Source of the DNA: Bacteroidia bacterium
GTDB taxonomy: Bacteria > Bacteroidota > Bacteroidia > UKL13-3
Reading direction: 5' to 3'
NCBI GenBank assembly: GCA_025454875.1
Contig: JALONP010000001.1
Coordinates: forward strand, 62,001 to 126,000
DNA length: 64,000 bases
Shown: one piece after another, positions 1 to 64,000 of the stretch
Layout: each line of letters begins with the position of its first letter
How positions within the stretch are numbered: position 1 is the stretch's first letter
The notes under the pieces: generated by a model
What the model saw: only the letters and a program-made list of their open reading frames with translations
The model's database searches: none
Told to the model about the DNA's origin: nothing
Made by a program: the position numbers and the translations under genes

Positions 1-1
1 G

Positions 2-127
2 CCCCAAAAATTAACCGCAGACGAGAAGGAGTTGCTGGAAAAACTAAGAGATGCTGACAACTTTAAGCCACATCCAAGTAAAAACGAAAAGGGCTTTTTT
101 GAGCGGATGCGCGAATACTTTAACTAG
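2..127 (+). CDS. dnaJ: DnaJ chaperone, C-terminal end (partial)
   Basis: Only the last 41 codons are present, ending in TAG. The peptide reads through LTADEKELLEKLR, DNFKPHPSK and FFERMREYF, which matches the C-terminal tail of Bacteroidota DnaJ (the Hsp40 co-chaperone of DnaK). The J domain, zinc finger and substrate-binding domains lie upstream of the window. The stop codon ends at 127 and the stop of the opposite-strand gene begins at 128, so the two converging genes abut with no spacer. The identification rests on resemblance of this tail only. Confidence 0.8.
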   Translation, partial: PQKLTADEKELLEKLRDADNFKPHPSKNEKGFFERMREYFN

Positions 128-769
128 CTACTCGGCCTTCTTGCTTATCCATAAAGGATATTCTACCTGAATGTAGGGAACATTTACAAAGGTGATTGAG
201 CGGCTATCAGCTGCACGCCCTGAGTACTTGTAAGCCATTCCATAATGAGCAAAGCCACCTTGTAACAAGAGGTTATTTTTAAAACGGTATCCAATATAAA
301 AAGTTGAGTTTAGGCTCCCTCTATCGTTATCGCCTCCTAACAATACATTGATGGTTTCAGGCTTTACAGAGTATATCGGGTCTTTACCTACCGTTTTGTA
401 TGAACGTGTTCCAAATGTCGCTCCAGCTAAATCAATGTTAAATCCAATAACACCTCCAAAACTGCATTGGTACGAAGCCCCAATCATCAGGTTCACACTG
501 TAATTTGATATATCGTCAATAGTGGTTTTTTGTTTGTTTATTGTAAACGCTGATTGACCAAAACCCAATGTTTGCCTCACGCCACCCATTATTTGTATAT
601 CGGTTTTAGGAATACAGTATTGGTAACCAACTGGCAGGCTCCATACGTTAAACTGGTTATAGTATCCGGCAGAACCACCTATAAATACAAGATGTTTCGG
701 TAGTTGGGCTTGTATATTTAAAGATATCAAGCTAATTGCACAAACGAGTAAGCCAAATTGTTTTTTCAT
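128..769 (-). CDS. Predicted outer-membrane beta-barrel protein, function unknown
   Basis: The 213-residue protein starts with a clear signal peptide (MKKQFGLLVCAISLISL, cleavage after NIQAQ). The rest is rich in alternating hydrophobic and polar residues with many Gly and aromatic residues, ending in a strand-like stretch (IQVEYPLWI), as in small outer-membrane barrels of Bacteroidota. I do not recognise a specific family. It stands alone between dnaJ (convergent) and a divergent ABC ATPase gene. The ATG at 769 is directly followed by the signal peptide, which supports this start. Confidence 0.6.
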   Translation of the reverse strand: MKKQFGLLVCAISLISLNIQAQLPKHLVFIGGSAGYYNQFNVWSLPVGYQYCIPKTDIQIMGGVRQTLGFGQSAFTINKQKTTIDDISNYSVNLMIGASYQCSFGGVIGFNIDLAGATFGTRSYKTVGKDPIYSVKPETINVLLGGDNDRGSLNSTFYIGYRFKNNLLLQGGFAHYGMAYKYSGRAADSRSITFVNVPYIQVEYPLWISKKAE

Positions 770-872
770 AATGGTAATTGGTGTATTTTGTACACTTATT
801 TAATTCGAATAACTAAAAAAAAACCGAATTACACAACACAATTTTTAGCCAATAATCAATTATATATGCAGC

Positions 873-1778
873 ATGAATGTATTAGAGGTTCGTTCAGTAT
901 CTAAACAATACGCAAATGTGCAAGCATTAAATAAAGTAAGTTTGCAAGTAGAAGAAGGTACAATTTTTGGCTTGCTGGGCCCTAATGGTGCGGGCAAAAC
1001 CAGTTTGATTCGCATCATCACCCAAATTACAAAGGCTGATGAAGGCGAAGTGCTTTTTATGGGTAGTGGCTTAAAACCCGAACACACGCAACAAATTGGC
1101 TATTTACCCGAAGAGCGCGGGCTTTATAAAAAAATGGAAGTAGGTGAGCAACTGCTTTACTTTGCCCAACTTAAAGGTCTTTCGCGAGCAGCAGCCATGG
1201 ATAAACTCAAAAATTGGATTGAACGATTTGAGATTCAATCATGGTGGAATAAAAAAGTAGAAGAATTAAGCAAGGGAATGCAACAAAAAGTACAGTTTAT
1301 TGCCACGGTTATGCATGCGCCAAAGTTGCTTATTTTAGACGAGCCTTTTTCGGGTTTTGACCCAATTAATGCTGCAATGATTACTTCAGAGATCCTAGGT
1401 CTTAAAGCAAATGGAACAAGTATCATTTTTTCAACTCATCGGATGGAAAGTGTGGAGCAATTGTGTGATCGAATTGGACTTATTCATCAATCAAATTTGG
1501 TGCTCGAAGGCAAAGTATCAAACTTAAGAGAACAGTATAAAAAGCATATATACGAAGTAACGCATACACCAGCAGACCTGGAATCCTTAACAGATACAAC
1601 CATATTGAGCAGCCATACCAATGGTCAAAGGCAAACCACAACCATTCAGTTGGCCCAGCATATGCACACAAATCAAGTAATAAGTGAGTTGTTGCAATGT
1701 ACCACGATATTGGGTTTTGAGGAAAAACTCCCAAGCATGCAAGATATCTTTATAGATACCGTAAATAAAGCAAACTAA
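873..1778 (+). CDS. ABC transporter ATP-binding protein (NatA-like)
   Basis: A 301-residue ABC ATPase. Walker A is at residues 36-43 (GPNGAGKT), followed by the signature LSKGMQQK near residue 133 and Walker B LLILDEP with the D-loop GFD near 152-163. A C-terminal extension of about 85 residues resembles the DUF4162 tail of NatA-type exporters. Such subunits power an ABC-2 type permease. No permease gene follows: the next gene, 54 bp downstream, is an unrelated peptidase with its own promoter-like sequence. The substrate cannot be inferred. Confidence 0.85.
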   Translation: MNVLEVRSVSKQYANVQALNKVSLQVEEGTIFGLLGPNGAGKTSLIRIITQITKADEGEVLFMGSGLKPEHTQQIGYLPEERGLYKKMEVGEQLLYFAQLKGLSRAAAMDKLKNWIERFEIQSWWNKKVEELSKGMQQKVQFIATVMHAPKLLILDEPFSGFDPINAAMITSEILGLKANGTSIIFSTHRMESVEQLCDRIGLIHQSNLVLEGKVSNLREQYKKHIYEVTHTPADLESLTDTTILSSHTNGQRQTTTIQLAQHMHTNQVISELLQCTTILGFEEKLPSMQDIFIDTVNKAN

Positions 1779-1782
1779 TCAT

Positions 1783-1812
1783 TTTGGTTATCCAATCTGA
1801 ATTCTATTTTCG
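1783..1812 (+). promoter_or_regulatory. Bacteroidota-type promoter of the M20 peptidase gene
   Basis: TTTG at 1783-1786 and TATTTTCG at 1805-1812 are separated by 18 bp. This fits the Bacteroidota sigma-ABfr consensus TTTG-N(17-23)-TAnnTTTG with one mismatch in the -7 element. Transcription would begin about 15 bp before the ATG at 1833. It implies that the peptidase is not co-transcribed only with the ABC gene. Confidence 0.5.
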
Positions 1813-1832
1813 CACACACTAAATATAGTAAC

Positions 1833-3227
1833 ATGAGTACCATTCAACAATTTATCGCCAGCAATAAAGACCGTTTATTAGCAGAATTATTCGACTTGTT
1901 GCGTATACCTTCAATTAGCGCTGATCCTGCTTACCAAGCTGATGTGCACCGCACTGCTGAATTTGTTAGGGATCGATTGATAGCTGCTGGTGCCGATAAG
2001 GTTGAAATTTGCCCTACGGCAGGCTACCCAATTGTGTATGGCGAAAAACTCATTGATCCAACATTACCAACCGTATTGGTGTATGGCCATTATGATGTGC
2101 AGCCGGCTGTACCTATTGAACTTTGGGATACGCCACCATTTGAACCTACCATACGTACAACACCAAACCACCCCGAAGGAGCTATTTTTGCTAGGGGTTC
2201 AGCTGATGATAAGGGACAGTTTTACATGCATGTAAAAGCATTTGAATACATGATGCAAAGCAATAATCTTCCGTGCAATGTTAAGTTTATGATTGAAGGT
2301 GAAGAGGAGGTAGGTAGTGCCAACCTTGGAAAATTTTGCATTGAAAACAAGGATAGGTTAAAAGCGGATGTGGTTTTGATTAGCGATACATCGATGATTG
2401 CGAATGATACCCCTTCAATTGATACTGGATTACGCGGATTAAGTTATGTTGAAGTAGAAGTAACGGGACCTAACCGCGATTTGCACAGTGGTGTTTACGG
2501 GGGGGCTATCGCTAATCCAATCAATATATTGGCTAAAATGATTGCCAGTATGCATGATGAAAATAACCATATTACCATCCCAGGTTTTTACAATAATGTA
2601 GCTGAACTCACTGCGGCTGAGCGTGCTGATTTAAACTTGGCACCATTTGATTTAGAAGCTTATAAGAAGGATTTGGATATTGAAGATGTTTGGGGCGAAA
2701 AAGGATATACCGTTTTGGAACGCACTGGAATTAGACCCACACTTGATGTTAACGGAATTTGGGGGGGGTATATTGGTGAAGGAGCCAAAACCGTACTTCC
2801 ATCAAAGGCATATGCAAAAATTTCAATGCGCTTGGTTCCCAATCAAACAAGCGATGAAATTACGGCATTGTTTCAAAAACACTTCGAAAGCATTGCGCCA
2901 AAAGGCGTGCGTGTTGTAGTAAAACCTCATCACGGAGGTGAGCCTGTAGTTACACCAACAGAATCTATTGCATACAAAGCTGCAGCCAAAGCTATGGAAA
3001 CAACCTTTGGTAAAAAGCCAATACCAACTCGTGGTGGTGGAAGTATTCCAATTGTTGCATTGTTTGAACGCGAACTTGGACTAAAATCTGTTTTAATGGG
3101 TTTTGGTTTAGATAGTGATGCGTTGCACTCACCCAATGAGCATTATGGTATAGTGAACTACCTTAAAGGAATAGAAACAATCCCTTATTTCTTTTCAAAT
3201 TTTGCTGAACTAAGCAAATCTAACTAA
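1833..3227 (+). CDS. M20 family dipeptidase
   Basis: A 464-residue zinc metallopeptidase of the M20/CNDP-like dipeptidase group, expected to cleave dipeptides in the cytoplasm. Visible metal-site motifs are GHYDVQP (His86, Asp88), GSADDKGQ (bridging Asp125) and EGEEEVGS (Glu157-Glu159), with a later GGGSIP loop and a C-terminal metal-ligand motif DALHSPNEH. The dimerisation (lid) domain lies roughly at residues 205-355. There is no signal peptide. Length is typical of the family. Confidence 0.9.
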   Translation: MSTIQQFIASNKDRLLAELFDLLRIPSISADPAYQADVHRTAEFVRDRLIAAGADKVEICPTAGYPIVYGEKLIDPTLPTVLVYGHYDVQPAVPIELWDTPPFEPTIRTTPNHPEGAIFARGSADDKGQFYMHVKAFEYMMQSNNLPCNVKFMIEGEEEVGSANLGKFCIENKDRLKADVVLISDTSMIANDTPSIDTGLRGLSYVEVEVTGPNRDLHSGVYGGAIANPINILAKMIASMHDENNHITIPGFYNNVAELTAAERADLNLAPFDLEAYKKDLDIEDVWGEKGYTVLERTGIRPTLDVNGIWGGYIGEGAKTVLPSKAYAKISMRLVPNQTSDEITALFQKHFESIAPKGVRVVVKPHHGGEPVVTPTESIAYKAAAKAMETTFGKKPIPTRGGGSIPIVALFERELGLKSVLMGFGLDSDALHSPNEHYGIVNYLKGIETIPYFFSNFAELSKSN

Positions 3228-3269
3228 TATGTCGCACTGCTTAAGTTGCCTGTTTTGATAGGTCGATTA

Positions 3270-4142
3270 CTAAATGCGCCACCAGCACATACTTAAAATG
3301 CCAGTAAGCATAATTAGTTTTGATACCCAACTTAATCGTTTAAAATCCGATTGTGTATCAGCAACAACAATAAGGTAAATCAACACCAAGATCGGAATAA
3401 AAACCAGTAGGAGCATGTGCATCAATAAACCTCCTCTTGAGGTTGTATGGTAAAACTGAAAGTTGGCAGGGTAATATCCCACAAATACAATTAAGGTTAT
3501 AAGCAACCCAATACTTAATGTTGTTAAAATGGTTTTGGTTTTGCGTACCCCCAAAACAATAGGAATAGTAGTGCATTTGAACTTACTATCGCCTCGCATA
3601 TCTTCGGTATCTTTAATAATTTCGCGGATGAGTGTGGTTGAAAAAGCAAACAAGGAGTACGCAGCAACTAATACCCCATTTAAACTTTGGTCAAATACAA
3701 AGTTAATGCTTACAACAAAAGCACTTAATAAGGCAATTAATAAGTTACCCCATAAAAAAGTACGTTTAAAATGAGCTGAGTACATCCATAAAAAAAATGC
3801 TGCTAAACACACACTTAGTAAAACAGATTTACCAACTTGCCAAGCACAAACAATTGCAAAAAGATTGACAAGCAAATGCAACAACATGGTTTTTCTTCGG
3901 CTAATTTTTTGTCCCACCACCACTTTTAATGGTTTGTTTACCAAATCAAGTTTTACATCCATGTAATCGTTAATAATATAACCACCGGCTGCAACCAAAA
4001 CGGTTGCGATCACAAGCAATACAAAACGTGTATCAGAAATGAAGGTGTTGGTGTACGGATTGCTAAGGCAATAAAAAGACAATACTTGAGTAAGCATCAT
4101 CAGAATTAAATTTGGAAGCCGTATTAATTGAAATAGCCACAT
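3270..4142 (-). CDS. UbiA-family prenyltransferase
   Basis: A 290-residue polytopic membrane protein with about eight hydrophobic segments. The UbiA signature NDYMDVKLD (Asn58, Asp59, Asp62, Asp66) binds prenyl diphosphate through magnesium, and a second Asp-rich loop, DTEDMRGD, lies near residues 178-185. Bacteroidota homologues are often annotated as geranylgeranylglycerol-phosphate geranylgeranyltransferase, but the acceptor cannot be told from sequence. It is the last gene of a dnaX-DUF502-ubiA unit, starting 6 bp after the DUF502 stop. Confidence 0.8.
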   Translation of the reverse strand: MWLFQLIRLPNLILMMLTQVLSFYCLSNPYTNTFISDTRFVLLVIATVLVAAGGYIINDYMDVKLDLVNKPLKVVVGQKISRRKTMLLHLLVNLFAIVCAWQVGKSVLLSVCLAAFFLWMYSAHFKRTFLWGNLLIALLSAFVVSINFVFDQSLNGVLVAAYSLFAFSTTLIREIIKDTEDMRGDSKFKCTTIPIVLGVRKTKTILTTLSIGLLITLIVFVGYYPANFQFYHTTSRGGLLMHMLLLVFIPILVLIYLIVVADTQSDFKRLSWVSKLIMLTGILSMCWWRI

Positions 4143-4148
4143 GTCGCA

Positions 4149-4733
4149 CTAGTCAATTGCTGTTACACCGCCTGATACAATATATTTCATTACTTCTGTT
4201 GGGTTGCCATCCAATGGCCTCACTTTATCTTTGGTTACAAAGAATAAATTACCTGAAAAAGCATATGAATGTGGGCAATATACAGCTACCATTCCTGGAA
4301 GATTTAAACTTGTTAAATCGTCTTGGGTAATAAATCCTGGTTTTAAGATACCGTCTCCCAATTGAACCAATACGGGGTTGTTAAATTTCTTTTTATCGCC
4401 AACAAATGCTTCCATAAAATCTTTAACCGAAGTGTAAATGATTTTGACGAAAGGAATTCGGCCTAGAATATCATCCAAAAAGTTGAGCAAGGTTTGGGTA
4501 AAAATACTCGATCCAAGCCACCCTAAAACGATGATGCTTACGATAACGATTAAAAAACCAACAGCAGGGATTCCTACATCAAACATGGTATCTAACCAAA
4601 CCACTACCGAACGGATAATGCTAAACGTAATGGCAAACGGGAGCACAACCAACAAGCCTTTGAGAAAATAATTGATGAGTTTGGCAAGCTTGGCTTTTAC
4701 AATTGCTTTAAATGAACGAGATGTTTTTACCAT
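4149..4733 (-). CDS. DUF502 family membrane protein
   Basis: About 194 residues with two strong N-terminal transmembrane segments (GLLVVLPFAITFSII and VGFLIVIVSIIVLGWLG) followed by a soluble domain containing GFITQDD and VAVYCPHSYAFSGN, typical of DUF502. The function of the family is not established. I chose the ATG at 4733, four bases after the dnaX stop; a longer reading from 4757 would need a TTG start inside dnaX. It lies between dnaX and the UbiA-like gene in one transcription unit. Confidence 0.8.
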   Translation of the reverse strand: MVKTSRSFKAIVKAKLAKLINYFLKGLLVVLPFAITFSIIRSVVVWLDTMFDVGIPAVGFLIVIVSIIVLGWLGSSIFTQTLLNFLDDILGRIPFVKIIYTSVKDFMEAFVGDKKKFNNPVLVQLGDGILKPGFITQDDLTSLNLPGMVAVYCPHSYAFSGNLFFVTKDKVRPLDGNPTEVMKYIVSGGVTAID

Positions 4734-4737
4734 GGTA

Positions 4738-6531
4738 TTATTCAAGTTCGAGTCCAAATGATTGACGAAGTTCTTCTAAAACGGGATTTTTTTCAGCCAT
4801 TGCTTTAAAGCGGTCTTCTGCAGTAAATGCTTTGTATGGCTGACTTTGTTGGTTAATTAAAAAAGCAAAATCAATATCGGCATTTTTTAAGTTTGAGCGC
4901 AAGTAGGGCAAAACAGCCATTTTATCCTCCTCAACCATTTCCTTTTCAAGCTGGCTAATTAATGTAAGCTGGATGATTGATTCATTTAAAATGCAAATGC
5001 CTGCGTTTTTATAAATTACACTTAAACTCTTTTTGCCATCATTAGCCAGTTTTTCTAAGTATTGGTTCCAAATAGGAAGCAAGCTGCTTTCTGTTAGCGC
5101 AATACGAGTTTCAGGCTCTACTTCGGCTATGGCTGGTGTTGTTTCAACTGCAAGTGAGGCAGAAGGGTTTTGCTGAACCTGTTGCTTAATTTTATCCAAC
5201 TTGTTTTGCAACGAGTTGGCAATACCAGCCTTTGGAATAGGCACAATTGGTTTGGGTTGTAGGGTTGGCTGTTCAGTTGGTGGAACTTCTGGGGCTATCT
5301 TATTGGTGGGTTCTGAAGCAATTGCTGTTGGGGTAGGAGGTGATGGTTTTAGATTAGTTTGTGGCGGCTGGGGAGCTAAACCCAACTGGTCAATCATTTT
5401 TTTTTTAGCATCAGGATCTCCTGATTGAACATCAATAATTGTTTGAAGGTGACATAACTTAACAAGGGTAAGCTCTACATGTAAACGTGGGTTTTTACTT
5501 GCTTTATACTCGAGTTCACATTTATTAAGCAAGTTTAAGGCATTTACCATCAGCATTTGGGTGCATTGCTGCGATTGTTGCATAAACCGGTTGGTAATGC
5601 TGTTTGGAGCCTCAAGTAATTTGTGTGTATTGGGAAACTTACACATTAACAGATTGCGCAAATGCTCTGCAAATCCTGCCAAAAAATGTTGAGCATCAAA
5701 ACCTTTTGCCAACACATCATCAAATAACAATAACATGCCAGGCACATCTTTATCAATCATGTGTTGCACACCCTTAAAATAATATTCGTAATCAAGAATG
5801 TTTAAGTTGTCAATAACATGTTGGTAGGTAATATTATTCCCACTAAAGCTAACGATGCGATCAAAAATAGAGAGTGCATCACGCATTGCTCCATCTGCTT
5901 TTTGGGCAATTGTATGCAATGCTTCTGGCTCAGCGGTCATGCCCTCTTGAGCAATAATTTTTTGCAATTGTATAACCGCACTTTCGATTTTGATCCGGTG
6001 AAAATCAAAAACCTGGCATCGCGACAAAATGGTTGGTAAAATCTTGTGGCGCTCGGTGGTAGCCAAAATAAACTTAGCATAAGCGGGCGGTTCCTCTAAT
6101 GTTTTTAAGAATGCATTAAAGGCGGCAGCACTCAGCATGTGCACCTCATCAATAATGTATATTTTGTATTTAGCACCCTGCGGAGCATAACGTACCTGTT
6201 CTACAAGCCCTCTTATATCATCTACTGAGTTGTTTGATGCAGCGTCAAGTTCATAAATATTAAACGAAGCATTTTGGTTGAATGCCTTACATGAGTCACA
6301 CTCATTACAAGCTTCAATACTTTCTGTAATGTTTAAACAATTAATGGTTTTGGCAAGAATACGCGCACATGTGGTTTTGCCAACACCCCGCGGACCACAG
6401 AACAAAAATGCATGTGCAAGTTGGTTGTTTCGGATTGCATTTTTGAGCGTATTGGTTATATGCTCCTGACCAATAACACTTTCGAAAGTAGATGGCCTGT
6501 ATTTGCGTGCCGAAACAACAAAATTTTCCAT
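4738..6531 (-). CDS. dnaX: DNA polymerase III subunit gamma/tau
   Basis: The clamp-loader ATPase of the replicative DNA polymerase. From the chosen start it has 597 residues. The N-terminal AAA+ module carries the P-loop GPRGVGKTT, the zinc-binding cluster C-x(8)-C-x2-C-x2-C (CLNITESIEACNECDSC), the Walker B/sensor region IIDEVHML and an SRC arginine-finger motif (ILSRCQVF). Domain III and a proline/threonine-rich linker (about residues 390-450) precede a C-terminal tau-like region. The ATG at 6531 (MENFVVSARKYRP) matches the usual N-terminus; the ATG at 6555 would add eight atypical residues. Confidence 0.95.
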   Translation of the reverse strand: MENFVVSARKYRPSTFESVIGQEHITNTLKNAIRNNQLAHAFLFCGPRGVGKTTCARILAKTINCLNITESIEACNECDSCKAFNQNASFNIYELDAASNNSVDDIRGLVEQVRYAPQGAKYKIYIIDEVHMLSAAAFNAFLKTLEEPPAYAKFILATTERHKILPTILSRCQVFDFHRIKIESAVIQLQKIIAQEGMTAEPEALHTIAQKADGAMRDALSIFDRIVSFSGNNITYQHVIDNLNILDYEYYFKGVQHMIDKDVPGMLLLFDDVLAKGFDAQHFLAGFAEHLRNLLMCKFPNTHKLLEAPNSITNRFMQQSQQCTQMLMVNALNLLNKCELEYKASKNPRLHVELTLVKLCHLQTIIDVQSGDPDAKKKMIDQLGLAPQPPQTNLKPSPPTPTAIASEPTNKIAPEVPPTEQPTLQPKPIVPIPKAGIANSLQNKLDKIKQQVQQNPSASLAVETTPAIAEVEPETRIALTESSLLPIWNQYLEKLANDGKKSLSVIYKNAGICILNESIIQLTLISQLEKEMVEEDKMAVLPYLRSNLKNADIDFAFLINQQSQPYKAFTAEDRFKAMAEKNPVLEELRQSFGLELE

Positions 6532-6637
6532 GCTGCTAAGATACGAAATCTGCATCGAACAGAAAGCAGTTGCGTAACTTGTGGGTAACTATTAGGAGGA
6601 TTGGTTTCTAGCAAGTAATAGTAATGAAACCAGGTAT

Positions 6638-7093
6638 TTAATCTGGGAAAATGCGCTTGAGTTGAGACTCACGGTATTTAAAAATTTCGATTACCTTTTT
6701 TTGTACAAACAACGCATTAATAAGGGGCTCAAGTATCCACCCAGGCGATAAAAAAGCAACAGTATCTGTCATAATTGTTCCGCCATTACTCGCTTTAAAG
6801 GTGTGGGTATGGTGCCATTGAACGTAAGGCCCTTTTATTTGTTCGTCTATAAACTCATAGGGAGGATTCCATTTGGTGATACGTGTTTTCCATTTAAATG
6901 GAATACCATTTAACTTAATGCGGTAATCAATCAATGTGCCCTCATACATTGCAATTGGCAGGGGGGTATCTATCGTAAAATGCAGTTCTGGGGGTGTTAA
7001 TTCATTCAGGTTCTCGGCCTTGCTAAAAAATGCAAACACTTCTTCAAGCGGACGGTTAATGAAGGTGGTGGTTTCCAATACATGTGGTTTCAT
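6638..7093 (-). CDS. SRPBCC (START-like) family protein
   Basis: A 151-residue protein with the pattern of a polyketide cyclase/START-like fold. An N-terminal strand is followed by INRPLEEVFAFFSKAENLNELTPP, then GTLIDYRIKLNGIPFKWKTRI, YVQWHHTH and a C-terminal amphipathic helix. These form a deep hydrophobic ligand cavity in characterised relatives; no catalytic residues can be assigned. It follows the DUF3857-type gene by 32 bp on the same strand and may be co-transcribed with it. There is no signal peptide. Confidence 0.75.
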   Translation of the reverse strand: MKPHVLETTTFINRPLEEVFAFFSKAENLNELTPPELHFTIDTPLPIAMYEGTLIDYRIKLNGIPFKWKTRITKWNPPYEFIDEQIKGPYVQWHHTHTFKASNGGTIMTDTVAFLSPGWILEPLINALFVQKKVIEIFKYRESQLKRIFPD

Positions 7094-7125
7094 AGTAAAT
7101 GTAACACACCACCTTCAGATTCGTT

Positions 7126-9111
7126 TTATTTCTTTTCAATTAATACAGCAATTTTGTTAAAATCGGCAGCATCGTTAATTACCGTTTTGTAGTTGTTAAA
7201 TTGTTCAACAGGATATACTAAATCATTGTAGTACTCAGTGCAGTAAATGGTTAGCTTATTGTTTTCAAGCGTATACCTAGAGGTAAACCCAAATGAAGGT
7301 GCACCTGCGCTGTTGGTAAATGTATGGTTGATATTGAGTTTGTCAAGTCCTTTGAATACGTATCCTTCAGGAATGGTGAGTACGATGGTTCTGTCGTAGT
7401 TATGCGCAAACGGGATATCAACCGGATTTGTACGAGGTGTGGCTTGGTACATTTCCATTTGTTGCCCAATTAACTCACCAATTTTGACAATTACCTTCGA
7501 TTCGCCAGCGCTTTCAACATAATGAGGGGCATCTAATTGTGCTTTAATTACAAGTGGCTTGGAGTTGTTTTCATATACAGAAATATCAGTATTTAATAAC
7601 TCAAGGTTTTTCAGCTTGGCATCAGTGGCTAGCCCTTTTACAAATCCTTCCATTATTTCTTTTTTCTTATCTTCGGGCAAAGCATAACACAAACCTTTAA
7701 AACCTTGTTCTGCATACCCGTTCATCTCTCGTTCGTATTGAATTTGCAAACTTGATAAGTCCGCATTTAAACTGGCCGAGTAGCGCTCATAGTCTTTGGT
7801 TTGTTCTCCTTTGTTAGCAGGGATGGTACGCACAGAAGCACTCGCACTTAAGGTTTCACCAATTAGAACAGATTTTACAAACAAAGCCTGCTGCCCCAAA
7901 AAATCAGTATTAATGGTACCAAGCCTGCTCAAAGTAGCATCGGGATCCATAAATTGATTGATTTCAGGAAAATAGAATAACAAGTTTTTGAGGTAGGTCC
8001 ATGAGTCAAATGTTGGATCAAAACGTTTGTATGGCTTTTCACAAGTTAACACCAATTCGCAAGCAATGCCTGCTTTGCGAAACAACTGCGTATACAGTTG
8101 GTTAATTTTAAAAGGGTAGGTGTATTTCAATTTCATTACTTGGGCAAAACCTTCAGTTTCGGGAGCTTGGGGTTCAGATGAAATATTGGTTTTAATATAA
8201 TTTTCAATTGCAAATACCTTTTCAGCCGTAGTTTTATACTGTTTAATTTTAATGCTGGCCAAAATCTTATCAAGGTCTTTACCGTTTTTATCAAAATCAC
8301 GGTTCATGCGTTCAAATAAAATACGGCCCATTTCAGGCCATTTAAGATACTTTTTACCTGAAACCATATGTTGGTGGTATACGTACTCAACGCGCAATTT
8401 ATTGGCATTGCCCAAACTGTATTTTTCTTCTCCGTCAACAGCAGGAATATTTTTAAACTGCATATAACTAAACCTACGGGCTTGATGCAACGAATCGGTA
8501 TTGGCAAAGGACCCATTTGCATTGTATACACGAGTGTTAAACTTAAGCTGCTCAGGTGTAATGAGCGTAAAGCGGCCTTCTCTAACTGGGTAACTATTTT
8601 GGAAAACATCTTCTCCATACAGTTCTGCATCCAATTTATAGCCAATTAAGGTTTCAATAAGGCAACCTTTTGAAACACTCTTTAAGGCTATCATATTGTA
8701 TTTTTTACCATCCTCTTCTACCTCAATAAAGTCTTTTTCGTTTGCGCTGTAAGCTAATTTACCATTCACAACCACACGTGTTTGAATGTACAGTAATTCT
8801 TGGCTTGAGTTGGTAGACACGTATATTTTATTATTGTCTTCAACGGCCTTATCATCATTCATGTATTTTAATGAGTGCGTTACAAAATATTGGTTTACGC
8901 CTTCACCTTTTTCGTCAAAAATATACTCTGTGGTTTTATCCATGAACACATAAACAGTGGCACTTTTTTTATCAACTGAATCTGGAGAGTATGTAGGCAA
9001 AGCCTCTGGCAACTTCTGGCCAAACAAGGAAAATGAATAGTTTTGAGAGTAGCCTTGGTGCCCTAAAATTAAGAGCAAGAGCATGTAACAGGTAAATACG
9101 GTTTTTTTCAT
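7126..9111 (-). CDS. Secreted DUF3857/transglutaminase-like protein lacking the catalytic Cys motif
   Basis: A 661-residue protein with a signal peptide (MKKTVFTCYMLLLLILGHQGYSQ), an N-terminal DUF3857-like region, a central transglutaminase-like region and a C-terminal beta-rich domain (GYVFKGLDKLNI onwards). Where the neighbour at 9116-11053 has GDCKD, this protein has FKINQLYTQLFRKAGIACEL, so the usual Gly-Asp-Cys active-site motif is missing and it is probably not a working transglutaminase. It starts 4 bp after the preceding gene's stop, so the two were probably duplicated and are co-expressed. Confidence 0.75.
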   Translation of the reverse strand: MKKTVFTCYMLLLLILGHQGYSQNYSFSLFGQKLPEALPTYSPDSVDKKSATVYVFMDKTTEYIFDEKGEGVNQYFVTHSLKYMNDDKAVEDNNKIYVSTNSSQELLYIQTRVVVNGKLAYSANEKDFIEVEEDGKKYNMIALKSVSKGCLIETLIGYKLDAELYGEDVFQNSYPVREGRFTLITPEQLKFNTRVYNANGSFANTDSLHQARRFSYMQFKNIPAVDGEEKYSLGNANKLRVEYVYHQHMVSGKKYLKWPEMGRILFERMNRDFDKNGKDLDKILASIKIKQYKTTAEKVFAIENYIKTNISSEPQAPETEGFAQVMKLKYTYPFKINQLYTQLFRKAGIACELVLTCEKPYKRFDPTFDSWTYLKNLLFYFPEINQFMDPDATLSRLGTINTDFLGQQALFVKSVLIGETLSASASVRTIPANKGEQTKDYERYSASLNADLSSLQIQYEREMNGYAEQGFKGLCYALPEDKKKEIMEGFVKGLATDAKLKNLELLNTDISVYENNSKPLVIKAQLDAPHYVESAGESKVIVKIGELIGQQMEMYQATPRTNPVDIPFAHNYDRTIVLTIPEGYVFKGLDKLNINHTFTNSAGAPSFGFTSRYTLENNKLTIYCTEYYNDLVYPVEQFNNYKTVINDAADFNKIAVLIEKK

Positions 9112-9115
9112 CAGG

Positions 9116-11053
9116 TTATTGTTTTGTTAAGAGTACTAAATCTTTGTATCGTTTGGTAATGTTTTCCATTAAAGCATTCCATTTTGCGAAATTTTCTTTT
9201 TCAACTGTTAAGTGGTTGTAACGCGACTTTTTACGCAGTACCACATAGCCGTTTTCAATGCTATAAGTAAAGGTGCAGGTAAAGTCAGCATCTTGATGGG
9301 TAGTATTCGCAGGTAGCTTTGAAACAACATAACCTTTGGGAATTTGGAAGCGTACTTCTGATTCGTCAAGCCAAGTGTACTCAAATTCGCGGGCAATGGT
9401 TCGGCCTCCTGCAGTATCTATTTTATAGTCGGCAAGCGATTTTCGCAAATGCATGTTTACATAAATAGTGCTGTCTATACTCCGAATATAATCTGGTAGG
9501 GTAAATGTAAAGTTAATCTTCAAGGCAGAATCGTTGGTAAACAAATGCTGATGGTTTAAGCTGTTAATGGCGAACTTATTATTACCCAAACCAAGCATTC
9601 CTTTCATCTGCGTTTCAATCTTGTCGGTACCGGCATAATAAAATGCATCAGCCCAATTGCTGTGGTTGTATCCTTTAAGCAAAACCGATGATTCTCCTTG
9701 TAAAGTTCTTCCGTCATCTCCCAATTGGATGGTAATTTGCTGGTAACTGTAATTGGCGGTATCAGGTATTTTGGGCACCCTAACCACCACAAATGAATCG
9801 GGCGAAATGGAGATAAGTGCTTCCTTTTCTTGAATAAAACCCGATGGCCAGCCAAGGGGAGTATGTTTAGAAGTTCCATCAATAAATATCCATTGGTTGT
9901 TTTCATGTACCGCAGCAATCATGTGGTTACTTGCATACCCAAGTGGAAGTTGTTCATAGGTGTATGGTAAATCGCGGGTGCCTATCCAACACAAATACCC
10001 TTTGATACCAGCTTCTTTGAGCATTGCTGTAATCAAACTTGAAAAATCCTTGCAATCGCCATACTTCTTGGCAAATACATCATTAGCCTCCCGAGGTATT
10101 TGCCCACCTAGTCCGTCTTCAAATGCAATGTATTTCATGTGTTGTTGTACCCAATAATAAATGCCCTTTATAGTTTCAAAACGATTGGGCGCTGCTTGAA
10201 TAATAGAGTCAACCACTTGCTTTAAATCAGCATGAGCAGGTTGTTTGTTAACCGCAGAAATATACTTGTAATCGTGTTTGTACAATAATGGAACGTTTCC
10301 GAATAGGTTAACATATCCTAGGTTTGACGTTTTGTACCCTTTGATGTAAACAAATACATGGGGTTCATCGTACCTATCATTTACTGCATCAGTATAACTT
10401 TTGAGCATTTTTCCATTTTCAAGTTGCCATTGGTAAATGGTATTTTTTCCTTCTTTTGTTACGGTTAAATGAATATCAGTGCTGTCGCCAAAAAAAGTAT
10501 ATCCAATTTCAACATCAGGCGATACAATGACTTTGTAAGAAGTAAGCAGGGTAGGAATGCTTCGCTTAAAATAAAACGAACCCAAACTTCCCGGATCTTC
10601 ATAACTATATGAATACTTTGTTTCGGTTATTGCATCTTCGCTTAATCCAGGCAAGTAATATTTACGGTACTTGATGCCGTCATAAAAGATACTGCCTCCA
10701 GTATTGTCTTCATCTTTGTATTGTGTTACAGGCATTTTAGTGTATTTGCCATTTACCTTTGTATAGGTTGCTACGTTCCAAGAAGTGATGGTATAAAAGC
10801 CAGGAGCATATGTAATGGAGCGTTCATTTGCGCCAATTCCCTTATTGTCTAAGTAATAAACAAGTGTATGGTAATCACTTGTAACAGCTGGTTTGTTTTT
10901 GCGAACGGCACATGTGAGTACGTGTTCGTGTTTTAGCAGTAAAATAGATTGCCCCTTGTATTGGCTTTTTAGTGATTCGTATGGATATGTGGGTTGCGCT
11001 AAAAGAGGTGACCCCAAAACAAATAGTACCAAAATGCAAACCAGTTTATTCAT
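9116..11053 (-). CDS. Secreted DUF3857 protein with intact transglutaminase-like domain
   Basis: From the ATG at 11053 the protein has 645 residues and begins with a signal peptide (MNKLVCILVLFVLGSPLLAQ). A DUF3857 domain occupies roughly residues 50-250. The transglutaminase-like domain shows the triad context GDCKD (Cys334), ASNHM and FIDGTSK. A beta-rich C-terminal domain follows. In this family the triad can act in peptide crosslinking or as a protease-like thiol enzyme; the substrate is unknown. The start overlaps the upstream gene's stop by 8 bp, implying translational coupling. The longer reading from 11125 lacks a signal peptide at its N-terminus. Confidence 0.8.
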   Translation of the reverse strand: MNKLVCILVLFVLGSPLLAQPTYPYESLKSQYKGQSILLLKHEHVLTCAVRKNKPAVTSDYHTLVYYLDNKGIGANERSITYAPGFYTITSWNVATYTKVNGKYTKMPVTQYKDEDNTGGSIFYDGIKYRKYYLPGLSEDAITETKYSYSYEDPGSLGSFYFKRSIPTLLTSYKVIVSPDVEIGYTFFGDSTDIHLTVTKEGKNTIYQWQLENGKMLKSYTDAVNDRYDEPHVFVYIKGYKTSNLGYVNLFGNVPLLYKHDYKYISAVNKQPAHADLKQVVDSIIQAAPNRFETIKGIYYWVQQHMKYIAFEDGLGGQIPREANDVFAKKYGDCKDFSSLITAMLKEAGIKGYLCWIGTRDLPYTYEQLPLGYASNHMIAAVHENNQWIFIDGTSKHTPLGWPSGFIQEKEALISISPDSFVVVRVPKIPDTANYSYQQITIQLGDDGRTLQGESSVLLKGYNHSNWADAFYYAGTDKIETQMKGMLGLGNNKFAINSLNHQHLFTNDSALKINFTFTLPDYIRSIDSTIYVNMHLRKSLADYKIDTAGGRTIAREFEYTWLDESEVRFQIPKGYVVSKLPANTTHQDADFTCTFTYSIENGYVVLRKKSRYNHLTVEKENFAKWNALMENITKRYKDLVLLTKQ

Positions 11054-14000
11054 ATAGGTCGCCATAATAAAAGGTTCGTGTTTTAATAATTTTGCCAGCG
11101 GCATCATATTGTTTTTCAATACCATGTTTTAAATCCATCAGATAAGGAGTTGACACCAATAGTTTTCCATTGGCATCATATTTATAACTCCATCCATTTA
11201 AATCGTTGTACAAATAATCCTGCTTAAATTTAAGGGTTCCATTTTCATTGTATTGCATGTGGGTTCCTTCGTAGTTGCCATGCACAAATGGGGTTTCCTC
11301 ATACACGTTCCCATTCGGATAATACTGAATGTACTGGCCTTCATAATATCCTTTCACCATTTGAAAGCTTAACGCTTTTTTACCATTGGCATAGTATGTA
11401 ACCATATTAAATGTCTCATTTTTTACTTGCTGATAAGGCATAGGTTTTCCATTGGCATCATTTGGAGCACAGGCAACGATAACCCCATTCTCATAAATCA
11501 TTTTTAACACCAATTCACCATTGTATCCGTAGTAGCGGTATTCTCCGTCTCTTTCATCATTTACCAAAACGCGCTCACTTTCAATATTTCCATTAGCATA
11601 ATAAAGCAGTTCTTTTCCATTGCCTTCATCAAATTTGTATGTCGTAGTTCGGTAACGGTTCCCATTTTCATCATAATAGTTCCATACACTGTCTCGCTCA
11701 TCATTTACATAGCGGCCCGATATGTGGATTTTCCCATTTTCGTGGTATGTAGTGTATGCTCCCTGTGCGATTCCTTTCAGGTATTGTTGTTTGATTTTTA
11801 CTTTGTTGCTGCTATGGTACACAATGTACTCTCCATCTTTTTTGCCTCCAACATAATTGCAACTGAGAATAACTTTACCTGTTGGCCCAAACAATTGATA
11901 CAAGCCCGTTCCGTGGTTGAGTTTTGTTTCAAAAGCGACTTTACCCGAGCTGTCGTATTGTACAAAATTGTTGAAAAAACCGTTGGTATAATCTGAATAA
12001 CCATGCAAGGTGCTATCGGCCATGTAATCGAGTGTTTTTCCACTCAAAGCACCTTCTTGAAAAAATTCCACAGCATCGAGGGCTCCATTCGGGGTGTAAA
12101 ATTTCCACTCTCCATGTTGTTCATCGTTTTGATAATAACCTTCCGCTTGGAGTTTTCCATTTAAATAATAGGAGCGATAATACCCATGTCGTTGGTTATC
12201 TTTATAGTTGAGTTCGTAACTTTTAACTCCATTTTTATAATTGTATACGAGTATGCCCTTGCGTTGGCCTTTCTCAAAATTTAATGTATACGCCAAGGTG
12301 CCATTAGGATGGTAATATTTCCATTCGCCTTCTTCGCTTCCATTTACCAGAACACCTTCCGATTTTTTTGCCCGATATGAAGTAAAATTCACTACTTGTA
12401 TTTTACCCCCTGAAGATTTAGCCTGTGCAATGATTGCACCCGTTGTGTCGTAGTTTTTATAGCTATCTGGCTTGCCATTTTTGTAGATTGTTTCATCCCA
12501 AATTTTGCCCTTTAAGTCATAAGACTTTGAAAGTCCGTTCAATTTATCATTGCTAAAGGTAGATTCTTCTCTTAAAATGCCATTCGAATGGTAATACTTC
12601 CAAACACCTGTTTGGTTTCCTGCAATGTAATTTCCCTCTGTTTGCAATTTTCCATCATCATAAAACCATTTCCAATTGCCAACACGTTTGCCCGCAGCAA
12701 ATGTGCCACTTGTTCTTATCTTTCCGTTTAAATGGTAGTAGGTGATAGGTCCATCAAAATCACCTTCTTTAACAGTACCTGTTAAATCAACGGATCCATT
12801 GGTGTAAAATGTTTTATAGGTGCCATTGTAAACATCATTCACCAGTTCACCTTCGTTTTGCAGTCTTCCGTAAGCATCATAATCCTTCCGAATGCCATTT
12901 TTCTTCCCATTGTTGTAGGTAAATGTAGCAGCTGCTGTTCCATTCACATTGAACAGTTGGGTTAGTCCATCAAACTTCTCGTTTTTATAAGTCGACACTT
13001 CGCGCTTAAATCCGTTGTTGTGAAACATTTCAAATGGGCCGTTAATCACTCCTGGTGGGTCAAAAAACTCAATGGATTTTACCTTCCCATCAAAGTAGTA
13101 GTAGGTCCATTTGCCTGATTTTTTATTATCAACAAACAAGCCTTCCGCACTTTTAAAGCCTTTGGTATAATATTGCCAATACCCTTGGTTTTGGCCTTTG
13201 TCATCTTCATCGCCCATTGCAGCTAATGATAAGCCATCATACCACAGCTTGGTGCGCACCTGTTTACCATTTAAGGTAACAACCCGGTCGCTTCGTATAT
13301 CATTAAAGTAGGTTTTGGCCCAAGAGGTGAACTCATTTATTTTGGCTTGCTTAGCCTTGGCTTCCTTTTCAATTTCTTTCGAGGGAATGTTTTGAAAACA
13401 ATACAATAAATAACCTTCGAACAAATTCTTTTTCCAGGTTTGCTCAAAAAAGCGAACGTAAAAATTAAGCAGCGGATCGCCAGAATCATAGTTGGCAGGC
13501 AGTTTTTCGAGCATAACTTGCAATTGCTTCACAATCCAAAAATTGAGTTTAACCTTGCTTTTGTATTTTCCATTCAAGGCAGCTTTGGATAAGATAATTT
13601 CATTTACTTCTGAAAGTTGTGCTTTTTCAAACAAGTTTTCGCCTATTTGGAACTCGTTAGTGTATTCATTGCCAGCAACCTTTTCCATGCGGTCAACTAC
13701 ATAAAGCAAGTTGTTGGCAGTATTATTCATGATCATGTACATGCTAAATGCCATTAAGGAAAGAGCTGGCTCATTGCATTCAGCGGCCAAAAATGCGATT
13801 CTGAAATGCGTTCCTGCATGAAAAGGGTTGTTTTGGAATGAAGCAGTGTAGGCATTTAGCGCTGCTCTCCACTCCTTATGGCGCGAATGGACAATTCCTT
13901 GTTCATATTGAAACCGATTGTAGAATGGAAATTGCTCAAGTCCTTGTTTGTAGATAGCCAATGCGGAGTCTCTAAATCCTGCATCATCTAAGGCATTTGC

Positions 14001-14321
14001 AAATAGCAACAAAAACTCACGCCTGTTATCATCGTTTAGCTGCAATCCTTTATAGGCTGATTCAACTGCTTTTAATGGCTGTTTGGCAGCCATATAAGTG
14101 GTCGACATTTCTTGAAGGGCTGCACTGTAAAACGAGTCGTTCGGATTTACTGCCAAATATTTGGCAATTGCCAAGTCGTACTCTTCACTATCATGTAATA
14201 CATTGCCTTGGTAAATCAAGTCACGGTCTTTTGGATATGAATCACCGATAGATTGGGCCAGAAGGGAAGAGGATAAAAGCGCTCCAGCTACTAATAGCAG
14301 AGGTTTTAAAGGTTTAATCAT
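11046..14321 (-). CDS. Giant TPR plus YwqK/MORN-type repeat protein
   Basis: A 1091-residue exported protein with signal peptide MIKPLKPLLLVAGALLSSSLLAQ. An N-terminal TPR-like helical region (about residues 35-240) is followed, from about residue 370 to the end, by roughly 25 consecutive repeats of the kind YYxNGKL-x-x-EG-x-Y-x-x-G-x-x-x-G-x-W, the MORN_2/YwqK repeat. Annotation pipelines often call this repeat an antitoxin, which is not supported here. Such repeats form an elongated beta scaffold. It is the first gene of a three-gene operon with two transglutaminase-like proteins. The ATG at 14321 directly precedes the signal peptide; the reading from 14348 would need TTG. Confidence 0.8.
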   Translation of the reverse strand: MIKPLKPLLLVAGALLSSSLLAQSIGDSYPKDRDLIYQGNVLHDSEEYDLAIAKYLAVNPNDSFYSAALQEMSTTYMAAKQPLKAVESAYKGLQLNDDNRREFLLLFANALDDAGFRDSALAIYKQGLEQFPFYNRFQYEQGIVHSRHKEWRAALNAYTASFQNNPFHAGTHFRIAFLAAECNEPALSLMAFSMYMIMNNTANNLLYVVDRMEKVAGNEYTNEFQIGENLFEKAQLSEVNEIILSKAALNGKYKSKVKLNFWIVKQLQVMLEKLPANYDSGDPLLNFYVRFFEQTWKKNLFEGYLLYCFQNIPSKEIEKEAKAKQAKINEFTSWAKTYFNDIRSDRVVTLNGKQVRTKLWYDGLSLAAMGDEDDKGQNQGYWQYYTKGFKSAEGLFVDNKKSGKWTYYYFDGKVKSIEFFDPPGVINGPFEMFHNNGFKREVSTYKNEKFDGLTQLFNVNGTAAATFTYNNGKKNGIRKDYDAYGRLQNEGELVNDVYNGTYKTFYTNGSVDLTGTVKEGDFDGPITYYHLNGKIRTSGTFAAGKRVGNWKWFYDDGKLQTEGNYIAGNQTGVWKYYHSNGILREESTFSNDKLNGLSKSYDLKGKIWDETIYKNGKPDSYKNYDTTGAIIAQAKSSGGKIQVVNFTSYRAKKSEGVLVNGSEEGEWKYYHPNGTLAYTLNFEKGQRKGILVYNYKNGVKSYELNYKDNQRHGYYRSYYLNGKLQAEGYYQNDEQHGEWKFYTPNGALDAVEFFQEGALSGKTLDYMADSTLHGYSDYTNGFFNNFVQYDSSGKVAFETKLNHGTGLYQLFGPTGKVILSCNYVGGKKDGEYIVYHSSNKVKIKQQYLKGIAQGAYTTYHENGKIHISGRYVNDERDSVWNYYDENGNRYRTTTYKFDEGNGKELLYYANGNIESERVLVNDERDGEYRYYGYNGELVLKMIYENGVIVACAPNDANGKPMPYQQVKNETFNMVTYYANGKKALSFQMVKGYYEGQYIQYYPNGNVYEETPFVHGNYEGTHMQYNENGTLKFKQDYLYNDLNGWSYKYDANGKLLVSTPYLMDLKHGIEKQYDAAGKIIKTRTFYYGDLYE

Positions 14322-14344
14322 AGGATAATTGAATATTATTGGAT

Positions 14345-14377
14345 GCAATATATCCGTTTTGCCAAGAATATAACAAG
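14345..14377 (-). promoter_or_regulatory. Possible promoter of the MORN/transglutaminase operon
   Basis: On the minus strand, CTTG (14377-14374) is followed after 21 bp by TATATTGC (14352-14345). It resembles TTTG-N(17-23)-TAnnTTTG with one mismatch in each element, 24 bp upstream of the ATG at 14321. This is a weak match and is offered as a candidate only. Confidence 0.3.
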
Positions 14378-14470
14378 CGAGGTAGAGGTAAAAGCACTTA
14401 TTGTGGAAAGGTTGGCATTTGGGATCAGAAATAATTGCTTTAAAGAGACATTTACAGATGTTATTTGATA

Positions 14471-14656
14471 ATTTACATCAGTAAATAAGCCTATTTTTGA
14501 GCGATAAATAATTGCGTAAAATTCAGATAATCAATAATTAGATAAAACAAATGTAAATAAAGACTCGAATGCAAGAATTAACAAAAGTAAATAGCAGAAC
14601 TTAACATTTGTAATTGTTGTAAACAAATGTAAATTGCGTAATTAACAATCGTAAAC
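14471..14656 (+). promoter_or_regulatory. Repeated boxes upstream of the XRE regulator (candidate operators)
   Basis: This AT-rich gap of about 360 bp between two divergent genes contains four copies of the direct repeat ACAAnnGTAAAY: 14547-14558, 14581-14592, 14623-14634 and 14645-14656. The third copy is also the right arm of an inverted repeat (ACATTTGT at 14604-14611, ACAAATGT at 14623-14630). A separate perfect palindrome, ATTTAC-ATCA-GTAAAT, is at 14471-14486. The repeats stop 30 bp before the regulator's ATG, as expected for autoregulation by the encoded helix-turn-helix protein; this is inference. Confidence 0.5.
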
Positions 14657-14685
14657 ACCCTCGTTGTTTATAATTTATTATCAAT

Positions 14686-15147
14686 ATGTTAGATGATCTA
14701 AACAAACGTATCATTGAGGTGATGGTGCGGAAAGACCACACCAAATCCTCTTTTGCAAAAGCATTAGATGTTTCGTTGCCACTAATTACCCATATTACCA
14801 CGGGTAGAAACAAACCTGGAGTGGATCTTATTCAAAAGATTATCAGTGTTTTTGATGATATAAGCCCAGATTGGTTATTGCTCGGAACGGGCACTATGTT
14901 CCGCACCCAACACACTGCACCCGACTTGTCTGTTGAGATGGCTAAGTGGCAAAGCCTAATCGAACAGAGTTTAAAAGTGAAAGAAGCACAGTTGTCTGTT
15001 ATTCAATATCATAAGATTCTGTATGACGAGTTAAAGCACCTTGAAGAAATGAGAATGATTCTCGAAAAAGCCAATAGCGATTCGGTTGCATTAACTTCCG
15101 AGTGGGAGCAGTTGAGAATAGGGTTATTATCTAAAGTAATACCCTAA
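14686..15147 (+). CDS. XRE-type helix-turn-helix regulator with C-terminal coiled coil
   Basis: A 153-residue protein. Residues 1-70 form a phage-repressor-like HTH (SSFAKALDVSLPLITHITTGRNKPGVDLI, then SPDWLLLGTGTMF, the usual end of this domain in Bacteroidota). Residues 85-145 are rich in Glu, Lys and Leu with heptad-like spacing, suggesting a dimerising coiled coil. It is a single-gene unit with repeated boxes upstream and a strong terminator downstream. It is likely a DNA-binding regulator of its own promoter and possibly of the divergent MORN operon. Confidence 0.8.
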   Translation: MLDDLNKRIIEVMVRKDHTKSSFAKALDVSLPLITHITTGRNKPGVDLIQKIISVFDDISPDWLLLGTGTMFRTQHTAPDLSVEMAKWQSLIEQSLKVKEAQLSVIQYHKILYDELKHLEEMRMILEKANSDSVALTSEWEQLRIGLLSKVIP

Positions 15148-15180
15148 ATTTTGGTTCTTAATTAATTGATAATAAGAAAA

Positions 15181-15210
15181 AAGGCCTTTCAAAATGAAAG
15201 GCCTTTTTAG
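15181..15210. terminator. Bidirectional rho-independent terminator
   Basis: A perfect stem of AAGGCCTTTCA with TGAAAGGCCTT (15181-15191 and 15195-15205) around an AAA loop, flanked by a run of A on one side and T on the other. It serves both the XRE regulator gene and the converging dehydrogenase gene. Confidence 0.85.
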
Positions 15211-15226
15211 CATGCAGTATGGTTGT

Positions 15227-16126
15227 TTAGCCCTTGCTTGCAAATTGAGCTGCAACTACAAGCTCTTTGCTTCCGGGAGTGTATGTATAAAATCCTTCAC
15301 CTGATTTGACGCCAAGGTTGTTGGCGGTAACCATATTAACCAACAACGGACAAGGAGCATATTTCGGATTGCCGAAACCCGTATGCAATACCTCCAAAAT
15401 AGCCAAACAAACATCCAAGCCAATAAAATCAGCAAGTTGCAATGGCCCCATAGGGTGAGCCATACCAAGTTTCATTACAGTATCAATTGATTCGACCGTG
15501 CCAACTCCTTCATGAAGTGTCCAAATAGCTTCATTTATCATTGGCATTAAAATGCGGTTTGCAATAAATCCTGGATAGTCATTGGCTTCGGCTGGAATCT
15601 TTCCGATTGCTTTACTCAATGCCGTTATGGTTTGCGTAACCTCTTTGCTGGTTTTATACCCATTAATTACTTCAACAAGTTTCATAACAGGCACTGGGTT
15701 CATAAAGTGCATGCCAATTACTTGTTGCGGACGTTTGGTTACCGAACCAATTTTGGTAATGGAAATAGAAGATGTGTTTGAAGCTAGAATACAATGTGCA
15801 GGTGCAATTTCATCCAACTGCTTGAATATATCGAGCTTAATTGCCATGTTTTCTGTTGCTGCTTCTACTACCAAGTCTGCTTTTGCTGCTCCCTCTGATA
15901 GGGTAGTATATGTTTTGATATTGTTTAAAGTAGCCTCTTTTTGTTCAGGAGTTAGACTACCTTTGGTTACTTGTCGGTCTAGATTTTTTGAAATGGTATC
16001 AAGCGCCTTTTGCAACGCTTTTTCGTTTACATCTACCAGCGAAACGCTGTATCCATATTGTGCAAATACATGTGCGATACCATTTCCCATGGTACCTGAA
16101 CCAATTACTGTAACTTGTTTGATCAT
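15227..16126 (-). CDS. hbd: 3-hydroxybutyryl-CoA (3-hydroxyacyl-CoA) dehydrogenase
   Basis: A 299-residue NAD-dependent dehydrogenase that oxidises 3-hydroxyacyl-CoA to 3-ketoacyl-CoA in beta-oxidation or butanoate metabolism. It has the Rossmann motif GSGTMGNGIAHVFAQYGY at the N-terminus, the ASNTSSISIT segment, the catalytic-His motif GMHFMNPVPVMKLVEVI and the C-terminal domain motif ANDYPGFIANRILMP followed by GMAHPMGPLQLADFIGLD. Length is that of the single-function bacterial enzyme. The gene stands alone, converging on the XRE gene. Confidence 0.95.
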   Translation of the reverse strand: MIKQVTVIGSGTMGNGIAHVFAQYGYSVSLVDVNEKALQKALDTISKNLDRQVTKGSLTPEQKEATLNNIKTYTTLSEGAAKADLVVEAATENMAIKLDIFKQLDEIAPAHCILASNTSSISITKIGSVTKRPQQVIGMHFMNPVPVMKLVEVINGYKTSKEVTQTITALSKAIGKIPAEANDYPGFIANRILMPMINEAIWTLHEGVGTVESIDTVMKLGMAHPMGPLQLADFIGLDVCLAILEVLHTGFGNPKYAPCPLLVNMVTANNLGVKSGEGFYTYTPGSKELVVAAQFASKG

Positions 16127-16231
16127 GTTTGTTAATTAAAGTGCGGCAAATCTATAAAAGTGATTGTCTTCTCAAACTGGCTTTTACAGATGTTGATAAA
16201 AACTTATCATTCATGCCCATGTTTGTTCATT

Positions 16232-17029
16232 ATGCGCCAATTTATTTTAGGGATTTTAATTGTTGTTTTAGGATTAGGACTTGGAGGTTGTGAAAAACAT
16301 ATTGAAGTGGTTCCTCAAGCCGATATTCTCGCTCCTGATTCCACACATACGAAAGCCACTTTAACATTACAAGTTTCGCATCTTGCTGGTTCAGTACCTG
16401 TTGGTTTTAATCAGCAGTATGTAACGACTTTGGACGATTCATTTCGCATTCAAACCCTTATGTACTACCTTTCAAATTTTGAGTTGTTGTACGATACAGG
16501 CGCATACTTAATTCCCGAGTCATATCATTTGGTTGACGATTTAAGGCCTTCGAGCAAGCAAATCAGCCACCGTCAATTGCCTTTGGGTAGGGTAAATGGG
16601 TTCACTTTTTTAATTGGTGTTGATGCTGAGCGCAACTTTACAGGCGCACAAACAGGCGATTTAGATCCAGCTTTAGGCATGTTTTGGACATGGGTGTCAG
16701 GGTATATTATGGCAAAAATGGAAGGGAAATTTACCAAACCTAACAATCCCAACGCCACTTTTATTTGGCATGTAGGAGGATTTAACCCACCATATACTGG
16801 TATACGAAAGGTTACTTTTTTGCTAAATGAGCCAAAACAACTAATGGCCGGAGACCACATTAACCTGAGACTTAACGGAGATGTATTAAAATGGTTTGAT
16901 GGGGTGCATGCGTTAAAAATAGATAGTTTTCCGGTATTTAATAACCCATCTGCATTTTCAAACAAGGTAGCCGATAATTACCAGCAAATGTTTTCGGTGG
17001 ATACATTCTATGTTTCGAGTGCAAAATAG
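16232..17029 (+). CDS. MbnP-like lipoprotein
   Basis: From the ATG at 16232 the protein has 265 residues and a lipoprotein signal ending in the lipobox GLGLGGC. The body matches the MbnP family, with FRIQTLMYYLSNFEL, then YHLVDD, an LPLGRVNGFTFLIGVD segment, a GDLDPALGMFWTW motif and TFIWHVGG. MbnP proteins are associated with copper and methanobactin and are normally paired with an MbnH-type di-haem peroxidase. No such partner is present here; the next gene converges. An earlier GTG at 16160 would put 24 residues ahead of the signal peptide and is rejected. Confidence 0.75.
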   Translation: MRQFILGILIVVLGLGLGGCEKHIEVVPQADILAPDSTHTKATLTLQVSHLAGSVPVGFNQQYVTTLDDSFRIQTLMYYLSNFELLYDTGAYLIPESYHLVDDLRPSSKQISHRQLPLGRVNGFTFLIGVDAERNFTGAQTGDLDPALGMFWTWVSGYIMAKMEGKFTKPNNPNATFIWHVGGFNPPYTGIRKVTFLLNEPKQLMAGDHINLRLNGDVLKWFDGVHALKIDSFPVFNNPSAFSNKVADNYQQMFSVDTFYVSSAK

Positions 17030-17039
17030 CCTCACTCAA

Positions 17040-19418
17040 TCACTCAATCAAAAAAGATTGGGTTTTTGATGTACTTGAACTTGTAACAGTTAAGTAATAT
17101 TGGCCAGCAGGCAATTGAGGCAAATGCTTTAATGATAAGTTTTGGGTTGTTGTTTTAACAGAAAGCGTACACACTCTTTTCGCCTTTGCATCATGTATTT
17201 CGACATCTTTAACCCAAAGCGGCTGTTCAAATTGAACGGTTAATGCACTTGTGCTTGAAGCAGGATTCGGAATCACTAAAAAGCCAAATGTATCGAATGT
17301 TTGCTTTTGGTTTTTAGCTATACCTACAACTTTTACATCGCGCAAACCAAATGCGTATTCACCATTTTGGATGCGTGTAATCCAGAAACGTCCCGATTTG
17401 TCGGTTTTACTTCCTCCAGGCTGAAAAGTGTTGTTGGTATGCACTTTCCAAGGTTTACCAGGCCCTTCTCTGTAAAGCAAAACAAGGCTGTCTTCGGTTT
17501 GCATGTCGGCCATTAAATCAGCATCTAAAAATTGTGATGGAGTACCATTGTAATTTAAAAAAGCCCAACTGTTTAAAGTAGTATCCTGAATTCCTTGTAC
17601 ACTCCAATACCTATCCGGACTAATCCGAATACCTTCATTGCGAAGGTTTTGATCAATGGCACCAACCCAATAATGCGTCACAAACAAACGGTTTGGATTT
17701 ACGCTGTTTCGTTGAATATTGAGGCTAAACAATACGTTTGGTAAATTAACCAACCCCGTATTCGAAAGAAGCGTATCTGTTGTGTATTGGCCTAGGTGTA
17801 CTTTTTGGTCGCTGTTTAATTCGTATGCGATGAGCGCAACTGAATTTGATAAAATGGTATCAAACTGCGCTTGGCCTGACTCAATCCAAATTGTTTTGAG
17901 AACAGGTGTGTTTTGGTTTGAAAGATGCAAACTGAGTGTAACAGGGAACTTAGCTGTAGGAGAGTTGTGGTACCTGTATCTTTCGGTCAATTCAAATTGA
18001 TGTTGAATGCCATTGGGGCCTTCAATTGTTTTGTAATTGGAAACAACCGTGGCCGAATGACCTGGTAACAAAATCCAATTGGCAAAAAAGGTACCTAGGT
18101 CTATATTGGTGTGTTGTTGAAAAACAGCTTGTAAATCAGCTGTGTTTACTGCCTTCATATAAAACGTATTAAAATACGTTTTACAGGCACTAAAAAAGGA
18201 AGAATCACCCATAATAGAGCGTAAAGTATGTGCCATTAACGCCCCCTTTTTATACACATGGTTTCCATAAGTAGCATTGTGAGGAACACCCGAAACAGGG
18301 TACCAAGCGCCATCGTTTCGCGGGGCACCAAGCAATACATCAAGGGTATTTTGATTTATTTCTTGGTAATAGGATTCTGTTCCATACACGCACTCTAAAA
18401 ACAATGCCTCATTAAAACTAGCCCATCCTTCGTTGAGCCACATATCAGCAGCTGTGCTACATGTAGCCAAATTGCCCCACCACATATGCGCCAGTTCATG
18501 TGCAAACAAGGTTTCGTAAGTAAAATTCCCGTTTAACGCGTAGAGCGGATACGCAATATTTGTTGCATGCTCCATGGCTCCTGCGTTAAATGGTACACCA
18601 ACATAACCTACACGGTCAAAAGCATATGGACCATATTTTTCTTCAAAGCATGCAATTGCTTGATTGAGTTTTTGAAGCGAGGTTTTGGCTTTTACTGTGT
18701 CAGCAGACGTAACTGCAATCACAACAGGATAAGTACGCTCTTTTCCAGTAAATGAATACTCAAGAAGCGCATATCGACCAACAGCAACCGAAGCTAAATA
18801 GGTGGGGATTGGTTGTTGTAAACGCCAGTTCCAAATACGGCCTCCATCAGGGGCTGCAGTGTCCGAAAGTTTTAGTCCATTGCATACGGCCACAAAACCA
18901 CTATCGGTTTCCACATGAAATTCGTAGGTGGCTCGATCCGTAAAATTGTCGTTACATGGAAACCAACATCTGCCAAAATTATGTGGATTGGCGTCAAACC
19001 CAACCCCCATGTTGTAAGCATAATCTCCGCTAAAATAAAACCCACCCCAAGTACCATCCGATTTGGGCTGCCCCGAATAGGCTATTTCCAATTGAAGGGT
19101 ATCATTTGTGGAATACGTTTGATTGCATTGTATATGCAAAGTGGAGTCGGTTTGAATAAATGAAACAATGCTATCATTAATGCGCACTTCTGAAACACCC
19201 AATTGAAGCAAATCAAGCGTAATGCGATTGGCGATTGTGTAGTTGCACCTTGCGGTAATCAATGCTTTTCCCGAAATGGTTTTGGTACCTAGGTTTCGAA
19301 TCGTCAAGTTCAGTTCATAATGCAATACATCAACCGAATCAACGCGGGTTGCAAAAGCGATTTGCATCATACAAAACGTTGAAACACAAAACAACAAACA
19401 AAGGCGAACTTGTTTCAT
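17040..19418 (-). CDS. Secreted M1 family aminopeptidase with T9SS sorting domain
   Basis: A 792-residue zinc aminopeptidase. It has a signal peptide (MKQVRLCLLFCVSTFCMMQIAFA), the substrate-binding GAMEH motif, and the zinc site HELAH (His307, Glu308, His311) with Glu330 in NEGWASFNE, the canonical HExxH-x18-E. The C-terminal 80 residues (VIPNPASS onwards to the end, with LPAGQYYLTV) form a T9SS type A sorting domain, so the enzyme is exported to the surface or medium. A strong promoter match just upstream of 19418 supports this start over 19466. Confidence 0.9.
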   Translation of the reverse strand: MKQVRLCLLFCVSTFCMMQIAFATRVDSVDVLHYELNLTIRNLGTKTISGKALITARCNYTIANRITLDLLQLGVSEVRINDSIVSFIQTDSTLHIQCNQTYSTNDTLQLEIAYSGQPKSDGTWGGFYFSGDYAYNMGVGFDANPHNFGRCWFPCNDNFTDRATYEFHVETDSGFVAVCNGLKLSDTAAPDGGRIWNWRLQQPIPTYLASVAVGRYALLEYSFTGKERTYPVVIAVTSADTVKAKTSLQKLNQAIACFEEKYGPYAFDRVGYVGVPFNAGAMEHATNIAYPLYALNGNFTYETLFAHELAHMWWGNLATCSTAADMWLNEGWASFNEALFLECVYGTESYYQEINQNTLDVLLGAPRNDGAWYPVSGVPHNATYGNHVYKKGALMAHTLRSIMGDSSFFSACKTYFNTFYMKAVNTADLQAVFQQHTNIDLGTFFANWILLPGHSATVVSNYKTIEGPNGIQHQFELTERYRYHNSPTAKFPVTLSLHLSNQNTPVLKTIWIESGQAQFDTILSNSVALIAYELNSDQKVHLGQYTTDTLLSNTGLVNLPNVLFSLNIQRNSVNPNRLFVTHYWVGAIDQNLRNEGIRISPDRYWSVQGIQDTTLNSWAFLNYNGTPSQFLDADLMADMQTEDSLVLLYREGPGKPWKVHTNNTFQPGGSKTDKSGRFWITRIQNGEYAFGLRDVKVVGIAKNQKQTFDTFGFLVIPNPASSTSALTVQFEQPLWVKDVEIHDAKAKRVCTLSVKTTTQNLSLKHLPQLPAGQYYLTVTSSSTSKTQSFLIE

Positions 19419-19439
19419 AAAATTGATTTTTGAATTGGT

Positions 19440-19469
19440 CAAATGTACATACTTTTCATTATCCACAAA
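19440..19469 (-). promoter_or_regulatory. Bacteroidota-type promoter of the M1 peptidase gene
   Basis: On the minus strand, TTTG (19469-19466) is followed after 18 bp by TACATTTG (19447-19440), a perfect match to TTTG-N(17-23)-TAnnTTTG. Transcription would begin about 15 bp before the ATG at 19418. The promoter spans the upstream candidate start at 19466, so that start would fall outside the transcript. Confidence 0.65.
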
Positions 19470-19611
19470 CGTGCAACTTTATGTGGGTATTTTCTGGTAA
19501 AAAGGGGTGGTTAACAGGGGGGCAAACTGTATCTTGCAATGCTTCTTAAATGCACGAATACCAAAGTGTTTGAGAATCCAATACTTATAAAAACTATTAG
19601 TAAATTATAGA

Positions 19612-22149
19612 ATGGCAGAAGACAGAATTATTTCCATCAACATTGAAGATGAAATGAAAACGGCCTATATCGATTATTCGATGTCGGTTATTGTTTCGAG
19701 AGCGTTACCTGATGTGCGTGACGGTTTAAAGCCTGTACATCGAAGGGTACTTTACGGTATGACCGAGCTTGGCTTAGCTGCCAATCGACCTTACAAAAAG
19801 TCGGCTCGTATTGTGGGAGAAGTATTAGGTAAATACCACCCGCATGGCGATTCGTCTGTATACGACACCATGGTGCGCATGGCACAGGATTGGAGCATGC
19901 GTTACACTTTGGTTGATGGCCAAGGAAACTTTGGATCAATTGATGGAGATCCACCAGCAGCGATGCGTTACACAGAGGCAAGGTTGCGTAAAATTGCCGA
20001 AGAGTTGCTGGTTGATATAGATAAAAACACTGTTGATTTCAGACCCAACTTTGACGACTCCCTACAAGAGCCAACCGTATTGCCTTCAAAAATTCCGCAT
20101 TTGTTGGTTAATGGAGCTTCAGGTATTGCTGTTGGTATGGCAACCAATATGGCTCCACATAATATTACCGAAGCCATTGATGGTACAATTGCTTATATTG
20201 ATAACCGTGAAATTACGGTTGCTGAGTTAATGAAGTTTGTAAAAGCCCCAGATTTTCCAACCGGAGGAACCATTTACGGTTACGAAGGTGTTCGCGAGGC
20301 TTTTGAAACAGGTAGGGGTAGAATTGTGATGCGCGCCAAAGCCACTTTTGAAACTTCTAAAACAGGCAAAGATCAAATTGTTGTAAATGAAATTCCTTAC
20401 CAGGTAAACAAAGCACAGTTAATTGCAAAAACAGCCGAGTTGATTAACGAAAAGGTAATCGAAGGCATCTCGGATATTCGAGACGAGAGTGACCGCGATG
20501 GTATGCGCATTGTGTACGATATCAAACGAGATGCGGTACCCAATATCGTTTTAAATAAATTATACAAGTATACAGCGCTTCAAACTTCGTTTAGCGTCAA
20601 TAATGTTGCTTTGGTAAAAGGCCGCCCCGAGATGCTGAACCTCAAAGATTTGATTCGTTACTTCGTTGAGCATCGCCATGAGGTAGTTGTGCGCAGAACC
20701 CAATACGAACTAGAAGAAGCTCAAAAACGCGCTCATATCCTCGAAGGACTTTTGATTGCGTTAGATAATCTTGATGCCGTAATCAAATTAATTCGCGAAA
20801 CACCAACACCTGAAGAGGCTAAGGTTGGTTTAATGGAGAACTTTAAGCTAAGCGAGATTCAGGCTAAGGCCATTTTGGATATGCGTTTACGAACGCTTAC
20901 TGGCCTAGAGCGCGACAAAATCAAAGAGGAGTACGCAGAATTGATGAAGCTTATTCAATATTTACAGTCGGTATTAAATGATGAAAGCCTCCGTTACCAA
21001 ATCATCAAAGATGAGCTTTTGGAAATGAAAGAGAAGTATGGTGATGCCAGACGCACGGATATTGTTCATGCCGGAAATGACATGAGCATGGAAGACTTAA
21101 TTCCGGATGACGAGGTGGTAATTACCATATCGCATTTAGGATATGTTAAACGCACATCATTGTCTGAATACCGTACGCAAAACAGGGGAGGGCGTGGTTC
21201 GCGTGGGGTAAGCAAACGTGAAGAAGATTTTGTGGAGCACGTATTTATGGCCACCAACCACAATTATTTATTGTTCTTTACCAATCAAGGAAAATGTTTC
21301 TGGCTAAAAGTTTGGGAAATACCTGAAGGCGATAAAGTGTCGAAGGGTAGGGCCATTCAAAACTTGATTAACATTACACCTGACGATAAAGTAATGGCTT
21401 ATTTGAACGTAAAAACACTTTCGGATGAAGCTTACTTGAACAGCAATTTTGTTATGATGTGTACTGAACAAGGAACCATCAAAAAAACAACGCTTGAAGC
21501 ATACTCAAGGCCAAGAGCAAATGGGGTAAATGCCATAAATGTGCGTGAAGGGGATATGTTGGTAGAGGCTCGTTTAACAACAGGGTCAAGCGAAATCATC
21601 ATCGCTAGCGAATCAGGTAAAGCCATCCGTTTTAACGAAAGCACAGTGCGTCCAATGGGCAGAACAGCAACCGGTGTTAGGGCTATTCGCTTAGAAGAAG
21701 GTGATACCGTATTAGGAATGATTGCAATCGAAGACCCTAAAAAAACCAATGTGTTGGTGGTAACTGAAAATGGAATGGGCAAACGCAGTGAAGTGGAAGA
21801 TTACCGAATTACCAACAGAGGTGGTAAAGGTGTAATGGCAATGAATGTAACTGAAAAAACAGGAAAACTGGTTGCCATTAAGGAGGTTGATGATACCAAC
21901 GATATCATGATTATGACTAAAAATGGAATCACGATTCGTTTGTCTGTGAAAGATTTGCGTGTATTGGGTCGTGTAACCCAAGGTGTTCGTTTAATCAATA
22001 TTGATGATAAAGACTCGATTGCTTCTATTGCCAAGGTAGATTATGTAGAAGAAGTAGAAGACGCTACAACAGCTGAGGGGACTAATGGAGCAGATACAGT
22101 AGGAGAGGAACCAACCAGCAACAACCCTGATGCACCGCCAACTGAATAA
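19612..22149 (+). CDS. gyrA: DNA gyrase subunit A
   Basis: An 845-residue type IIA topoisomerase subunit that introduces negative supercoils together with GyrB. The active-site tyrosine is Tyr120 in [10 protein letters not shown]. The quinolone-resistance region reads [10 protein letters not shown], with Ser81 and Asp85 at the positions of Escherichia coli Ser83 and Asp87, i.e. the unmutated residues. The GyrA box at residue 523 onward is QNRGGRG, in place of the classical QRRGGKG. The C-terminal pinwheel domain is complete and ends in an acidic tail. It has its own terminator. Confidence 0.97.
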
Positions 22150-22157
22150 CTCTTTTG

Positions 22158-22188
22158 AAAGCCGTTCATATTGAACGGCTTTTTTTTT
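22158..22188 (+). terminator. Terminator of gyrA
   Basis: A perfect 11-bp stem, AAAGCCGTTCA (22158-22168) with TGAACGGCTTT (22172-22182), three-base loop, followed by an uninterrupted T run to 22188. It lies 9 bp after the gyrA stop. Confidence 0.9.
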
Positions 22189-22282
22189 GGACTATACAAC
22201 TCACTTATTAACTAAGGGAGCGTTTTATTATGTCATTTTCAAAATAGCAATTGCTTATTATTGAATATCTAATCAAAACACA

Positions 22283-22789
22283 ATGAAAAATTTAAAAGGT
22301 GTATTCGCATGCTCTACGGTATTGAGTATGCTGGTTTTTGTTGGTTGCAGCAAAAATCCTGAACAAAATAAGGCCAGCGAAGTAAAAGTTGCTTCAAAGC
22401 AGACTCTGGGCGTATCTGGCGTTCCAGTGCAGGAGGCCATTAACGCTATACGCAATTATGGAAATTGGTGGCGTGCGCAACCCAATAGTGGAGGATATAT
22501 CAATAGGGTAACTAGGTCGTTCTTAATTCCAGGAGGTGATTTAATCAATGTGCTTCAACCAAGCACCGACTCTACGATTATTGATTACTGCCAATACAAA
22601 CAAGCCAGAGCGTATTTAGGCTTAGATAGCAATAATACAATTCATTTATATTTAACGCCAGTGAATGATGAAGGCCAAGATGTTATTATAATCAACAGCG
22701 AAGGCAGAGAGATTGTATTTGACTTAACACAACCTTGCCCACAGGTTTGTGATGAATCAAGTCAGTTGTACCAAGCATTCGGAAACTAA
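22283..22789 (+). CDS. Hypothetical lipoprotein
   Basis: A 168-residue protein with a lipoprotein signal (lipobox LVFVGC at the end of MKNLKGVFACSTVLSML). The mature part shows no family I recognise. It has a Trp/Tyr-rich central segment (NYGNWWRAQPNSGGY) and two Cys pairs near the C-terminus (PCPQVC). It ends 9 bp before a membrane protein and a histidine kinase on the same strand and may be part of their operon, possibly as an envelope-side component. Confidence 0.6.
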   Translation: MKNLKGVFACSTVLSMLVFVGCSKNPEQNKASEVKVASKQTLGVSGVPVQEAINAIRNYGNWWRAQPNSGGYINRVTRSFLIPGGDLINVLQPSTDSTIIDYCQYKQARAYLGLDSNNTIHLYLTPVNDEGQDVIIINSEGREIVFDLTQPCPQVCDESSQLYQAFGN

Positions 22790-22798
22790 ACAACCAGC

Positions 22799-23452
22799 AT
22801 GATAAGTGTATCGCTTATTCTGGATTTAACCAATATTCCGATAATTGTTACGGCTGTCTATGCATTTATTAAATACAAGGTATTAAACAAAGAGCTCCGA
22901 ATTTTTTCTTGGTTCCTTTTATTTTCTACATTGATACAATGCATTTCAAGTTACTTGAGCTCCTTGAGAATAAACAACATGGTGTTTCTTCATATCTATA
23001 TATATGGAAGTGTTGGTCTTTTGGGTTGGTTTTATAGTAAAGTCTTTAATGGTTTTATCAATAAACGTGTTTTTGAAGTTGGGGTAATACTTTTTTGGGT
23101 TGTTGCAACTACAGATATCATTGTGAATGATTCATTAAAAGAGTTTAATTCATTTTTGCTGTTAATTCAGAGTATTCTATTCATCATCGTTTCGCTTTTT
23201 ACCTATAGTTTTATGCTCAATCAAACCATCCGTGAGTTAAAGGCATATTTATTTTACTCGTTGTTATGGATTAACTCAGGGCTCTTTATTTATTATTCTT
23301 CCAGTTTGTTATTGTTCTATTTTGATAGTACAATTAAGGAAATTGCCAAAGGAACAAAGCTTGGTGCCAAGATGTGGGTTTTTCATTCATTTTTTATCCT
23401 TGTGATGTACAGTTGTTTTTTTGTAGGTTTATGGAAACAGCGGCAGAAGTAA
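22799..23452 (+). CDS. Polytopic membrane protein upstream of a histidine kinase
   Basis: A 217-residue protein with about seven hydrophobic segments and short loops, no catalytic motif visible. Its stop overlaps the start of the histidine kinase gene by 22 bp, so the two are translationally coupled. In Bacteroidota, seven-helix proteins of this type often sit just before a kinase that has only one membrane anchor, which suggests a sensing or input role. The function is not proven. The family cannot be named from sequence alone. Confidence 0.65.
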   Translation: MISVSLILDLTNIPIIVTAVYAFIKYKVLNKELRIFSWFLLFSTLIQCISSYLSSLRINNMVFLHIYIYGSVGLLGWFYSKVFNGFINKRVFEVGVILFWVVATTDIIVNDSLKEFNSFLLLIQSILFIIVSLFTYSFMLNQTIRELKAYLFYSLLWINSGLFIYYSSSLLLFYFDSTIKEIAKGTKLGAKMWVFHSFFILVMYSCFFVGLWKQRQK

Positions 23453-24240
23453 GCATTCTTTCAGTTATTGGACTTTTTATGGCTATCATTTTTTTAATAG
23501 CCGTTGGAGTGGTTTTCCTTAACTTACAGTTTCAAAAAAACCTGTTTAAGCAACAGTTGGCCAAAGAAGAACTCAAAAATAAACACCAACTTGATTTGCT
23601 TCAATCGAGTATAGCAGTGCAAGAAGGAGAACGTAAGCGCATTGCTGAAAATTTACACGATGAGTTGGGTGCCATTTTATCAATTTCACGTATGCGCCTT
23701 GTTCAGTTCGAAAAAACAGCTCAACAATTAGAAGAAGAGCAACAACAAACACTAACCGATATTCGGTCATATATTGAAACATCCATTGCCTCTATGCGAA
23801 GGATAAGCCACGAGTTAATTCCGCCACAATTAGAGCAGTTTGGGTTGATTGCCACACTTGAGTCGGTTACACAACAACTATCCAATACAAATAATATTGC
23901 GTGTACATTTTCATCCAATCTGGATGCAACGCAACTAAACTGGCCTGCCCAAATTGGCATTTACCGTGTATTAATGGAATTGATTAACAATACTATCAAA
24001 CATGCGCAAGCAACTGAAATCAACATCAACATAACAACTAAAAAAGACCAGTTGGTTTGCCACTACACCGATAATGGAGTGGGATTGCCAAAAGAATTAG
24101 CCGCAACTGGATTGGGTTTTAAAAATATAGAAGGTAGAATCAAGGCTCTTGAAGGCAAATGGACAATTTTAGATGAAACAGACCTAACAGGTTTTAACGC
24201 CAAAATCCAAATTCCCTACGCCAATCAAACATTGGAATAG
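23431..24240 (+). CDS. Sensor histidine kinase (NarL/HisKA_3 type)
   Basis: From the ATG at 23431 the protein has 269 residues. One N-terminal transmembrane helix (SILSVIGLFMAIIFLIAVGVVF) leads into a coiled-coil linker and the HisKA_3 dimerisation domain, with the phospho-acceptor His in RIAENLHDELGAI. The ATPase domain has the N box ELINNTIKHA, and the G1 box DNGVGLP. There is no sensor domain of its own, so input probably comes from the coupled upstream membrane protein. No LuxR-type response regulator is adjacent, so it is an orphan kinase within this window. Confidence 0.9.
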   Translation: METAAEVSILSVIGLFMAIIFLIAVGVVFLNLQFQKNLFKQQLAKEELKNKHQLDLLQSSIAVQEGERKRIAENLHDELGAILSISRMRLVQFEKTAQQLEEEQQQTLTDIRSYIETSIASMRRISHELIPPQLEQFGLIATLESVTQQLSNTNNIACTFSSNLDATQLNWPAQIGIYRVLMELINNTIKHAQATEININITTKKDQLVCHYTDNGVGLPKELAATGLGFKNIEGRIKALEGKWTILDETDLTGFNAKIQIPYANQTLE

Positions 24241-24282
24241 CGTTTGGGTAATCCAACTAAGTTCTAAAATACATAAAATGGA

Positions 24283-24305
24283 AAAGGAGGCACAAGGCCT
24301 CCTTT
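24283..24305. terminator. Bidirectional terminator between the kinase gene and rnpB
   Basis: A perfect 9-bp stem, AAAGGAGGC (24283-24291) with GCCTCCTTT (24297-24305) and a five-base loop. The flanking A and T runs are short and interrupted on both sides. It is placed between the converging histidine kinase gene and rnpB. Confidence 0.6.
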
Positions 24306-24309
24306 ATCT

Positions 24310-24707
24310 TTTGTGCAATGCGATAAGCCGGGTTCTGTACCTTGGTTTAACCCAAAGTGGTTACCATTTATCTGGGATATGTTTCGCAACATACCTCTAG
24401 CAGCCTACCCACCGGAATTGAACGAGTAGCTCTTAGCGCCATTGCTGGCGCGCTCCGGCCTATTTGGCCTTACAACCCGTGAGGTTTACCCTGCCATTTG
24501 CATTGCTGCAAAAGCGGTGGTCTCTTACACCACCTTTTCACTATCACCTCTGTTATTGCAAAAATAACTGAGGCTACTTCTTTTCTGTGGCACTTGCTGT
24601 CAATGCAACTTCACAATTGCATTGCCCACCCGTTAGGTGGCACGGTACTCTGTGTTGCCCGGACTTTCCTCACCACCTTGCGGCAGCGCGGTAACCTGCA
24701 TTACGCA
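24310..24707 (-). ncRNA. rnpB: RNase P RNA, bacterial type A
   Basis: The catalytic RNA of RNase P, which trims 5' leaders from pre-tRNA. Read on the minus strand, it contains the universally conserved GAGGAAAGTCCGGGC and, near the 3' end, ACAGAACCCGGCTTAT. The two ends can pair to form helix P1: TTTGCGTAATGC (24709-24698) with GCATTGCACAAA (24321-24310), 11 of 12 pairs including one G-U. A perfect -7 element, TACCTTTG, lies at 24717-24710, so transcription probably begins within a few bases of 24707. The apparent ORF at 24498-24788 on the plus strand is a shadow of this RNA. Confidence 0.95.
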
Positions 24708-24709
24708 AA

Positions 24710-24717
24710 CAAAGGTA
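24710..24717 (-). promoter_or_regulatory. -7 element of the rnpB promoter
   Basis: TACCTTTG on the minus strand matches TAnnTTTG exactly and lies immediately before the RNase P RNA. No clear -33 TTTG is seen at the expected distance. The element lies in the 24-bp gap between the ppk1 stop and rnpB. Confidence 0.5.
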
Positions 24718-24732
24718 TGATATATTTACGAG

Positions 24733-26817
24733 TTATTGTACTGATAAGGTTTGCTGCAAATACTGATAGGTTGCATATTGTGCCCTAACCAACTCTGTAT
24801 TGCCATCTGTAACGGGAAGCTTATTGTCAAAATCAATATCAATCCTGCGCGCCTTTACATTGTCACGTAATTGGATATCAATAATGGCTTTAATTTGGGA
24901 TTTGCATGCCTCATCGTAAATAGGGAACGCACATTCAATTCTGCGGTACAAGTTCCTTGTCATCCAATCGGCTGATGATAGGTACATTTTTTCATTTCCA
25001 TTATTTGCAAAAATGTAAACACGTGCATGTTCCAAAAACCGATCAATAATACTGGTTACTGTTATGTTTTCGCTCAGACCTTTAACGCCTGGCACCAAAG
25101 AGCAAATACCTCTTACAATTAACTGTATCCGAACACCTGCCTTGCTGGCATCATACAATTTTTTAATCATGCCATCATCCATTAAGCTGTTCATTTTAGC
25201 TATGATATAAGCTGGCTTACCTGCCTTCGCATAGGCAATCTCTGCATCTATTAAGGCATAAAACTGCTTCACCATAAACTCAGGCGCAACCAACAAATGA
25301 TTAAATTTATGCTTGCGTGGACTTTGAAAAAGTAATTCCATCATTTTTTCAACCTCTTCGGTAATGCGTTTATCGCATGTAAACAAGCCATGATCACAAT
25401 AAACCCTCGAGGTGACACCATTGTAATTTCCGGTAGATAGATGTGCGTATTGCTTTAGTTTTCCTTCTTCCTCTCGGGTAATCAAACACAATTTGGTATG
25501 CACTTTTTGGCCGGGTTTACCAAAATGCACACGTGCACCTGCTTCTTGCAATTGATTGGTCCAATAAATATTGTGCTCCTCATCAAATCGGGCTTGTAAT
25601 TCCATTAGTACAGTAACCTTTTTGCCGTTTTTCACTGCGTTAATAAGGGCATTCACCACATTGCTATGTTTGGCTACACGGTACAAGGTAATTTGAATTG
25701 CCACTACTTTTGGATCAATAGCCGCTTCACGCAGCATGCGAATGAGGTAATCAAAACTTTGGTAAGGATGGTGCACCACCACATCTTGTTTTACCACCAA
25801 ATCAAAAACAGTATTTGTTTGATCAAGTTCAGCAATCGCAATTGCAGGCAAAGGAGGGTAGTAGTCGGTGCTTTGTCCCACTTTCGGAAAATCCATAAAA
25901 TCTTTGAAATTATGGTATCGTCCGCCTGGAATTAGGTTTACATTTTTGAGTTGGAGTTTCTGAATCAATAAATCGAGCATTGTTTTAGGCAATGCATTAT
26001 CGTACACAAAACGCGTGGGGACACCTTTGCTGCGTTGTTTGATGCTTTTTTGAATTTTGTCGAGCAAGGTTTCTTTAAACACATCATTGTCTTCATTTTC
26101 CAGCACAAAATCAGCGTCACGCGTGAGTTTTATCGTATATGCTTCAAAGGTATCGTAATCAAAAATGCGAAAAATATCTTTTAACGAGTGCCGAATCACA
26201 TCGTCCAAAAATAGAATATACGTTTTGTTATCTTCCTTTGGTAAAATGTAAAACCGCTTTAAAGGATCAATTGGAATTTCAATAAGCGCATGTTTGGCTT
26301 GGCTTAGTTCGCCCTGCTTGCTCATACGCACCGCAAGGTATATCGAGCGATCGCGTAGGTGAGGAGAGTGTTTTAAATCATCAAGCAAAACCGGAAATAA
26401 ATGAGGCAACACATCCGACTTAAAATAGCTCCGAACATTTTGGTGTTGTTGTGCACTTAGCCCTTGCTCGTTGATAATGTATATTTGGTTTTCTGCAAGT
26501 TCATTTAATATTTGGTTGTACACTTTGTTAAAACGGTCTTGTTGGATAACTGCCAACCGCTGAATCTCGCTCAACGTCACATCAGGAGGGAATTGCGTTT
26601 CGGATTGGCTCTTGCGGGTTCCTTTTTGACCCCTGCGCAATGCCGCAACCCTCACTTTAAAAAACTCATCATTGTTGGATGAAAAAATCGCTAAAAATTT
26701 TAACCGCTCAAGTAGTGGTGTTGTTTTGTTCTCAGCTTCTTGCAACACACGCTCATTAAACAGCATCCAGCTAATTTCCCTGTCTTTGTATAAATATCCG
26801 TTGTGTTCCTTAATCAT
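24733..26817 (-). CDS. ppk1: Polyphosphate kinase 1
   Basis: A 694-residue enzyme that reversibly polymerises the gamma phosphate of ATP into polyphosphate. N-terminal motifs REISWMLFNERVLQEA and FLAIFSSNNDEFF are typical. The autophosphorylated His is His459 in YAHLSTGNYNG, and the C-terminal domain contains the second phospholipase-D-like region (LSSADWMTRNLYRRIE). Length matches the family. rnpB follows directly downstream on the same strand. No ppx exopolyphosphatase gene is adjacent. Confidence 0.95.
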   Translation of the reverse strand: MIKEHNGYLYKDREISWMLFNERVLQEAENKTTPLLERLKFLAIFSSNNDEFFKVRVAALRRGQKGTRKSQSETQFPPDVTLSEIQRLAVIQQDRFNKVYNQILNELAENQIYIINEQGLSAQQHQNVRSYFKSDVLPHLFPVLLDDLKHSPHLRDRSIYLAVRMSKQGELSQAKHALIEIPIDPLKRFYILPKEDNKTYILFLDDVIRHSLKDIFRIFDYDTFEAYTIKLTRDADFVLENEDNDVFKETLLDKIQKSIKQRSKGVPTRFVYDNALPKTMLDLLIQKLQLKNVNLIPGGRYHNFKDFMDFPKVGQSTDYYPPLPAIAIAELDQTNTVFDLVVKQDVVVHHPYQSFDYLIRMLREAAIDPKVVAIQITLYRVAKHSNVVNALINAVKNGKKVTVLMELQARFDEEHNIYWTNQLQEAGARVHFGKPGQKVHTKLCLITREEEGKLKQYAHLSTGNYNGVTSRVYCDHGLFTCDKRITEEVEKMMELLFQSPRKHKFNHLLVAPEFMVKQFYALIDAEIAYAKAGKPAYIIAKMNSLMDDGMIKKLYDASKAGVRIQLIVRGICSLVPGVKGLSENITVTSIIDRFLEHARVYIFANNGNEKMYLSSADWMTRNLYRRIECAFPIYDEACKSQIKAIIDIQLRDNVKARRIDIDFDNKLPVTDGNTELVRAQYATYQYLQQTLSVQ

Positions 26818-27010
26818 ATGAAGTGCTGCGAAAATAAGCGAACAGGGTTAGTAATAACGTACAATTTATACGCTAAAGGCTGCCGTTAGGCTTATTTACT
26901 GTACATGCGTTCAAATTTAACGATTTCATAACCTTGGCATCATTATGGTTAACCTTCGGATATTTTATAAAAAAATGTAGCTTCGCAACTCAATTTATTC
27001 TCAAACACGC

Positions 27011-28393
27011 ATGAAAAAAATGCTTTTAATGGCTACGGCCTTATGCTCGTTGGCTGCTTATGCGCAACGAAACAATGTTGAAAGTGCTGCCATATACTTG
27101 CGCAACAACGAGTTGGAAGATGCAAAAAAATCAATTGATGCTGCATCGGTACATGATGAAACCAGAAACGACCCTAAAATGTGGTATTATTATGCTTCGG
27201 TATATGATTCAATCTATATAAACCCTGCATTTGCTTCGCTCGATAAAGATGCAATCGAAAAATTTGCCAACGGCTGTTTGAAATGCATGGAACTTGATAC
27301 CAAAAAAAGGTATGATGAGTACTGCCAGTTTATGACCATTAATGCTGCGTTTGCAACCTACAACAAAGCACTCGAATATTACCAAGCAAAGGACGCAGTG
27401 AATGCCCAAAAGTTTTTTGATTTAACCTTAAAGGCAATGCCTTATGATAAAAACGGGGACCTAAAAAAGAATAATATTTCTGAAAAGAACATCCAATTAA
27501 GCATGGGCTATTTGGGTGTGCAAACCGAAAACTATGAGCTAGCCAAAGTGAATTTGCAAAAACTCATTGATGTTGATTACCAAGAGCCAACACTTTACCG
27601 CTTAATGGGTAATATTTACATGATGCAAAAAGATACTGCAAAAGGATTGAGTTATATTGAAGCAGGTCGTACCAAGTTTCCAACTGATCGTGATTTGATT
27701 AATATGGAACTTAATGTGTATTTGGCGCAAGGCAGACAAGATGTATTGCTAACCAAACTTAATGATGCATTGGCTCTCGATCCAGAAAACATTATGTTGT
27801 TATTTGTTAGGGGCAATGTGTACGATAATTTTGCTGCAAACGCAATTAAAACATCACGTAATGCCAAAGACAGCGCTGCAGTATTAAGCAAAAAGGCCAA
27901 AACAGCAACACCAGCGTTAAAATCAAAACTTGATGCGGATGCGCGTAAGCAAAGCAAACTTGCCGATACCAGTTACAAAATGAATAAAGTTTATGTAACC
28001 AATGCCGAAGCGGATTACAAAAAAGTAATCGAACTTAAGGAAGATTATATTGATGCATATTACAATTTGGGAGCCTTAACCAACAACAAGACCACCGAAA
28101 TTGTAGAGAAGATGAATGCCGTAACAGGAACAACTCAAGCCGAGTACGACCGTAAATGGAATGTATTGAAGAAAGAACAGGATGCAATTTTGCAAGTTGC
28201 TTTGGGATATTTTACAAAAGCACTTGAGCTTGCCGAAGGATTACCTGAAACAGAATCGAACCAACGCAAAGAGAAAATTGGAATCATGGTTTCGATTTTA
28301 ACCAGTATGCAACAGGTTTATGCCAATTTAGGGGATGAACAAAAAACAATGGAAACCAAACGCAAAAGGGTACAACTCGAAGGAGAACTTTAA
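27011..28393 (+). CDS. Secreted tetratricopeptide-repeat protein
   Basis: A 460-residue protein with a signal peptide (MKKMLLMATALCSLAAYAQ) and a mature part made of TPR-like helix pairs (for example MWYYYASVYDSIY, LYRLMGNIYMMQKDTAKGLSYIEAG, DAYYNLGALTNNKTTEI). It is probably a periplasmic scaffold. There is no enzymatic domain. A Lys/Ala/Ser-rich stretch around residues 275-320 separates two repeat blocks. A terminator follows. Confidence 0.75.
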   Translation: MKKMLLMATALCSLAAYAQRNNVESAAIYLRNNELEDAKKSIDAASVHDETRNDPKMWYYYASVYDSIYINPAFASLDKDAIEKFANGCLKCMELDTKKRYDEYCQFMTINAAFATYNKALEYYQAKDAVNAQKFFDLTLKAMPYDKNGDLKKNNISEKNIQLSMGYLGVQTENYELAKVNLQKLIDVDYQEPTLYRLMGNIYMMQKDTAKGLSYIEAGRTKFPTDRDLINMELNVYLAQGRQDVLLTKLNDALALDPENIMLLFVRGNVYDNFAANAIKTSRNAKDSAAVLSKKAKTATPALKSKLDADARKQSKLADTSYKMNKVYVTNAEADYKKVIELKEDYIDAYYNLGALTNNKTTEIVEKMNAVTGTTQAEYDRKWNVLKKEQDAILQVALGYFTKALELAEGLPETESNQRKEKIGIMVSILTSMQQVYANLGDEQKTMETKRKRVQLEGEL

Positions 28394-28410
28394 TTCAAAA
28401 CATATAATAA

Positions 28411-28435
28411 CAGGGAGCGTAGGCTCCTTGTTTTT
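28411..28435 (+). terminator. Terminator of the TPR gene
   Basis: CAGGGAGC (28411-28418) pairs with GCTCCTTG (28423-28430), eight pairs including one G-T, four-base loop, followed by TTTTT. It lies 18 bp after the stop. Confidence 0.75.
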
Positions 28436-28658
28436 CAACTATATTATTTAACATAATATTAATTATGAGGTAATTGGTTTAATTAGAAAGTCAGTATTGA
28501 TAAGCCTTTGGGGACTTTAGGGTTCAACGGCTGGGTTGCTACTTGCTTTAGTGAAGTATTTGTTTGCTGTGGGCAATACCGTTTTTAATCTACGATAATT
28601 AACGGATTGTATGCGCTTGTTTAAACTCTCAATTTTGAAAACCAATTAATCAAACAAC

Positions 28659-29930
28659 ATGAAACAGTTTATTTACACTTTCGTATTACTGGTATTTGTT
28701 ACACAAAGCCAAGCACAATGGCAAACTGTTACCAGTAGCGCTTTCCCACCTTTTACAAGTATGCAACAATTGTATGTAGACGGAACAAACTTTTGGGCTG
28801 GAACTACCGGACAATTGTTTCGCTCAACCGATAACGGTGCAACCTGGGAAGCAAAATCAAATGGCTTACAATCAGCAATTTCTGGTAATTCAGGAATAGT
28901 TAGATTAGGCAATCGCTTATATGCCTCTTTTTCAGGCAATGGCAATTACTTCCCTTATTACTCTACAGATAATGGTGATAATTGGGTATTGGATACTGCG
29001 GGTTTTAATGGTGTTACCTTAGCACCGGTTCAATTACACGTACACCAAGAGTACATCTTAGCCAGATTGGAATCAAACATCATTTTGTATAAGAAAAATA
29101 CAGATGCGGCTTGGGGCAGGTTAACTGTTCCGAACGATTTTCGCACGCCTGGTTATATTTACTCTATTGGCGATACCTTGGTTTTAGGTGCCGGATACCG
29201 CGCACTTACAGGCGATATGGGCCAAAACTGGATTACCCGCAATACTACATTGCCAGCTGGATTTGGCTTGGGTTATTTTGCCAAATTGTACCAAAACCAA
29301 CAAGACCCTGAAACATTTTATGCCACCTATATTCCTTTCGCAACCAATAGACCTAGCTTTTTTATTTCGCGCGATAACCAAACAACTTGGGATACTTTAT
29401 CCATTAGCTTAAGTTATCCAACCAATATGGGATGCGTTTGGGCTAAGGGAAACGATGTGTTTTTGTCTATCCAAGGTTCATTTACGCAAGCAGATACAAC
29501 CCAAAAGGTATACCGCAGCAACGATGGTGGCGTTACATGGTTAAATATTACTGGCGATTTGTATGAAAAAGCCAATTTCAGGTTTCATACCATGAGCGAT
29601 ATAGAGGTTGTAAATGGCTTCTTATACGGAGCTGGTATTACATTAAAAGAGGGTGGTGCAATGGTGAAATTGAATATCGGAAGTGTTGGTTTAAAAGAAA
29701 CAAATACCACCTCTACTCCACTTTTTTACCCTAACCCAACAACCGATTTTATCCAATTTGACAATCAAGTAAACCAAGCATTTGTATACAATATGCAAGG
29801 TCAGTTGGTGGCACAATACAACGCAAGTCAACAACCAAATATTTCAGTTAGCCATTTACCTGCTGGCATGTATTGGGTGCAAATTACCTTAGCAAACCAA
29901 ACATACACCCAAAAAATAATGAAACAATAA
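28659..29930 (+). CDS. Secreted sialidase/BNR-like repeat protein with T9SS sorting domain
   Basis: A 423-residue protein with a signal peptide (MKQFIYTFVLLVFVTQSQAQ). It carries repeated Asp-box-like motifs in a probable beta-propeller: STDNGATWEAK, STDNGDNWVLD, TGDMGQNWITR, SRDNQTTWDTL and SNDGGVTWLNI. The last 75 residues (PLFYPNPTTDFIQF, LPAGMYWVQITL) form a T9SS type A sorting domain. Asp boxes are structural and occur in glycosidases and photosystem-assembly-like proteins, so enzymatic activity is not implied. It forms its own unit with a downstream terminator. Confidence 0.8.
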   Translation: MKQFIYTFVLLVFVTQSQAQWQTVTSSAFPPFTSMQQLYVDGTNFWAGTTGQLFRSTDNGATWEAKSNGLQSAISGNSGIVRLGNRLYASFSGNGNYFPYYSTDNGDNWVLDTAGFNGVTLAPVQLHVHQEYILARLESNIILYKKNTDAAWGRLTVPNDFRTPGYIYSIGDTLVLGAGYRALTGDMGQNWITRNTTLPAGFGLGYFAKLYQNQQDPETFYATYIPFATNRPSFFISRDNQTTWDTLSISLSYPTNMGCVWAKGNDVFLSIQGSFTQADTTQKVYRSNDGGVTWLNITGDLYEKANFRFHTMSDIEVVNGFLYGAGITLKEGGAMVKLNIGSVGLKETNTTSTPLFYPNPTTDFIQFDNQVNQAFVYNMQGQLVAQYNASQQPNISVSHLPAGMYWVQITLANQTYTQKIMKQ

Positions 29931-29959
29931 CCACCATTTTTGGTGTATTCCTACTCAAC

Positions 29960-29988
29960 ACCCGAGGCTCATAAGGCTTCGGGTTTTT
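29960..29988. terminator. Terminator between converging T9SS-protein genes
   Basis: CCCGAGGC (29961-29968) pairs with GCTTCGGG (29976-29983), eight pairs including one G-T, seven-base loop, followed by a T run on the plus strand. It lies between the BNR-like gene and the subtilase stop. Confidence 0.8.
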
Positions 29989-32198
29989 TATTGAATAAGT
30001 AATTTAATTGCTTGCTTACCTCCAGCCCATTCAAGTGTTACAAAATACATTCCTGCTTTTAAGTGGTTGGTGTCAATCGAGGTTTCACACGCGTTGCTTA
30101 ACCAAATTGTTGTTTCAAGTGATTTGCCAGTTATATCTGTAACCGTAACCCAAATGGGCATATTGCAATTGTTACGCTCCAGCACTACCCTTTCGCCTTT
30201 TGTAGGGTTAGGATACAATTGAACCGAAATGGATTGGGCATCTTTACCATCTTGGAGCCCTACAGTAAGTAGGGCTTCTTTTACAGCAGCATAGGCATTG
30301 AGTTTACCAGCACCCCACCTGCTTGAGTCGGGTTTGGCTGTAGTGAAATTGTCTTTTAGCGCTGATTTTTGTAAAATAGCCAATACACGCCCAGGCTCAA
30401 GTGCAGGATTTACCTGAAGCAACAAAGCAATGGCACCTGCTGCCATAGGTGACGACATAGATGTTCCGCTGGCATGAGCATAATAATAATTTCGGTTATT
30501 TCTATTTACAGCAAACACACTTGAACTATAATTGTCACCATTGGGTGCATACGAAATGTCGTACGAGTTTACGGCACTGGCAAGCGTCATTCCCGGAGCC
30601 GCAATATCAGGTTTAATTCGACCATCTACAGTTGGCCCTCTGCTCGAAAAACGAACTATTTGGTTGGTGACAGCATATCCAGAATATGAAACTGTATTGC
30701 CTCCCAAGTTGGTAAATGCAATTTGCGAAGCATAAGCCGCAACCGTAATGGCCGCTGAAGCACAACTCATTTCACCCAAAGTATACTTATTATCACCACT
30801 TACCGCCCAACTTTGCCCATTTTGCGAAAAGGCGCCATAATGCCCAACATAATCTTGAACATACCCTAGCCACGCATGTACCTTGCCTTGTTTGGCCTTA
30901 ATGCTTAGGCACAAAGCCAAATTGGTTTTGCTAAACAAATCAAATAACACATGTGGCTTGCCATTAAAGTCAGACGCGATAGCAGTAGATTTAAAAAACA
31001 AGGTATCCGCATTATTCCCAATCAAAAAGGTGTCGAGTGTTTCGCCATTGAGTGTAATCCATGACGATGCAATAACTTGGTTGGCTCCGCTAAATAAACG
31101 TAATTGAACTTCAAACGTATTTCCAGCTTCACCCCATGCATCAAGCCAAGTTCTTTTTTCACCATTTACCGTAGGGAACGTAACAAATGAGTGAAGCGTG
31201 GTATCGGTTGCTGTAAATGTTTTGAGTAAATGAATGTTTTCATCACCATTGTTACCAGCCGAGTTCACAAAAATGCGGCCTCCTCCAGTAAGTTCGTTGA
31301 GTGCCTCTGCAAACAAAGAAGTACCATCGTTTGGACCAATTGAGCAGCCCCAACTCAAGTTGGCAACTGCTGGTTTTCCAACCGATTGAGCATAAGTAAA
31401 AATATAATTAACAGCATCTACAATGCTACTCATACCCATGCCAGTCCATTCACTTTTTTCAGGTCTAATGCCCACCAACACCAAATCGCTTTCATAGGCA
31501 ACTCCTCGGTATTTTTGGTTATTGGCACCTGTATATCCAGATCCTGCCGCGATGCCTCCAACATGGGTTCCGTGTGAGAACGAATCCACTTCAGCGCCTT
31601 CGGCAATCATTTGTGTTGTATCGGTAAGTTCGTTTCCATAAGAAAAACCTTGAGGTGGTGTTCCTTGATTTCGCTGTTCCCACACACGCTTAATCCGAAG
31701 CACCGTTCCAGTTGTATCATAAAATGTTGGATGGCTGTAATCAAAACCGGCATCAATAATGCCTACCACCACATTTTTTCCAGTAAATGCTTGAGGTAAC
31801 TGAATGCCTGCATGCACGGAGTCAACCCGCGCTGATTTTCGGGCAGCATCTAATTGGTACCCGATCGGCTCATCAAGTTGAATATAACGGATACCTTTTA
31901 CTTGAGTAAAAGCCCTAAGCTGACCCACTGGTATGCGAACTGAATAAATGGCTCCTGCTCTTGTGCCTATTTGTACGCCAAGTGTAGAAAGTGGCGTTTC
32001 GTTAAATGGTTGGTTCACCTTGATTAATGCACCCACGTATTGTTGGTTGTACTCTTTGTACATTGTATTGAGTTTGCTAGTAGGTTGTATCAACAGTTGT
32101 TGTAAATTGGCCGATAACTGAGGTATTTGGGCCAACAATGGAACGGTTCCAATAAGGCTTGTCAAAATCAAGAATGCGAACTGTTTTTGTGACTTCAT
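29988..32198 (-). CDS. Secreted S8 subtilisin-like serine peptidase with T9SS sorting domain
   Basis: A 736-residue protease. It has a signal peptide to about residue 24, then a propeptide-like region, and the S8 catalytic triad: Asp149 in GIIDAGFDYSHP, His209 in SHGTHVGGIAAG and Ser580 in SGTSMSSPMAAGA. An insertion of roughly 170 residues between His and Ser carries a beta-rich domain, as in cell-surface subtilases. The C-terminus (VQLYPNPTKGERVVL to LKAGMYFVTLEW) is a T9SS type A sorting domain. Likely role: extracellular protein degradation. Confidence 0.92.
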   Translation of the reverse strand: MKSQKQFAFLILTSLIGTVPLLAQIPQLSANLQQLLIQPTSKLNTMYKEYNQQYVGALIKVNQPFNETPLSTLGVQIGTRAGAIYSVRIPVGQLRAFTQVKGIRYIQLDEPIGYQLDAARKSARVDSVHAGIQLPQAFTGKNVVVGIIDAGFDYSHPTFYDTTGTVLRIKRVWEQRNQGTPPQGFSYGNELTDTTQMIAEGAEVDSFSHGTHVGGIAAGSGYTGANNQKYRGVAYESDLVLVGIRPEKSEWTGMGMSSIVDAVNYIFTYAQSVGKPAVANLSWGCSIGPNDGTSLFAEALNELTGGGRIFVNSAGNNGDENIHLLKTFTATDTTLHSFVTFPTVNGEKRTWLDAWGEAGNTFEVQLRLFSGANQVIASSWITLNGETLDTFLIGNNADTLFFKSTAIASDFNGKPHVLFDLFSKTNLALCLSIKAKQGKVHAWLGYVQDYVGHYGAFSQNGQSWAVSGDNKYTLGEMSCASAAITVAAYASQIAFTNLGGNTVSYSGYAVTNQIVRFSSRGPTVDGRIKPDIAAPGMTLASAVNSYDISYAPNGDNYSSSVFAVNRNNRNYYYAHASGTSMSSPMAAGAIALLLQVNPALEPGRVLAILQKSALKDNFTTAKPDSSRWGAGKLNAYAAVKEALLTVGLQDGKDAQSISVQLYPNPTKGERVVLERNNCNMPIWVTVTDITGKSLETTIWLSNACETSIDTNHLKAGMYFVTLEWAGGKQAIKLLIQ

Positions 32199-32315
32199 TT
32201 AACAAATATAATCAAGCATTGAATAAATGAATGTGTATTTAACCCCCACTTTTATACATACTGACCGAAACCTAATTGCAGATATCATCAGATTTGCTTT
32301 CTTGCTAATGCATTT

Positions 32316-34838
32316 ATGAAATACCTTAAACTCACTTTACTCATTTGTTCCCATTTATTTATTGAATCGTTGTTGGCGCAAACGGTTGTAAAGGGAGTTG
32401 TAACCGAAAAAGGCCGACCTGAAGCGTTGCCATTTGTGAGCATAAGGTTTAATGGAACGCAACAAGGAGCCACTACTGATTTTGAAGGGAAGTACCAAGT
32501 TGTTTCAAATACGCATTCAGACACCCTGATTTTTACGTATGTGGGTTATAAAACTGTGAAACAAAAAATTAAGCCAGGCGTATCTCAAGTATTGAATGTA
32601 GAAATGGAACCTGATGCCAATCAAATGAATGAGGTTGTGATTATTGCGGGCGAAAATCCAGCATTACGCATCATTCGTAAAGCTGCCGAAAACAAAAGCA
32701 AAACCAATCAATTATCGGCTAGTTGTTTTTCGTTTGATAGTTATACCAAAGTCGACATGGCTATGGATAATATTTCGGAGAAACTCAAAAACAGCAAAGT
32801 GTTTAAGCCACTCCAATCATTATTTGATACCAGTGCTCAAATAAAAAATGAAGAAGGGAAATATATTTTACCTGTTTTTATCAGTGAAACGTTTTCAAAA
32901 TATTACCAGAGCAATACTCCTCCACTTTCAAAGGAGGTTATTTTAGCTAGTGATATTAATGGTTTTATGGCCCAACAAGGCAATGTAATGCTTGATTTAA
33001 TGGGCTCTAGTTTACTCGAGTTTAACTTTAACCAAAACTGGATTCGGTTTTTATACAAAGACTTTTTATCTCCAATTGCTGATAACGGTTCCTTGTATTA
33101 TAAGTATACCTTAATGGATTCGGTGATACTTGATGGTCTTAAGTGTTATCAAATTCAATTACGCCTGCGTAGGCCCGAGGACTTGGGTTTTATTGGTACC
33201 ATTTGGATTACCGATTCAAGTTTTGCTCTTAAGCGCATTGATGTAGAGCTCTCACCATCAGCAAACGTAAACTTTTTAGATCGGTTAAAAATTCAGCAAG
33301 AAATGGTACAAATGCCCGGAGGAATATGGCTTCCGCAACGTACGCGTGCTGTTGTAGATATTGCCCAAGCTACCGAAAACAGCAGCAGTTTTGTGGCCAA
33401 AATGTACCGCGCCAACAGCAATTTTACCGTTAATGAAGTAAAGCCTGCAATCTTTTACGAGGCATTGGTAGTGCGTGATGATGATATGCTTAACCGCGAT
33501 TCGGCTTATTGGGATAGTGTGCGCACTGAGCCATTTACCAAAACAGAAAGGCAAATGATTAACATGATTGATTCGGTTAAGAATGTTCCTGTAGTTAAAA
33601 CCTACCTCGATATCTTGCAGATTATTGCCGAAGGATATTATGTAGCTGGCAAAATAGAAATTGGACCAAATGTATTGTTGGTTGGGTATAACGAGGTGCA
33701 ACATTGGCGTTACCGGGTTGGCTTCAGAACCAATACCGATTTTTCGAAAAAATGGTTTTTCAACGGACACTTAGCCTATGGAACCTATAACCAATCATGG
33801 AAATACGGGATGGGTGTGCAGCGTATTATTAACCCTAAAAAATGGACCATTGCAGGTATTTCTTATAAAAACGATTATGAAATTATGGGGGTAACCGATG
33901 CCACCAATACGCAATTGCATGCATCACCATCTACCAATATTTTTACAGCCCTTAGTTTTATATCAAGCAATGCACGCTTAAACGAAACGCGTGATGTAAA
34001 AGGTTATTTTTTAATACAGCCTAACCGAAACTGGACCTTTAAAACAACCGTACAACATACCTATTACAATCCGGTAGGAAGCTTTGTGTTTGCTTACAAA
34101 TTAGAACCTAATGAAGTGGCAACTCCACAAAATGTATCAAATGATTTTGAATACGCTGCTGCTACCATCGAGGCGCGTTATGCTTTTAAAGAGATAATGG
34201 TGTCACGTGGTGTTGAGCGTATACGCATGCAGCAATCTAAATTCCCAGCTATTACGGCATTGTATAGCCAAGGTTGGAAAGGCATTTTAGGCAGCGATTT
34301 TGATTTTCAAAAAGTACAATTAAATGTGCAGCACCATCTTAACACAGGTATTTTAGGTAATGCAGATGTAAGCCTTACGGTTGGTAAAGTGTTTGGAACC
34401 CTTCCCTATCCATTGTTGGAAGTACCACGTGGAAATGCAACCGCATTTTACAGTGATTACAATTTTAGCTTGATGAATGTGTATGAATTTGTGGCAGACG
34501 AATACTACAGTTTTAGGTATATTCAACATTTTGAAGGATTGTTTTTTAACAGCATACCTGTTATTAGCGAGTGGAAACTGCGCAACTTTGCATTTGTAAA
34601 AAGTGCGCATGGAAGCGTTTCGGGGCCCGACAGGGCGTTGTTTTCACCAATTGACGAACAAGGAAGGGTGTTTTCGCCTGTATACGAATTTAAAAACGAA
34701 CCTTATGTTGAAGTGGGTTACGGTATCGAAAACATCTTGCGGTTTGTTCAGTTGGGTGTAGTGCATAGGCTCACTTATTTAAACCATGTAAATGCCCGTA
34801 AATGGGGCGTAAATATTGGCTTTGCGCTTAATTTTTAA
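32316..34838 (+). CDS. DUF5686 protein with carboxypeptidase-regulatory-like N-terminal domain
   Basis: An 840-residue outer-membrane protein. A signal peptide (MKYLKLTLLICSHLFIESLLAQ) precedes a CarboxypepD_reg-like domain at residues 23-105 (VVKGVVTEKGRPEALPFVS, GATTDFEGKYQV, YVGYKT). The remainder is a DUF5686-type domain that ends in a long beta-barrel-like region closing with GVNIGFALNF, whose final Phe is typical of outer-membrane barrels. In architecture it resembles TonB-dependent receptors without a plug. The function is unknown. It stands alone, divergent from the subtilase gene. Confidence 0.8.
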   Translation: MKYLKLTLLICSHLFIESLLAQTVVKGVVTEKGRPEALPFVSIRFNGTQQGATTDFEGKYQVVSNTHSDTLIFTYVGYKTVKQKIKPGVSQVLNVEMEPDANQMNEVVIIAGENPALRIIRKAAENKSKTNQLSASCFSFDSYTKVDMAMDNISEKLKNSKVFKPLQSLFDTSAQIKNEEGKYILPVFISETFSKYYQSNTPPLSKEVILASDINGFMAQQGNVMLDLMGSSLLEFNFNQNWIRFLYKDFLSPIADNGSLYYKYTLMDSVILDGLKCYQIQLRLRRPEDLGFIGTIWITDSSFALKRIDVELSPSANVNFLDRLKIQQEMVQMPGGIWLPQRTRAVVDIAQATENSSSFVAKMYRANSNFTVNEVKPAIFYEALVVRDDDMLNRDSAYWDSVRTEPFTKTERQMINMIDSVKNVPVVKTYLDILQIIAEGYYVAGKIEIGPNVLLVGYNEVQHWRYRVGFRTNTDFSKKWFFNGHLAYGTYNQSWKYGMGVQRIINPKKWTIAGISYKNDYEIMGVTDATNTQLHASPSTNIFTALSFISSNARLNETRDVKGYFLIQPNRNWTFKTTVQHTYYNPVGSFVFAYKLEPNEVATPQNVSNDFEYAAATIEARYAFKEIMVSRGVERIRMQQSKFPAITALYSQGWKGILGSDFDFQKVQLNVQHHLNTGILGNADVSLTVGKVFGTLPYPLLEVPRGNATAFYSDYNFSLMNVYEFVADEYYSFRYIQHFEGLFFNSIPVISEWKLRNFAFVKSAHGSVSGPDRALFSPIDEQGRVFSPVYEFKNEPYVEVGYGIENILRFVQLGVVHRLTYLNHVNARKWGVNIGFALNF

Positions 34839-34900
34839 GAGATATAAGTTATTTGCAATTGGTTGTTAGACATTCAAAGTCAATATTTACAAGAGTCTTA

Positions 34901-35233
34901 TCAATACCTCCAAATATCATCCAAACACTGTTTAATTTGTTTGAGTTCTAACGCATCAATAGTGCCCACTTTTTGGGTGAGGCGCTCTTTTGAAATGGAT
35001 CGAATATGAAAAGTGAGTACTTCTGATTTTACAGTTAATCCATTTTGCGCATTGGGTTCTAAAACCAGATTGCCTTTGTAGTTTTTAACTTTGCTTGTTA
35101 GAGGGCAACAAATTAAGGTATTCAAATAAGTATTGGCCAAGTTGCCGCTTACCACCACTACTGGTCTCAAACCCGCTTGTTCACTCCCTTTCACTGGATT
35201 TAAATCAACATACCAAATCTCACCTTGTTTCAT
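34901..35233 (-). CDS. MazF/PemK-type toxin
   Basis: A 110-residue endoribonuclease toxin of the MazF/PemK family. It has the N-terminal motif MKQGEIWYVDLNPVKGSEQAGLRPVVV, the LICCPLTSKVKN strand region, GLTVKSEVLTFHIRSI and a C-terminal helix. Length is standard. Its ATG overlaps the antitoxin stop by 4 bp (ATGA), so translation is coupled, with the antitoxin first as usual for type II modules. Confidence 0.92.
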   Translation of the reverse strand: MKQGEIWYVDLNPVKGSEQAGLRPVVVVSGNLANTYLNTLICCPLTSKVKNYKGNLVLEPNAQNGLTVKSEVLTFHIRSISKERLTQKVGTIDALELKQIKQCLDDIWRY

Positions 35234-35475
35234 GGCAGCTTTTCGTTGGGTAATTGACTCATGTATTCTGTCATGCCTTCTTCTGCAATAGCAAGGATGT
35301 CCGCATCATCGGCCATGAGTTTGTATGAACGTGCGTACTCAGCTCTATTAAGTTGGTCAAGATACAAACTGAGTGCACGCTCTATCAACTTATTTTTGGG
35401 AACCGAAAGCTGTTTGGCTTTGTCTTCCAACATATTGAGGAGGTTTTGAGGAAGTGAACTTGTGAAGGTGGCCAT
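35230..35475 (-). CDS. Antitoxin of the MazF-type pair
   Basis: An 81-residue protein beginning MATFTSSLPQNLLNMLEDKAKQL, with a ribbon-helix-helix-like N-terminal half (KNKLIERALSLYLDQL) for DNA binding and dimerisation, and an acidic C-terminal half (DDADILAIAEEGMTEY) likely to wrap the toxin. The start at 35475 is preferred; an ATG at 35484 would add three residues. An inverted repeat at 35499-35519 just upstream is a plausible operator. Confidence 0.8.
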   Translation of the reverse strand: MATFTSSLPQNLLNMLEDKAKQLSVPKNKLIERALSLYLDQLNRAEYARSYKLMADDADILAIAEEGMTEYMSQLPNEKLP

Positions 35476-35498
35476 ATGAATCATATTTATTACTTACA

Positions 35499-35519
35499 AA
35501 TATAAAATATATTTATATT
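35499..35519. promoter_or_regulatory. Inverted repeat upstream of the toxin-antitoxin operon
   Basis: AATATAAA (35499-35506) and TTTATATT (35512-35519) are perfect 8-bp arms around ATATA, 24 bp upstream of the antitoxin start. Type II antitoxins commonly bind such sites, so it is a candidate autoregulatory operator. The high AT content makes chance occurrence possible. The rest of the 330-bp gap up to the GH16 gene shows nothing else I can support. Confidence 0.45.
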
Positions 35520-35804
35520 CTAAGCAATGCTGATGGTTTCGCAATGCAATACCATATGAATTCAATGCGCGCTACACTTTACAATCGAAAAAATGGATTT
35601 ATGTGAACATTAAAGTAATTGAATTAAATATGAAGCGGTATAGGCATCAGTTGTTTAGTAATATCAATTAATCATTACCCACACGCCTCTTGTATGTTTA
35701 ATAGTAGTACATGCGACTATGACGACCATAATTGTTAATCAGCATTTTAGCTTGGATTGTATGGCGTTTTTCATACATTTGGTTATCCACTTAAATACTC
35801 CATT

Positions 35805-38084
35805 ATGAAAAAAATTTACCTTATGCTGGCAATTGGCATTACCACTACTGTTGGTGCAATTGCACAATCGGGATGTGTAAAAACACCTTACGACAAAACG
35901 TTTAAAGTTTACAATCCAACCAACAACATTATTCAAAATTCAGATTTTGAAAAGCACCTTCTTCATTGGATTGCTGCTCCTAATACCACAAGGGTATTTA
36001 CAGAGCCAAATCCAAGTGGCCTTTCACCCTACTGTGCAGCTTTAACTTCATGGCGTGTTACGCATGGCGATGCACTTTTATCGCAGCAAGTTCCTGCATT
36101 AACTCCAGGAAGGGCGTACACGTTGTTAGCAACAATTAAGACTAAAAGTGGGAAAAATGCAAAGGCTACGTTGCAAATGCGTTTTAATTATCCTGGTGCA
36201 ATGAGCACCACTATTCCACTTTCAATAACAGCCACGGGTAATTGGCAGGTATTTACTTTAAATTTTACTGCACCAAGTGATCCTAATTTACTACTTACAT
36301 TAGTTGAGGTAAGTTTTTACAGAGGGCAATTTGACACTTTGTACATAAGAGATATGGATCTTAAAAACAACAACTTATTAGAAAACTCAAGTTTCGATCA
36401 AAACTTGGCAGCATGGGAAGTTGATCATACTGACACATCAAGGGCAACGATCGATTCGGGTGGATATTTAAACAACTCTACTAAATGCCTTCGGTTAATT
36501 TCAAAAACCAATTCGCAAGGCGATATTCGGGTAATTCAACAATTACCCTTGTTAACCCAAGGAAATACCTACACCATTTCATGTTATTTGCGCAAAAAGA
36601 ACCCCACGCCTGGCATTAGTGTTACATTGGATGTGCGAATCAATAGTACAAACATTCCCTCTGCTTTTTACAGCGCTACGTTTTACCCAACCACTACATG
36701 GCAACTATACACTTATACCTTTACTGTTCCATTCCAAATGGAGACCATAAGCGAGTGTTTTGCCCGCATTGAATTTTACCGAGGTCAATTGGATACCGTT
36801 TACGCAGATAATATTGAGGTATTAAACCAAAGTCCAGGAGTTATTTATTCTTTTGTAAGTAAACCCAAACCCGAGCCGCCAACAGGTGTATTTACCGAGA
36901 ATTTTTCCGATCCAGTTGGTACGCCCCTTTCTTTTGATAAATGGTTGGTTGTTAAAAAATCGTGGGGAAACTATTATGTAGTTCAAAATAATGGGGTTGT
37001 TCCCGAAAACATTGAGTTAATTAGCGGACAGGGGCTTAGGTTACATGGGCATGGTGATTTGTACTCTGGTAATGTAATGGGTGCTACAACTGATTATGGC
37101 AACGGAAAGCAACGTGTAGGGGCGTGTATTGCTACCAAAGATTATTTTGCTTCGGGCAGGTATGATGTATTTGCTAAACTCACACCTGGAATGATTAATG
37201 CCTTTTGGACCTTTCACTATATAGAAGATGTAAACTTCCAAGGTGGAGCAATTAAGAATACTGAAATTGACTTTGAGTTTCCTGCAAGTCCACCAGGTAA
37301 TCCAAGCGAAATACCATTTTATACTGGCAATAAGCATATCATTGACGATATGAACCTAAATACTTGGGGAGGTTTATGCAATGGTGAAGGTTATCACTCA
37401 TCGTTAAGGCATAGCACACCCGGAACTGATTTATCACAAGGCTTTCACTTATACACCATTGATTGGCATACAGGTGGTAATGGCATACCTCCGAGTTTAA
37501 ATTGGTATGTAGATAACGTGCTTGTAAAACAAGAGCTTGACTCAACCCATGTAGGCTTTAGAGCAGCCCGATTTTGGTTGGGCGTTTGGTATGCCAGTGA
37601 TATTTGGATGAACGGAGGAGATCCTTCTGTGATGCAATATGATGATAAAGCACTTGAAGTAAGTTGGGTGCAAATTACGCCTTACCATGAGCCCAATGAT
37701 GTGTATGAAAACGAAACAAATCCATCAACCGGATATGTTACACCACAGTATCCAAACTACCCTACCTACGCATCTGCACCAGCATCACCAATAAGCGCTA
37801 CTAATGATGTTATGAACAAGTTAGGGCAATATGCCATTGAAATGCATGTTGCCTCTAAGCAAATACAGTTGATATTAGCGGGAACACCCAATGACTATTT
37901 AACCCAAGTAAACATATACAACTTAAATGGTAAGCTGATTAAAACAATAGAATTGAACGATGCACATGTGCAACAAACAACCATTGCACTCAACAACCAG
38001 TATGAGGCAGGTATTTACATTGTGCAAGCCATAAGCAATAAAGGCGTGGTTGGCTGTAAAAAAGTTCCTATACTTCAAGATTAA
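35805..38084 (+). CDS. Secreted GH16-type glycoside hydrolase with two carbohydrate-binding modules and T9SS domain
   Basis: From the ATG at 35805 the protein has 759 residues and a signal peptide (MKKIYLMLAIGITTTVGAIAQ). Two tandem CBM4/9-like modules occupy roughly residues 40-185 and 190-345; each begins with a NLLENSSFDQNLAAWEV-type motif and carries a similar FYRGQLDTVYADNI-type ending. A GH16-like catalytic domain (about 365-650) has the active-site signature EIDFE at residues 487-491, with the expected nucleophile Glu487 and acid/base Glu491. A C-terminal T9SS sorting domain follows. GH16 enzymes cleave beta-1,3 or beta-1,4 glucans and galactans; the substrate here is not known. An earlier TTG at 35757 is rejected. 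Confidence 0.85.
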   Translation: MKKIYLMLAIGITTTVGAIAQSGCVKTPYDKTFKVYNPTNNIIQNSDFEKHLLHWIAAPNTTRVFTEPNPSGLSPYCAALTSWRVTHGDALLSQQVPALTPGRAYTLLATIKTKSGKNAKATLQMRFNYPGAMSTTIPLSITATGNWQVFTLNFTAPSDPNLLLTLVEVSFYRGQFDTLYIRDMDLKNNNLLENSSFDQNLAAWEVDHTDTSRATIDSGGYLNNSTKCLRLISKTNSQGDIRVIQQLPLLTQGNTYTISCYLRKKNPTPGISVTLDVRINSTNIPSAFYSATFYPTTTWQLYTYTFTVPFQMETISECFARIEFYRGQLDTVYADNIEVLNQSPGVIYSFVSKPKPEPPTGVFTENFSDPVGTPLSFDKWLVVKKSWGNYYVVQNNGVVPENIELISGQGLRLHGHGDLYSGNVMGATTDYGNGKQRVGACIATKDYFASGRYDVFAKLTPGMINAFWTFHYIEDVNFQGGAIKNTEIDFEFPASPPGNPSEIPFYTGNKHIIDDMNLNTWGGLCNGEGYHSSLRHSTPGTDLSQGFHLYTIDWHTGGNGIPPSLNWYVDNVLVKQELDSTHVGFRAARFWLGVWYASDIWMNGGDPSVMQYDDKALEVSWVQITPYHEPNDVYENETNPSTGYVTPQYPNYPTYASAPASPISATNDVMNKLGQYAIEMHVASKQIQLILAGTPNDYLTQVNIYNLNGKLIKTIELNDAHVQQTTIALNNQYEAGIYIVQAISNKGVVGCKKVPILQD

Positions 38085-38103
38085 TAAGCGCTCAATCTAT
38101 TTT

Positions 38104-38137
38104 AAAAAGGCAACTGGCTTAGGCTGGTTGCCTTTTT
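38104..38137 (+). terminator. Terminator-like hairpin after the GH16 gene
   Basis: AAAAAGGCAAC (38104-38114) pairs with GTTGCCTTTTT (38127-38137) around a 12-base loop, followed by more T. It lies 19 bp after the stop. An almost identical hairpin recurs at 39050-39080 inside the cassette array as part of a duplicated block. Confidence 0.8.
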
Positions 38138-38180
38138 TTGTATTAGTAAGATGCAAACTTAATTGGCTTTGTACTGCAGA

Positions 38181-38322
38181 CGATAAGATTTTGGCGACCT
38201 TTCTCCTGATAGGTATTGGAAGGCGGGACGAAAATCTGTCAAGCCAAGATAACTAAAAATGCGAAACGAAATATTGAATTTTAGTAAGTTAACGACAATG
38301 GCGCAAGGCCGCTGTTATAGAC
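38181..38322 (-). other. Degenerate attC-like site ending the array
   Basis: Read on the minus strand, R'' GTCTATAAC (38322-38314) and the following CAGCGGCCTTGCGCCATTG resemble the site at 39124-39268. The R' position now reads CTTATCG (38187-38181) where the other site has GTTAGTG, so the invariant GTT core is lost. It belongs to a block (38104-38324) that is an imperfect duplicate of 39048-39273. It is probably inactive for recombination and marks the far end of the array. Confidence 0.5.
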
Positions 38323-38331
38323 CGTAATATC

Positions 38332-38769
38332 TTACGAAAGATTGTCGATATCGTCCAAGTCTCTGAGCCGACCAGATTCTTTTTTGTTTTTTAGTAGGTC
38401 GTTGTAGCCAATAAAGTCTACGAGAAGACCTTCGATTTCAACCTGGGTCTTATTCTGATAACATTCACTGAATGTTACTCCGTCTATTTGTGTCAGTAGG
38501 TCAATTCTTAGTGGAGGATATCCTAATTGAATAATATTCCCTTCTTTAGTGAAGTCGTCTTGTTTTAATCCATAAGAAGCGAAACCAAATTCATTCACAC
38601 AAGCTAAAATTCTGTCCGCATTCTCTTGAGTAGGGTTCAACCAAATATTTAGGTCTCCCGTGTAGCGCGGGTGTCCATGAATACCAACAGCATAACCACC
38701 CACAATTAGATATTCTGCCTTATGATTGATTAATAATTCTACAAACTCTTTGAAGTCTTGGCTGAACAC
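38332..38769 (-). CDS. Nucleotidyltransferase-fold protein (MNT/AbiEii-like)
   Basis: A 145-residue protein with the nucleotidyltransferase signature GGYAVGIHGHPRYTGDLNIWL (residues 24-44). The usual metal-binding Asp-x-Asp here reads Asp39-Leu-Asn41, so the second carboxylate is changed. It begins with a GTG that lies inside the preceding 60-residue gene (50-bp overlap); the N-terminus MFSQDFKEFVELL fits what I recall of related proteins. With the small upstream gene it resembles a two-gene toxin-antitoxin-like module and fills one cassette. Confidence 0.7.
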   Translation of the reverse strand: MFSQDFKEFVELLINHKAEYLIVGGYAVGIHGHPRYTGDLNIWLNPTQENADRILACVNEFGFASYGLKQDDFTKEGNIIQLGYPPLRIDLLTQIDGVTFSECYQNKTQVEIEGLLVDFIGYNDLLKNKKESGRLRDLDDIDNLS

Positions 38770-38902
38770 CTTTCTTTAAGCTAAAATATTGTTGTCTGAG
38801 AATTTCAATCGTGTCTAAACGTTCTGAAAGGCTTCGAGTCGACCAATATGCAAAGTCTGACGAGCGGTCTTTCAAGTTGGTTATTTTGAGAACTTTCTCC
38901 AT
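38720..38902 (-). CDS. Small partner protein of the nucleotidyltransferase
   Basis: A 60-residue protein (MEKVLKITNLKDRSSDFAYW, then SERLDTIEILRQQYF and RLQRVCRIIN). It resembles a family of about 60-residue proteins with the pattern SxxERLdxlexLRxqY...RlqRVyrii that I recall as encoded just upstream of such nucleotidyltransferases. It overlaps the downstream gene by 50 bp, which suggests coupled translation. A role as antitoxin or cofactor is inference. Confidence 0.6.
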   Translation of the reverse strand: MEKVLKITNLKDRSSDFAYWSTRSLSERLDTIEILRQQYFSLKKGVQPRLQRVCRIINQS

Positions 38903-38940
38903 GATTCGAATATAATTCTTTTTTGCGACTGTTCAATTAT

Positions 38941-39097
38941 GTCCTATCACTAACAGCTTACCGTAATAGTTACAATATTAAAACTTTATGGGCTTTGTAT
39001 CCTTACTAAGCTGAATAATTACATTGCTACAACACTAAGTACATTTTTCAAAAGGCAACTGGCTTAGGCTGGTTGCTTTTTTGTATTCGTTAGATGT
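38941..39097 (-). other. attC-like site of an ORF-less micro-cassette
   Basis: On the minus strand R'' is ACATCTAAC (39097-39089) and the right end reads GGTAAGCTGTTA followed by the next unit's start GTGATAGGAC (38950-38941). The stretch 38948-39037 is nearly the same as 40563-40650 in the site downstream of the membrane-protein pair. The unit between 39130 and 38950 has no ORF, only this site and a copy of the GGCAAC/GTTGC hairpin (39050-39075). The match of R'' to the unit's own start (GTTAGTGTT) needs a one-base insertion. Confidence 0.45.
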
Positions 39098-39123
39098 GCA
39101 CTTAATTGGTTTTGTAAGATAAA

Positions 39124-39268
39124 CACTAACGTTTGGCCGCTTGGTGCTATTGCCTCCCGAAACATCGGGATACGGAAAGTTAATTTGTTATGCTGTGATA
39201 AAAAAAGAGAAACGAAATATTTAATTTTAGCAAGTTAACGGCAATTGCGCAAGATTGCTGTTATAGGC
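39124..39268 (-). other. attC-like site downstream of the VapBC-like cassette
   Basis: On the minus strand: R'' GCCTATAAC (39268-39260), spacer, L'' CTTGCGCAATTGCC, a variable loop region, L' GGCAATAGCACCAAG, spacer, R' GTTAGTG (39130-39124). L'' and L' pair over CTTG/CAAG and ATTGCC/GGCAAT with small interruptions, the classic attC layout. Total 145 bp. R'' matches this cassette's own start (TTATAGGC at 40019-40012) and not the following R', as expected for an integrated cassette. Confidence 0.65.
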
Positions 39269-39280
39269 TGGCGGATTAGT

Positions 39281-39694
39281 CTAGTTGGGAATAGCAATAA
39301 AGGTCTCCGGTGTCATCACCTTTATTGTTGCTTTTTTATAGTCTTTGATGTTTCTGGTAACGATTGTTGTCAAATTGTTTTCTATTGCGCAAGAATATTG
39401 AATTGCGTCTTCAAAGTCATTGAAATCTGATGCTACAGCTAAATCTATTGTCTTGCTGTCAACAGGCAGTACATTCACAATTGTTTTGAACTGCCCAATA
39501 ATTTGTCTAGAATGCGCTGTTGAGTATTGTGAGCGTAAAACGTAATCAATGTTGGCAAAAGATAAAGAGGAGACATAAATTTTAATTTTACCGGAGTCAG
39601 CAAGCGAGAATAAAATTTCTGCTGCTTTGTTAAATGGCTTTCGTCCCGATAGCAAGTCTAAACATACATCGGTGTCAACAAATACTTTGGTCAT
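39281..39694 (-). CDS. PIN-domain toxin (VapC-like)
   Basis: From the ATG at 39694 the protein has 137 residues, the size of PIN-domain ribonuclease toxins. It begins with the first acidic motif FVDTDVCLDLL (Asp7, Asp9) and later has DFNDFEDAIQYSCA, which contains the central acidic residues, and VTRNIKDYK near the C-terminus. The antitoxin stop lies just 1 bp upstream. A longer reading from 39766 would overlap the antitoxin gene by 71 bp and lacks a PIN-like N-terminus. Confidence 0.88.
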   Translation of the reverse strand: MTKVFVDTDVCLDLLSGRKPFNKAAEILFSLADSGKIKIYVSSLSFANIDYVLRSQYSTAHSRQIIGQFKTIVNVLPVDSKTIDLAVASDFNDFEDAIQYSCAIENNLTTIVTRNIKDYKKATIKVMTPETFIAIPN

Positions 39695-39695
39695 C

Positions 39696-39941
39696 CTATT
39701 TGGCGTATTTGTTTGATAGATGTTTTTTGTAGTCTTTTTTGTAGTCAACGTTTTTAGGTAGCTCAACTACTCCGGATAAACTTTTTACCAATGGAGTCAC
39801 ATCTTGAGAGTCTTGTGGGTTTACAAGTAATCCAAGATATGATTCTATTAATTTTGAAAGGCTGGTATTTTTCTTTTTGGCATAAGTCTTTGCCTTTTCA
39901 ATTACAGAATTGTCCAGCTTTAAAGTAAGTTTGGTGTTCAT
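39696..39941 (-). CDS. Antitoxin of the PIN-domain pair (DUF6364-like)
   Basis: An 81-residue protein beginning MNTKLTLKLDNSVIEKAKTY, with KKNTSLSKLIESYL, a ribbon-helix-helix pattern. The C-terminal half is mixed charge (VVELPKNVDYKKDYKKH), the likely toxin-binding tail. Antitoxin-first order and the 1-bp spacing to the PIN gene support a type II module. Both genes lie inside one cassette bounded by attC-like sites. Such modules are common in integron arrays, where they are thought to stabilise the array. Confidence 0.85.
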   Translation of the reverse strand: MNTKLTLKLDNSVIEKAKTYAKKKNTSLSKLIESYLGLLVNPQDSQDVTPLVKSLSGVVELPKNVDYKKDYKKHLSNKYAK

Positions 39942-40011
39942 GTCAATTTATTATACGTACAAACATAAACAACTTATACGTAAGAATCAAATGGTTATCG
40001 ACAGGCCGCTT

Positions 40012-40086
40012 GCCTATAATGTTTTGTAGCCTTACGCTGTTGCCTCCCGATAGCTATCGGGATGACGGAAAACCGCTGTTAGCGGG
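40012..40086 (-). other. attC-like site downstream of the lipoprotein cassette
   Basis: On the minus strand: R'' CCCGCTAAC (40086-40078), then a stem that includes the perfect 16-bp palindrome CCCGATAGCTATCGGG (40046-40061), and an R' position reading ATTATAGGC (40020-40012), where the invariant G is replaced by A. At 75 bp it is the shortest site in the array. R'' matches the lipoprotein cassette's own start GTTAGCGGC (40565-40557) at 8 of 9 positions. Confidence 0.6.
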
Positions 40087-40118
40087 TGGCTTCCTCATCG
40101 TTAGCATTGTTAATTGAG

Positions 40119-40550
40119 TTATTTTAAGTAGTCCTCCAAGTTAACCGAAACATACTGAGCACTTTTGTAATTGTAGTCAGCAAGATTTAGTTCTAAAGTA
40201 TAATAAAGGTGTTTTTCGTGCAGTATAAACGGGTCGCCCTTGTTAGCCTGAAGCTTAAAGTGTTGTCCATTTATATAGAAATGATGATTGAATCCTCGTG
40301 TCACAAGGTTTAATATTCCATTGTCCATTCCTGTGTGTTCGTGTTTGAAGTCTACAGAATTGTCTGTGGTAATTACATGATACTCGAAAATTGTGTCCAC
40401 CTTTTGTAGGTGATTTTGATAAATTGTCTTTACTTTTTCTGGCAAAGAGTCGAACGGAAGATGTTGCCTTTCAATATTGTCAATATCTTTCGTGCCACAA
40501 GCCGAAATGAGAATTGTCGTGCATAAAATGAATATGGTTAGTCTGCTCAT
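40119..40550 (-). CDS. Hypothetical lipoprotein (cassette-borne)
   Basis: A 143-residue protein with a lipoprotein signal (MSRLTIFILCTTILISAC, lipobox ISAC). The mature domain is rich in His, Tyr and Asp (FKHEHTGMDNG, FNHHFYINGQHFKL) and I recognise no family. It is the only gene in a cassette of about 545 bp, starting 15 bp inside the cassette boundary, as is usual for promoterless cassette genes. Confidence 0.6.
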   Translation of the reverse strand: MSRLTIFILCTTILISACGTKDIDNIERQHLPFDSLPEKVKTIYQNHLQKVDTIFEYHVITTDNSVDFKHEHTGMDNGILNLVTRGFNHHFYINGQHFKLQANKGDPFILHEKHLYYTLELNLADYNYKSAQYVSVNLEDYLK

Positions 40551-40557
40551 AAGCTTG

Positions 40558-40689
40558 CCGCTAACTAACGGCTTACCGTAATAGTTACAATATTAAAACT
40601 TTATGGGATTTGTATCCTTACTAAACTGAATAATTCCATTGCTACAACACTTTACTAGCGCCAATTGCCCCCAAGCAAATGTTAGCGGT
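40558..40689 (-). other. attC-like site downstream of the membrane-protein cassette
   Basis: On the minus strand: R'' ACCGCTAAC (40689-40681), L'' containing GCTTG, a long imperfect stem, L' GGTAAGC, then CGTTA and R' GTTAGCGG (40565-40558). About 132 bp. The stretch 40563-40650 is close to identical to 38948-39037. R'' matches the cassette's own start (GTTAGCTGT at 41354-41346) at 8 of 9 positions. Confidence 0.65.
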
Positions 40690-40701
40690 AGTGCTGTTGT
40701 C

Positions 40702-41013
40702 TTAACCCAATAGATGACCGTCCCAAGGTAATTCTGGCCCACGATAAATTGTCAGCATAAGAATTGTATAAACGCAAGATGCTATTAACACTGTCATGAG
40801 AATTAGTGCCAAAAGTTTTCTTGTTTTAAAGTCAATTTTTCTTGTTTTCCAGAATGCAACTGTTGTGAAGACAATCCAGAGAATAATTGCGTACAGGTAT
40901 ACATAATCACCAAGACCAAGTCCAAATGTCACCCACCCTTTGTCCATTTCATAGAGTACCCATGCAAAGAATATGTAAGTCAATATAAATGTAGCCTTAA
41001 TAGATGTATTCAT
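40702..41013 (-). CDS. Small membrane protein (cassette-borne)
   Basis: A 103-residue protein with three or four hydrophobic helices (ATFILTYIFFAWVLY, YLYAIILWIVFTTVAFW, LLALILMTVLIASCVYTILML). No family is recognised. It follows the 106-residue membrane protein gene by 10 bp with no attC site between them, so both genes travel in one cassette and are probably expressed together. Confidence 0.55.
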   Translation of the reverse strand: MNTSIKATFILTYIFFAWVLYEMDKGWVTFGLGLGDYVYLYAIILWIVFTTVAFWKTRKIDFKTRKLLALILMTVLIASCVYTILMLTIYRGPELPWDGHLLG

Positions 41014-41023
41014 GTCAATCGCC

Positions 41024-41344
41024 TTAATTATACAGAAAGATTAGTCCGCAAACAGATGAGCCAACTCCTAAAGCAAATATCAGAAAGGTCTGCAAAATAT
41101 GTGATAAAGTTTTAAGCTCTTGCTGTCTGTATAATCTCCTTGTCCAGAGAGCAAGTAACGCATAGAATAATGTAACAAGTATAAATCCTAAAGCGAAAAG
41201 CGTGTCAGCTATTTCAGCTCCACCTAAAGAAGCAATGTTATAGAGATACTTCGCCCAAACGGTCAATATAAAGAGTCCACATAGGGCTAAGTAGAAGAAC
41301 AATATTTTTAAAGCTGTCCTTAGTTTCATTGTGACTATTTGCAT
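41024..41344 (-). CDS. Small membrane protein (cassette-borne)
   Basis: A 106-residue protein with about four hydrophobic segments (ILFFYLALCGLFILTVWAKYL, ADTLFALGFILVTLFYALLALW, ILQTFLIFALGVGSSVCGLIF). The ATG at 41344 lies 9 bp inside the cassette boundary; a second ATG at 41329 (MKLRTALK) is equally possible. No family is recognised. It pairs with the membrane protein gene 10 bp downstream. Confidence 0.55.
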   Translation of the reverse strand: MQIVTMKLRTALKILFFYLALCGLFILTVWAKYLYNIASLGGAEIADTLFALGFILVTLFYALLALWTRRLYRQQELKTLSHILQTFLIFALGVGSSVCGLIFLYN

Positions 41345-41348
41345 TACA

Positions 41349-41481
41349 GCTAACGGTTTGCCGCTTGCCGCAGTGGGGGATTTCGGAGCACTTCACTGTC
41401 AACCAAGCACAAATGTTGATAGAAGCACTGCACTTGATTTAACCACTTCAGCCCCCATTGCGGCAAACGGCTGTTGGCGGT
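41349..41481 (-). other. attC-like site downstream of the DUF262 cassette
   Basis: The clearest site of the array. On the minus strand: R'' ACCGCCAAC (41481-41473), spacer AGCCG, L'' TTTGCCGC (41467-41460), a loop region with additional pairing (GAAGTG/CACTTC, GGGGG/CCCCC), L' GCGGCAAA (41364-41357), spacer CC, R' GTTAGC (41354-41349). L'' and L' are perfectly complementary over 8 bp, and the unequal spacers (5 and 2) fit the unpaired central spacer of attC. R'' is a 9/9 match to the cassette's own start at 43087-43079. Confidence 0.75.
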
Positions 41482-41489
41482 AGTTTTTC

Positions 41490-43040
41490 TCAGTTTTTCA
41501 ATGTCGTGTTGCAAAATGGATGAGTTATTTGTCCGTTATCAATTGTTCCTAGTCCACCGTCTTGTTTTCTTTCAATATGGTCAATTGAAATTGAATTTCT
41601 ATGAATGTAACCACCACATATTTTACATTTTGGAGCATTAGCGAGTGCTTCTTTTATGTAAACAGCCGATTTTCTTTCAGTTGAAAATTTGTTAGTCGTT
41701 ATTTCATTTTGTTCTACAGTCAATGTGAGATAATTGAACTTACTTGTTTTTATCAGTTGTGTAATAACTTCGTTTTCATTTACTCCCTTTTGAAGAAGCT
41801 CAATTATTGCAAAATAAAAATCCTTAATCTGACTGTAGCTTGCTATCGCACTTCTGTATTTCCTATTTATCTGTTGAATTAGTGGGTCATTTTGCAATAA
41901 GATATTTTCAAATTGCGGTCTTACTAGACTGAACTCCTTTAGTTTATTCTTTTCTTCAAGCTCTTTTACAAATGCAAGTGTTGCATAAAATGAAGCGACC
42001 TTATGTCTGCCGTCTTGCGAGTAGAAATAAACAACTGGGTGGAGACCTAAAGAAGAAGGATGATTGTTGTTTATTCGCCAAGCAATTCGTCTTGTCTGCT
42101 TTAATATATTAACGGTTTCGTCACCTGTTAAATCATCTTCTAAACTCTCTTTAAAGTCCGTTGGAATATTGTTTACTATGTTTATAAACTCAAGAATCAA
42201 TGGCAATGTTTGTGCAGAATAGTTTTTACCGCCTACTGGTATGTCCAATGTTTTAATTGGCGTTTCGAGTTTTGGAGCAAAAAGAACTGAGTTGATTTCT
42301 TTTGCTAGTTCTTGGATTGTTATCTGATTCCCTTTTGAAAAGTTGGACCAATACTTGTGTCCTTTACCACTTCGAATAATAGCTCTTGCAGCAATACAGT
42401 TAGGTTTTTTTCTCGCTTCTAACAAAACCAATTCAGTCTTGTCAATAGGTGCTGCTTGCTGGTTTATTTTAAAAAATGAATTTTCTGCCTTATTTGCACC
42501 ACCATCAACCCATTGTAACTGAATTGCTAATGCTGCAAGGTTCTTAGCTTTTCTCTGAATTTCAGGTGATACTTTTTCAGGATTAGTTAATGCTAATTTG
42601 AAGTCAGAATAAGAGCCAATTCTTTTCCGAATTAGTTTACGGGTTTCTTCTGCAATATCAATTTGTTCATCAGGAATAATACCGTCATAAAATTGTTTTG
42701 AAATTGGTCCATCTCCATAGTCGTCATTTATCCAAGCAGCCAAAGAACTAAGTCTGTGTGAACCGTCAATTACAAACAAGTAACCACCGGTGCTTCTCCA
42801 CAAAATAATTGCGGGGATAAGGTCTCCATCTAGAAAGCTATCAATAAAGTCAGCAATTTTTTTGCTGTCCCATTCATTTGTCTCTCTTTGAAAGTCTGGC
42901 TTACGAACATTAGAAAAAAAGAATGAGTCTGATTTTATGTCTTCAATTGAAAGTGTTTCTTTCTTTTTTCCTGGAGTTGCGTTTTCTTCAACTTCAAAGT
43001 CTTCTCTTGGTATTATTGCGTCTAGGTTAACCTTTGCCAT
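41490..43040 (-). CDS. DUF262 (ParB-like) protein with C-terminal HNH nuclease motif
   Basis: A 516-residue protein. The N-terminal DUF262/GmrS-like domain has KPDFQRETNEWDSKKIADFIDSFL and the nucleotide-binding-type motif DGSHRLSSL (residues 92-100; the family usually has DGQQRLTSL). The C-terminus holds an HNH-like zinc site: Cys472-x2-Cys475, Asp487-His488, Asn502, His507 and Cys510. DUF262-HNH proteins are related to modification-dependent (type IV) restriction systems, so a role in defence is plausible but inferred. It occupies a whole cassette of about 1.73 kb. Confidence 0.8.
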   Translation of the reverse strand: MAKVNLDAIIPREDFEVEENATPGKKKETLSIEDIKSDSFFFSNVRKPDFQRETNEWDSKKIADFIDSFLDGDLIPAIILWRSTGGYLFVIDGSHRLSSLAAWINDDYGDGPISKQFYDGIIPDEQIDIAEETRKLIRKRIGSYSDFKLALTNPEKVSPEIQRKAKNLAALAIQLQWVDGGANKAENSFFKINQQAAPIDKTELVLLEARKKPNCIAARAIIRSGKGHKYWSNFSKGNQITIQELAKEINSVLFAPKLETPIKTLDIPVGGKNYSAQTLPLILEFINIVNNIPTDFKESLEDDLTGDETVNILKQTRRIAWRINNNHPSSLGLHPVVYFYSQDGRHKVASFYATLAFVKELEEKNKLKEFSLVRPQFENILLQNDPLIQQINRKYRSAIASYSQIKDFYFAIIELLQKGVNENEVITQLIKTSKFNYLTLTVEQNEITTNKFSTERKSAVYIKEALANAPKCKICGGYIHRNSISIDHIERKQDGGLGTIDNGQITHPFCNTTLKN

Positions 43041-43248
43041 ATCTTAATATTATTGTTCTTGTGTCGTCACTTAAAATTACCGCCAACTCTCAAATACCAG
43101 CATTAGTCTTCTAAATATTCAAAAGTTTACCCTTCAAAAATACCCATTTCACAATATCCTTCTCCCACAAGTTATCCAACGTTGATAACTTGATATGATT
43201 TGATATCGGCTTCGGCTGATTATCTTCGCCCTTTATTTAGCATTCATT

Positions 43249-45732
43249 TTGGCCTTTAATCCATACACCACCAACCTTCCCGTTACCGAAATTATTGGTA
43301 CTGTTCAAAACCATTTGCGCGAGCAAAACACATTAATTGTGCAAGCGCCTCCCGGTGCTGGAAAAAGTACCTTATTGCCTCTTACGTTATTAGACGAACC
43401 ATGGCTTGCTGGGCAAAAAATAATCATGTTGGAGCCACGCAGGTTGGCTGCCAAAACCATTGCTGCCCGCATGAGTGAGTTGTATGAAACCAATATTGGT
43501 GATGCCATTGGATACCGCATTCGGTTTGAGAGTAGAACGAGTGCGACAACGCGCATTGAAGTGGTAACGGAAGGAATTTTAACCCGCATGTTGCATGCTG
43601 ATAATGCGCTTGAGGGAGTAGGTTTGGTAATATTTGATGAGTTTCATGAGCGGAGCATTCATGCTGATGTGGCCATGGCTTTATGCAGGGAAACACAACA
43701 AGTACTCCGCCCAGATTTGCGCATGCTGGTTATGAGTGCAACACTCAATATGCCACAACTCTCCCACTTGCTTAAAGCACCTGTTGTGCAAAGTGAGGGT
43801 AAGCAATATCCGGTTGAAGTAATTTATGCAGGTGGGCAAGATGAACGATTGTTACCCGAAGTAACATCGCGGTTGGTTATAAAAGCCATGCGAGAGCAAG
43901 AGGGTGATGCTTTGGTTTTTTTGCCAGGAGAGGCGGATATACGCAAATGTGCCGACTTGCTTAAACATGAATTACGCGATATGTCGATTCATCCATTGTA
44001 TGGAATGTTGCCATTTAGCGAGCAACAAGCAGCAATTGTGCCTAATAAAAAAGGGAAACGAAAAGTGGTATTGGCAACATCAATTGCCGAAACCAGTTTA
44101 ACCATTGAGGGAGTTCGCATTGTTATTGATACGGGTTATGGCCGCATCCAACGCTTTGATCCCAAATCGGGATTATCGCGTTTGGAAACGATTCAAATAT
44201 CAAAAGATTCAGCCGACCAACGTGCAGGCAGAGCAGGGAGGTTAACTGATGGCGTATGCTACCGCATGTGGACAGCCGCCACACACGAGCGTTTAGCGGA
44301 ACACCGCATACCCGAAATAATGGAAGCTGATTTGGCAACTGTTGTTTTGGATATGGCCGTATGGGGTGTAAATAATATTGAGGAACTCAGTTGGCTCACA
44401 CCTCCACCCAAAGCGCATGTAATGCAAGCTACTGACGTATTGAACCAAATTGGGGCACTCGAAAACGGAAAGGTAACTCCTCACGGAAAACAAATACACC
44501 AACTGGCTTGCCATCCTCGAATTGCACATATGTTGTTAATGGCTCAAACCGAACATGCCAAACAACTTGCTACCGATATTGCAGCTGTATTGGATGAGCG
44601 AGATCCATTGCCACGCGAAGCCGGAATAGACCTTAATTTGCGTGTAGAAGCTTTGCGCAGAGGTAGAGGCAATAATGGCTTGGGCAATAAATTTTCGCGT
44701 ATCGAAAAAGTTGCGCAGTCGTACAGAAATTTACTCAAAGTGGAAGCAGACAATGGCCCTGTAGATTCGTATGAAACAGGTTTATTGTTAGCCTATGCAT
44801 ACCCTGAACGCATTGCATTTGCAAGGCCGGGTAATAATGCCCAGTTTCAATTGGCCAATGGGAAATATGCAGTTGCCGGCCACCGCGATGATTTGAGCAA
44901 TGAGCCTTGGTTAGCAGTTGCCCATATGGATACACGTGATGGCTTGGGCAAAATATTTTTGGCTTCACCACTTAACCCCAAAGATTTACGTCCGCTGGTC
45001 AAGGAACAAGAAGTGATTACATGGGATACCCGCAAAGGTGGGTTGGTGGCAAGCAAAGATTTGCGCATTGGCAGCATTGTATTGCAAAGCAAACCCCTAC
45101 CCGCTCCCAATGAACAATTTTTAACACAAGCCATTGCCAAAGCAATCCAAACCGAAGGCGAACAGTTGCTCAATTTTGATGAACCAATGCAACAGTTGCA
45201 ATGCCGTATTCAAAGCTTGCAATATTGGAATGGCGATGAATCATGGCCCGATGTAAGTACTGCTTCACTCCTGCTTACCAATATGGATTGGCTTGGAGGC
45301 TATTATGTTGGGGTGAAAAAAAATGAAGATTTAAAACGCATCAATTTATCGGAAGCATTGCTTCAATGGTTGCCGTGGGAGCAACAACAGTTGCTAGAAA
45401 AATTGGCTCCGGCCAAACTCAAAGTGCCAAGTGGCTCCATGATTCCCATTCAATATTTACCCAATGGAGAAACGCCCGTATTATCGGTACGCTTGCAAGA
45501 GGTTTTTGGTTTATTGGAAACACCGCACATCAATAATGGTCATACACCTGTGGTTATGCATTTGCTTTCGCCAGGGTTTAAACCCGTGCAAGTAACCAGT
45601 GATTTGAAGAGCTTTTGGCAAAATACCTATTTTGAAGTGCGTAGTGAGCTCAAGCGCAGGTACCCAAAACATGCTTGGCCAGATAATCCATTGGAGGCAC
45701 TGCCGGTGGCTAAGGGAGGTGTGAGGAGGTGA
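43249..45732 (+). CDS. hrpB: ATP-dependent RNA helicase HrpB
   Basis: An 827-residue DEAH-type helicase. Walker A is APPGAGKST (residues 33-41), the DEAH-like box is FDEFHERS, followed by SATLN, a helicase C domain with SIAETSLTIEGVRIVIDTGYGR and the QRAGRAGR motif, then the HA2 and HrpB_C domains. The reading frame has no ATG near the N-terminus; a TTG at 43249 gives FNPYTTNLPVTEII, which fits the family start. The plus-strand gene diverges from the cassette array, whose boundary lies 162 bp upstream. Confidence 0.92.
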   Translation: MAFNPYTTNLPVTEIIGTVQNHLREQNTLIVQAPPGAGKSTLLPLTLLDEPWLAGQKIIMLEPRRLAAKTIAARMSELYETNIGDAIGYRIRFESRTSATTRIEVVTEGILTRMLHADNALEGVGLVIFDEFHERSIHADVAMALCRETQQVLRPDLRMLVMSATLNMPQLSHLLKAPVVQSEGKQYPVEVIYAGGQDERLLPEVTSRLVIKAMREQEGDALVFLPGEADIRKCADLLKHELRDMSIHPLYGMLPFSEQQAAIVPNKKGKRKVVLATSIAETSLTIEGVRIVIDTGYGRIQRFDPKSGLSRLETIQISKDSADQRAGRAGRLTDGVCYRMWTAATHERLAEHRIPEIMEADLATVVLDMAVWGVNNIEELSWLTPPPKAHVMQATDVLNQIGALENGKVTPHGKQIHQLACHPRIAHMLLMAQTEHAKQLATDIAAVLDERDPLPREAGIDLNLRVEALRRGRGNNGLGNKFSRIEKVAQSYRNLLKVEADNGPVDSYETGLLLAYAYPERIAFARPGNNAQFQLANGKYAVAGHRDDLSNEPWLAVAHMDTRDGLGKIFLASPLNPKDLRPLVKEQEVITWDTRKGGLVASKDLRIGSIVLQSKPLPAPNEQFLTQAIAKAIQTEGEQLLNFDEPMQQLQCRIQSLQYWNGDESWPDVSTASLLLTNMDWLGGYYVGVKKNEDLKRINLSEALLQWLPWEQQQLLEKLAPAKLKVPSGSMIPIQYLPNGETPVLSVRLQEVFGLLETPHINNGHTPVVMHLLSPGFKPVQVTSDLKSFWQNTYFEVRSELKRRYPKHAWPDNPLEALPVAKGGVRR

Positions 45733-45776
45733 GATACAAATCGAAGATGATTTATTGGTTCAAGTTTTGACAACGG

Positions 45777-46118
45777 TTACCTATCACCCACCAGTAGTTT
45801 TGGTATATTACCATCTACTTTTATAAGTAAGTAAAGCAAATAAGGAGCAAATACAATAATGCCGACTATTGCGGCCAGTATTGCTAGAATAATAGCTGAT
45901 ATTGAAAAATTGTTTCGCCACATTATCCATAAGCCAGATAAGGATAAATAGGAAGCAAAATCAAGATTGAATTGTCCGTTCCAATTCAATTCCTTAATAT
46001 TTGCGATGAAAATAGCAAACAGGTTTGCTCCTTCATTGGTGAAAGCGAATATGGTATAAATCAATACCAATAAGGTTTGGGCAATAAGTAGTGTTTTGAA
46101 AAAATACGTGTGTTTCAT
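45777..46118 (-). CDS. Small membrane protein
   Basis: A 113-residue protein with three or four hydrophobic helices (LLIAQTLLVLIYTIFAF, YLSLSGLWIMW, ISAIILAILAAIVGIIVFAPYLLYLLI). No family is recognised. It starts 3 bp after the stop of the next upstream membrane protein gene and is probably the last gene of the long minus-strand block that begins with DoxX. Confidence 0.55.
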   Translation of the reverse strand: MKHTYFFKTLLIAQTLLVLIYTIFAFTNEGANLFAIFIANIKELNWNGQFNLDFASYLSLSGLWIMWRNNFSISAIILAILAAIVGIIVFAPYLLYLLIKVDGNIPKLLVGDR

Positions 46119-46121
46119 TTT

Positions 46122-46577
46122 TTAACTAGTTGGTGTTTTAATGGGTTTCCAAAGTGGGCCTGCAGCAATGAGCAATACAATAATATTCACAAGGGCATTT
46201 GACGTATTGCCTGATGCGATGGATCCTAAACTATCCAATACGAACCAAGCCAATAAACCAATAAGCACAGATTTACGAACTTGTTCGGGGGCTAAATCGT
46301 ACACCCAAACAGATAAACACCAAACCATTACGCCCCATCCAAATAAGAACCCACCAGTTAATGCGGATAAAAAGCGCGTGGTTGGTTCAGCAAAATGTTG
46401 AGCGCCATCAATTGGCCAACTTAGCAAATCAAGTGTGAATTGTGCTGCTTGGCTAGTTGGCAACATAGCACCAAAAAAGAAAATCGGACCGAAAGATCCA
46501 ATAACAATTGCAGTAACTTTTAACCAGAATTTATGAAATGCGTGGGTCATCATATTTTTGTTTGCAAATGAACACAT
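46122..46577 (-). CDS. Small membrane protein
   Basis: A protein of up to 151 residues with four hydrophobic helices (AIVIGSFGPIFFFGAMLP, FLSALTGGFLFGWGVMVWCLSVWVY, SVLIGLLAWFVLDSLGSIA, ALVNIIVLLIAAGPLW). No family is named with confidence. The start may instead be one of the adjacent ATG codons at 46553 or 46550 (MMTHAFHKFWLKV), which gives a more natural N-terminus. It follows the TetR gene by 22 bp. Confidence 0.55.
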   Translation of the reverse strand: MCSFANKNMMTHAFHKFWLKVTAIVIGSFGPIFFFGAMLPTSQAAQFTLDLLSWPIDGAQHFAEPTTRFLSALTGGFLFGWGVMVWCLSVWVYDLAPEQVRKSVLIGLLAWFVLDSLGSIASGNTSNALVNIIVLLIAAGPLWKPIKTPTS

Positions 46578-46599
46578 TCGTTTGGTTGTATTTTAGTCG

Positions 46600-47154
46600 C
46601 TACCGTACAATATGAGGAGCGCTAAAATGGCTGGTTATTTTTTTTAGCGCATTGAAGTATGAAGATAGCCAGGTTTTATTAAGGTTTTGTTCATTTATTT
46701 GAAGGTAAAAATTTTCCAATGCCAACGAAAAAATTCCTGCAATTTGTTCTTTGCTTAAAGTTAACTCAAGCTCTTTAACCCAAATACTTACAAATGCATT
46801 TCCTACAATTAAATTGGATTGCTGCAACGTATCAAAAAAAGGTTTCACCTGCTGATTGATTCGTAACTGCCTGCTAAAAAGAAGGTCTGCCCTGTGTTCA
46901 ATCAGGATGTTGATTAACTCTGGGTCAATACATTTTGCTGCTTGTTCTTTTTTGGCAATAACATGTGATTGCTGAATATGGTAATCCAATAATTCTTCTA
47001 TAAACAATTCAAGATCGCCAAAGTAATGATAAAATGAGGACTTACTTTTTCCAGTCTTCTTAGCAATGGCTTCTACTTTAAGGTTATTAGGACCTTGTAA
47101 TGCAAACAATTCGTAGCCAGTAGTGATCCAAATAGTTTTTTTATTCTCGTTCAT
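46600..47154 (-). CDS. TetR/AcrR family transcriptional regulator
   Basis: A 184-residue protein with an N-terminal TetR helix-turn-helix (GPNNLKVEAIAKKTGKSKSSFYHYFGDLELFIEELLDYH) and an all-helical ligand-binding domain. Its start abuts the stop of the LysE-type exporter gene (no spacer), so it is co-expressed with the exporter. Local repressors placed like this often sense the exported compound; that link is inference. Confidence 0.9.
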   Translation of the reverse strand: MNENKKTIWITTGYELFALQGPNNLKVEAIAKKTGKSKSSFYHYFGDLELFIEELLDYHIQQSHVIAKKEQAAKCIDPELINILIEHRADLLFSRQLRINQQVKPFFDTLQQSNLIVGNAFVSIWVKELELTLSKEQIAGIFSLALENFYLQINEQNLNKTWLSSYFNALKKITSHFSAPHIVR

Positions 47155-47766
47155 TTAGCTTGATAAAAGATGAGTTAAACCCAAGATAATTAATATGGCT
47201 CCAATCAATTTTAAGCTATACTTTTTTAACCAATCTACCCATTGGCTGTTTTGGTAGCGCTTAACTGATAGCATCACCAAAAGATGAACAATAAGTGCCC
47301 CAACTGCGGTACCTATTGCAAAAATAAGTTGGCCATCAATTGATTTAATTTGTATTTGGTAAATTGATAATCCTGTTAGGATTCCAATCCAGAAAACAAG
47401 AAGCTGTGGATTTAAAAAAGCCAATAGCAAGCCTGACAAAAAGCCTTTTTCTGAACTAAATACCACCTCTTCGGTTCGGTTTTGCTTACCCAACATTAAC
47501 ACCAAACCGATAATGATTAATATGCTGTTAATCGCACTTGAAAATTGATGTACAACAGGCAAGTGCTCCGAAATAATTGGCAATAATTTGAATGCGACAA
47601 AAGAGAATAAAACTTCTGGTAACGACCCTCCAATGGCCACAGCTATTGCAGTTTGGTAACGTTGGTTTACCGAATGGTAAAACACTGCCATATTAACAGG
47701 ACCAGGTTGCAATGAGCCAACAAAACTAATCATAACAGCAAGTAAAAAATAGATCAATAGGTTCAT
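47155..47766 (-). CDS. LysE/RhtB family exporter
   Basis: A 203-residue inner-membrane protein with about six helices and the family motif SFVGSLQPGPVNMAVFYHSVNQRYQTAIAVAIGGSLPEV near the N-terminus. LysE-type transporters export amino acids and related small molecules. It is sandwiched with no spacer between an ATP-grasp ligase gene and a TetR regulator, suggesting export of the ligase product or of an amino-acid-like compound. Confidence 0.9.
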   Translation of the reverse strand: MNLLIYFLLAVMISFVGSLQPGPVNMAVFYHSVNQRYQTAIAVAIGGSLPEVLFSFVAFKLLPIISEHLPVVHQFSSAINSILIIIGLVLMLGKQNRTEEVVFSSEKGFLSGLLLAFLNPQLLVFWIGILTGLSIYQIQIKSIDGQLIFAIGTAVGALIVHLLVMLSVKRYQNSQWVDWLKKYSLKLIGAILIILGLTHLLSS

Positions 47767-48822
47767 TTATTCGTGTTTTTTACGAAGTTCATTTACTACC
47801 GTTTTAAATGTTGCGTAGTCATAACCGCGTATGTGATTCTGGTATGCAATTTCATATACTAATCTCCAATGAGTTAGCAAGGCTTTGTAAGCTTTTACGA
47901 GTGAAGCACTCGGATCATAAATATGGGCGGGCTCAGAGGTAACACCATTTAACTCCATTATTTGAATATTATTTCCTTCAAGTAAATCTTTGATACTGCT
48001 AACTTTTAAATCGAACCTGCCTATATAAAAACCATCAATTTGACTGGCGATTGCATCAAACACTTTAACCAATTGTGGTGAAATTAAATGGTTGGCATCA
48101 TAAAAAGTGGTTCCTCTGCAATGGTTACCAATTGGCTCCAATACTATGGATTCTTCATATGGTACAACTTCCTGTAAGCGATTTGAAAATTTGTTGAGCA
48201 AGTAATTCAATTGCAAGTTGGCTCGAACGTCTTTTCGAATTAATGTTTCCAAGCAATCACTTCCATTGCCAGTTATACTCAAAAACGATTTACAAACAAT
48301 TGATGTAATTCCTGACTGCAACCCATTGGGAAACCTATAATACAATACACCTAACTCAATTGGATAAGAAATAAAAGACTGAACAACCAAGTTACTTCGG
48401 TTCTGTCTTAAGTATATTTCCAGTTCAGGTTCTGAATTAATTTTAGCCACCCCTCTCCCTCTCTCCCCAATATCTGGCTTTACAATAATGGGATACGATA
48501 GGTTGTATGCATTTAACAAGTGAACAATATTATTTAACTTTTCACCAGCATCCACATATAAAGTTGTAGGTAAATACTGTTTGGGTATCGTTTTTAAAAT
48601 GGATTCTTTTGATTCGCCAACCAAACCGCCTAAGTACATTAACGGGTTAGCAGTTGTAAAAAAAGTGAGCGAACGCGCTTTGAGAGCAAGCCATAAACCA
48701 TAAATCACAACTGGCCAATACAATGCCCAAGTTGGCCAAAACTCAAAACGAATAAGCTTTACCAACCAAAAAGGAAGCTTTGTTTCTATGGCTTTTGTAT
48801 GTGGAATTACAATACTGTCCAT
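47767..48822 (-). CDS. ATP-grasp domain ligase of unknown substrate
   Basis: A 351-residue protein. An N-terminal segment with a hydrophobic stretch (WPTWALYWPVVIYGLWLAL) and a NPLMYLGGLVGESK motif precedes an ATP-grasp fold with the phosphate-binding IIVKPDIGERGRGV, a basic/acidic lid region and the metal-binding IMELNGVTSEPAH near residue 310. ATP-grasp enzymes join a carboxylate to an amine or similar group with ATP. Relatives are often labelled D-alanine-D-alanine ligase, but the substrate is unproven. Its stop directly abuts the LysE-type gene. Confidence 0.8.
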   Translation of the reverse strand: MDSIVIPHTKAIETKLPFWLVKLIRFEFWPTWALYWPVVIYGLWLALKARSLTFFTTANPLMYLGGLVGESKESILKTIPKQYLPTTLYVDAGEKLNNIVHLLNAYNLSYPIIVKPDIGERGRGVAKINSEPELEIYLRQNRSNLVVQSFISYPIELGVLYYRFPNGLQSGITSIVCKSFLSITGNGSDCLETLIRKDVRANLQLNYLLNKFSNRLQEVVPYEESIVLEPIGNHCRGTTFYDANHLISPQLVKVFDAIASQIDGFYIGRFDLKVSSIKDLLEGNNIQIMELNGVTSEPAHIYDPSASLVKAYKALLTHWRLVYEIAYQNHIRGYDYATFKTVVNELRKKHE

Positions 48823-48824
48823 GG

Positions 48825-49541
48825 TTACTTGCTCATTTGTAACACACTGTGTTGTCCAGATAACAAATCTTCATAATGCATGATGGTTTGTGCTTCACAT
48901 TTTTTAATTCCGGTTATGCTTACTGTTTTTAATACATTGTTGCGGTTCATTAAAAAGCGATTAGCTTCATCCTGATTGCCGCCAAAATGATGGAAGTGCA
49001 GCATTTGGTTTAAATCTACGTTAGGACTTTGCTCTAAAAAATCATTAAACCAACGTTCACGTTGTTTAATCACTTCAGTTTCATACAATGTTGCTGAAGA
49101 CCAAATATGCGGCTTACTCCACTCTTTTACCATTAAATAAGTTTGTTGGCCATCCCACCGAATTTCATGAATTCCGGTTTTTACAGCATCCACAACAACC
49201 AACGTAAATGGTTCAATATCTTTAAAATCATATTCGCTTAAAAAAGAGCCAACGGTTGAATGATTAAAAAAATCAATCACCACCAATCCCCTGCTATGTT
49301 TGTATGGTGGTGTACGTTCGTGCTTTGTAAATGCCCCATTTAGTAAGCATACAGTTAACCCATTTTGAGCCATTGCCAACCAAGTGCCACCACCTTGTAA
49401 ATCCTTTGGGTAAACTACTTCTATGTTGTGGTGAACATACGCTTGAGGAGCCAATGCAGCTTGCCTTGCTACTGCCTCATCGCGATTGGAAGTAAGCAAA
49501 AAGCCATTATTGGGTTGCGGAACAAAACTAAGCGTGCACAT
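48825..49541 (-). CDS. NRDE (TANGO2-like) family protein
   Basis: A 238-residue protein beginning MCTLSFVPQPNNGFLLTSNRDE, the defining NRDE motif with the conserved Cys2. Other typical stretches are GGTWLAMAQNGLTVCLLNGAF and RGLVVIDFF. The N-terminal Cys and the fold suggest an Ntn-hydrolase-like protein; the biochemical function is unsettled. It overlaps DinB by 14 bp and lies 2 bp from the ATP-grasp gene. Confidence 0.9.
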   Translation of the reverse strand: MCTLSFVPQPNNGFLLTSNRDEAVARQAALAPQAYVHHNIEVVYPKDLQGGGTWLAMAQNGLTVCLLNGAFTKHERTPPYKHSRGLVVIDFFNHSTVGSFLSEYDFKDIEPFTLVVVDAVKTGIHEIRWDGQQTYLMVKEWSKPHIWSSATLYETEVIKQRERWFNDFLEQSPNVDLNQMLHFHHFGGNQDEANRFLMNRNNVLKTVSITGIKKCEAQTIMHYEDLLSGQHSVLQMSK

Positions 49542-50037
49542 TTTGTTTCAGATAAGCTTGTGTAGAATAGGCAATGCCAAATTGTTCGGGTAACTTAATT
49601 TGTGGAAATTGGTGTTTGATGGCAATTTGCAAAATAGCCATATGGTGAATGGCATGTTCAATATTATAAGCCATTTCGCGTTGGACGCTTGTTTGTAGGG
49701 TGTTCTTTTCATTATCAAATACGGCTTCCAGTATTATCGGCTTGTCATCTGTTAAAACAGCAATATTGTTTTTCAACTCCTCTATAAATTGTAGGGTAAA
49801 TTCCCGATTGTGCTCAAGCAGCAGATTCCTTTTGCGTGCATCATAGTTAATGGTTCCAGCATGGACACCTTTTACCATTTCTTCATACAATTCGAGGATA
49901 TGTCGGATATGCTTTGCAAGTGTGTTACCAGATAAAACTTGAAGCGGCATTGAGTACATTTCGTCTGTTAAATCTTTAATCAGATTTTGGAGTTGTGTAA
50001 ATAAATTAATTGATACGTGGGTGAGTGAATGTTTCAT
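49528..50037 (-). CDS. DinB family protein
   Basis: A 169-residue four-helix-bundle protein of the DinB/YfiT type. His residues that could form the metal site are seen in AKHIRHILELYEEM and EHAIHHMAILQIAI. Members are metal-dependent thiol transferases or hydrolases. The start overlaps the YceI remnant's stop by 1 bp and the stop overlaps NRDE by 14 bp. Confidence 0.8.
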   Translation of the reverse strand: MKHSLTHVSINLFTQLQNLIKDLTDEMYSMPLQVLSGNTLAKHIRHILELYEEMVKGVHAGTINYDARKRNLLLEHNREFTLQFIEELKNNIAVLTDDKPIILEAVFDNEKNTLQTSVQREMAYNIEHAIHHMAILQIAIKHQFPQIKLPEQFGIAYSTQAYLKQNVHA

Positions 50038-50240
50038 TATTTGGAAAGATTGAGTTGAATATCGATAATCACGTTATTGCTAAGAATGAGGCTTGATTGG
50101 CCTATGCCAAAATCGAGTCGGTTTATCGTGAATGTTCCAGAGGCACTAGCCTTGTTTCCTTGCTCGTCCCAAGTAAATGAGTAAAAGTAATCCAGCTTTA
50201 CCGCACATAATTCTTGAGAAAAGGAATGGTTTTCCGTTGG
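50037..50240 (-). pseudogene. YceI family remnant (C-terminal part only)
   Basis: The reading frame ending at 50037 encodes a C-terminal piece that looks like YceI, a periplasmic lipid-binding beta-barrel: KLDYFYSFTWDEQGNKASAS, GTFTINRLDFGIGQSS, ILSNNVIIDIQLNLSK. The whole N-terminal two thirds, including any signal peptide, is missing. The frame runs into the 3' end of the DoxX gene, which overlaps it. A deletion that joined the DoxX gene to the tail of a YceI gene is the simplest explanation. The upstream boundary is approximate. Confidence 0.6.
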
Positions 50241-50584
50241 TTCCAAACGATGTAGGCCGAGCATACGAAAACGGTGCAAGCCAAATAAAACAAACTACCT
50301 CCATCCCCCATTACCTCAATGCCCAAAATGGTGAAATGGGTTAACAAGGCTCCGCTCATGGTGCTTAATGCCAATAATGCGCCTATGCCGTTAAAGCCAG
50401 GGATAAACAGTAAAACCGAAGCAATGAGTTCAACAATACCAGAGCCAATTCGACCTGCAGGTTCAATGCCTGCTGTAGTAAAAATATAGACGGATTCTGG
50501 CGCGGCAGTGAATTTGAAGAAGAGTGTTTGTAATAGAATGGTTGCTACAACCAACTTTAAAAGTACATAAATGGTGTTTTTCAT
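50198..50584 (-). CDS. DoxX family membrane protein
   Basis: A 128-residue protein with four hydrophobic helices and the DoxX-type pattern LLQTLFFKFTAAPESV, IGSGIVELIASVLLFIPGFNGIGALLAL. DoxX proteins are small quinone-linked or redox-associated membrane proteins. It lies 43 bp downstream of the Omp28-like gene, so it may be the last intact member of the ECF-sigma operon or the first of the following block. In related genomes a YceI gene often follows; here only its tail remains. Confidence 0.8.
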   Translation of the reverse strand: MKNTIYVLLKLVVATILLQTLFFKFTAAPESVYIFTTAGIEPAGRIGSGIVELIASVLLFIPGFNGIGALLALSTMSGALLTHFTILGIEVMGDGGSLFYLACTVFVCSAYIVWNQRKTIPFLKNYVR

Positions 50585-50627
50585 AGTTGTGGTTTGAATT
50601 TACGTGAATTGCTATAACTGAAGCGAT

Positions 50628-51614
50628 TTAATGCACGATTTGAATTTTACGGGTTACAAGTCCTTTGGCATTGCTAATTTCAAGAAAGTATATCCCGCTT
50701 TTGAATTCAATTGTGGAAAGCTGCAATTGTTTCTGAAATTGCTGAGTGTAAATTTTTCTACCACTCAGATCATACAACGCAATTTGCGTTTCCATCATTT
50801 CTTCAAGTGCAATATTTAAGAGGCTTGCTGCGGGATTTGGAAAGACCATTACAGTAAGATCTTTGTTACGGGTATTTAAACTTGTAGGGGTGGTTAATTT
50901 AGCCGTCCGTGAACTTTGAACGGCCTGTTTGTTTTGATTTGTTACCGTAATGATTGCATACATTTCAGCCAAATTCCATATTGGATCAATCGCCACCTTA
51001 CGCTCAAAAAGGATAGAATCGTTGTTGGCAGGGCAAATAAAACTTTCACCACTCATTGAAAACAATCCTTTTCTAAACACATCATGGTGTGTTTGCTCAC
51101 CATTAGGAGCAGCATATGGAAGCTCTTCCTCAACCAAAAAGCCCGCTACCAACAAGTTTGATAATCCATGAGATGTGACTGCCTTTACAATGGCACGAAC
51201 TATAATCGAATCACCTGCTTTGGTAATACTCGTTACTATATCAATTGGGGTGGTATTGTTTACATAACTACTAAATAAGTTTGAGGAACTATAATCAACT
51301 CCTGTTCCGATTGTATTTCCTTGAATTACAATCCGAGGTGTGCTGCCGTAAACACCGTAATAATTTGTTCTAGCATCGTTTTCAACCTTATTGTGTTGGT
51401 TCAAAATACAGGCACTGTAAGGTGCACTTGGGTGAAAAGCAATATGCAATACAGACGGTTGTTGTGTGCCAATATTTTGATACAAACCAGGGTTTCGTGA
51501 AGCACAAACACTGCATCTGGTATTGGTAAAATGTTCAATGAGCACCGTTTGAGGTACTTGGCTAATGGTGTTTAATGAAACAAGTATAGCAATGAGTGTG
51601 AGTGTTTTTTTCAT
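50628..51614 (-). CDS. Omp28-like surface protein with T9SS sorting domain
   Basis: A 328-residue exported protein: signal peptide (MKKTLTLIAILVSLNTISQ), then a thioredoxin-like Omp28 domain with the CxxC motif EHFTNTRCSVCASRNP (Cys34, Cys37) and YYGVYGSTPRIVIQGN. The C-terminus (VMVFPNPAASLLNIAL to FKSGIYFLEI) is a T9SS type A sorting domain. The CxxC suggests thiol-disulfide chemistry at the cell surface. It lies 2 bp after the YHS-domain gene in the ECF-sigma operon. Confidence 0.82.
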   Translation of the reverse strand: MKKTLTLIAILVSLNTISQVPQTVLIEHFTNTRCSVCASRNPGLYQNIGTQQPSVLHIAFHPSAPYSACILNQHNKVENDARTNYYGVYGSTPRIVIQGNTIGTGVDYSSSNLFSSYVNNTTPIDIVTSITKAGDSIIVRAIVKAVTSHGLSNLLVAGFLVEEELPYAAPNGEQTHHDVFRKGLFSMSGESFICPANNDSILFERKVAIDPIWNLAEMYAIITVTNQNKQAVQSSRTAKLTTPTSLNTRNKDLTVMVFPNPAASLLNIALEEMMETQIALYDLSGRKIYTQQFQKQLQLSTIEFKSGIYFLEISNAKGLVTRKIQIVH

Positions 51615-51616
51615 CT

Positions 51617-52087
51617 TTATTGCTTAATTATTTTAGCCCAGTTTTTATCTGCTAATGGTTTTAGCTCACTTTCTTTTTCGTTCCATTTGTTCAATGTATT
51701 GTTAATGATGCTGTAATAAAAAAGGTTGAGTTTACCATCCACAATCTTGTATTTAAGCGGGTCTACCTCCACTTTTTCGCCATACTGTCCCATTGCGTAA
51801 GCGCACCAACCTCCATAAGTAGGTTCGTATTTTGTAGGGTTTAGCTTGAACGTTTGAAGATTTTGCTGACTTGCAAATAGATACTTTACGCCATTGTAGT
51901 AGAGGTAAATGTCGGATTTTCCTTTTATTGGTGAACTCGTAAAGTAACTTACAGGGTCATACCCTTGAATTGCCAAACCAGAAGATTCAATGTTAAAATG
52001 TTTTTTTCGCGTAGCAAAGTCTTGCTGAGCATAAGCGTTGGCGAATGTTGCAAGCGTTAGGTAAAAAAGCAAGATTGGTTTCATCAT
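51617..52087 (-). CDS. YHS-domain exported protein
   Basis: A 156-residue protein with a signal peptide (MMKPILLFYLTLATFANAYAQ) and a YHS-like domain: IQGYDPVSYFTSSPIKGKSDI, KYLFASQQNLQTFKLNPTKYEP and YGGWCAYAMGQYGEKVEVDP. YHS domains are often linked to metals, especially copper. It follows the anti-sigma gene by 47 bp and precedes the Omp28-like gene by 2 bp. Confidence 0.85.
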   Translation of the reverse strand: MMKPILLFYLTLATFANAYAQQDFATRKKHFNIESSGLAIQGYDPVSYFTSSPIKGKSDIYLYYNGVKYLFASQQNLQTFKLNPTKYEPTYGGWCAYAMGQYGEKVEVDPLKYKIVDGKLNLFYYSIINNTLNKWNEKESELKPLADKNWAKIIKQ

Positions 52088-52134
52088 TATTAATTTTGTT
52101 TAATTAGACGTAAACAATCTTGAAGCCTTACAAA

Positions 52135-52401
52135 TTATTTTCGAAATATTTTTTTGAGCACTTTCTCTTGCAACTCTGTTTCGTTTATCTCAGGTTCGTT
52201 CTCTATTCCTAAAGCTAGTTGTTTGATAACTATTTCGGCTTTATTACTAAAGGCTGCATACATATTGCAAGCAGTGCACATTTTTAAATGTTGATTAAGC
52301 CTTGCGCGTTCAAGTAAACTAAGCTGAATGGTATTCCCTTTTTCAATGGCTTCGGTTGCCTGTTTACAAGATAAAAATAGAAGTCGGTTTAAGTGATTCA
52401 T
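52135..52401 (-). CDS. Anti-sigma factor with zinc-finger motif
   Basis: From the ATG at 52401 the protein has 88 residues, with the zinc-binding motif HLKMCTACN (His-x3-Cys-x2-Cys) and an upstream Cys in FLSCKQATE, as in ZAS-type anti-sigma factors. There is no transmembrane helix, so it is cytoplasmic. It starts 2 bp after the ECF sigma stop. An apparent longer start at 52419 would use TTG. Confidence 0.85.
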   Translation of the reverse strand: MNHLNRLLFLSCKQATEAIEKGNTIQLSLLERARLNQHLKMCTACNMYAAFSNKAEIVIKQLALGIENEPEINETELQEKVLKKIFRK

Positions 52402-52403
52402 TG

Positions 52404-52979
52404 TTATTGTTTGAACCAATTGTTCTCAATGCATTGCTTGAGAAGCAACTTGCTCCTGTGAAGAATTTGCCAATAATTAGACGGAGTAATGTCTAATTCC
52501 TTACAAATTGCTTTTGAATCTTTTTCGAGTATGTATTTTGCCTTTACGCTTGATTGCCAACGTTCTGGTAATTTGGCCAAGCACTCTTTAAAAACGCGTA
52601 TAAACTCTGGACTATCCAGCAAATGCGGCTCTGTTGCTTCCCAATTTGCAGATTTATATGATTTCCAACCACCCTTTTGGTCAAACAATTCATCCGATTT
52701 TTCCACGATATTGCCATATCCTGTACTTATCTCATGCTGCACTATTGATCGCGCCTTGCTGCGGTAATAATCAATAATTTTCCTATTAAGAATGGCAAGT
52801 AACCATGTTTTGGGACTGCTTTCTGCTTTAAAAGTAGCCAATGAATGATAAGCTGCTAAGAATGTGTCTTGAACAAGGTCTTCGGCTAAAGTTTTATCAG
52901 AGACTTTTTTAAATGCCCAATTGAACATTTCTTTGGTATATTCCTTAACCCACTCTGTAAATAAAGCATCGTTAATCAT
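52404..52979 (-). CDS. ECF-type RNA polymerase sigma factor
   Basis: A 191-residue sigma-70 family protein with region 2 (AEDLVQDTFLAAYHSLATFK, SPKTWLLAILNRKIIDYYR) and region 4 (LPERWQSSVKAKYILEKDSKAICKELDITPSNYWQILHRSKLLLKQCI). It is followed by its anti-sigma gene and then by the YHS, Omp28-like and DoxX genes, which it probably controls, most likely in response to redox or metal stress (inference from cargo). Confidence 0.92.
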   Translation of the reverse strand: MINDALFTEWVKEYTKEMFNWAFKKVSDKTLAEDLVQDTFLAAYHSLATFKAESSPKTWLLAILNRKIIDYYRSKARSIVQHEISTGYGNIVEKSDELFDQKGGWKSYKSANWEATEPHLLDSPEFIRVFKECLAKLPERWQSSVKAKYILEKDSKAICKELDITPSNYWQILHRSKLLLKQCIENNWFKQ

Positions 52980-53063
52980 TCAGGTAAATATATTGACATT
53001 TCGAATAAACAAAATAGTCTTTAAATACAACGCAATCTAAATTGTCAAATTCGCTGTTCTTGA

Positions 53064-53534
53064 TTAATCAAGCCTTTTTGATGTAAAAATGATATGCGTA
53101 AGCAATGGCAATGGTTCTAGTTTGCCTTTTAGTTGAGCCACAATTTGACCTCGGTGATAATACCCATGTGTAACCATATGGGTTAAAATATCCCCAACCT
53201 TCATGCTGCGTTGGCTGCCGTCAATACCCGATGTAAACACAATTTCCTTTTCAAAATCAGCTTCGGTGGTTTGTTGTAAAAACGCGATGGCGTTAGCAAT
53301 TACATTTCTGTACAATTCGAGTGCTTCATCAATGGTGCGTTCTTCAAATGGCTTCAGCATGGATGTTTCTCCCACAATACGGTTAAGCCAATTATGGTGT
53401 GCTGCGGCTATATGCGAAAACAATAGCAACGATCGTGGTTCTGGTTCATTCGCTTGCTTTAGAGCCGAAGCCAATGATTCAGCTATCCATAACTCTGATT
53501 CGAATTGACGTTTAAAATGGGATTGAATACTCAT
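53064..53534 (-). CDS. DinB family protein
   Basis: A 156-residue DinB/YfiT-type protein. The three metal-binding His positions are visible in FSHIAAAHHNWLNRI and HMVTHGYYHRGQI. The length and a C-terminal LPLLTHIIF segment are typical. It is a separate unit from the DinB gene at 49528 and diverges from the YiiX-like gene. Confidence 0.9.
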   Translation of the reverse strand: MSIQSHFKRQFESELWIAESLASALKQANEPEPRSLLLFSHIAAAHHNWLNRIVGETSMLKPFEERTIDEALELYRNVIANAIAFLQQTTEADFEKEIVFTSGIDGSQRSMKVGDILTHMVTHGYYHRGQIVAQLKGKLEPLPLLTHIIFTSKRLD

Positions 53535-53630
53535 GGATTGTGTTAATTACTGCGATACAACATACAACAAAATGGCAATTTCTTCACAAATGGGGTTGTG
53601 ACACCTTCAAAAGTTTACCTATACTTGTGC

Positions 53631-54248
53631 ATGAAGTTTTGGGTAGGTTTATTTACAAGCCTTATTTTACAAGTAGTTTCGGCACAATCATCTAAGCAGT
53701 ACCGTACGGGTGATTTGCTTTTTCAAAACTTGGATTGCGGTGCATTGTGTGATGCCATTGAAACTGTAACCAAAGGAAATGATGGATTATTGTTTTCGCA
53801 TATTGGTTTAGTTGTAGTTGAAAAAGATTCGGTTTGGGTAATAGAAGCCATCGGGCAAAAAGTACAACGAACGCCTTTGGCTACATTTACAAAACGCACC
53901 ACCCACCCAACCTTGCAAGCAAGGCTTAAGCCCGAATATACCTATCTTGTTAAACCAGCGATGGTATTTGCTTTAGCGCAATTAAACACACCTTATGACG
54001 ATGCTTTTTTATACAATAACCAAAAGTACTATTGCTCAGAACTGATTTACGATGCCTTTAAAACAGCCAATAATAATGAGCCTGTGTTTTCTTTGCAACC
54101 CATGACATTTAACGACCCTGCAACCCAAAAACCATTTGCTGCCTGGGTTAATTATTACAAGGAACTGGGCATACCTATACCCGAAGGTGAACCAGGGATT
54201 AATCCGGCCGGAATAGCCCGAAGTTCTTATTTACAATGGATACCTTAA
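53631..54248 (+). CDS. YiiX-type NlpC/P60-like hydrolase
   Basis: From the ATG at 53631 the protein has 205 residues and a signal peptide (MKFWVGLFTSLILQVVSAQ). Motifs of the YiiX/YebB branch are YRTGDLLFQNLD, the catalytic-His region LLFSHIGLVVVE and the catalytic-Cys region YYCSELIYDAF. Such permuted NlpC/P60 enzymes act on peptide or lipid amide/ester bonds; the substrate is unknown. The GTG at 53598 would add 11 residues before the signal peptide and is rejected. Confidence 0.85.
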   Translation: MKFWVGLFTSLILQVVSAQSSKQYRTGDLLFQNLDCGALCDAIETVTKGNDGLLFSHIGLVVVEKDSVWVIEAIGQKVQRTPLATFTKRTTHPTLQARLKPEYTYLVKPAMVFALAQLNTPYDDAFLYNNQKYYCSELIYDAFKTANNNEPVFSLQPMTFNDPATQKPFAAWVNYYKELGIPIPEGEPGINPAGIARSSYLQWIP

Positions 54249-54282
54249 GCAACCTAAATACACGATTAACTGTCTGAATCAT

Positions 54283-55449
54283 ATGCGCATTCTTTTTAAC
54301 ATTTGCTTGTTTACCCTTTTATTTACCAACGTAAACGCACAACAAATTGCTTGTGTAGATGCGGTAAATGCTGTTTCAAACGACACATTGCTTTCGTTTA
54401 TGCGTATTCTTACTGGACTCGATTCTGTTGCCATTAGTGGACAAAAGCAGGTAATTGAAAGCAGGTTTAAAAACAATCCGGGTAACGTGCAAACAGAAGA
54501 CTATTTGATACAAACATGTATTTCTTATGGTTACCAAATAGAGAATATTCCCTTTAGTGATATAGGTCGTAATATAATTGCCTATAAGCCGGGCGCTATT
54601 AATCCTAAAAAGGCATTTATCATATCTGGTCATTTTGATGCAGTGCCACGCACCCGAGGTGCAGATGATAATGCAAGTGGAACTGCCGCAGTATTGGAAG
54701 CGGCACGTGTGTTAAAAGATATTTCGTTTCCGTACACCATTATTTTTGCCTTTTGGGATGAAGAAGAAGTTGGTTTGGTTGGGAGTCGAAAATTTGCGCC
54801 TGATGGCCCCTTGGGTTATTGGGATGTGCAGTTAATGATGAACCTCGATATGATTGCTTGGGACGGAAACAACGATAGCTTGGCAATGATTCATACGAAA
54901 CCCATTGGCAACTCTATTGCGTATGCTGATTCGTTGGCTTCCATTTGCAAACAATACCAAATTCCGTTAAACCCATTTATACGCAACCCAGGCGAAAGTG
55001 CAACAGATCAAGAAGCATTTTGGGAAAAGGGAGCCACTGCAATTGGCTTAACCGAAGATTATGATTTTGATTTTAGTCCGCATTGGCACCTTCCTTCTGA
55101 TAGCATTCAGAATTGCCACCTACCCTATTTTTACCGAATGGCACGTTTGGCAATTGCCGGTATTTGCGAATTTACCTTGCGCACGCGCTCTGTTTCTGTA
55201 GCTGAATTTCAGGCTAGCAAACCCAGAGCAACGGTTTGGCCTAATCCAAGTAAAAAGGAACTGCATATTGACCACGACCACCAATTTCAACTAAACGAAT
55301 GGCGCATTTACAATTTGCAAGGTGTATTGGTTGATTCGGGTAAAGATGCTTCTACAATTGCAGTTAACCAACTCTTATCGGGCATGTATCTGATAGAAAT
55401 CGATTGGGCAAACAGTGAACTCACCCGTTTAAAATGGGTAAAAGAATAA
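54283..55449 (+). CDS. Secreted M28 family metallopeptidase with T9SS sorting domain
   Basis: A 388-residue aminopeptidase: signal peptide MRILFNICLFTLLFTNVNAQ, then the two-zinc M28 motifs SGHFDAVPRTRGADDNASGTAAV, FWDEEEVGLVGSRKFA, MMNLDMIAWDGN, NPGESATDQEAFWEKG and SPHWHLPSD. The last 75 residues (TVWPNPSKKELHI to LLSGMYLIEI) form a T9SS type A sorting domain. It follows the YiiX-like gene by 34 bp on the same strand and may be co-transcribed. Confidence 0.92.
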   Translation: MRILFNICLFTLLFTNVNAQQIACVDAVNAVSNDTLLSFMRILTGLDSVAISGQKQVIESRFKNNPGNVQTEDYLIQTCISYGYQIENIPFSDIGRNIIAYKPGAINPKKAFIISGHFDAVPRTRGADDNASGTAAVLEAARVLKDISFPYTIIFAFWDEEEVGLVGSRKFAPDGPLGYWDVQLMMNLDMIAWDGNNDSLAMIHTKPIGNSIAYADSLASICKQYQIPLNPFIRNPGESATDQEAFWEKGATAIGLTEDYDFDFSPHWHLPSDSIQNCHLPYFYRMARLAIAGICEFTLRTRSVSVAEFQASKPRATVWPNPSKKELHIDHDHQFQLNEWRIYNLQGVLVDSGKDASTIAVNQLLSGMYLIEIDWANSELTRLKWVKE

Positions 55450-55486
55450 TCTCAATTTCCAATCATTCACTTTACGCTAAATGCCT

Positions 55487-56743
55487 TTAATGGGGCTTTT
55501 GTCTCTGGTTATTATTGGTTTTTGGAGAGTTGTTAAATTTTTTGTTTTTACCGAACGTTCTTTTGCCTTGTGGTTTTGGCATACGTTTTTGTGGTTCATA
55601 AGCAGGTGCCTCTCCTAGCCCTTGTGGCAGTTCGAGTTTGGTAATGTCATTGCCAATCAATTGTTCAATATCGTAAAATCTTCTTGCATCTTTAGGGTTG
55701 ATAAATGTGATGGCAGTACCTGTTGTTTCGGCCCTGGCTGTTCTTCCAATGCGGTGCACGTAATCTTCAGGATCAGGTGGTACATCATAATTTACAACCA
55801 AACCAATACCATCCACATCAATTCCCCTCGATAAAATATCGGTTCCAATTAACATGCGAATATCACGGTTACGAAATGCCCGCATGATTTCTTCACGTTC
55901 AGCTTGCTCCAAGTCGCTGTGAAATGCTTTAATAGGCATTCCATTTCGTTTAAGGTCGCGTTCCAACTCCTTCACTTTGTCTTTTGTGCTCGCAAACAAA
56001 ATGATACTTCCTTCTGTGTGTGTGTTCAAAATCGATTTGAGCAAAGCCATTTTTTGGTTGTCATAAGCCATATAAGCTTGCTGCAAAATACCTTCCGCTG
56101 GCTTACTAATAGCAATATTGATTTGCGCAGGTTCATTTAAAATGCGGTTGGCAAGCTGCCTTATTTTTGGAGGCATGGTTGCGGAAAACAGCAGGGTTTG
56201 CCTTTGTTTGGGCAGGTAATTGATAATGCGCACAATGTCTTCATAAAATCCCATATCCAACATGCGGTCAGCTTCATCTAATATTAAATGTTGAACCGAA
56301 TTCATGTCTACCGAACCACTGCTGGTTAGCATAGCAAGTAACCTTCCTGGAGTTGCAATCACAATATCGGCTCCTTCGCGCATGGCCTTTTGTTGTTGGG
56401 CAAATGCGTTTCCATCATTTCCGCCATAAACACAAATGGAGCTAATGCCAGTAAAATAAGCAAATCCTTCAACTTGTTGGTCAATTTGTTGGGCCAACTC
56501 ACGTGTTGGTGCAATGATTAAGGTATTGAGATTGGAGTTAGCAACCGATGCAATTTTATGCATTACAGGCAATAAATAAGCGGCTGTTTTGCCCGTGCCT
56601 GTTTGGGCGCAAGCAATTAAGTCCTTGCCATCTAATATAACTGGAATCGCTTGTTGTTGTATTGGAGTTGGGGTTTCAAATCCCATTGAATCCAACCCGT
56701 CTTGTAGTTTTTGGTTGAATTGAAAATCAGTAAAATGAGCCAT
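55487..56743 (-). CDS. DEAD-box RNA helicase (RhlE-like)
   Basis: A 418-residue helicase from the ATG at 56743. It has the Q motif FETPTPIQQQAIP, Walker A AQTGTGKT, PTRELAQQ, TPGRLLAML, DEAD in LDEADRMLD, SAT and HRIGRTAR, followed by a basic Asn/Lys/Gln-rich tail (KKFNNSPKTNNNQRQKPH). The tail is typical of RhlE-type proteins that remodel RNA. The longer reading from 56797 overlaps the divergent gene's leader and lacks a helicase-like N-terminus. Confidence 0.93.
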   Translation of the reverse strand: MAHFTDFQFNQKLQDGLDSMGFETPTPIQQQAIPVILDGKDLIACAQTGTGKTAAYLLPVMHKIASVANSNLNTLIIAPTRELAQQIDQQVEGFAYFTGISSICVYGGNDGNAFAQQQKAMREGADIVIATPGRLLAMLTSSGSVDMNSVQHLILDEADRMLDMGFYEDIVRIINYLPKQRQTLLFSATMPPKIRQLANRILNEPAQINIAISKPAEGILQQAYMAYDNQKMALLKSILNTHTEGSIILFASTKDKVKELERDLKRNGMPIKAFHSDLEQAEREEIMRAFRNRDIRMLIGTDILSRGIDVDGIGLVVNYDVPPDPEDYVHRIGRTARAETTGTAITFINPKDARRFYDIEQLIGNDITKLELPQGLGEAPAYEPQKRMPKPQGKRTFGKNKKFNNSPKTNNNQRQKPH

Positions 56744-56807
56744 AAATATAAGTTGCAAGGTACAATAATATACTGGTACATTTATATTGCATTTCAATTA
56801 TCCAATT

Positions 56808-58034
56808 ATGAAAACGCAACAAAACAAAGCATTGGTTTTTATTTTCATCACTATTTTGGTTGATGTAATAGGCCTGGGAGTGATTATTCCAGTGGTTCCT
56901 AAACTCATTGAAGGACTTACAGGAGAAGGTATTAGTGAGGCATCAAGGTATGGAGGTTGGCTTTTGTTTTCGTTTGCCATTACCCAGTTTTTGTTTTCAC
57001 CAATTATGGGTGGATTAAGTGATCGGTTTGGACGTAGGCCAGTTCTTTTGCTTTCATTGTTTGGGCTAGGTATTGATTACGTGTTTCATGCATTTGCACC
57101 TACGCTGGCATGGTTATTTGTAGGAAGGGTGATTGCTGGCTTTTTTGGAGCTAGCTTTACCACGGCAACAGCTTATATTGCTGATATTAGTACCCCTGAA
57201 AAACGTTCACAGAATTTTGGTTTAATTGGTGCGGCTTTTGGGCTCGGATTTATCATAGGTCCGGTAATTGGGGGATTGGCAGGGGCCCATTTTGGGGCAA
57301 GAGCACCTTTTTTTGTTGCAGCAGCGTTGTCGTTTGCCAACGTGCTTTATGGCTTCATTGTTTTACCCGAATCGCTCACTGCTGATCAGCGCAGACCCTT
57401 TGATTGGAAACGTGCAAATCCTATAGGGTCATTGTTACAGCTGCGAAAGTATCCCGTTGTATCAGGGTTGGTGGTTTCGTTGGTATTGATTTACGTGGCC
57501 GCTCATGCGGTACAGAGCAATTGGAGCTTTTATACTATGTACAAGTTTAACTGGGACGAAGCAATGGTGGGTTATTCATTGGGGGTGGTTGGTGTGTTAA
57601 TTGCAGGCGTTCAAGGTGGACTCATCCGAGTGGTTATTCCCAAATTAGGCGAACAACGTTCCATATATATTGGGTTGGCCTTATATGCAGTTGGGTTATT
57701 GTTTTTTGGATTGGCAAGCGCCACTTGGGTAATGTTTGTTTGCTTACTGCCATACTGCCTCGGAGGTATATGTGGCCCAGCATTGCAAGGCATTATTTCG
57801 TCACAAGTTGCGCCTAACGAACAAGGTGAACTGCAAGGTGCGCTTACCAGTTTAATGAGCGTAACATCCATTATTGGGCCTGTATTGATGAATGGCTTGT
57901 TTGCTTATTTCACCTCCGATAAAGCACCTGTGTATTTACCTGGAGCTTCCTTTTTCCTGGCATCAATACTCACAGTTATTAGCCTTGTTTTTTCGTATAA
58001 AATTTTATCGACCCGCTTTCAAAAGCAATCATGA
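56808..58034 (+). CDS. MFS transporter of the TetA/drug:H+ antiporter type
   Basis: A 408-residue, 12-helix major facilitator with motif [15 protein letters not shown] between helices 2 and 3, the early [15 protein letters not shown] of the TetA branch and the [17 protein letters not shown] motif of drug exporters. Residues [12 protein letters not shown] also match this group. The substrate cannot be told. Its stop overlaps the next gene's start (ATGA), so the two are translationally coupled. Confidence 0.9.
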
Positions 58035-59020
58035 TAAGTGATGAACATAGGGCCAAAATGCGGCTTACTGCTTTATGGGCATTAAGTGAAAGTGGATTGG
58101 GAGGAATGATGCACGCATTTAAGATACCGTTTACTGGATTTTTTTTGGGTGGTTTTGCCATTGTTGTAATTACGCTTATTGCACAAGTAAGTAAACATTC
58201 GTTTAAGTCTATTATGCAAGCAACAGCGCTGGTGTTAATGGTAAAAGCAGTTGCAAGTCCGCATGCTCCGCCTATGGCCTATATTGCTGTTGGGTTTCAA
58301 GGGTTGGCGGGAGCGGTATTATATCAGTTCGTTCCTTACCGGTATTTGGCTGCAATCTTATTTGGTGGAGTAGCACTGTTTGAATCAGCTGTTCAAAAGT
58401 TTTTAGTAGCCACGCTCCTATTCGGTAAAAGTATTTGGGAGGCACTTGATACGTTTGTTTCAAGTATTCTTAAAGACCTATCTGTAGTAGCAGATTTTTC
58501 GTTCAGTTTCTGGCTAATAGCTGTGTACACTGCCGGATATACTTTGTGGGGAATGCTGTTAGGTTGGTGGTCGGCAGGGTTGTTTAACCGATTGCAACAA
58601 AACAAAGAAGCAATATTGGCTCAATTCGAAAATACAAGCGTTGGTGCCAGTCCACTCGCTGAAATGCAGAATTCCAAACGTATGAATAAACTGTGGATGA
58701 GCTTGATTGTACTCTGTTTAATTGTACTCGTATTTGCATTAAGCAACCAATTAAACAAAGCCGCATATGCATTTGTTCGAACAATCGCAGCTTTGATGTT
58801 GTTATTTTGGGTGATTACTCCATTGGTGCAATGGTGCGTACAGTATTGGGTTAAACGAAACAAACAAACGGGAGCATTGGTGGTGTTAATGGAACAATTG
58901 CCCGAACTTAAAGGTTATGTGAAGCCTGCGCTCCTATTGGCAAAAAAGCAAACACGCGGATTGGCTATTTATCCCAAGTTTATTCAAAACTTACTCATCC
59001 TCACGCTTTATGCCAAGTAA
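58031..59020 (+). CDS. Polytopic membrane protein coupled to the NTPase-MobA fusion
   Basis: A 329-residue protein. Residues 1-200 contain five or six hydrophobic helices with motifs [26 protein letters not shown] and [22 protein letters not shown], reminiscent of small-molecule uptake (ECF S-component-like) proteins. A second membrane part (residues 220-285, [13 protein letters not shown] and [17 protein letters not shown]) leads into a soluble tail. I cannot name the family. It overlaps MFS by 4 bp and the next gene by 11 bp, so all three are made together. Confidence 0.6.
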
Positions 59021-60044
59021 CGTTTATATCTACAGCCAACCTATTCAAACAGGCAAAACTTCACGTTTGGTAAAATGGGCAGCACATAATCCGAAAGTTG
59101 GGGGTATTTTAACTCCGGATATTGATGGTAGACGAAAGCTTTACAGTTTAGCGAATCAAACTGTGTGCGATTTTGAGTTAAGTGAAACGGATGAGGGTAT
59201 ACGTATCGGGCGGTTTGTATTTGACGCAAATACTTTTGCCAAAGCACGCCAGTTGTTGCTGCATGATACATTACAACCATTCGAATGGGTAATTGTCGAT
59301 GAGATTGGACGCTTGGAATTGGATCGAAACGAGGGACTGGAACCAGCCCTTTCGCAAATCATTCAACAGCAGTTAAAACATCCAATAAAAACCAAATTGC
59401 TTCTTGTTATTCGTGATTATTTATTGGATCAGGCCATTGCAAAATACCGGTTACAAGATGCCGTTATTTTAGGCAATACTTTTTTTGAGTTGCCGCAAAT
59501 GCCGTTAAAAGGATTGGTTTTGTGTGGTGGTCAAAGTGTCAGAATGGGAAAAGACAAAGCAATGATTACTTACCATGAGTTACCACAATACGCCCATGTT
59601 GCACAAATGCTGAAATCGTTTTGCAGTGATGTAATGCTTTCATGCAATGTACAACAAAAAGAATTATTTAATCAGTACTATAAACTCATTGAAGACAATG
59701 CGACATTTTTGAATGCAGGTCCAATGACTGGATTATTAAGCGCATTTCAACTTCACTCCGATACCGGATTGTTGGTTGTTGGTTGCGATTATCCTTATTT
59801 TACCAAAGCTGACATGAAGGCATTAATGGATACTAGAGATGAACAAACAGATGCTGTATGTTACCACAATGAAGCATCCGGATTTGATGAACCTTTATTG
59901 GCTATTTATGAAAAGCAATGCGCCCCTCTCCTTTTAAAGTTTTACCAAAATGGACAAACTTCCCTTCAGCAATTTTTAAAAACCATTCGTACTAAGCGAA
60001 TAGTAGCTACAAATCCCCAATCACTTGTAAGCGTAGATCGTTAA
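59010..60044 (+). CDS. Fusion of a THEP1-like NTPase and a MobA-type guanylyltransferase
   Basis: A 344-residue two-domain protein. Residues 1-165 resemble the THEP1/NTPase_1 family: P-loop SQPIQTGKTSRL (Gly15-Lys16-Thr17), GGILTPDIDGRRKLYSL and the Walker B VIVDEIGRLEL. Residues 166-344 are MobA-like: LVLCGGQSVRMGKDKA (about 169-184), NAGPMTGLLSAF and VVGCDYPYFTKADM. MobA attaches GMP to molybdopterin to form the bis-MGD cofactor. An fdhD gene 1.4 kb downstream supports a role in molybdoenzyme maturation. The joining of the two domains is unusual. Confidence 0.82.
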   Translation: MPSNVYIYSQPIQTGKTSRLVKWAAHNPKVGGILTPDIDGRRKLYSLANQTVCDFELSETDEGIRIGRFVFDANTFAKARQLLLHDTLQPFEWVIVDEIGRLELDRNEGLEPALSQIIQQQLKHPIKTKLLLVIRDYLLDQAIAKYRLQDAVILGNTFFELPQMPLKGLVLCGGQSVRMGKDKAMITYHELPQYAHVAQMLKSFCSDVMLSCNVQQKELFNQYYKLIEDNATFLNAGPMTGLLSAFQLHSDTGLLVVGCDYPYFTKADMKALMDTRDEQTDAVCYHNEASGFDEPLLAIYEKQCAPLLLKFYQNGQTSLQQFLKTIRTKRIVATNPQSLVSVDR

Positions 60045-60045
60045 A

Positions 60046-60114
60046 TTTATACTGTAAAAATACAAAAGTTTATATTGTGAAAATAAACTTGTATATAATG
60101 TAAAAATAAACTTA
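60046..60114 (+). repeat. Three 23-bp tandem repeats before the DUF4143-type ATPase
   Basis: Three consecutive 23-base units (60046-60068, 60069-60091, 60092-60114) share the pattern TWTAYWNTGTRAAAATAMAMTTR, i.e. TGTAAAAATA-like cores spaced one unit apart. They end 9 bp before the GTG start at 60124 and fill the gap after the NTPase-MobA gene. The regular spacing (about two helical turns) suggests a protein-binding array or operator; function is inferred. Confidence 0.6.
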
Positions 60115-60123
60115 TTTTGAGGT

Positions 60124-61338
60124 GTGATACTGAAAGCAGAAATAAAAGAAGCATTTACACACCAACAACAATACTTGCATACTGAAAATGAAGGATATGT
60201 AAGAAGATTGTATTTGGCGTTAATGCCGAAAACTGCTACTCATATAGAAGTAATCTCGGGTGTGCGAAGGTGCGGCAAAAGCACATTGTTAAAATTGTTA
60301 ATGCAGCGGCACGCTAAGTCAATTGCTTACTTCAACTTCGAAGATCCAAGGGTGTATGGTTTTGATGTTAAAGATTTTGTTAAACTTGATTCGGTTATGG
60401 GCACTGGCCATCAAGCGTATTATTTTGATGAGATACAAAATGTGCCCAATTGGGAATTGTTTATCCGTCAACTCCACGATAGAGGTGAAAAAGTGTACAT
60501 AACGGGATCAAATGCATCATTACTCAGCAAAGAGTTAGGAACGCGACTCACTGGAAGGCACTTAAGACATGAGTTATTTCCGTTTTCATACCCTGAGTTT
60601 TTAACTTATACCAAACAAAAAGATTCCGATAAAAACGTACTACGATACTTGCAATCGGGAGGTTTTCCAGAATATTTACGAGATGAAAATCCAGAGGTAT
60701 TGCAATTGCTTTTAAAAGATATTGTGCTACGCGATATAGCCATACGTTATGGTATTAAAAATACAGTAGCTTTAATGGACATGACGTTGTTTTTGTTAAG
60801 TAACATAGGTAAACCCGTAACGTTTAATAGCTTGCGCAAGGCTTTTAATATCGGTTCGGCTAATTCTGTTTCTGATTACTTGCATTGGCTGGAAGATAGC
60901 TATCTGCTTTTTCTGTTACCAAAATTCAGTTGGTCGGCTAAGGCGGTTGCTGTAAATGCCCGTAAAGTTTACGCCATAGATAATGGCTTAGTTGCTTCTA
61001 ATACATTGAGCTTTTCAAAAGATAATGGACGAATGCTGGAAAATGCAGTATACATGCATTTACGTCAACAACCGTTTCAATTATCTTATTTTAAAGAAGA
61101 CAAAGAATGTGATTTTGTGGTAGCCCAAAAGCAAAAAGTAAAACATGTAATACAAGTGTGTTCCGAAATAAACAGCGACACCGAAACACGAGAACTTGCA
61201 GGATTAACGGCAGCTATGACCTTTTTTAAACTCAAAAAAGGACTGATTATAACCACAGACCAAAAAGACCTATTGGAAACCAAAGCGGGTGTGGTTGAAC
61301 TTATTCCGTTACGCGAATTTTATCAAATGAAATTGTAG
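60124..61338 (+). CDS. AAA ATPase of the AAA_14/DUF4143 type
   Basis: A 404-residue ATPase with P-loop EVISGVRRCGKSTLL near residue 45, Walker B AYYFDEIQNVPNWELFIRQL, sensor motif VYITGSNASLLSKELGTRLTGR and the HELFPFSYPEFL segment. The C-terminal DUF4143 region (residues 210-400) contains a nuclease-like LENAVYMHLR and CDFVV. Such genes are scattered and mobile-looking in bacteria, function unknown. It starts with GTG, has three tandem repeats upstream and interrupts the molybdenum-cofactor genes. Confidence 0.85.
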   Translation: MILKAEIKEAFTHQQQYLHTENEGYVRRLYLALMPKTATHIEVISGVRRCGKSTLLKLLMQRHAKSIAYFNFEDPRVYGFDVKDFVKLDSVMGTGHQAYYFDEIQNVPNWELFIRQLHDRGEKVYITGSNASLLSKELGTRLTGRHLRHELFPFSYPEFLTYTKQKDSDKNVLRYLQSGGFPEYLRDENPEVLQLLLKDIVLRDIAIRYGIKNTVALMDMTLFLLSNIGKPVTFNSLRKAFNIGSANSVSDYLHWLEDSYLLFLLPKFSWSAKAVAVNARKVYAIDNGLVASNTLSFSKDNGRMLENAVYMHLRQQPFQLSYFKEDKECDFVVAQKQKVKHVIQVCSEINSDTETRELAGLTAAMTFFKLKKGLIITTDQKDLLETKAGVVELIPLREFYQMKL

Positions 61339-61413
61339 TTGCTCGAAGGAATGGAATACCTAAGCAAGATGCTAAAGGTATGAAACCCGAAGAAATAGAA
61401 GGATTTCATCATA

Positions 61414-61489
61414 AATCTGCGTAATCTGTGGCTTTTCCTTTTGTGCTTCTTATTTGCCCATCAATAAAATAAATTAGCGTAATTAGCGG
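61414..61489 (+). repeat. Two paired short repeats in the gap before fdhD
   Basis: AATCTGCGT is followed directly by AATCTGTGG (61414-61431), and AATTAGCGT directly by AATTAGCGG (61472-61489). The two pairs follow the same template, AATnnGCGT-AATnnGyGG. They lie in a 159-bp gap between the ATPase gene and fdhD, which has no other feature I can support. The role is unknown. Confidence 0.5.
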
Positions 61490-61497
61490 ACATAAAT

Positions 61498-62343
61498 ATG
61501 ACACGTTCAAGCGTATCTTCTATTCAAATAACCAAAATAAATGGCAATGATATTCAACAAACTGTTGATTTATTAGCAGTGGAAGAACCCTTAGAAATAC
61601 GCTTGGGATATGGTCCCTCCACCAATCGCACTCAAAAAAGCATTTCGGTAACCATGCGCACGCCCGGCAATGATTTTGAATTAGCATTGGGCTTTTTAAT
61701 TACCGAGGGCATCATTGAATCTGCAAACCAAATTTATAAAATACACTATTGTACTGAGGCAAATACCATTGAAAACAAAGAGAATATTGTACGTGTTGAA
61801 TTAAATCCTGAGGTAGAAATTGACCTAAGTAAACTTCAAAGAAATTTTTACGCCACAAGCAGTTGCGGGGTATGTGGCAAGGAAAGTATTGAAGCCATAA
61901 AAGTGAATTGTAAATTACCGATTACCGATTTCAATTTTCAAATCTCAAAAGATGTTATTGTTTCGTTGCCAGATAAATTAAGGACGCAACAAAATGTATT
62001 TGAGCATACCGGTGGATTACATGCTTGTGCGCTATTTACAAAAGATGGCGCATTATTGCTTTTGCGAGAAGATGTGGGTAGGCATAATGCTATGGATAAG
62101 TTGGTGGGAGCTCACTTCGGTAAACCAAATGCTGCAATTAACGAATACATCTTGCTTTTAAGCGGGCGGGCAAGTTTTGAATTGCTGCAAAAGGCATCCA
62201 TGGCAGGTATTCCCATTGTTTGTGCTGTTGGTGCCCCAAGCAGTTTGGCTGTACAAACGGCACAAGAGTTTGGGATTACACTTATTGGTTTTTTAAGAGG
62301 AAATAGGTTTAATATTTATTGCCACAGTGATCGTATTCAATAG
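61498..62343 (+). CDS. fdhD: Sulfur carrier protein FdhD (formate dehydrogenase accessory)
   Basis: A 281-residue protein that passes sulfur from a cysteine desulfurase to the molybdenum cofactor of formate dehydrogenases. It has VEEPLEIRLGYG, MRTPGNDFELALGFLITEGII, the redox/sulfur-transfer Cys pair CGVC (Cys123, Cys126), HTGGLHACALF, LREDVGRHNAMDKLVG and ILLLSGRASFELLQKASMAGIPIVCAVGAPSSLAV. The whole length matches the family. No formate dehydrogenase subunit is in the window. Confidence 0.95.
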   Translation: MTRSSVSSIQITKINGNDIQQTVDLLAVEEPLEIRLGYGPSTNRTQKSISVTMRTPGNDFELALGFLITEGIIESANQIYKIHYCTEANTIENKENIVRVELNPEVEIDLSKLQRNFYATSSCGVCGKESIEAIKVNCKLPITDFNFQISKDVIVSLPDKLRTQQNVFEHTGGLHACALFTKDGALLLLREDVGRHNAMDKLVGAHFGKPNAAINEYILLLSGRASFELLQKASMAGIPIVCAVGAPSSLAVQTAQEFGITLIGFLRGNRFNIYCHSDRIQ

Positions 62344-62400
62344 TATTCCATTTTCAAATTGAATTTGATTTCATACTTTGCATCCTCAATTGTTCAAAGC

Positions 62401-64000
62401 ATGAATAGACCTTTTTTTGGTTACTTATTAATCATTTTCATATCTGCACATCTTCATATCTGCACATCTGTATTTGCGCAAGCTCCCCGCTCCTATACTT
62501 CGAGTGAAATTTTATTGCAACTGAAAAAGTTGAACACCGTTGGTTCGGTATTGTATATAGCAGCTCATCCTGATGATGAAAATACCCGACTGATTGCCTA
62601 TTTGGCCAACGAAAAATGTTTGCGTACCGGTTATTTGAGTTTAACAAGAGGTGATGGCGGACAGAACTTAATTGGCCCTGAACAAGGAGTTGAATTGGGC
62701 GTAATTCGAACACAAGAGCTTTTAGCTGCGCGTAGAATTGATGGTGGCGAACAATATTTTACCCGCGCATATGATTTTGGCTTTAGCAAATCGCCTGAAG
62801 AGACTTTGCAAAAGTGGAACAAGGATTCTGTACTGAGTGATATGGTATGGGTGATTCGCAACTTTAGGCCTGATATTATCATTACCCGTTTCGCAACCGA
62901 TGGCAGCGGTGGACATGGGCATCATACCACTTCAGCCATCTTAGCCGAAGAAGCTTTTGATGCTGCAGGCGACCCTACCCGATTCCCGGAGCAATTACAA
63001 TACGTGGATGTATGGAAACCACGCAGGTTGTTTTGGAATGTAAGTACACGCTTTCAAAACCCCAATGCAGATATGAGTGCGTATATTAAATTGGATGTAG
63101 GTGGATACAATCCATTGTTAGGAAAAAGTTATGGCGAAATAGCAGCCGAAAGCCGCAGCATGCACAAAAGCCAAGGTTTTGGCAGCGCTAAACAACGTGG
63201 CGAATACTTTGAATACTTTAAACCCATTAAAGGCGATACTACCGGATTGAAAGATATTTTTCAAGGGATTGATTTTAGTTGGAAGAGGGTGAAAGGTGGA
63301 GAGAAGATTGGAAGAATGATTGAAACGATTATAAAAGACTACAAGATTGAAAGTCCAGAAGAATCAATAAAAATGTTAATTAAAACAAGAAATGAGTTAA
63401 TTACAAGAACAGATACAAGAACTCCTACAGTTCAAAACAAGTTAATACAAATTGAAAAAAACTTTGAACTACTAACTGGAATTTTCTACGAGTTACAAGC
63501 TAAGGAATCAAGTTATTCTATTGAGGAATCTGTAAAGTACAAGTTTTCCTTCGTTAACCGAAGCACGTTTCCCATCTCAATATCTAACGGTTCTCCCCAT
63601 AGGGATACTAAACAAGAGTTTCTTCTACATCCGATAAAAGATTCTCTATATTTTGTTGATTTAAAGTGTCAATATTATTATAATGATCAATTACATAATG
63701 GCACATATTGGTTGGAAAAAGGAATTACCAATTCGATTTTTAATGTTAATGATAAATCTACTCTAGGCATGCCAGAAAAATATGTTCAAAGTCCTATGAA
63801 TCTTTATGTAGGACTTGACGGCAAAGTACCATTTAGTAGTTTTAACCAGCCATCTATCCAATACAAATGGGTTGACCCCGAAAAAGGTGAATTATACCGC
63901 CCGGTAGTGATTACGCCTCCTGTGATGATAAATTTGAGTGAGGATGTGTTGATATTTGATAAAAATGAGGAGAAAAAACTAACCATTACCTTAAAGGCAG
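62401..64000 (+). CDS. PIG-L family deacetylase, exported (3' end beyond window)
   Basis: An open frame of 533 codons from the ATG at 62401 runs off the window end. After a signal peptide (MNRPFFGYLLIIFISAHLHI, cleaved after VFAQ) the PIG-L/LmbE fold shows the zinc motif AAHPDDENTRL, RGDGGQNLIG, RTQELLAARRI and the second zinc site GHGHHTTSAI. The family removes N-acetyl groups from sugars such as GlcNAc. A C-terminal beta-sandwich extension begins near residue 380 (SVKYKFSFVNRS). The signal peptide contains a 16-bp tandem duplication. Confidence 0.88.
   Translation, partial: MNRPFFGYLLIIFISAHLHICTSVFAQAPRSYTSSEILLQLKKLNTVGSVLYIAAHPDDENTRLIAYLANEKCLRTGYLSLTRGDGGQNLIGPEQGVELGVIRTQELLAARRIDGGEQYFTRAYDFGFSKSPEETLQKWNKDSVLSDMVWVIRNFRPDIIITRFATDGSGGHGHHTTSAILAEEAFDAAGDPTRFPEQLQYVDVWKPRRLFWNVSTRFQNPNADMSAYIKLDVGGYNPLLGKSYGEIAAESRSMHKSQGFGSAKQRGEYFEYFKPIKGDTTGLKDIFQGIDFSWKRVKGGEKIGRMIETIIKDYKIESPEESIKMLIKTRNELITRTDTRTPTVQNKLIQIEKNFELLTGIFYELQAKESSYSIEESVKYKFSFVNRSTFPISISNGSPHRDTKQEFLLHPIKDSLYFVDLKCQYYYNDQLHNGTYWLEKGITNSIFNVNDKSTLGMPEKYVQSPMNLYVGLDGKVPFSSFNQPSIQYKWVDPEKGELYRPVVITPPVMINLSEDVLIFDKNEEKKLTITLKA

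Follow-up and report, generated by a model that had tools for sequence, protein, structure and literature searches.

A likely Bacteroidota-wide integron type, with a recombinase lacking the I2 domain, behind an integrase-less cassette array

Results

Architecture of the cassette array

The window, a 64,000-nt stretch of a Bacteroidia bacterium genome (GCA_025454875.1), carries a cassette array on its minus strand between positions 43087 and 38181, comprising eight small ORFs that all point in the same direction. Position 43087 is exactly the G of the GTT of the first cassette (41354–43087), which starts with GTTGGCGGTA, encodes a DUF262/GmrSD_N-HNH protein (41490–43040; Pfam GmrSD_N and HNH) and ends in attC site A, a 132-nt site with intact R''-L''-L'-R' (41348–41479). 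In PADLOC, the HNH protein gave only a weak match, to NsnA (30 bits). Cassette 2 carries two small membrane-protein ORF calls (41024–41344 and 40702–41013) for which a Pfam search returned no family, and is followed by the weakly paired attC-like site B (approximately 40558–40690), assigned from its R'' and cassette-end match, with the second GTTAG (40565) taken as R'. The lipoprotein ORF call of cassette 3 (40119–40550) is likewise without any Pfam family; the short attC-like site C (approximately 40014–40085) has its R'', CCCGCTAAC, at 40078 and its R', ATTATAGGC, decayed to ATT, at 40020. Cassette 4 contains a toxin–antitoxin pair (39281–39941), assigned by Pfam as a DUF6364 antitoxin (39696–39941) and a PIN_3 toxin (39281–39694), followed by attC site D (39124–39266). 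Beyond it lie half site F (38949–39036), which repeats the R' half of site B directly over 88 nt at 95% identity, a nucleotidyltransferase-like ORF named by eye (38332–38769) with an overlapping 60-aa ORF (38720–38902), and the last site of the array, E (38181–38320), whose R' is degenerate. No Pfam family was found for either ORF between 38332 and 38902, and comparison of the array spacers with Rfam gave zero matches. A direct-repeat search showed two duplications, one of part of site B (95%) and one of the D and E spacers with the adjoining terminator.

The array meets both criteria of a cluster of attC sites lacking an integron integrase (CALIN): (i) at least two attC sites, three being recognized by a covariance model and two more by cassette ends, and (ii) absence of an integron integrase nearby, since neither a TIGR02249 nor a recombinase match was found on the contig bearing the array (C26). 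Three of the five sites are weak or decayed, and no clear attI was seen at 43087. The initial annotation had proposed an integrase-less cassette array of seven or eight small minus-strand genes, with a toxin–antitoxin pair and a DUF262-HNH gene as cargo. The array is confirmed by five attC-like sites and four cassettes with matching ends, the integrase-less reading is supported, the gene count held at eight, and Pfam bears out both cargo assignments. The same annotation placed the array between a GH16 gene and hrpB and would have been refuted by fixed ancestral synteny in relatives. This refutation failed: in a genome of the same genus (G001), an S8 peptidase gene adjoins hrpB, and a 16-kb stretch there shows neither cassettes nor a GH16 homologue. 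Because this hrpB neighbourhood differs and lacks cassettes, the position of the array is not common to the genus.

Cassette ends and boundaries

Once integrated, an integron cassette has a 5' end that derives from its own attC; this end is therefore expected to pair with the R'' of that attC and not with the R'' of the site physically ahead. Over 53 intervals between consecutive sites, identity at positions 4–9 was 75% with the own attC. It fell to 41% when the same physical site was used and to 39% with shuffled partners, which never exceeded 45% in 200 shuffles. Four of the five window cassettes follow this rule, their 5' ends being the reverse complement of their own R'' at 5–6 of 6 positions outside the core, whereas only 0.8% of random GTTR/YAAC pairs in the window reach 5/6. 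The ends match at 10/10 positions in the HNH cassette (43087 and R'' 41473), at 9/10 in the membrane-protein cassette (41354/40681) and over 8 contiguous bases in both the lipoprotein cassette (40565/40078, using the better of two adjacent GTT motifs) and the toxin–antitoxin cassette (40020/39260, where GTT has decayed to ATT); the same comparison gave no match for the nucleotidyltransferase segment. The integron criterion of cassette units bounded by G^TT is thus met, and the matching ends fit units cut at G^TT, an inference drawn from sequence alone.

Covariation and folding of the attC sites

We built a covariance model, R1, from 21 related sites, mostly sites beside the recombinases described below; the training set includes site A and excludes D and E. 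Raw BLAST similarity among sites served as a lead only. In the window, R1 scores site A at 117.8 bits (E 1e-23), D at 64.4 bits and E at 49.0 bits, and misses sites B and C. The initial annotation had named 41349–41481 as the strongest site, which held, site A being both intact and top-scoring. Its observation of spacers with the R''-L''-L'-R' layout is confirmed, B and C resting on cassette ends. The covariance-model check that it proposed, with the absence of any attC call as refutation, was run, and sites scored clearly.

The alignment of the 21 sites spans 139 columns, and 15 of 21 stem pairs change on both sides yet remain paired. Paired cells amount to 92.7%, compared with 68.8% in shuffled and 32–39% in slid alignments. 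The R''-side and R'-side spacers are unequal, as in attC. As a single strand, site A folds better than its shuffles, and the bottom (+) strand (−27.0 kcal/mol, z −3.3) does so more clearly than the top strand (−25.3 kcal/mol, z −2.1). For sites D and E, folding alone was not above chance. The integron criterion of a foldable attC with R''-L''-L'-R' is met by the covariation of the 21 sites and the fold of site A. A simple scan for attC-like inverted-repeat pairs was dropped; it is strand-symmetric and, since the R boxes have unequal spacers next to them, missed known sites.

A linked recombinase without the I2 domain

The initial annotation implied a canonical IntI as partner and suggested a genome search for the IntI-specific domain. 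The implication was wrong: canonical IntI (TIGR02249 over the cut-off) was found in none of the 58 genomes searched (the array's own genome and 57 others), 53 of which contain R1 sites, while IntI1 as positive control scored 507.5 bits across the whole model. The likely partner lacks this domain, so that a search for it would miss the enzyme. All 58 genomes yield partial TIGR02249 matches, and a recurring set of proteins matches model positions 2–181 and ~236–315 but skips the IntI-specific part. Aligned to VchIntIA (2A3V), the recombinase skips residues 202–242. The KDR–LRHS spacing is 59–61 residues in the Bacteroidota proteins (65 in one), compared with 102 in IntI1 and in one Calditrichia protein, and from this short spacing we conclude that the I2 domain is absent. 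The array-linked recombinases thus do not meet the criterion of a 41-residue IntI-specific (I2) domain; the invariant catalytic residues of tyrosine recombinases are present, and many members carry an N-terminal extension of ~80–90 residues. One recombinase, L065, scores 233.8 bits against NCBIfam NF040815 (XerA; cut-off 220). An AlphaFold model of the recombinase has XerA and VchIntIA as top PDB matches and, with pLDDT 77 and pTM 0.47, is overall too weak to argue from. A phage collection contained partial, more distant matches only.

In a tree of 70 rows, the Bacteroidota proteins stand apart from IntI1 and from the two Xer proteins of the array's own genome, and the criterion for a housekeeping Xer protein, grouping with the XerC/XerD-type proteins of the genome, is not met. 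Deep placement is not firm, given some open forks and several long rows. Recombinases linked to R1 sites occur throughout the Bacteroidota group rather than as a single clade. BLAST searches with the window spacers, run on stretches around the genes with partial TIGR02249 matches, gave copies next to them, mostly downstream and on the same strand. For several recombinases of the group no R1 site was found within reach, perhaps owing to short contigs, other attC types or lack of linkage. We set aside the recombinases L040–L043 and L080, which mostly run opposite to their nearest sites and have an IS91-associated look; in L041–L043 the gene lies at a constant 1085–1090 bp from one site.

attI-like junctions and cassette movement in relatives

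We scanned the stretch after the recombinase in 12 recombinase-headed loci for the expected start of the first cassette. An attI-like junction with 9/9 matching positions lies at 49 or 98–106 bp in 9–10 of these loci and further off, at +392, in L083; L036 gave no convincing match. The genus-mate G001 carries four platforms (L037, L065, L069 and L070) that share the same attI apart from small differences and diverge exactly at GTT into different first cassettes. An independent scan of named genomes, for which recombinase-adjacent training sites were not used, placed 45 of 48 R1 sites downstream on the recombinase strand, although more sequence was searched upstream (175 kb) than downstream (121 kb). 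Here, attI-like matches of 8–9/9 occur at +77 to +160 in 13 loci, most with a core like ATATANNNA|GTT. Platform L118 is divergent, with attI 5' of the gene at a 9/9 match.

Cassettes also recur in different contexts. Two G001 arrays lying 2.65 Mb from each other contain an identical 968-bp cassette, which is internal in one array and in the other the first one, at attI; its flanks are 33% and 42% identical, and identity stops at G|TTA. An 807-bp cassette is shared at 96% identity between two further genomes, internal in one (G016) and first at attI in the other (G003).

Distribution and the genome of the array

A draw spread evenly over the phylum gave R1 sites (E up to 1e-4) in 133 of 296 Bacteroidota genomes, representing 80 of 140 genera; at E up to 1e-3, 20 genomes from other phyla had none. 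Many of the arrays begin at an I2-less recombinase, with an attI-like junction ~50–160 bp away. There are 54 sites in G001 and 9 in the array's own genome (E up to 1). In the latter, contig C15 carries two at its end and C6 one close to its end. Some sites are solitary, such as those on C6 and C1 of this genome.

The array's own genome encodes a single recombinase of this kind, on contig C10 (G000:C10:80463-81563). It groups with L118, which is among its closest relatives, and with a platform of F. enshiense at 100/99 support. Divergently, ~110 bp upstream, GCGTATACATCAGA|GTTAGCGGTCACCCTAAAAGAC resembles attI plus a cassette start; the contig ends inside this cassette, before its R''. The criterion of an attI beside the integrase gene is thus met in relatives, by this candidate only in the array's own genome, and not at the window array. 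The window array thus has no integrase locally, but the same cell encodes a candidate enzyme.

Resistance cassettes in public records

All observations on resistance genes come from existing public records. Plasmids of Klebsiella michiganensis and K. pneumoniae carry a fragment from this recombinase family upstream of blaVEB-3, and 74 bp past the stop of the fragment the sequence reads CGGATATTAGGGA|GTTAGCGGTAATTT, which places blaVEB-3 at an attI of this type. In a class 1 integron, the same cassette begins at this very G and has a 133-nt attC to which R1 gives 42.3 bits; PMC3518468 reports that IntI1 recombines this attC poorly and that it has a single extrahelical base. From the matching boundary and attC we infer that the Bacteroidota system appears to share the blaVEB cassette with class 1 integrons. 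Pieces 54% identical to a G001 recombinase lie ~190 bp before tet(X3) and tet(X5), and a 'xerD' gene has often been noted beside tet(X) (PMC7473080, PMC11194056). Behind tet(X3) lies an apparent broken attC. It reaches only 12.6 bits in R1 (E 0.38), and its best BLAST match, 31 nt at 90% (E 2e-5), is to a site of the array's own genome; given these values the link to tet(X) is suggestive only. On a Chryseobacterium plasmid the recombinase is followed by six R1 sites.

Discussion

We consider it likely that the window array is a partly decayed CALIN of an integron type spread across Bacteroidota, in which cassettes enter via attI and the recombinase lacks I2. Recombination by this enzyme is inferred and not shown. 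In the proposed mechanism, a cassette is a gene or gene pair with an attC of ~132 nt able to fold as a hairpin. Exchange at G^TT appears to release cassettes as circles and to insert them anew, which their boundaries, their complementary ends and the one identical cassette in two contexts show at the sequence level. New ones enter at an attI ~50–160 bp from the recombinase gene, again on the sequence evidence of the near-constant distance and the four-copy platform with different first cassettes. The putative enzyme is an IntI/XerA-like tyrosine recombinase, its role being an inference from its linkage, its conserved catalytic residues and the lack of any canonical IntI, and the copy on C10 could mobilise the window array in trans. 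In IntI, I2 docks the extrahelical bases of attC. Integron integrases are defined by this domain, and a report that cassette capture by IntI requires it (PMC7790495) counts against our reading.

One alternative is that these are true cassettes taken up by a canonical IntI that acts from a plasmid or a transient element, with the I2-less recombinase a mere neighbour. In its favour, I2 is thought to be essential (PMC7790495), and IntI1 does use the blaVEB attC, if poorly (PMC3518468). We regard this alternative as unlikely, as canonical IntI is missing from all 58 genomes, including the 53 with sites, and the distance between the attI-like junction and the I2-less gene is nearly constant from genus to genus, the two having been copied together in G001. 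Still less plausible, in our view very unlikely, is that the spacers are REP- or MITE-like dispersed repeats between genes that are not mobile units. The sites are indeed repeated, palindromic and intergenic, and some are solitary, but dispersed repeats leave three things unexplained: the match between the 5' end of a cassette and the R'' in the following site, the presence of one identical gene unit, with G|TT ends, in two contexts, and the link of the sites with attI and recombinase.

The window array could also be a dead remnant of old arrivals, perhaps at a secondary chromosomal site, and immobile now. The decayed R' of C and E, half site F, the duplicated terminator and the want of a clear attI at 43087 speak for this; the intact site A and the perfect ends of the first cassette speak against it, and on balance we lean slightly away from it. 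It concerns the window copy only and is compatible with the I2-less integron type that we prefer. A bolder reading of that type, which we favour by a narrow margin, is that a common, distinct class of Bacteroidota integrons captures attC cassettes without I2 and is the source of some resistance cassettes of class 1 integrons and clinical plasmids (blaVEB, perhaps tet(X)).

The larger point, its functional part again inferred from sequence alone, is that the integron type of the window array has a recombinase without I2. If true, (i) a large group capturing cassettes without I2 would offer a natural comparison for integron origins, (ii) standard finders would give only CALINs, or nothing, where complete integrons exist, and (iii) it would suggest a mechanism behind the 'xerD' gene next to tet(X) and an origin of the blaVEB cassette. 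We found no report of an integron type with such a recombinase in the open-access literature searched; prior description elsewhere is not excluded.

Among known systems, tyrosine recombinases include a described integron-like subgroup (Smyshlyaev 2021, PMC8138268); the relevant passages connect I2-less members with neither attC arrays nor attI, and membership of the present proteins is unassigned. XerA/XerC-like recombinases (NF040815) share the domain layout without I2, L065 scoring above the cut-off, whereas the tree separates the present proteins from the two Xer proteins of the array's own genome. Xer acts on dif-like sites and is not known to have cassette arrays. The blaVEB cassette of class 1 integrons shares the 5' boundary at G|TT and a 133-nt attC matching R1, and differs in being carried by an IntI1 platform. 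Sedentary chromosomal integrons and CALINs of the IntI type come closest in layout, sharing small, mostly co-oriented cassettes, folded R''-L''-L'-R' attC sites, a G^TT crossover, cassette ends complementary to the own attC, attI beside the integrase gene and toxin–antitoxin cargo. The Bacteroidota type differs from them in its recombinase, which lacks I2 and in many members is N-terminally extended, and in its attI, which mostly lies 3' of the recombinase gene with cassettes running in the same direction and is divergent in the L118/L007 subgroup.

Further observations on the window and related arrays

The last attC site of the window array and the adjoining bidirectional terminator of the GH16 gene are present in a second copy within the array (window 38100-38320 and 39045-39266), a duplication that suggests a past rearrangement at the array's end. 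The bacterial RNase P RNA of the window (RF00010; 24308-24707, minus strand, 267.9 bits) shows nothing unusual.

In the genus-mate G001, attC sites are apparently interrupted by IS91-like elements bearing their own tyrosine recombinase (loci L041:2301-3450, L042, L043 and L037:15211-15380), and the insertion point appears to lie beside GAAC, on the R' side. A complete-looking platform with six sites detected by R1, our covariance model of Bacteroidota attC sites, is found on a Chryseobacterium plasmid (L164:15995-31383), and the annotation of that array includes an IS110 transposase as well as the reverse transcriptase of a group II intron. Contig ends fall within or right beside arrays or recombinases in the window's own genome (contigs C10, C15 and C6) and in several relatives; since many contigs break there, draft assemblies probably undercount both.

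tet(X) and blaVEB-3 loci

A fragment of the I2-less recombinase family (IntI/XerA-like, without the IntI-specific I2 domain) is followed after ~190 bp by tet(X3) or tet(X5) (jointly, L166:2967-5117, L167:4516-7415 and L170:4986-7130), with what looks like a truncated attC after tet(X3). A tie between these genes and the family is possible, the evidence being suggestive and no more. blaVEB-3 forms the first cassette at an attI-like junction, preceded by a fragment of an I2-less recombinase. A class 1 integron also carries this same cassette, with an identical 5' boundary and an attC of the R1 type (for both contexts jointly, L168:6000-7785, L172:2900-3958 and L171:2501-3577).
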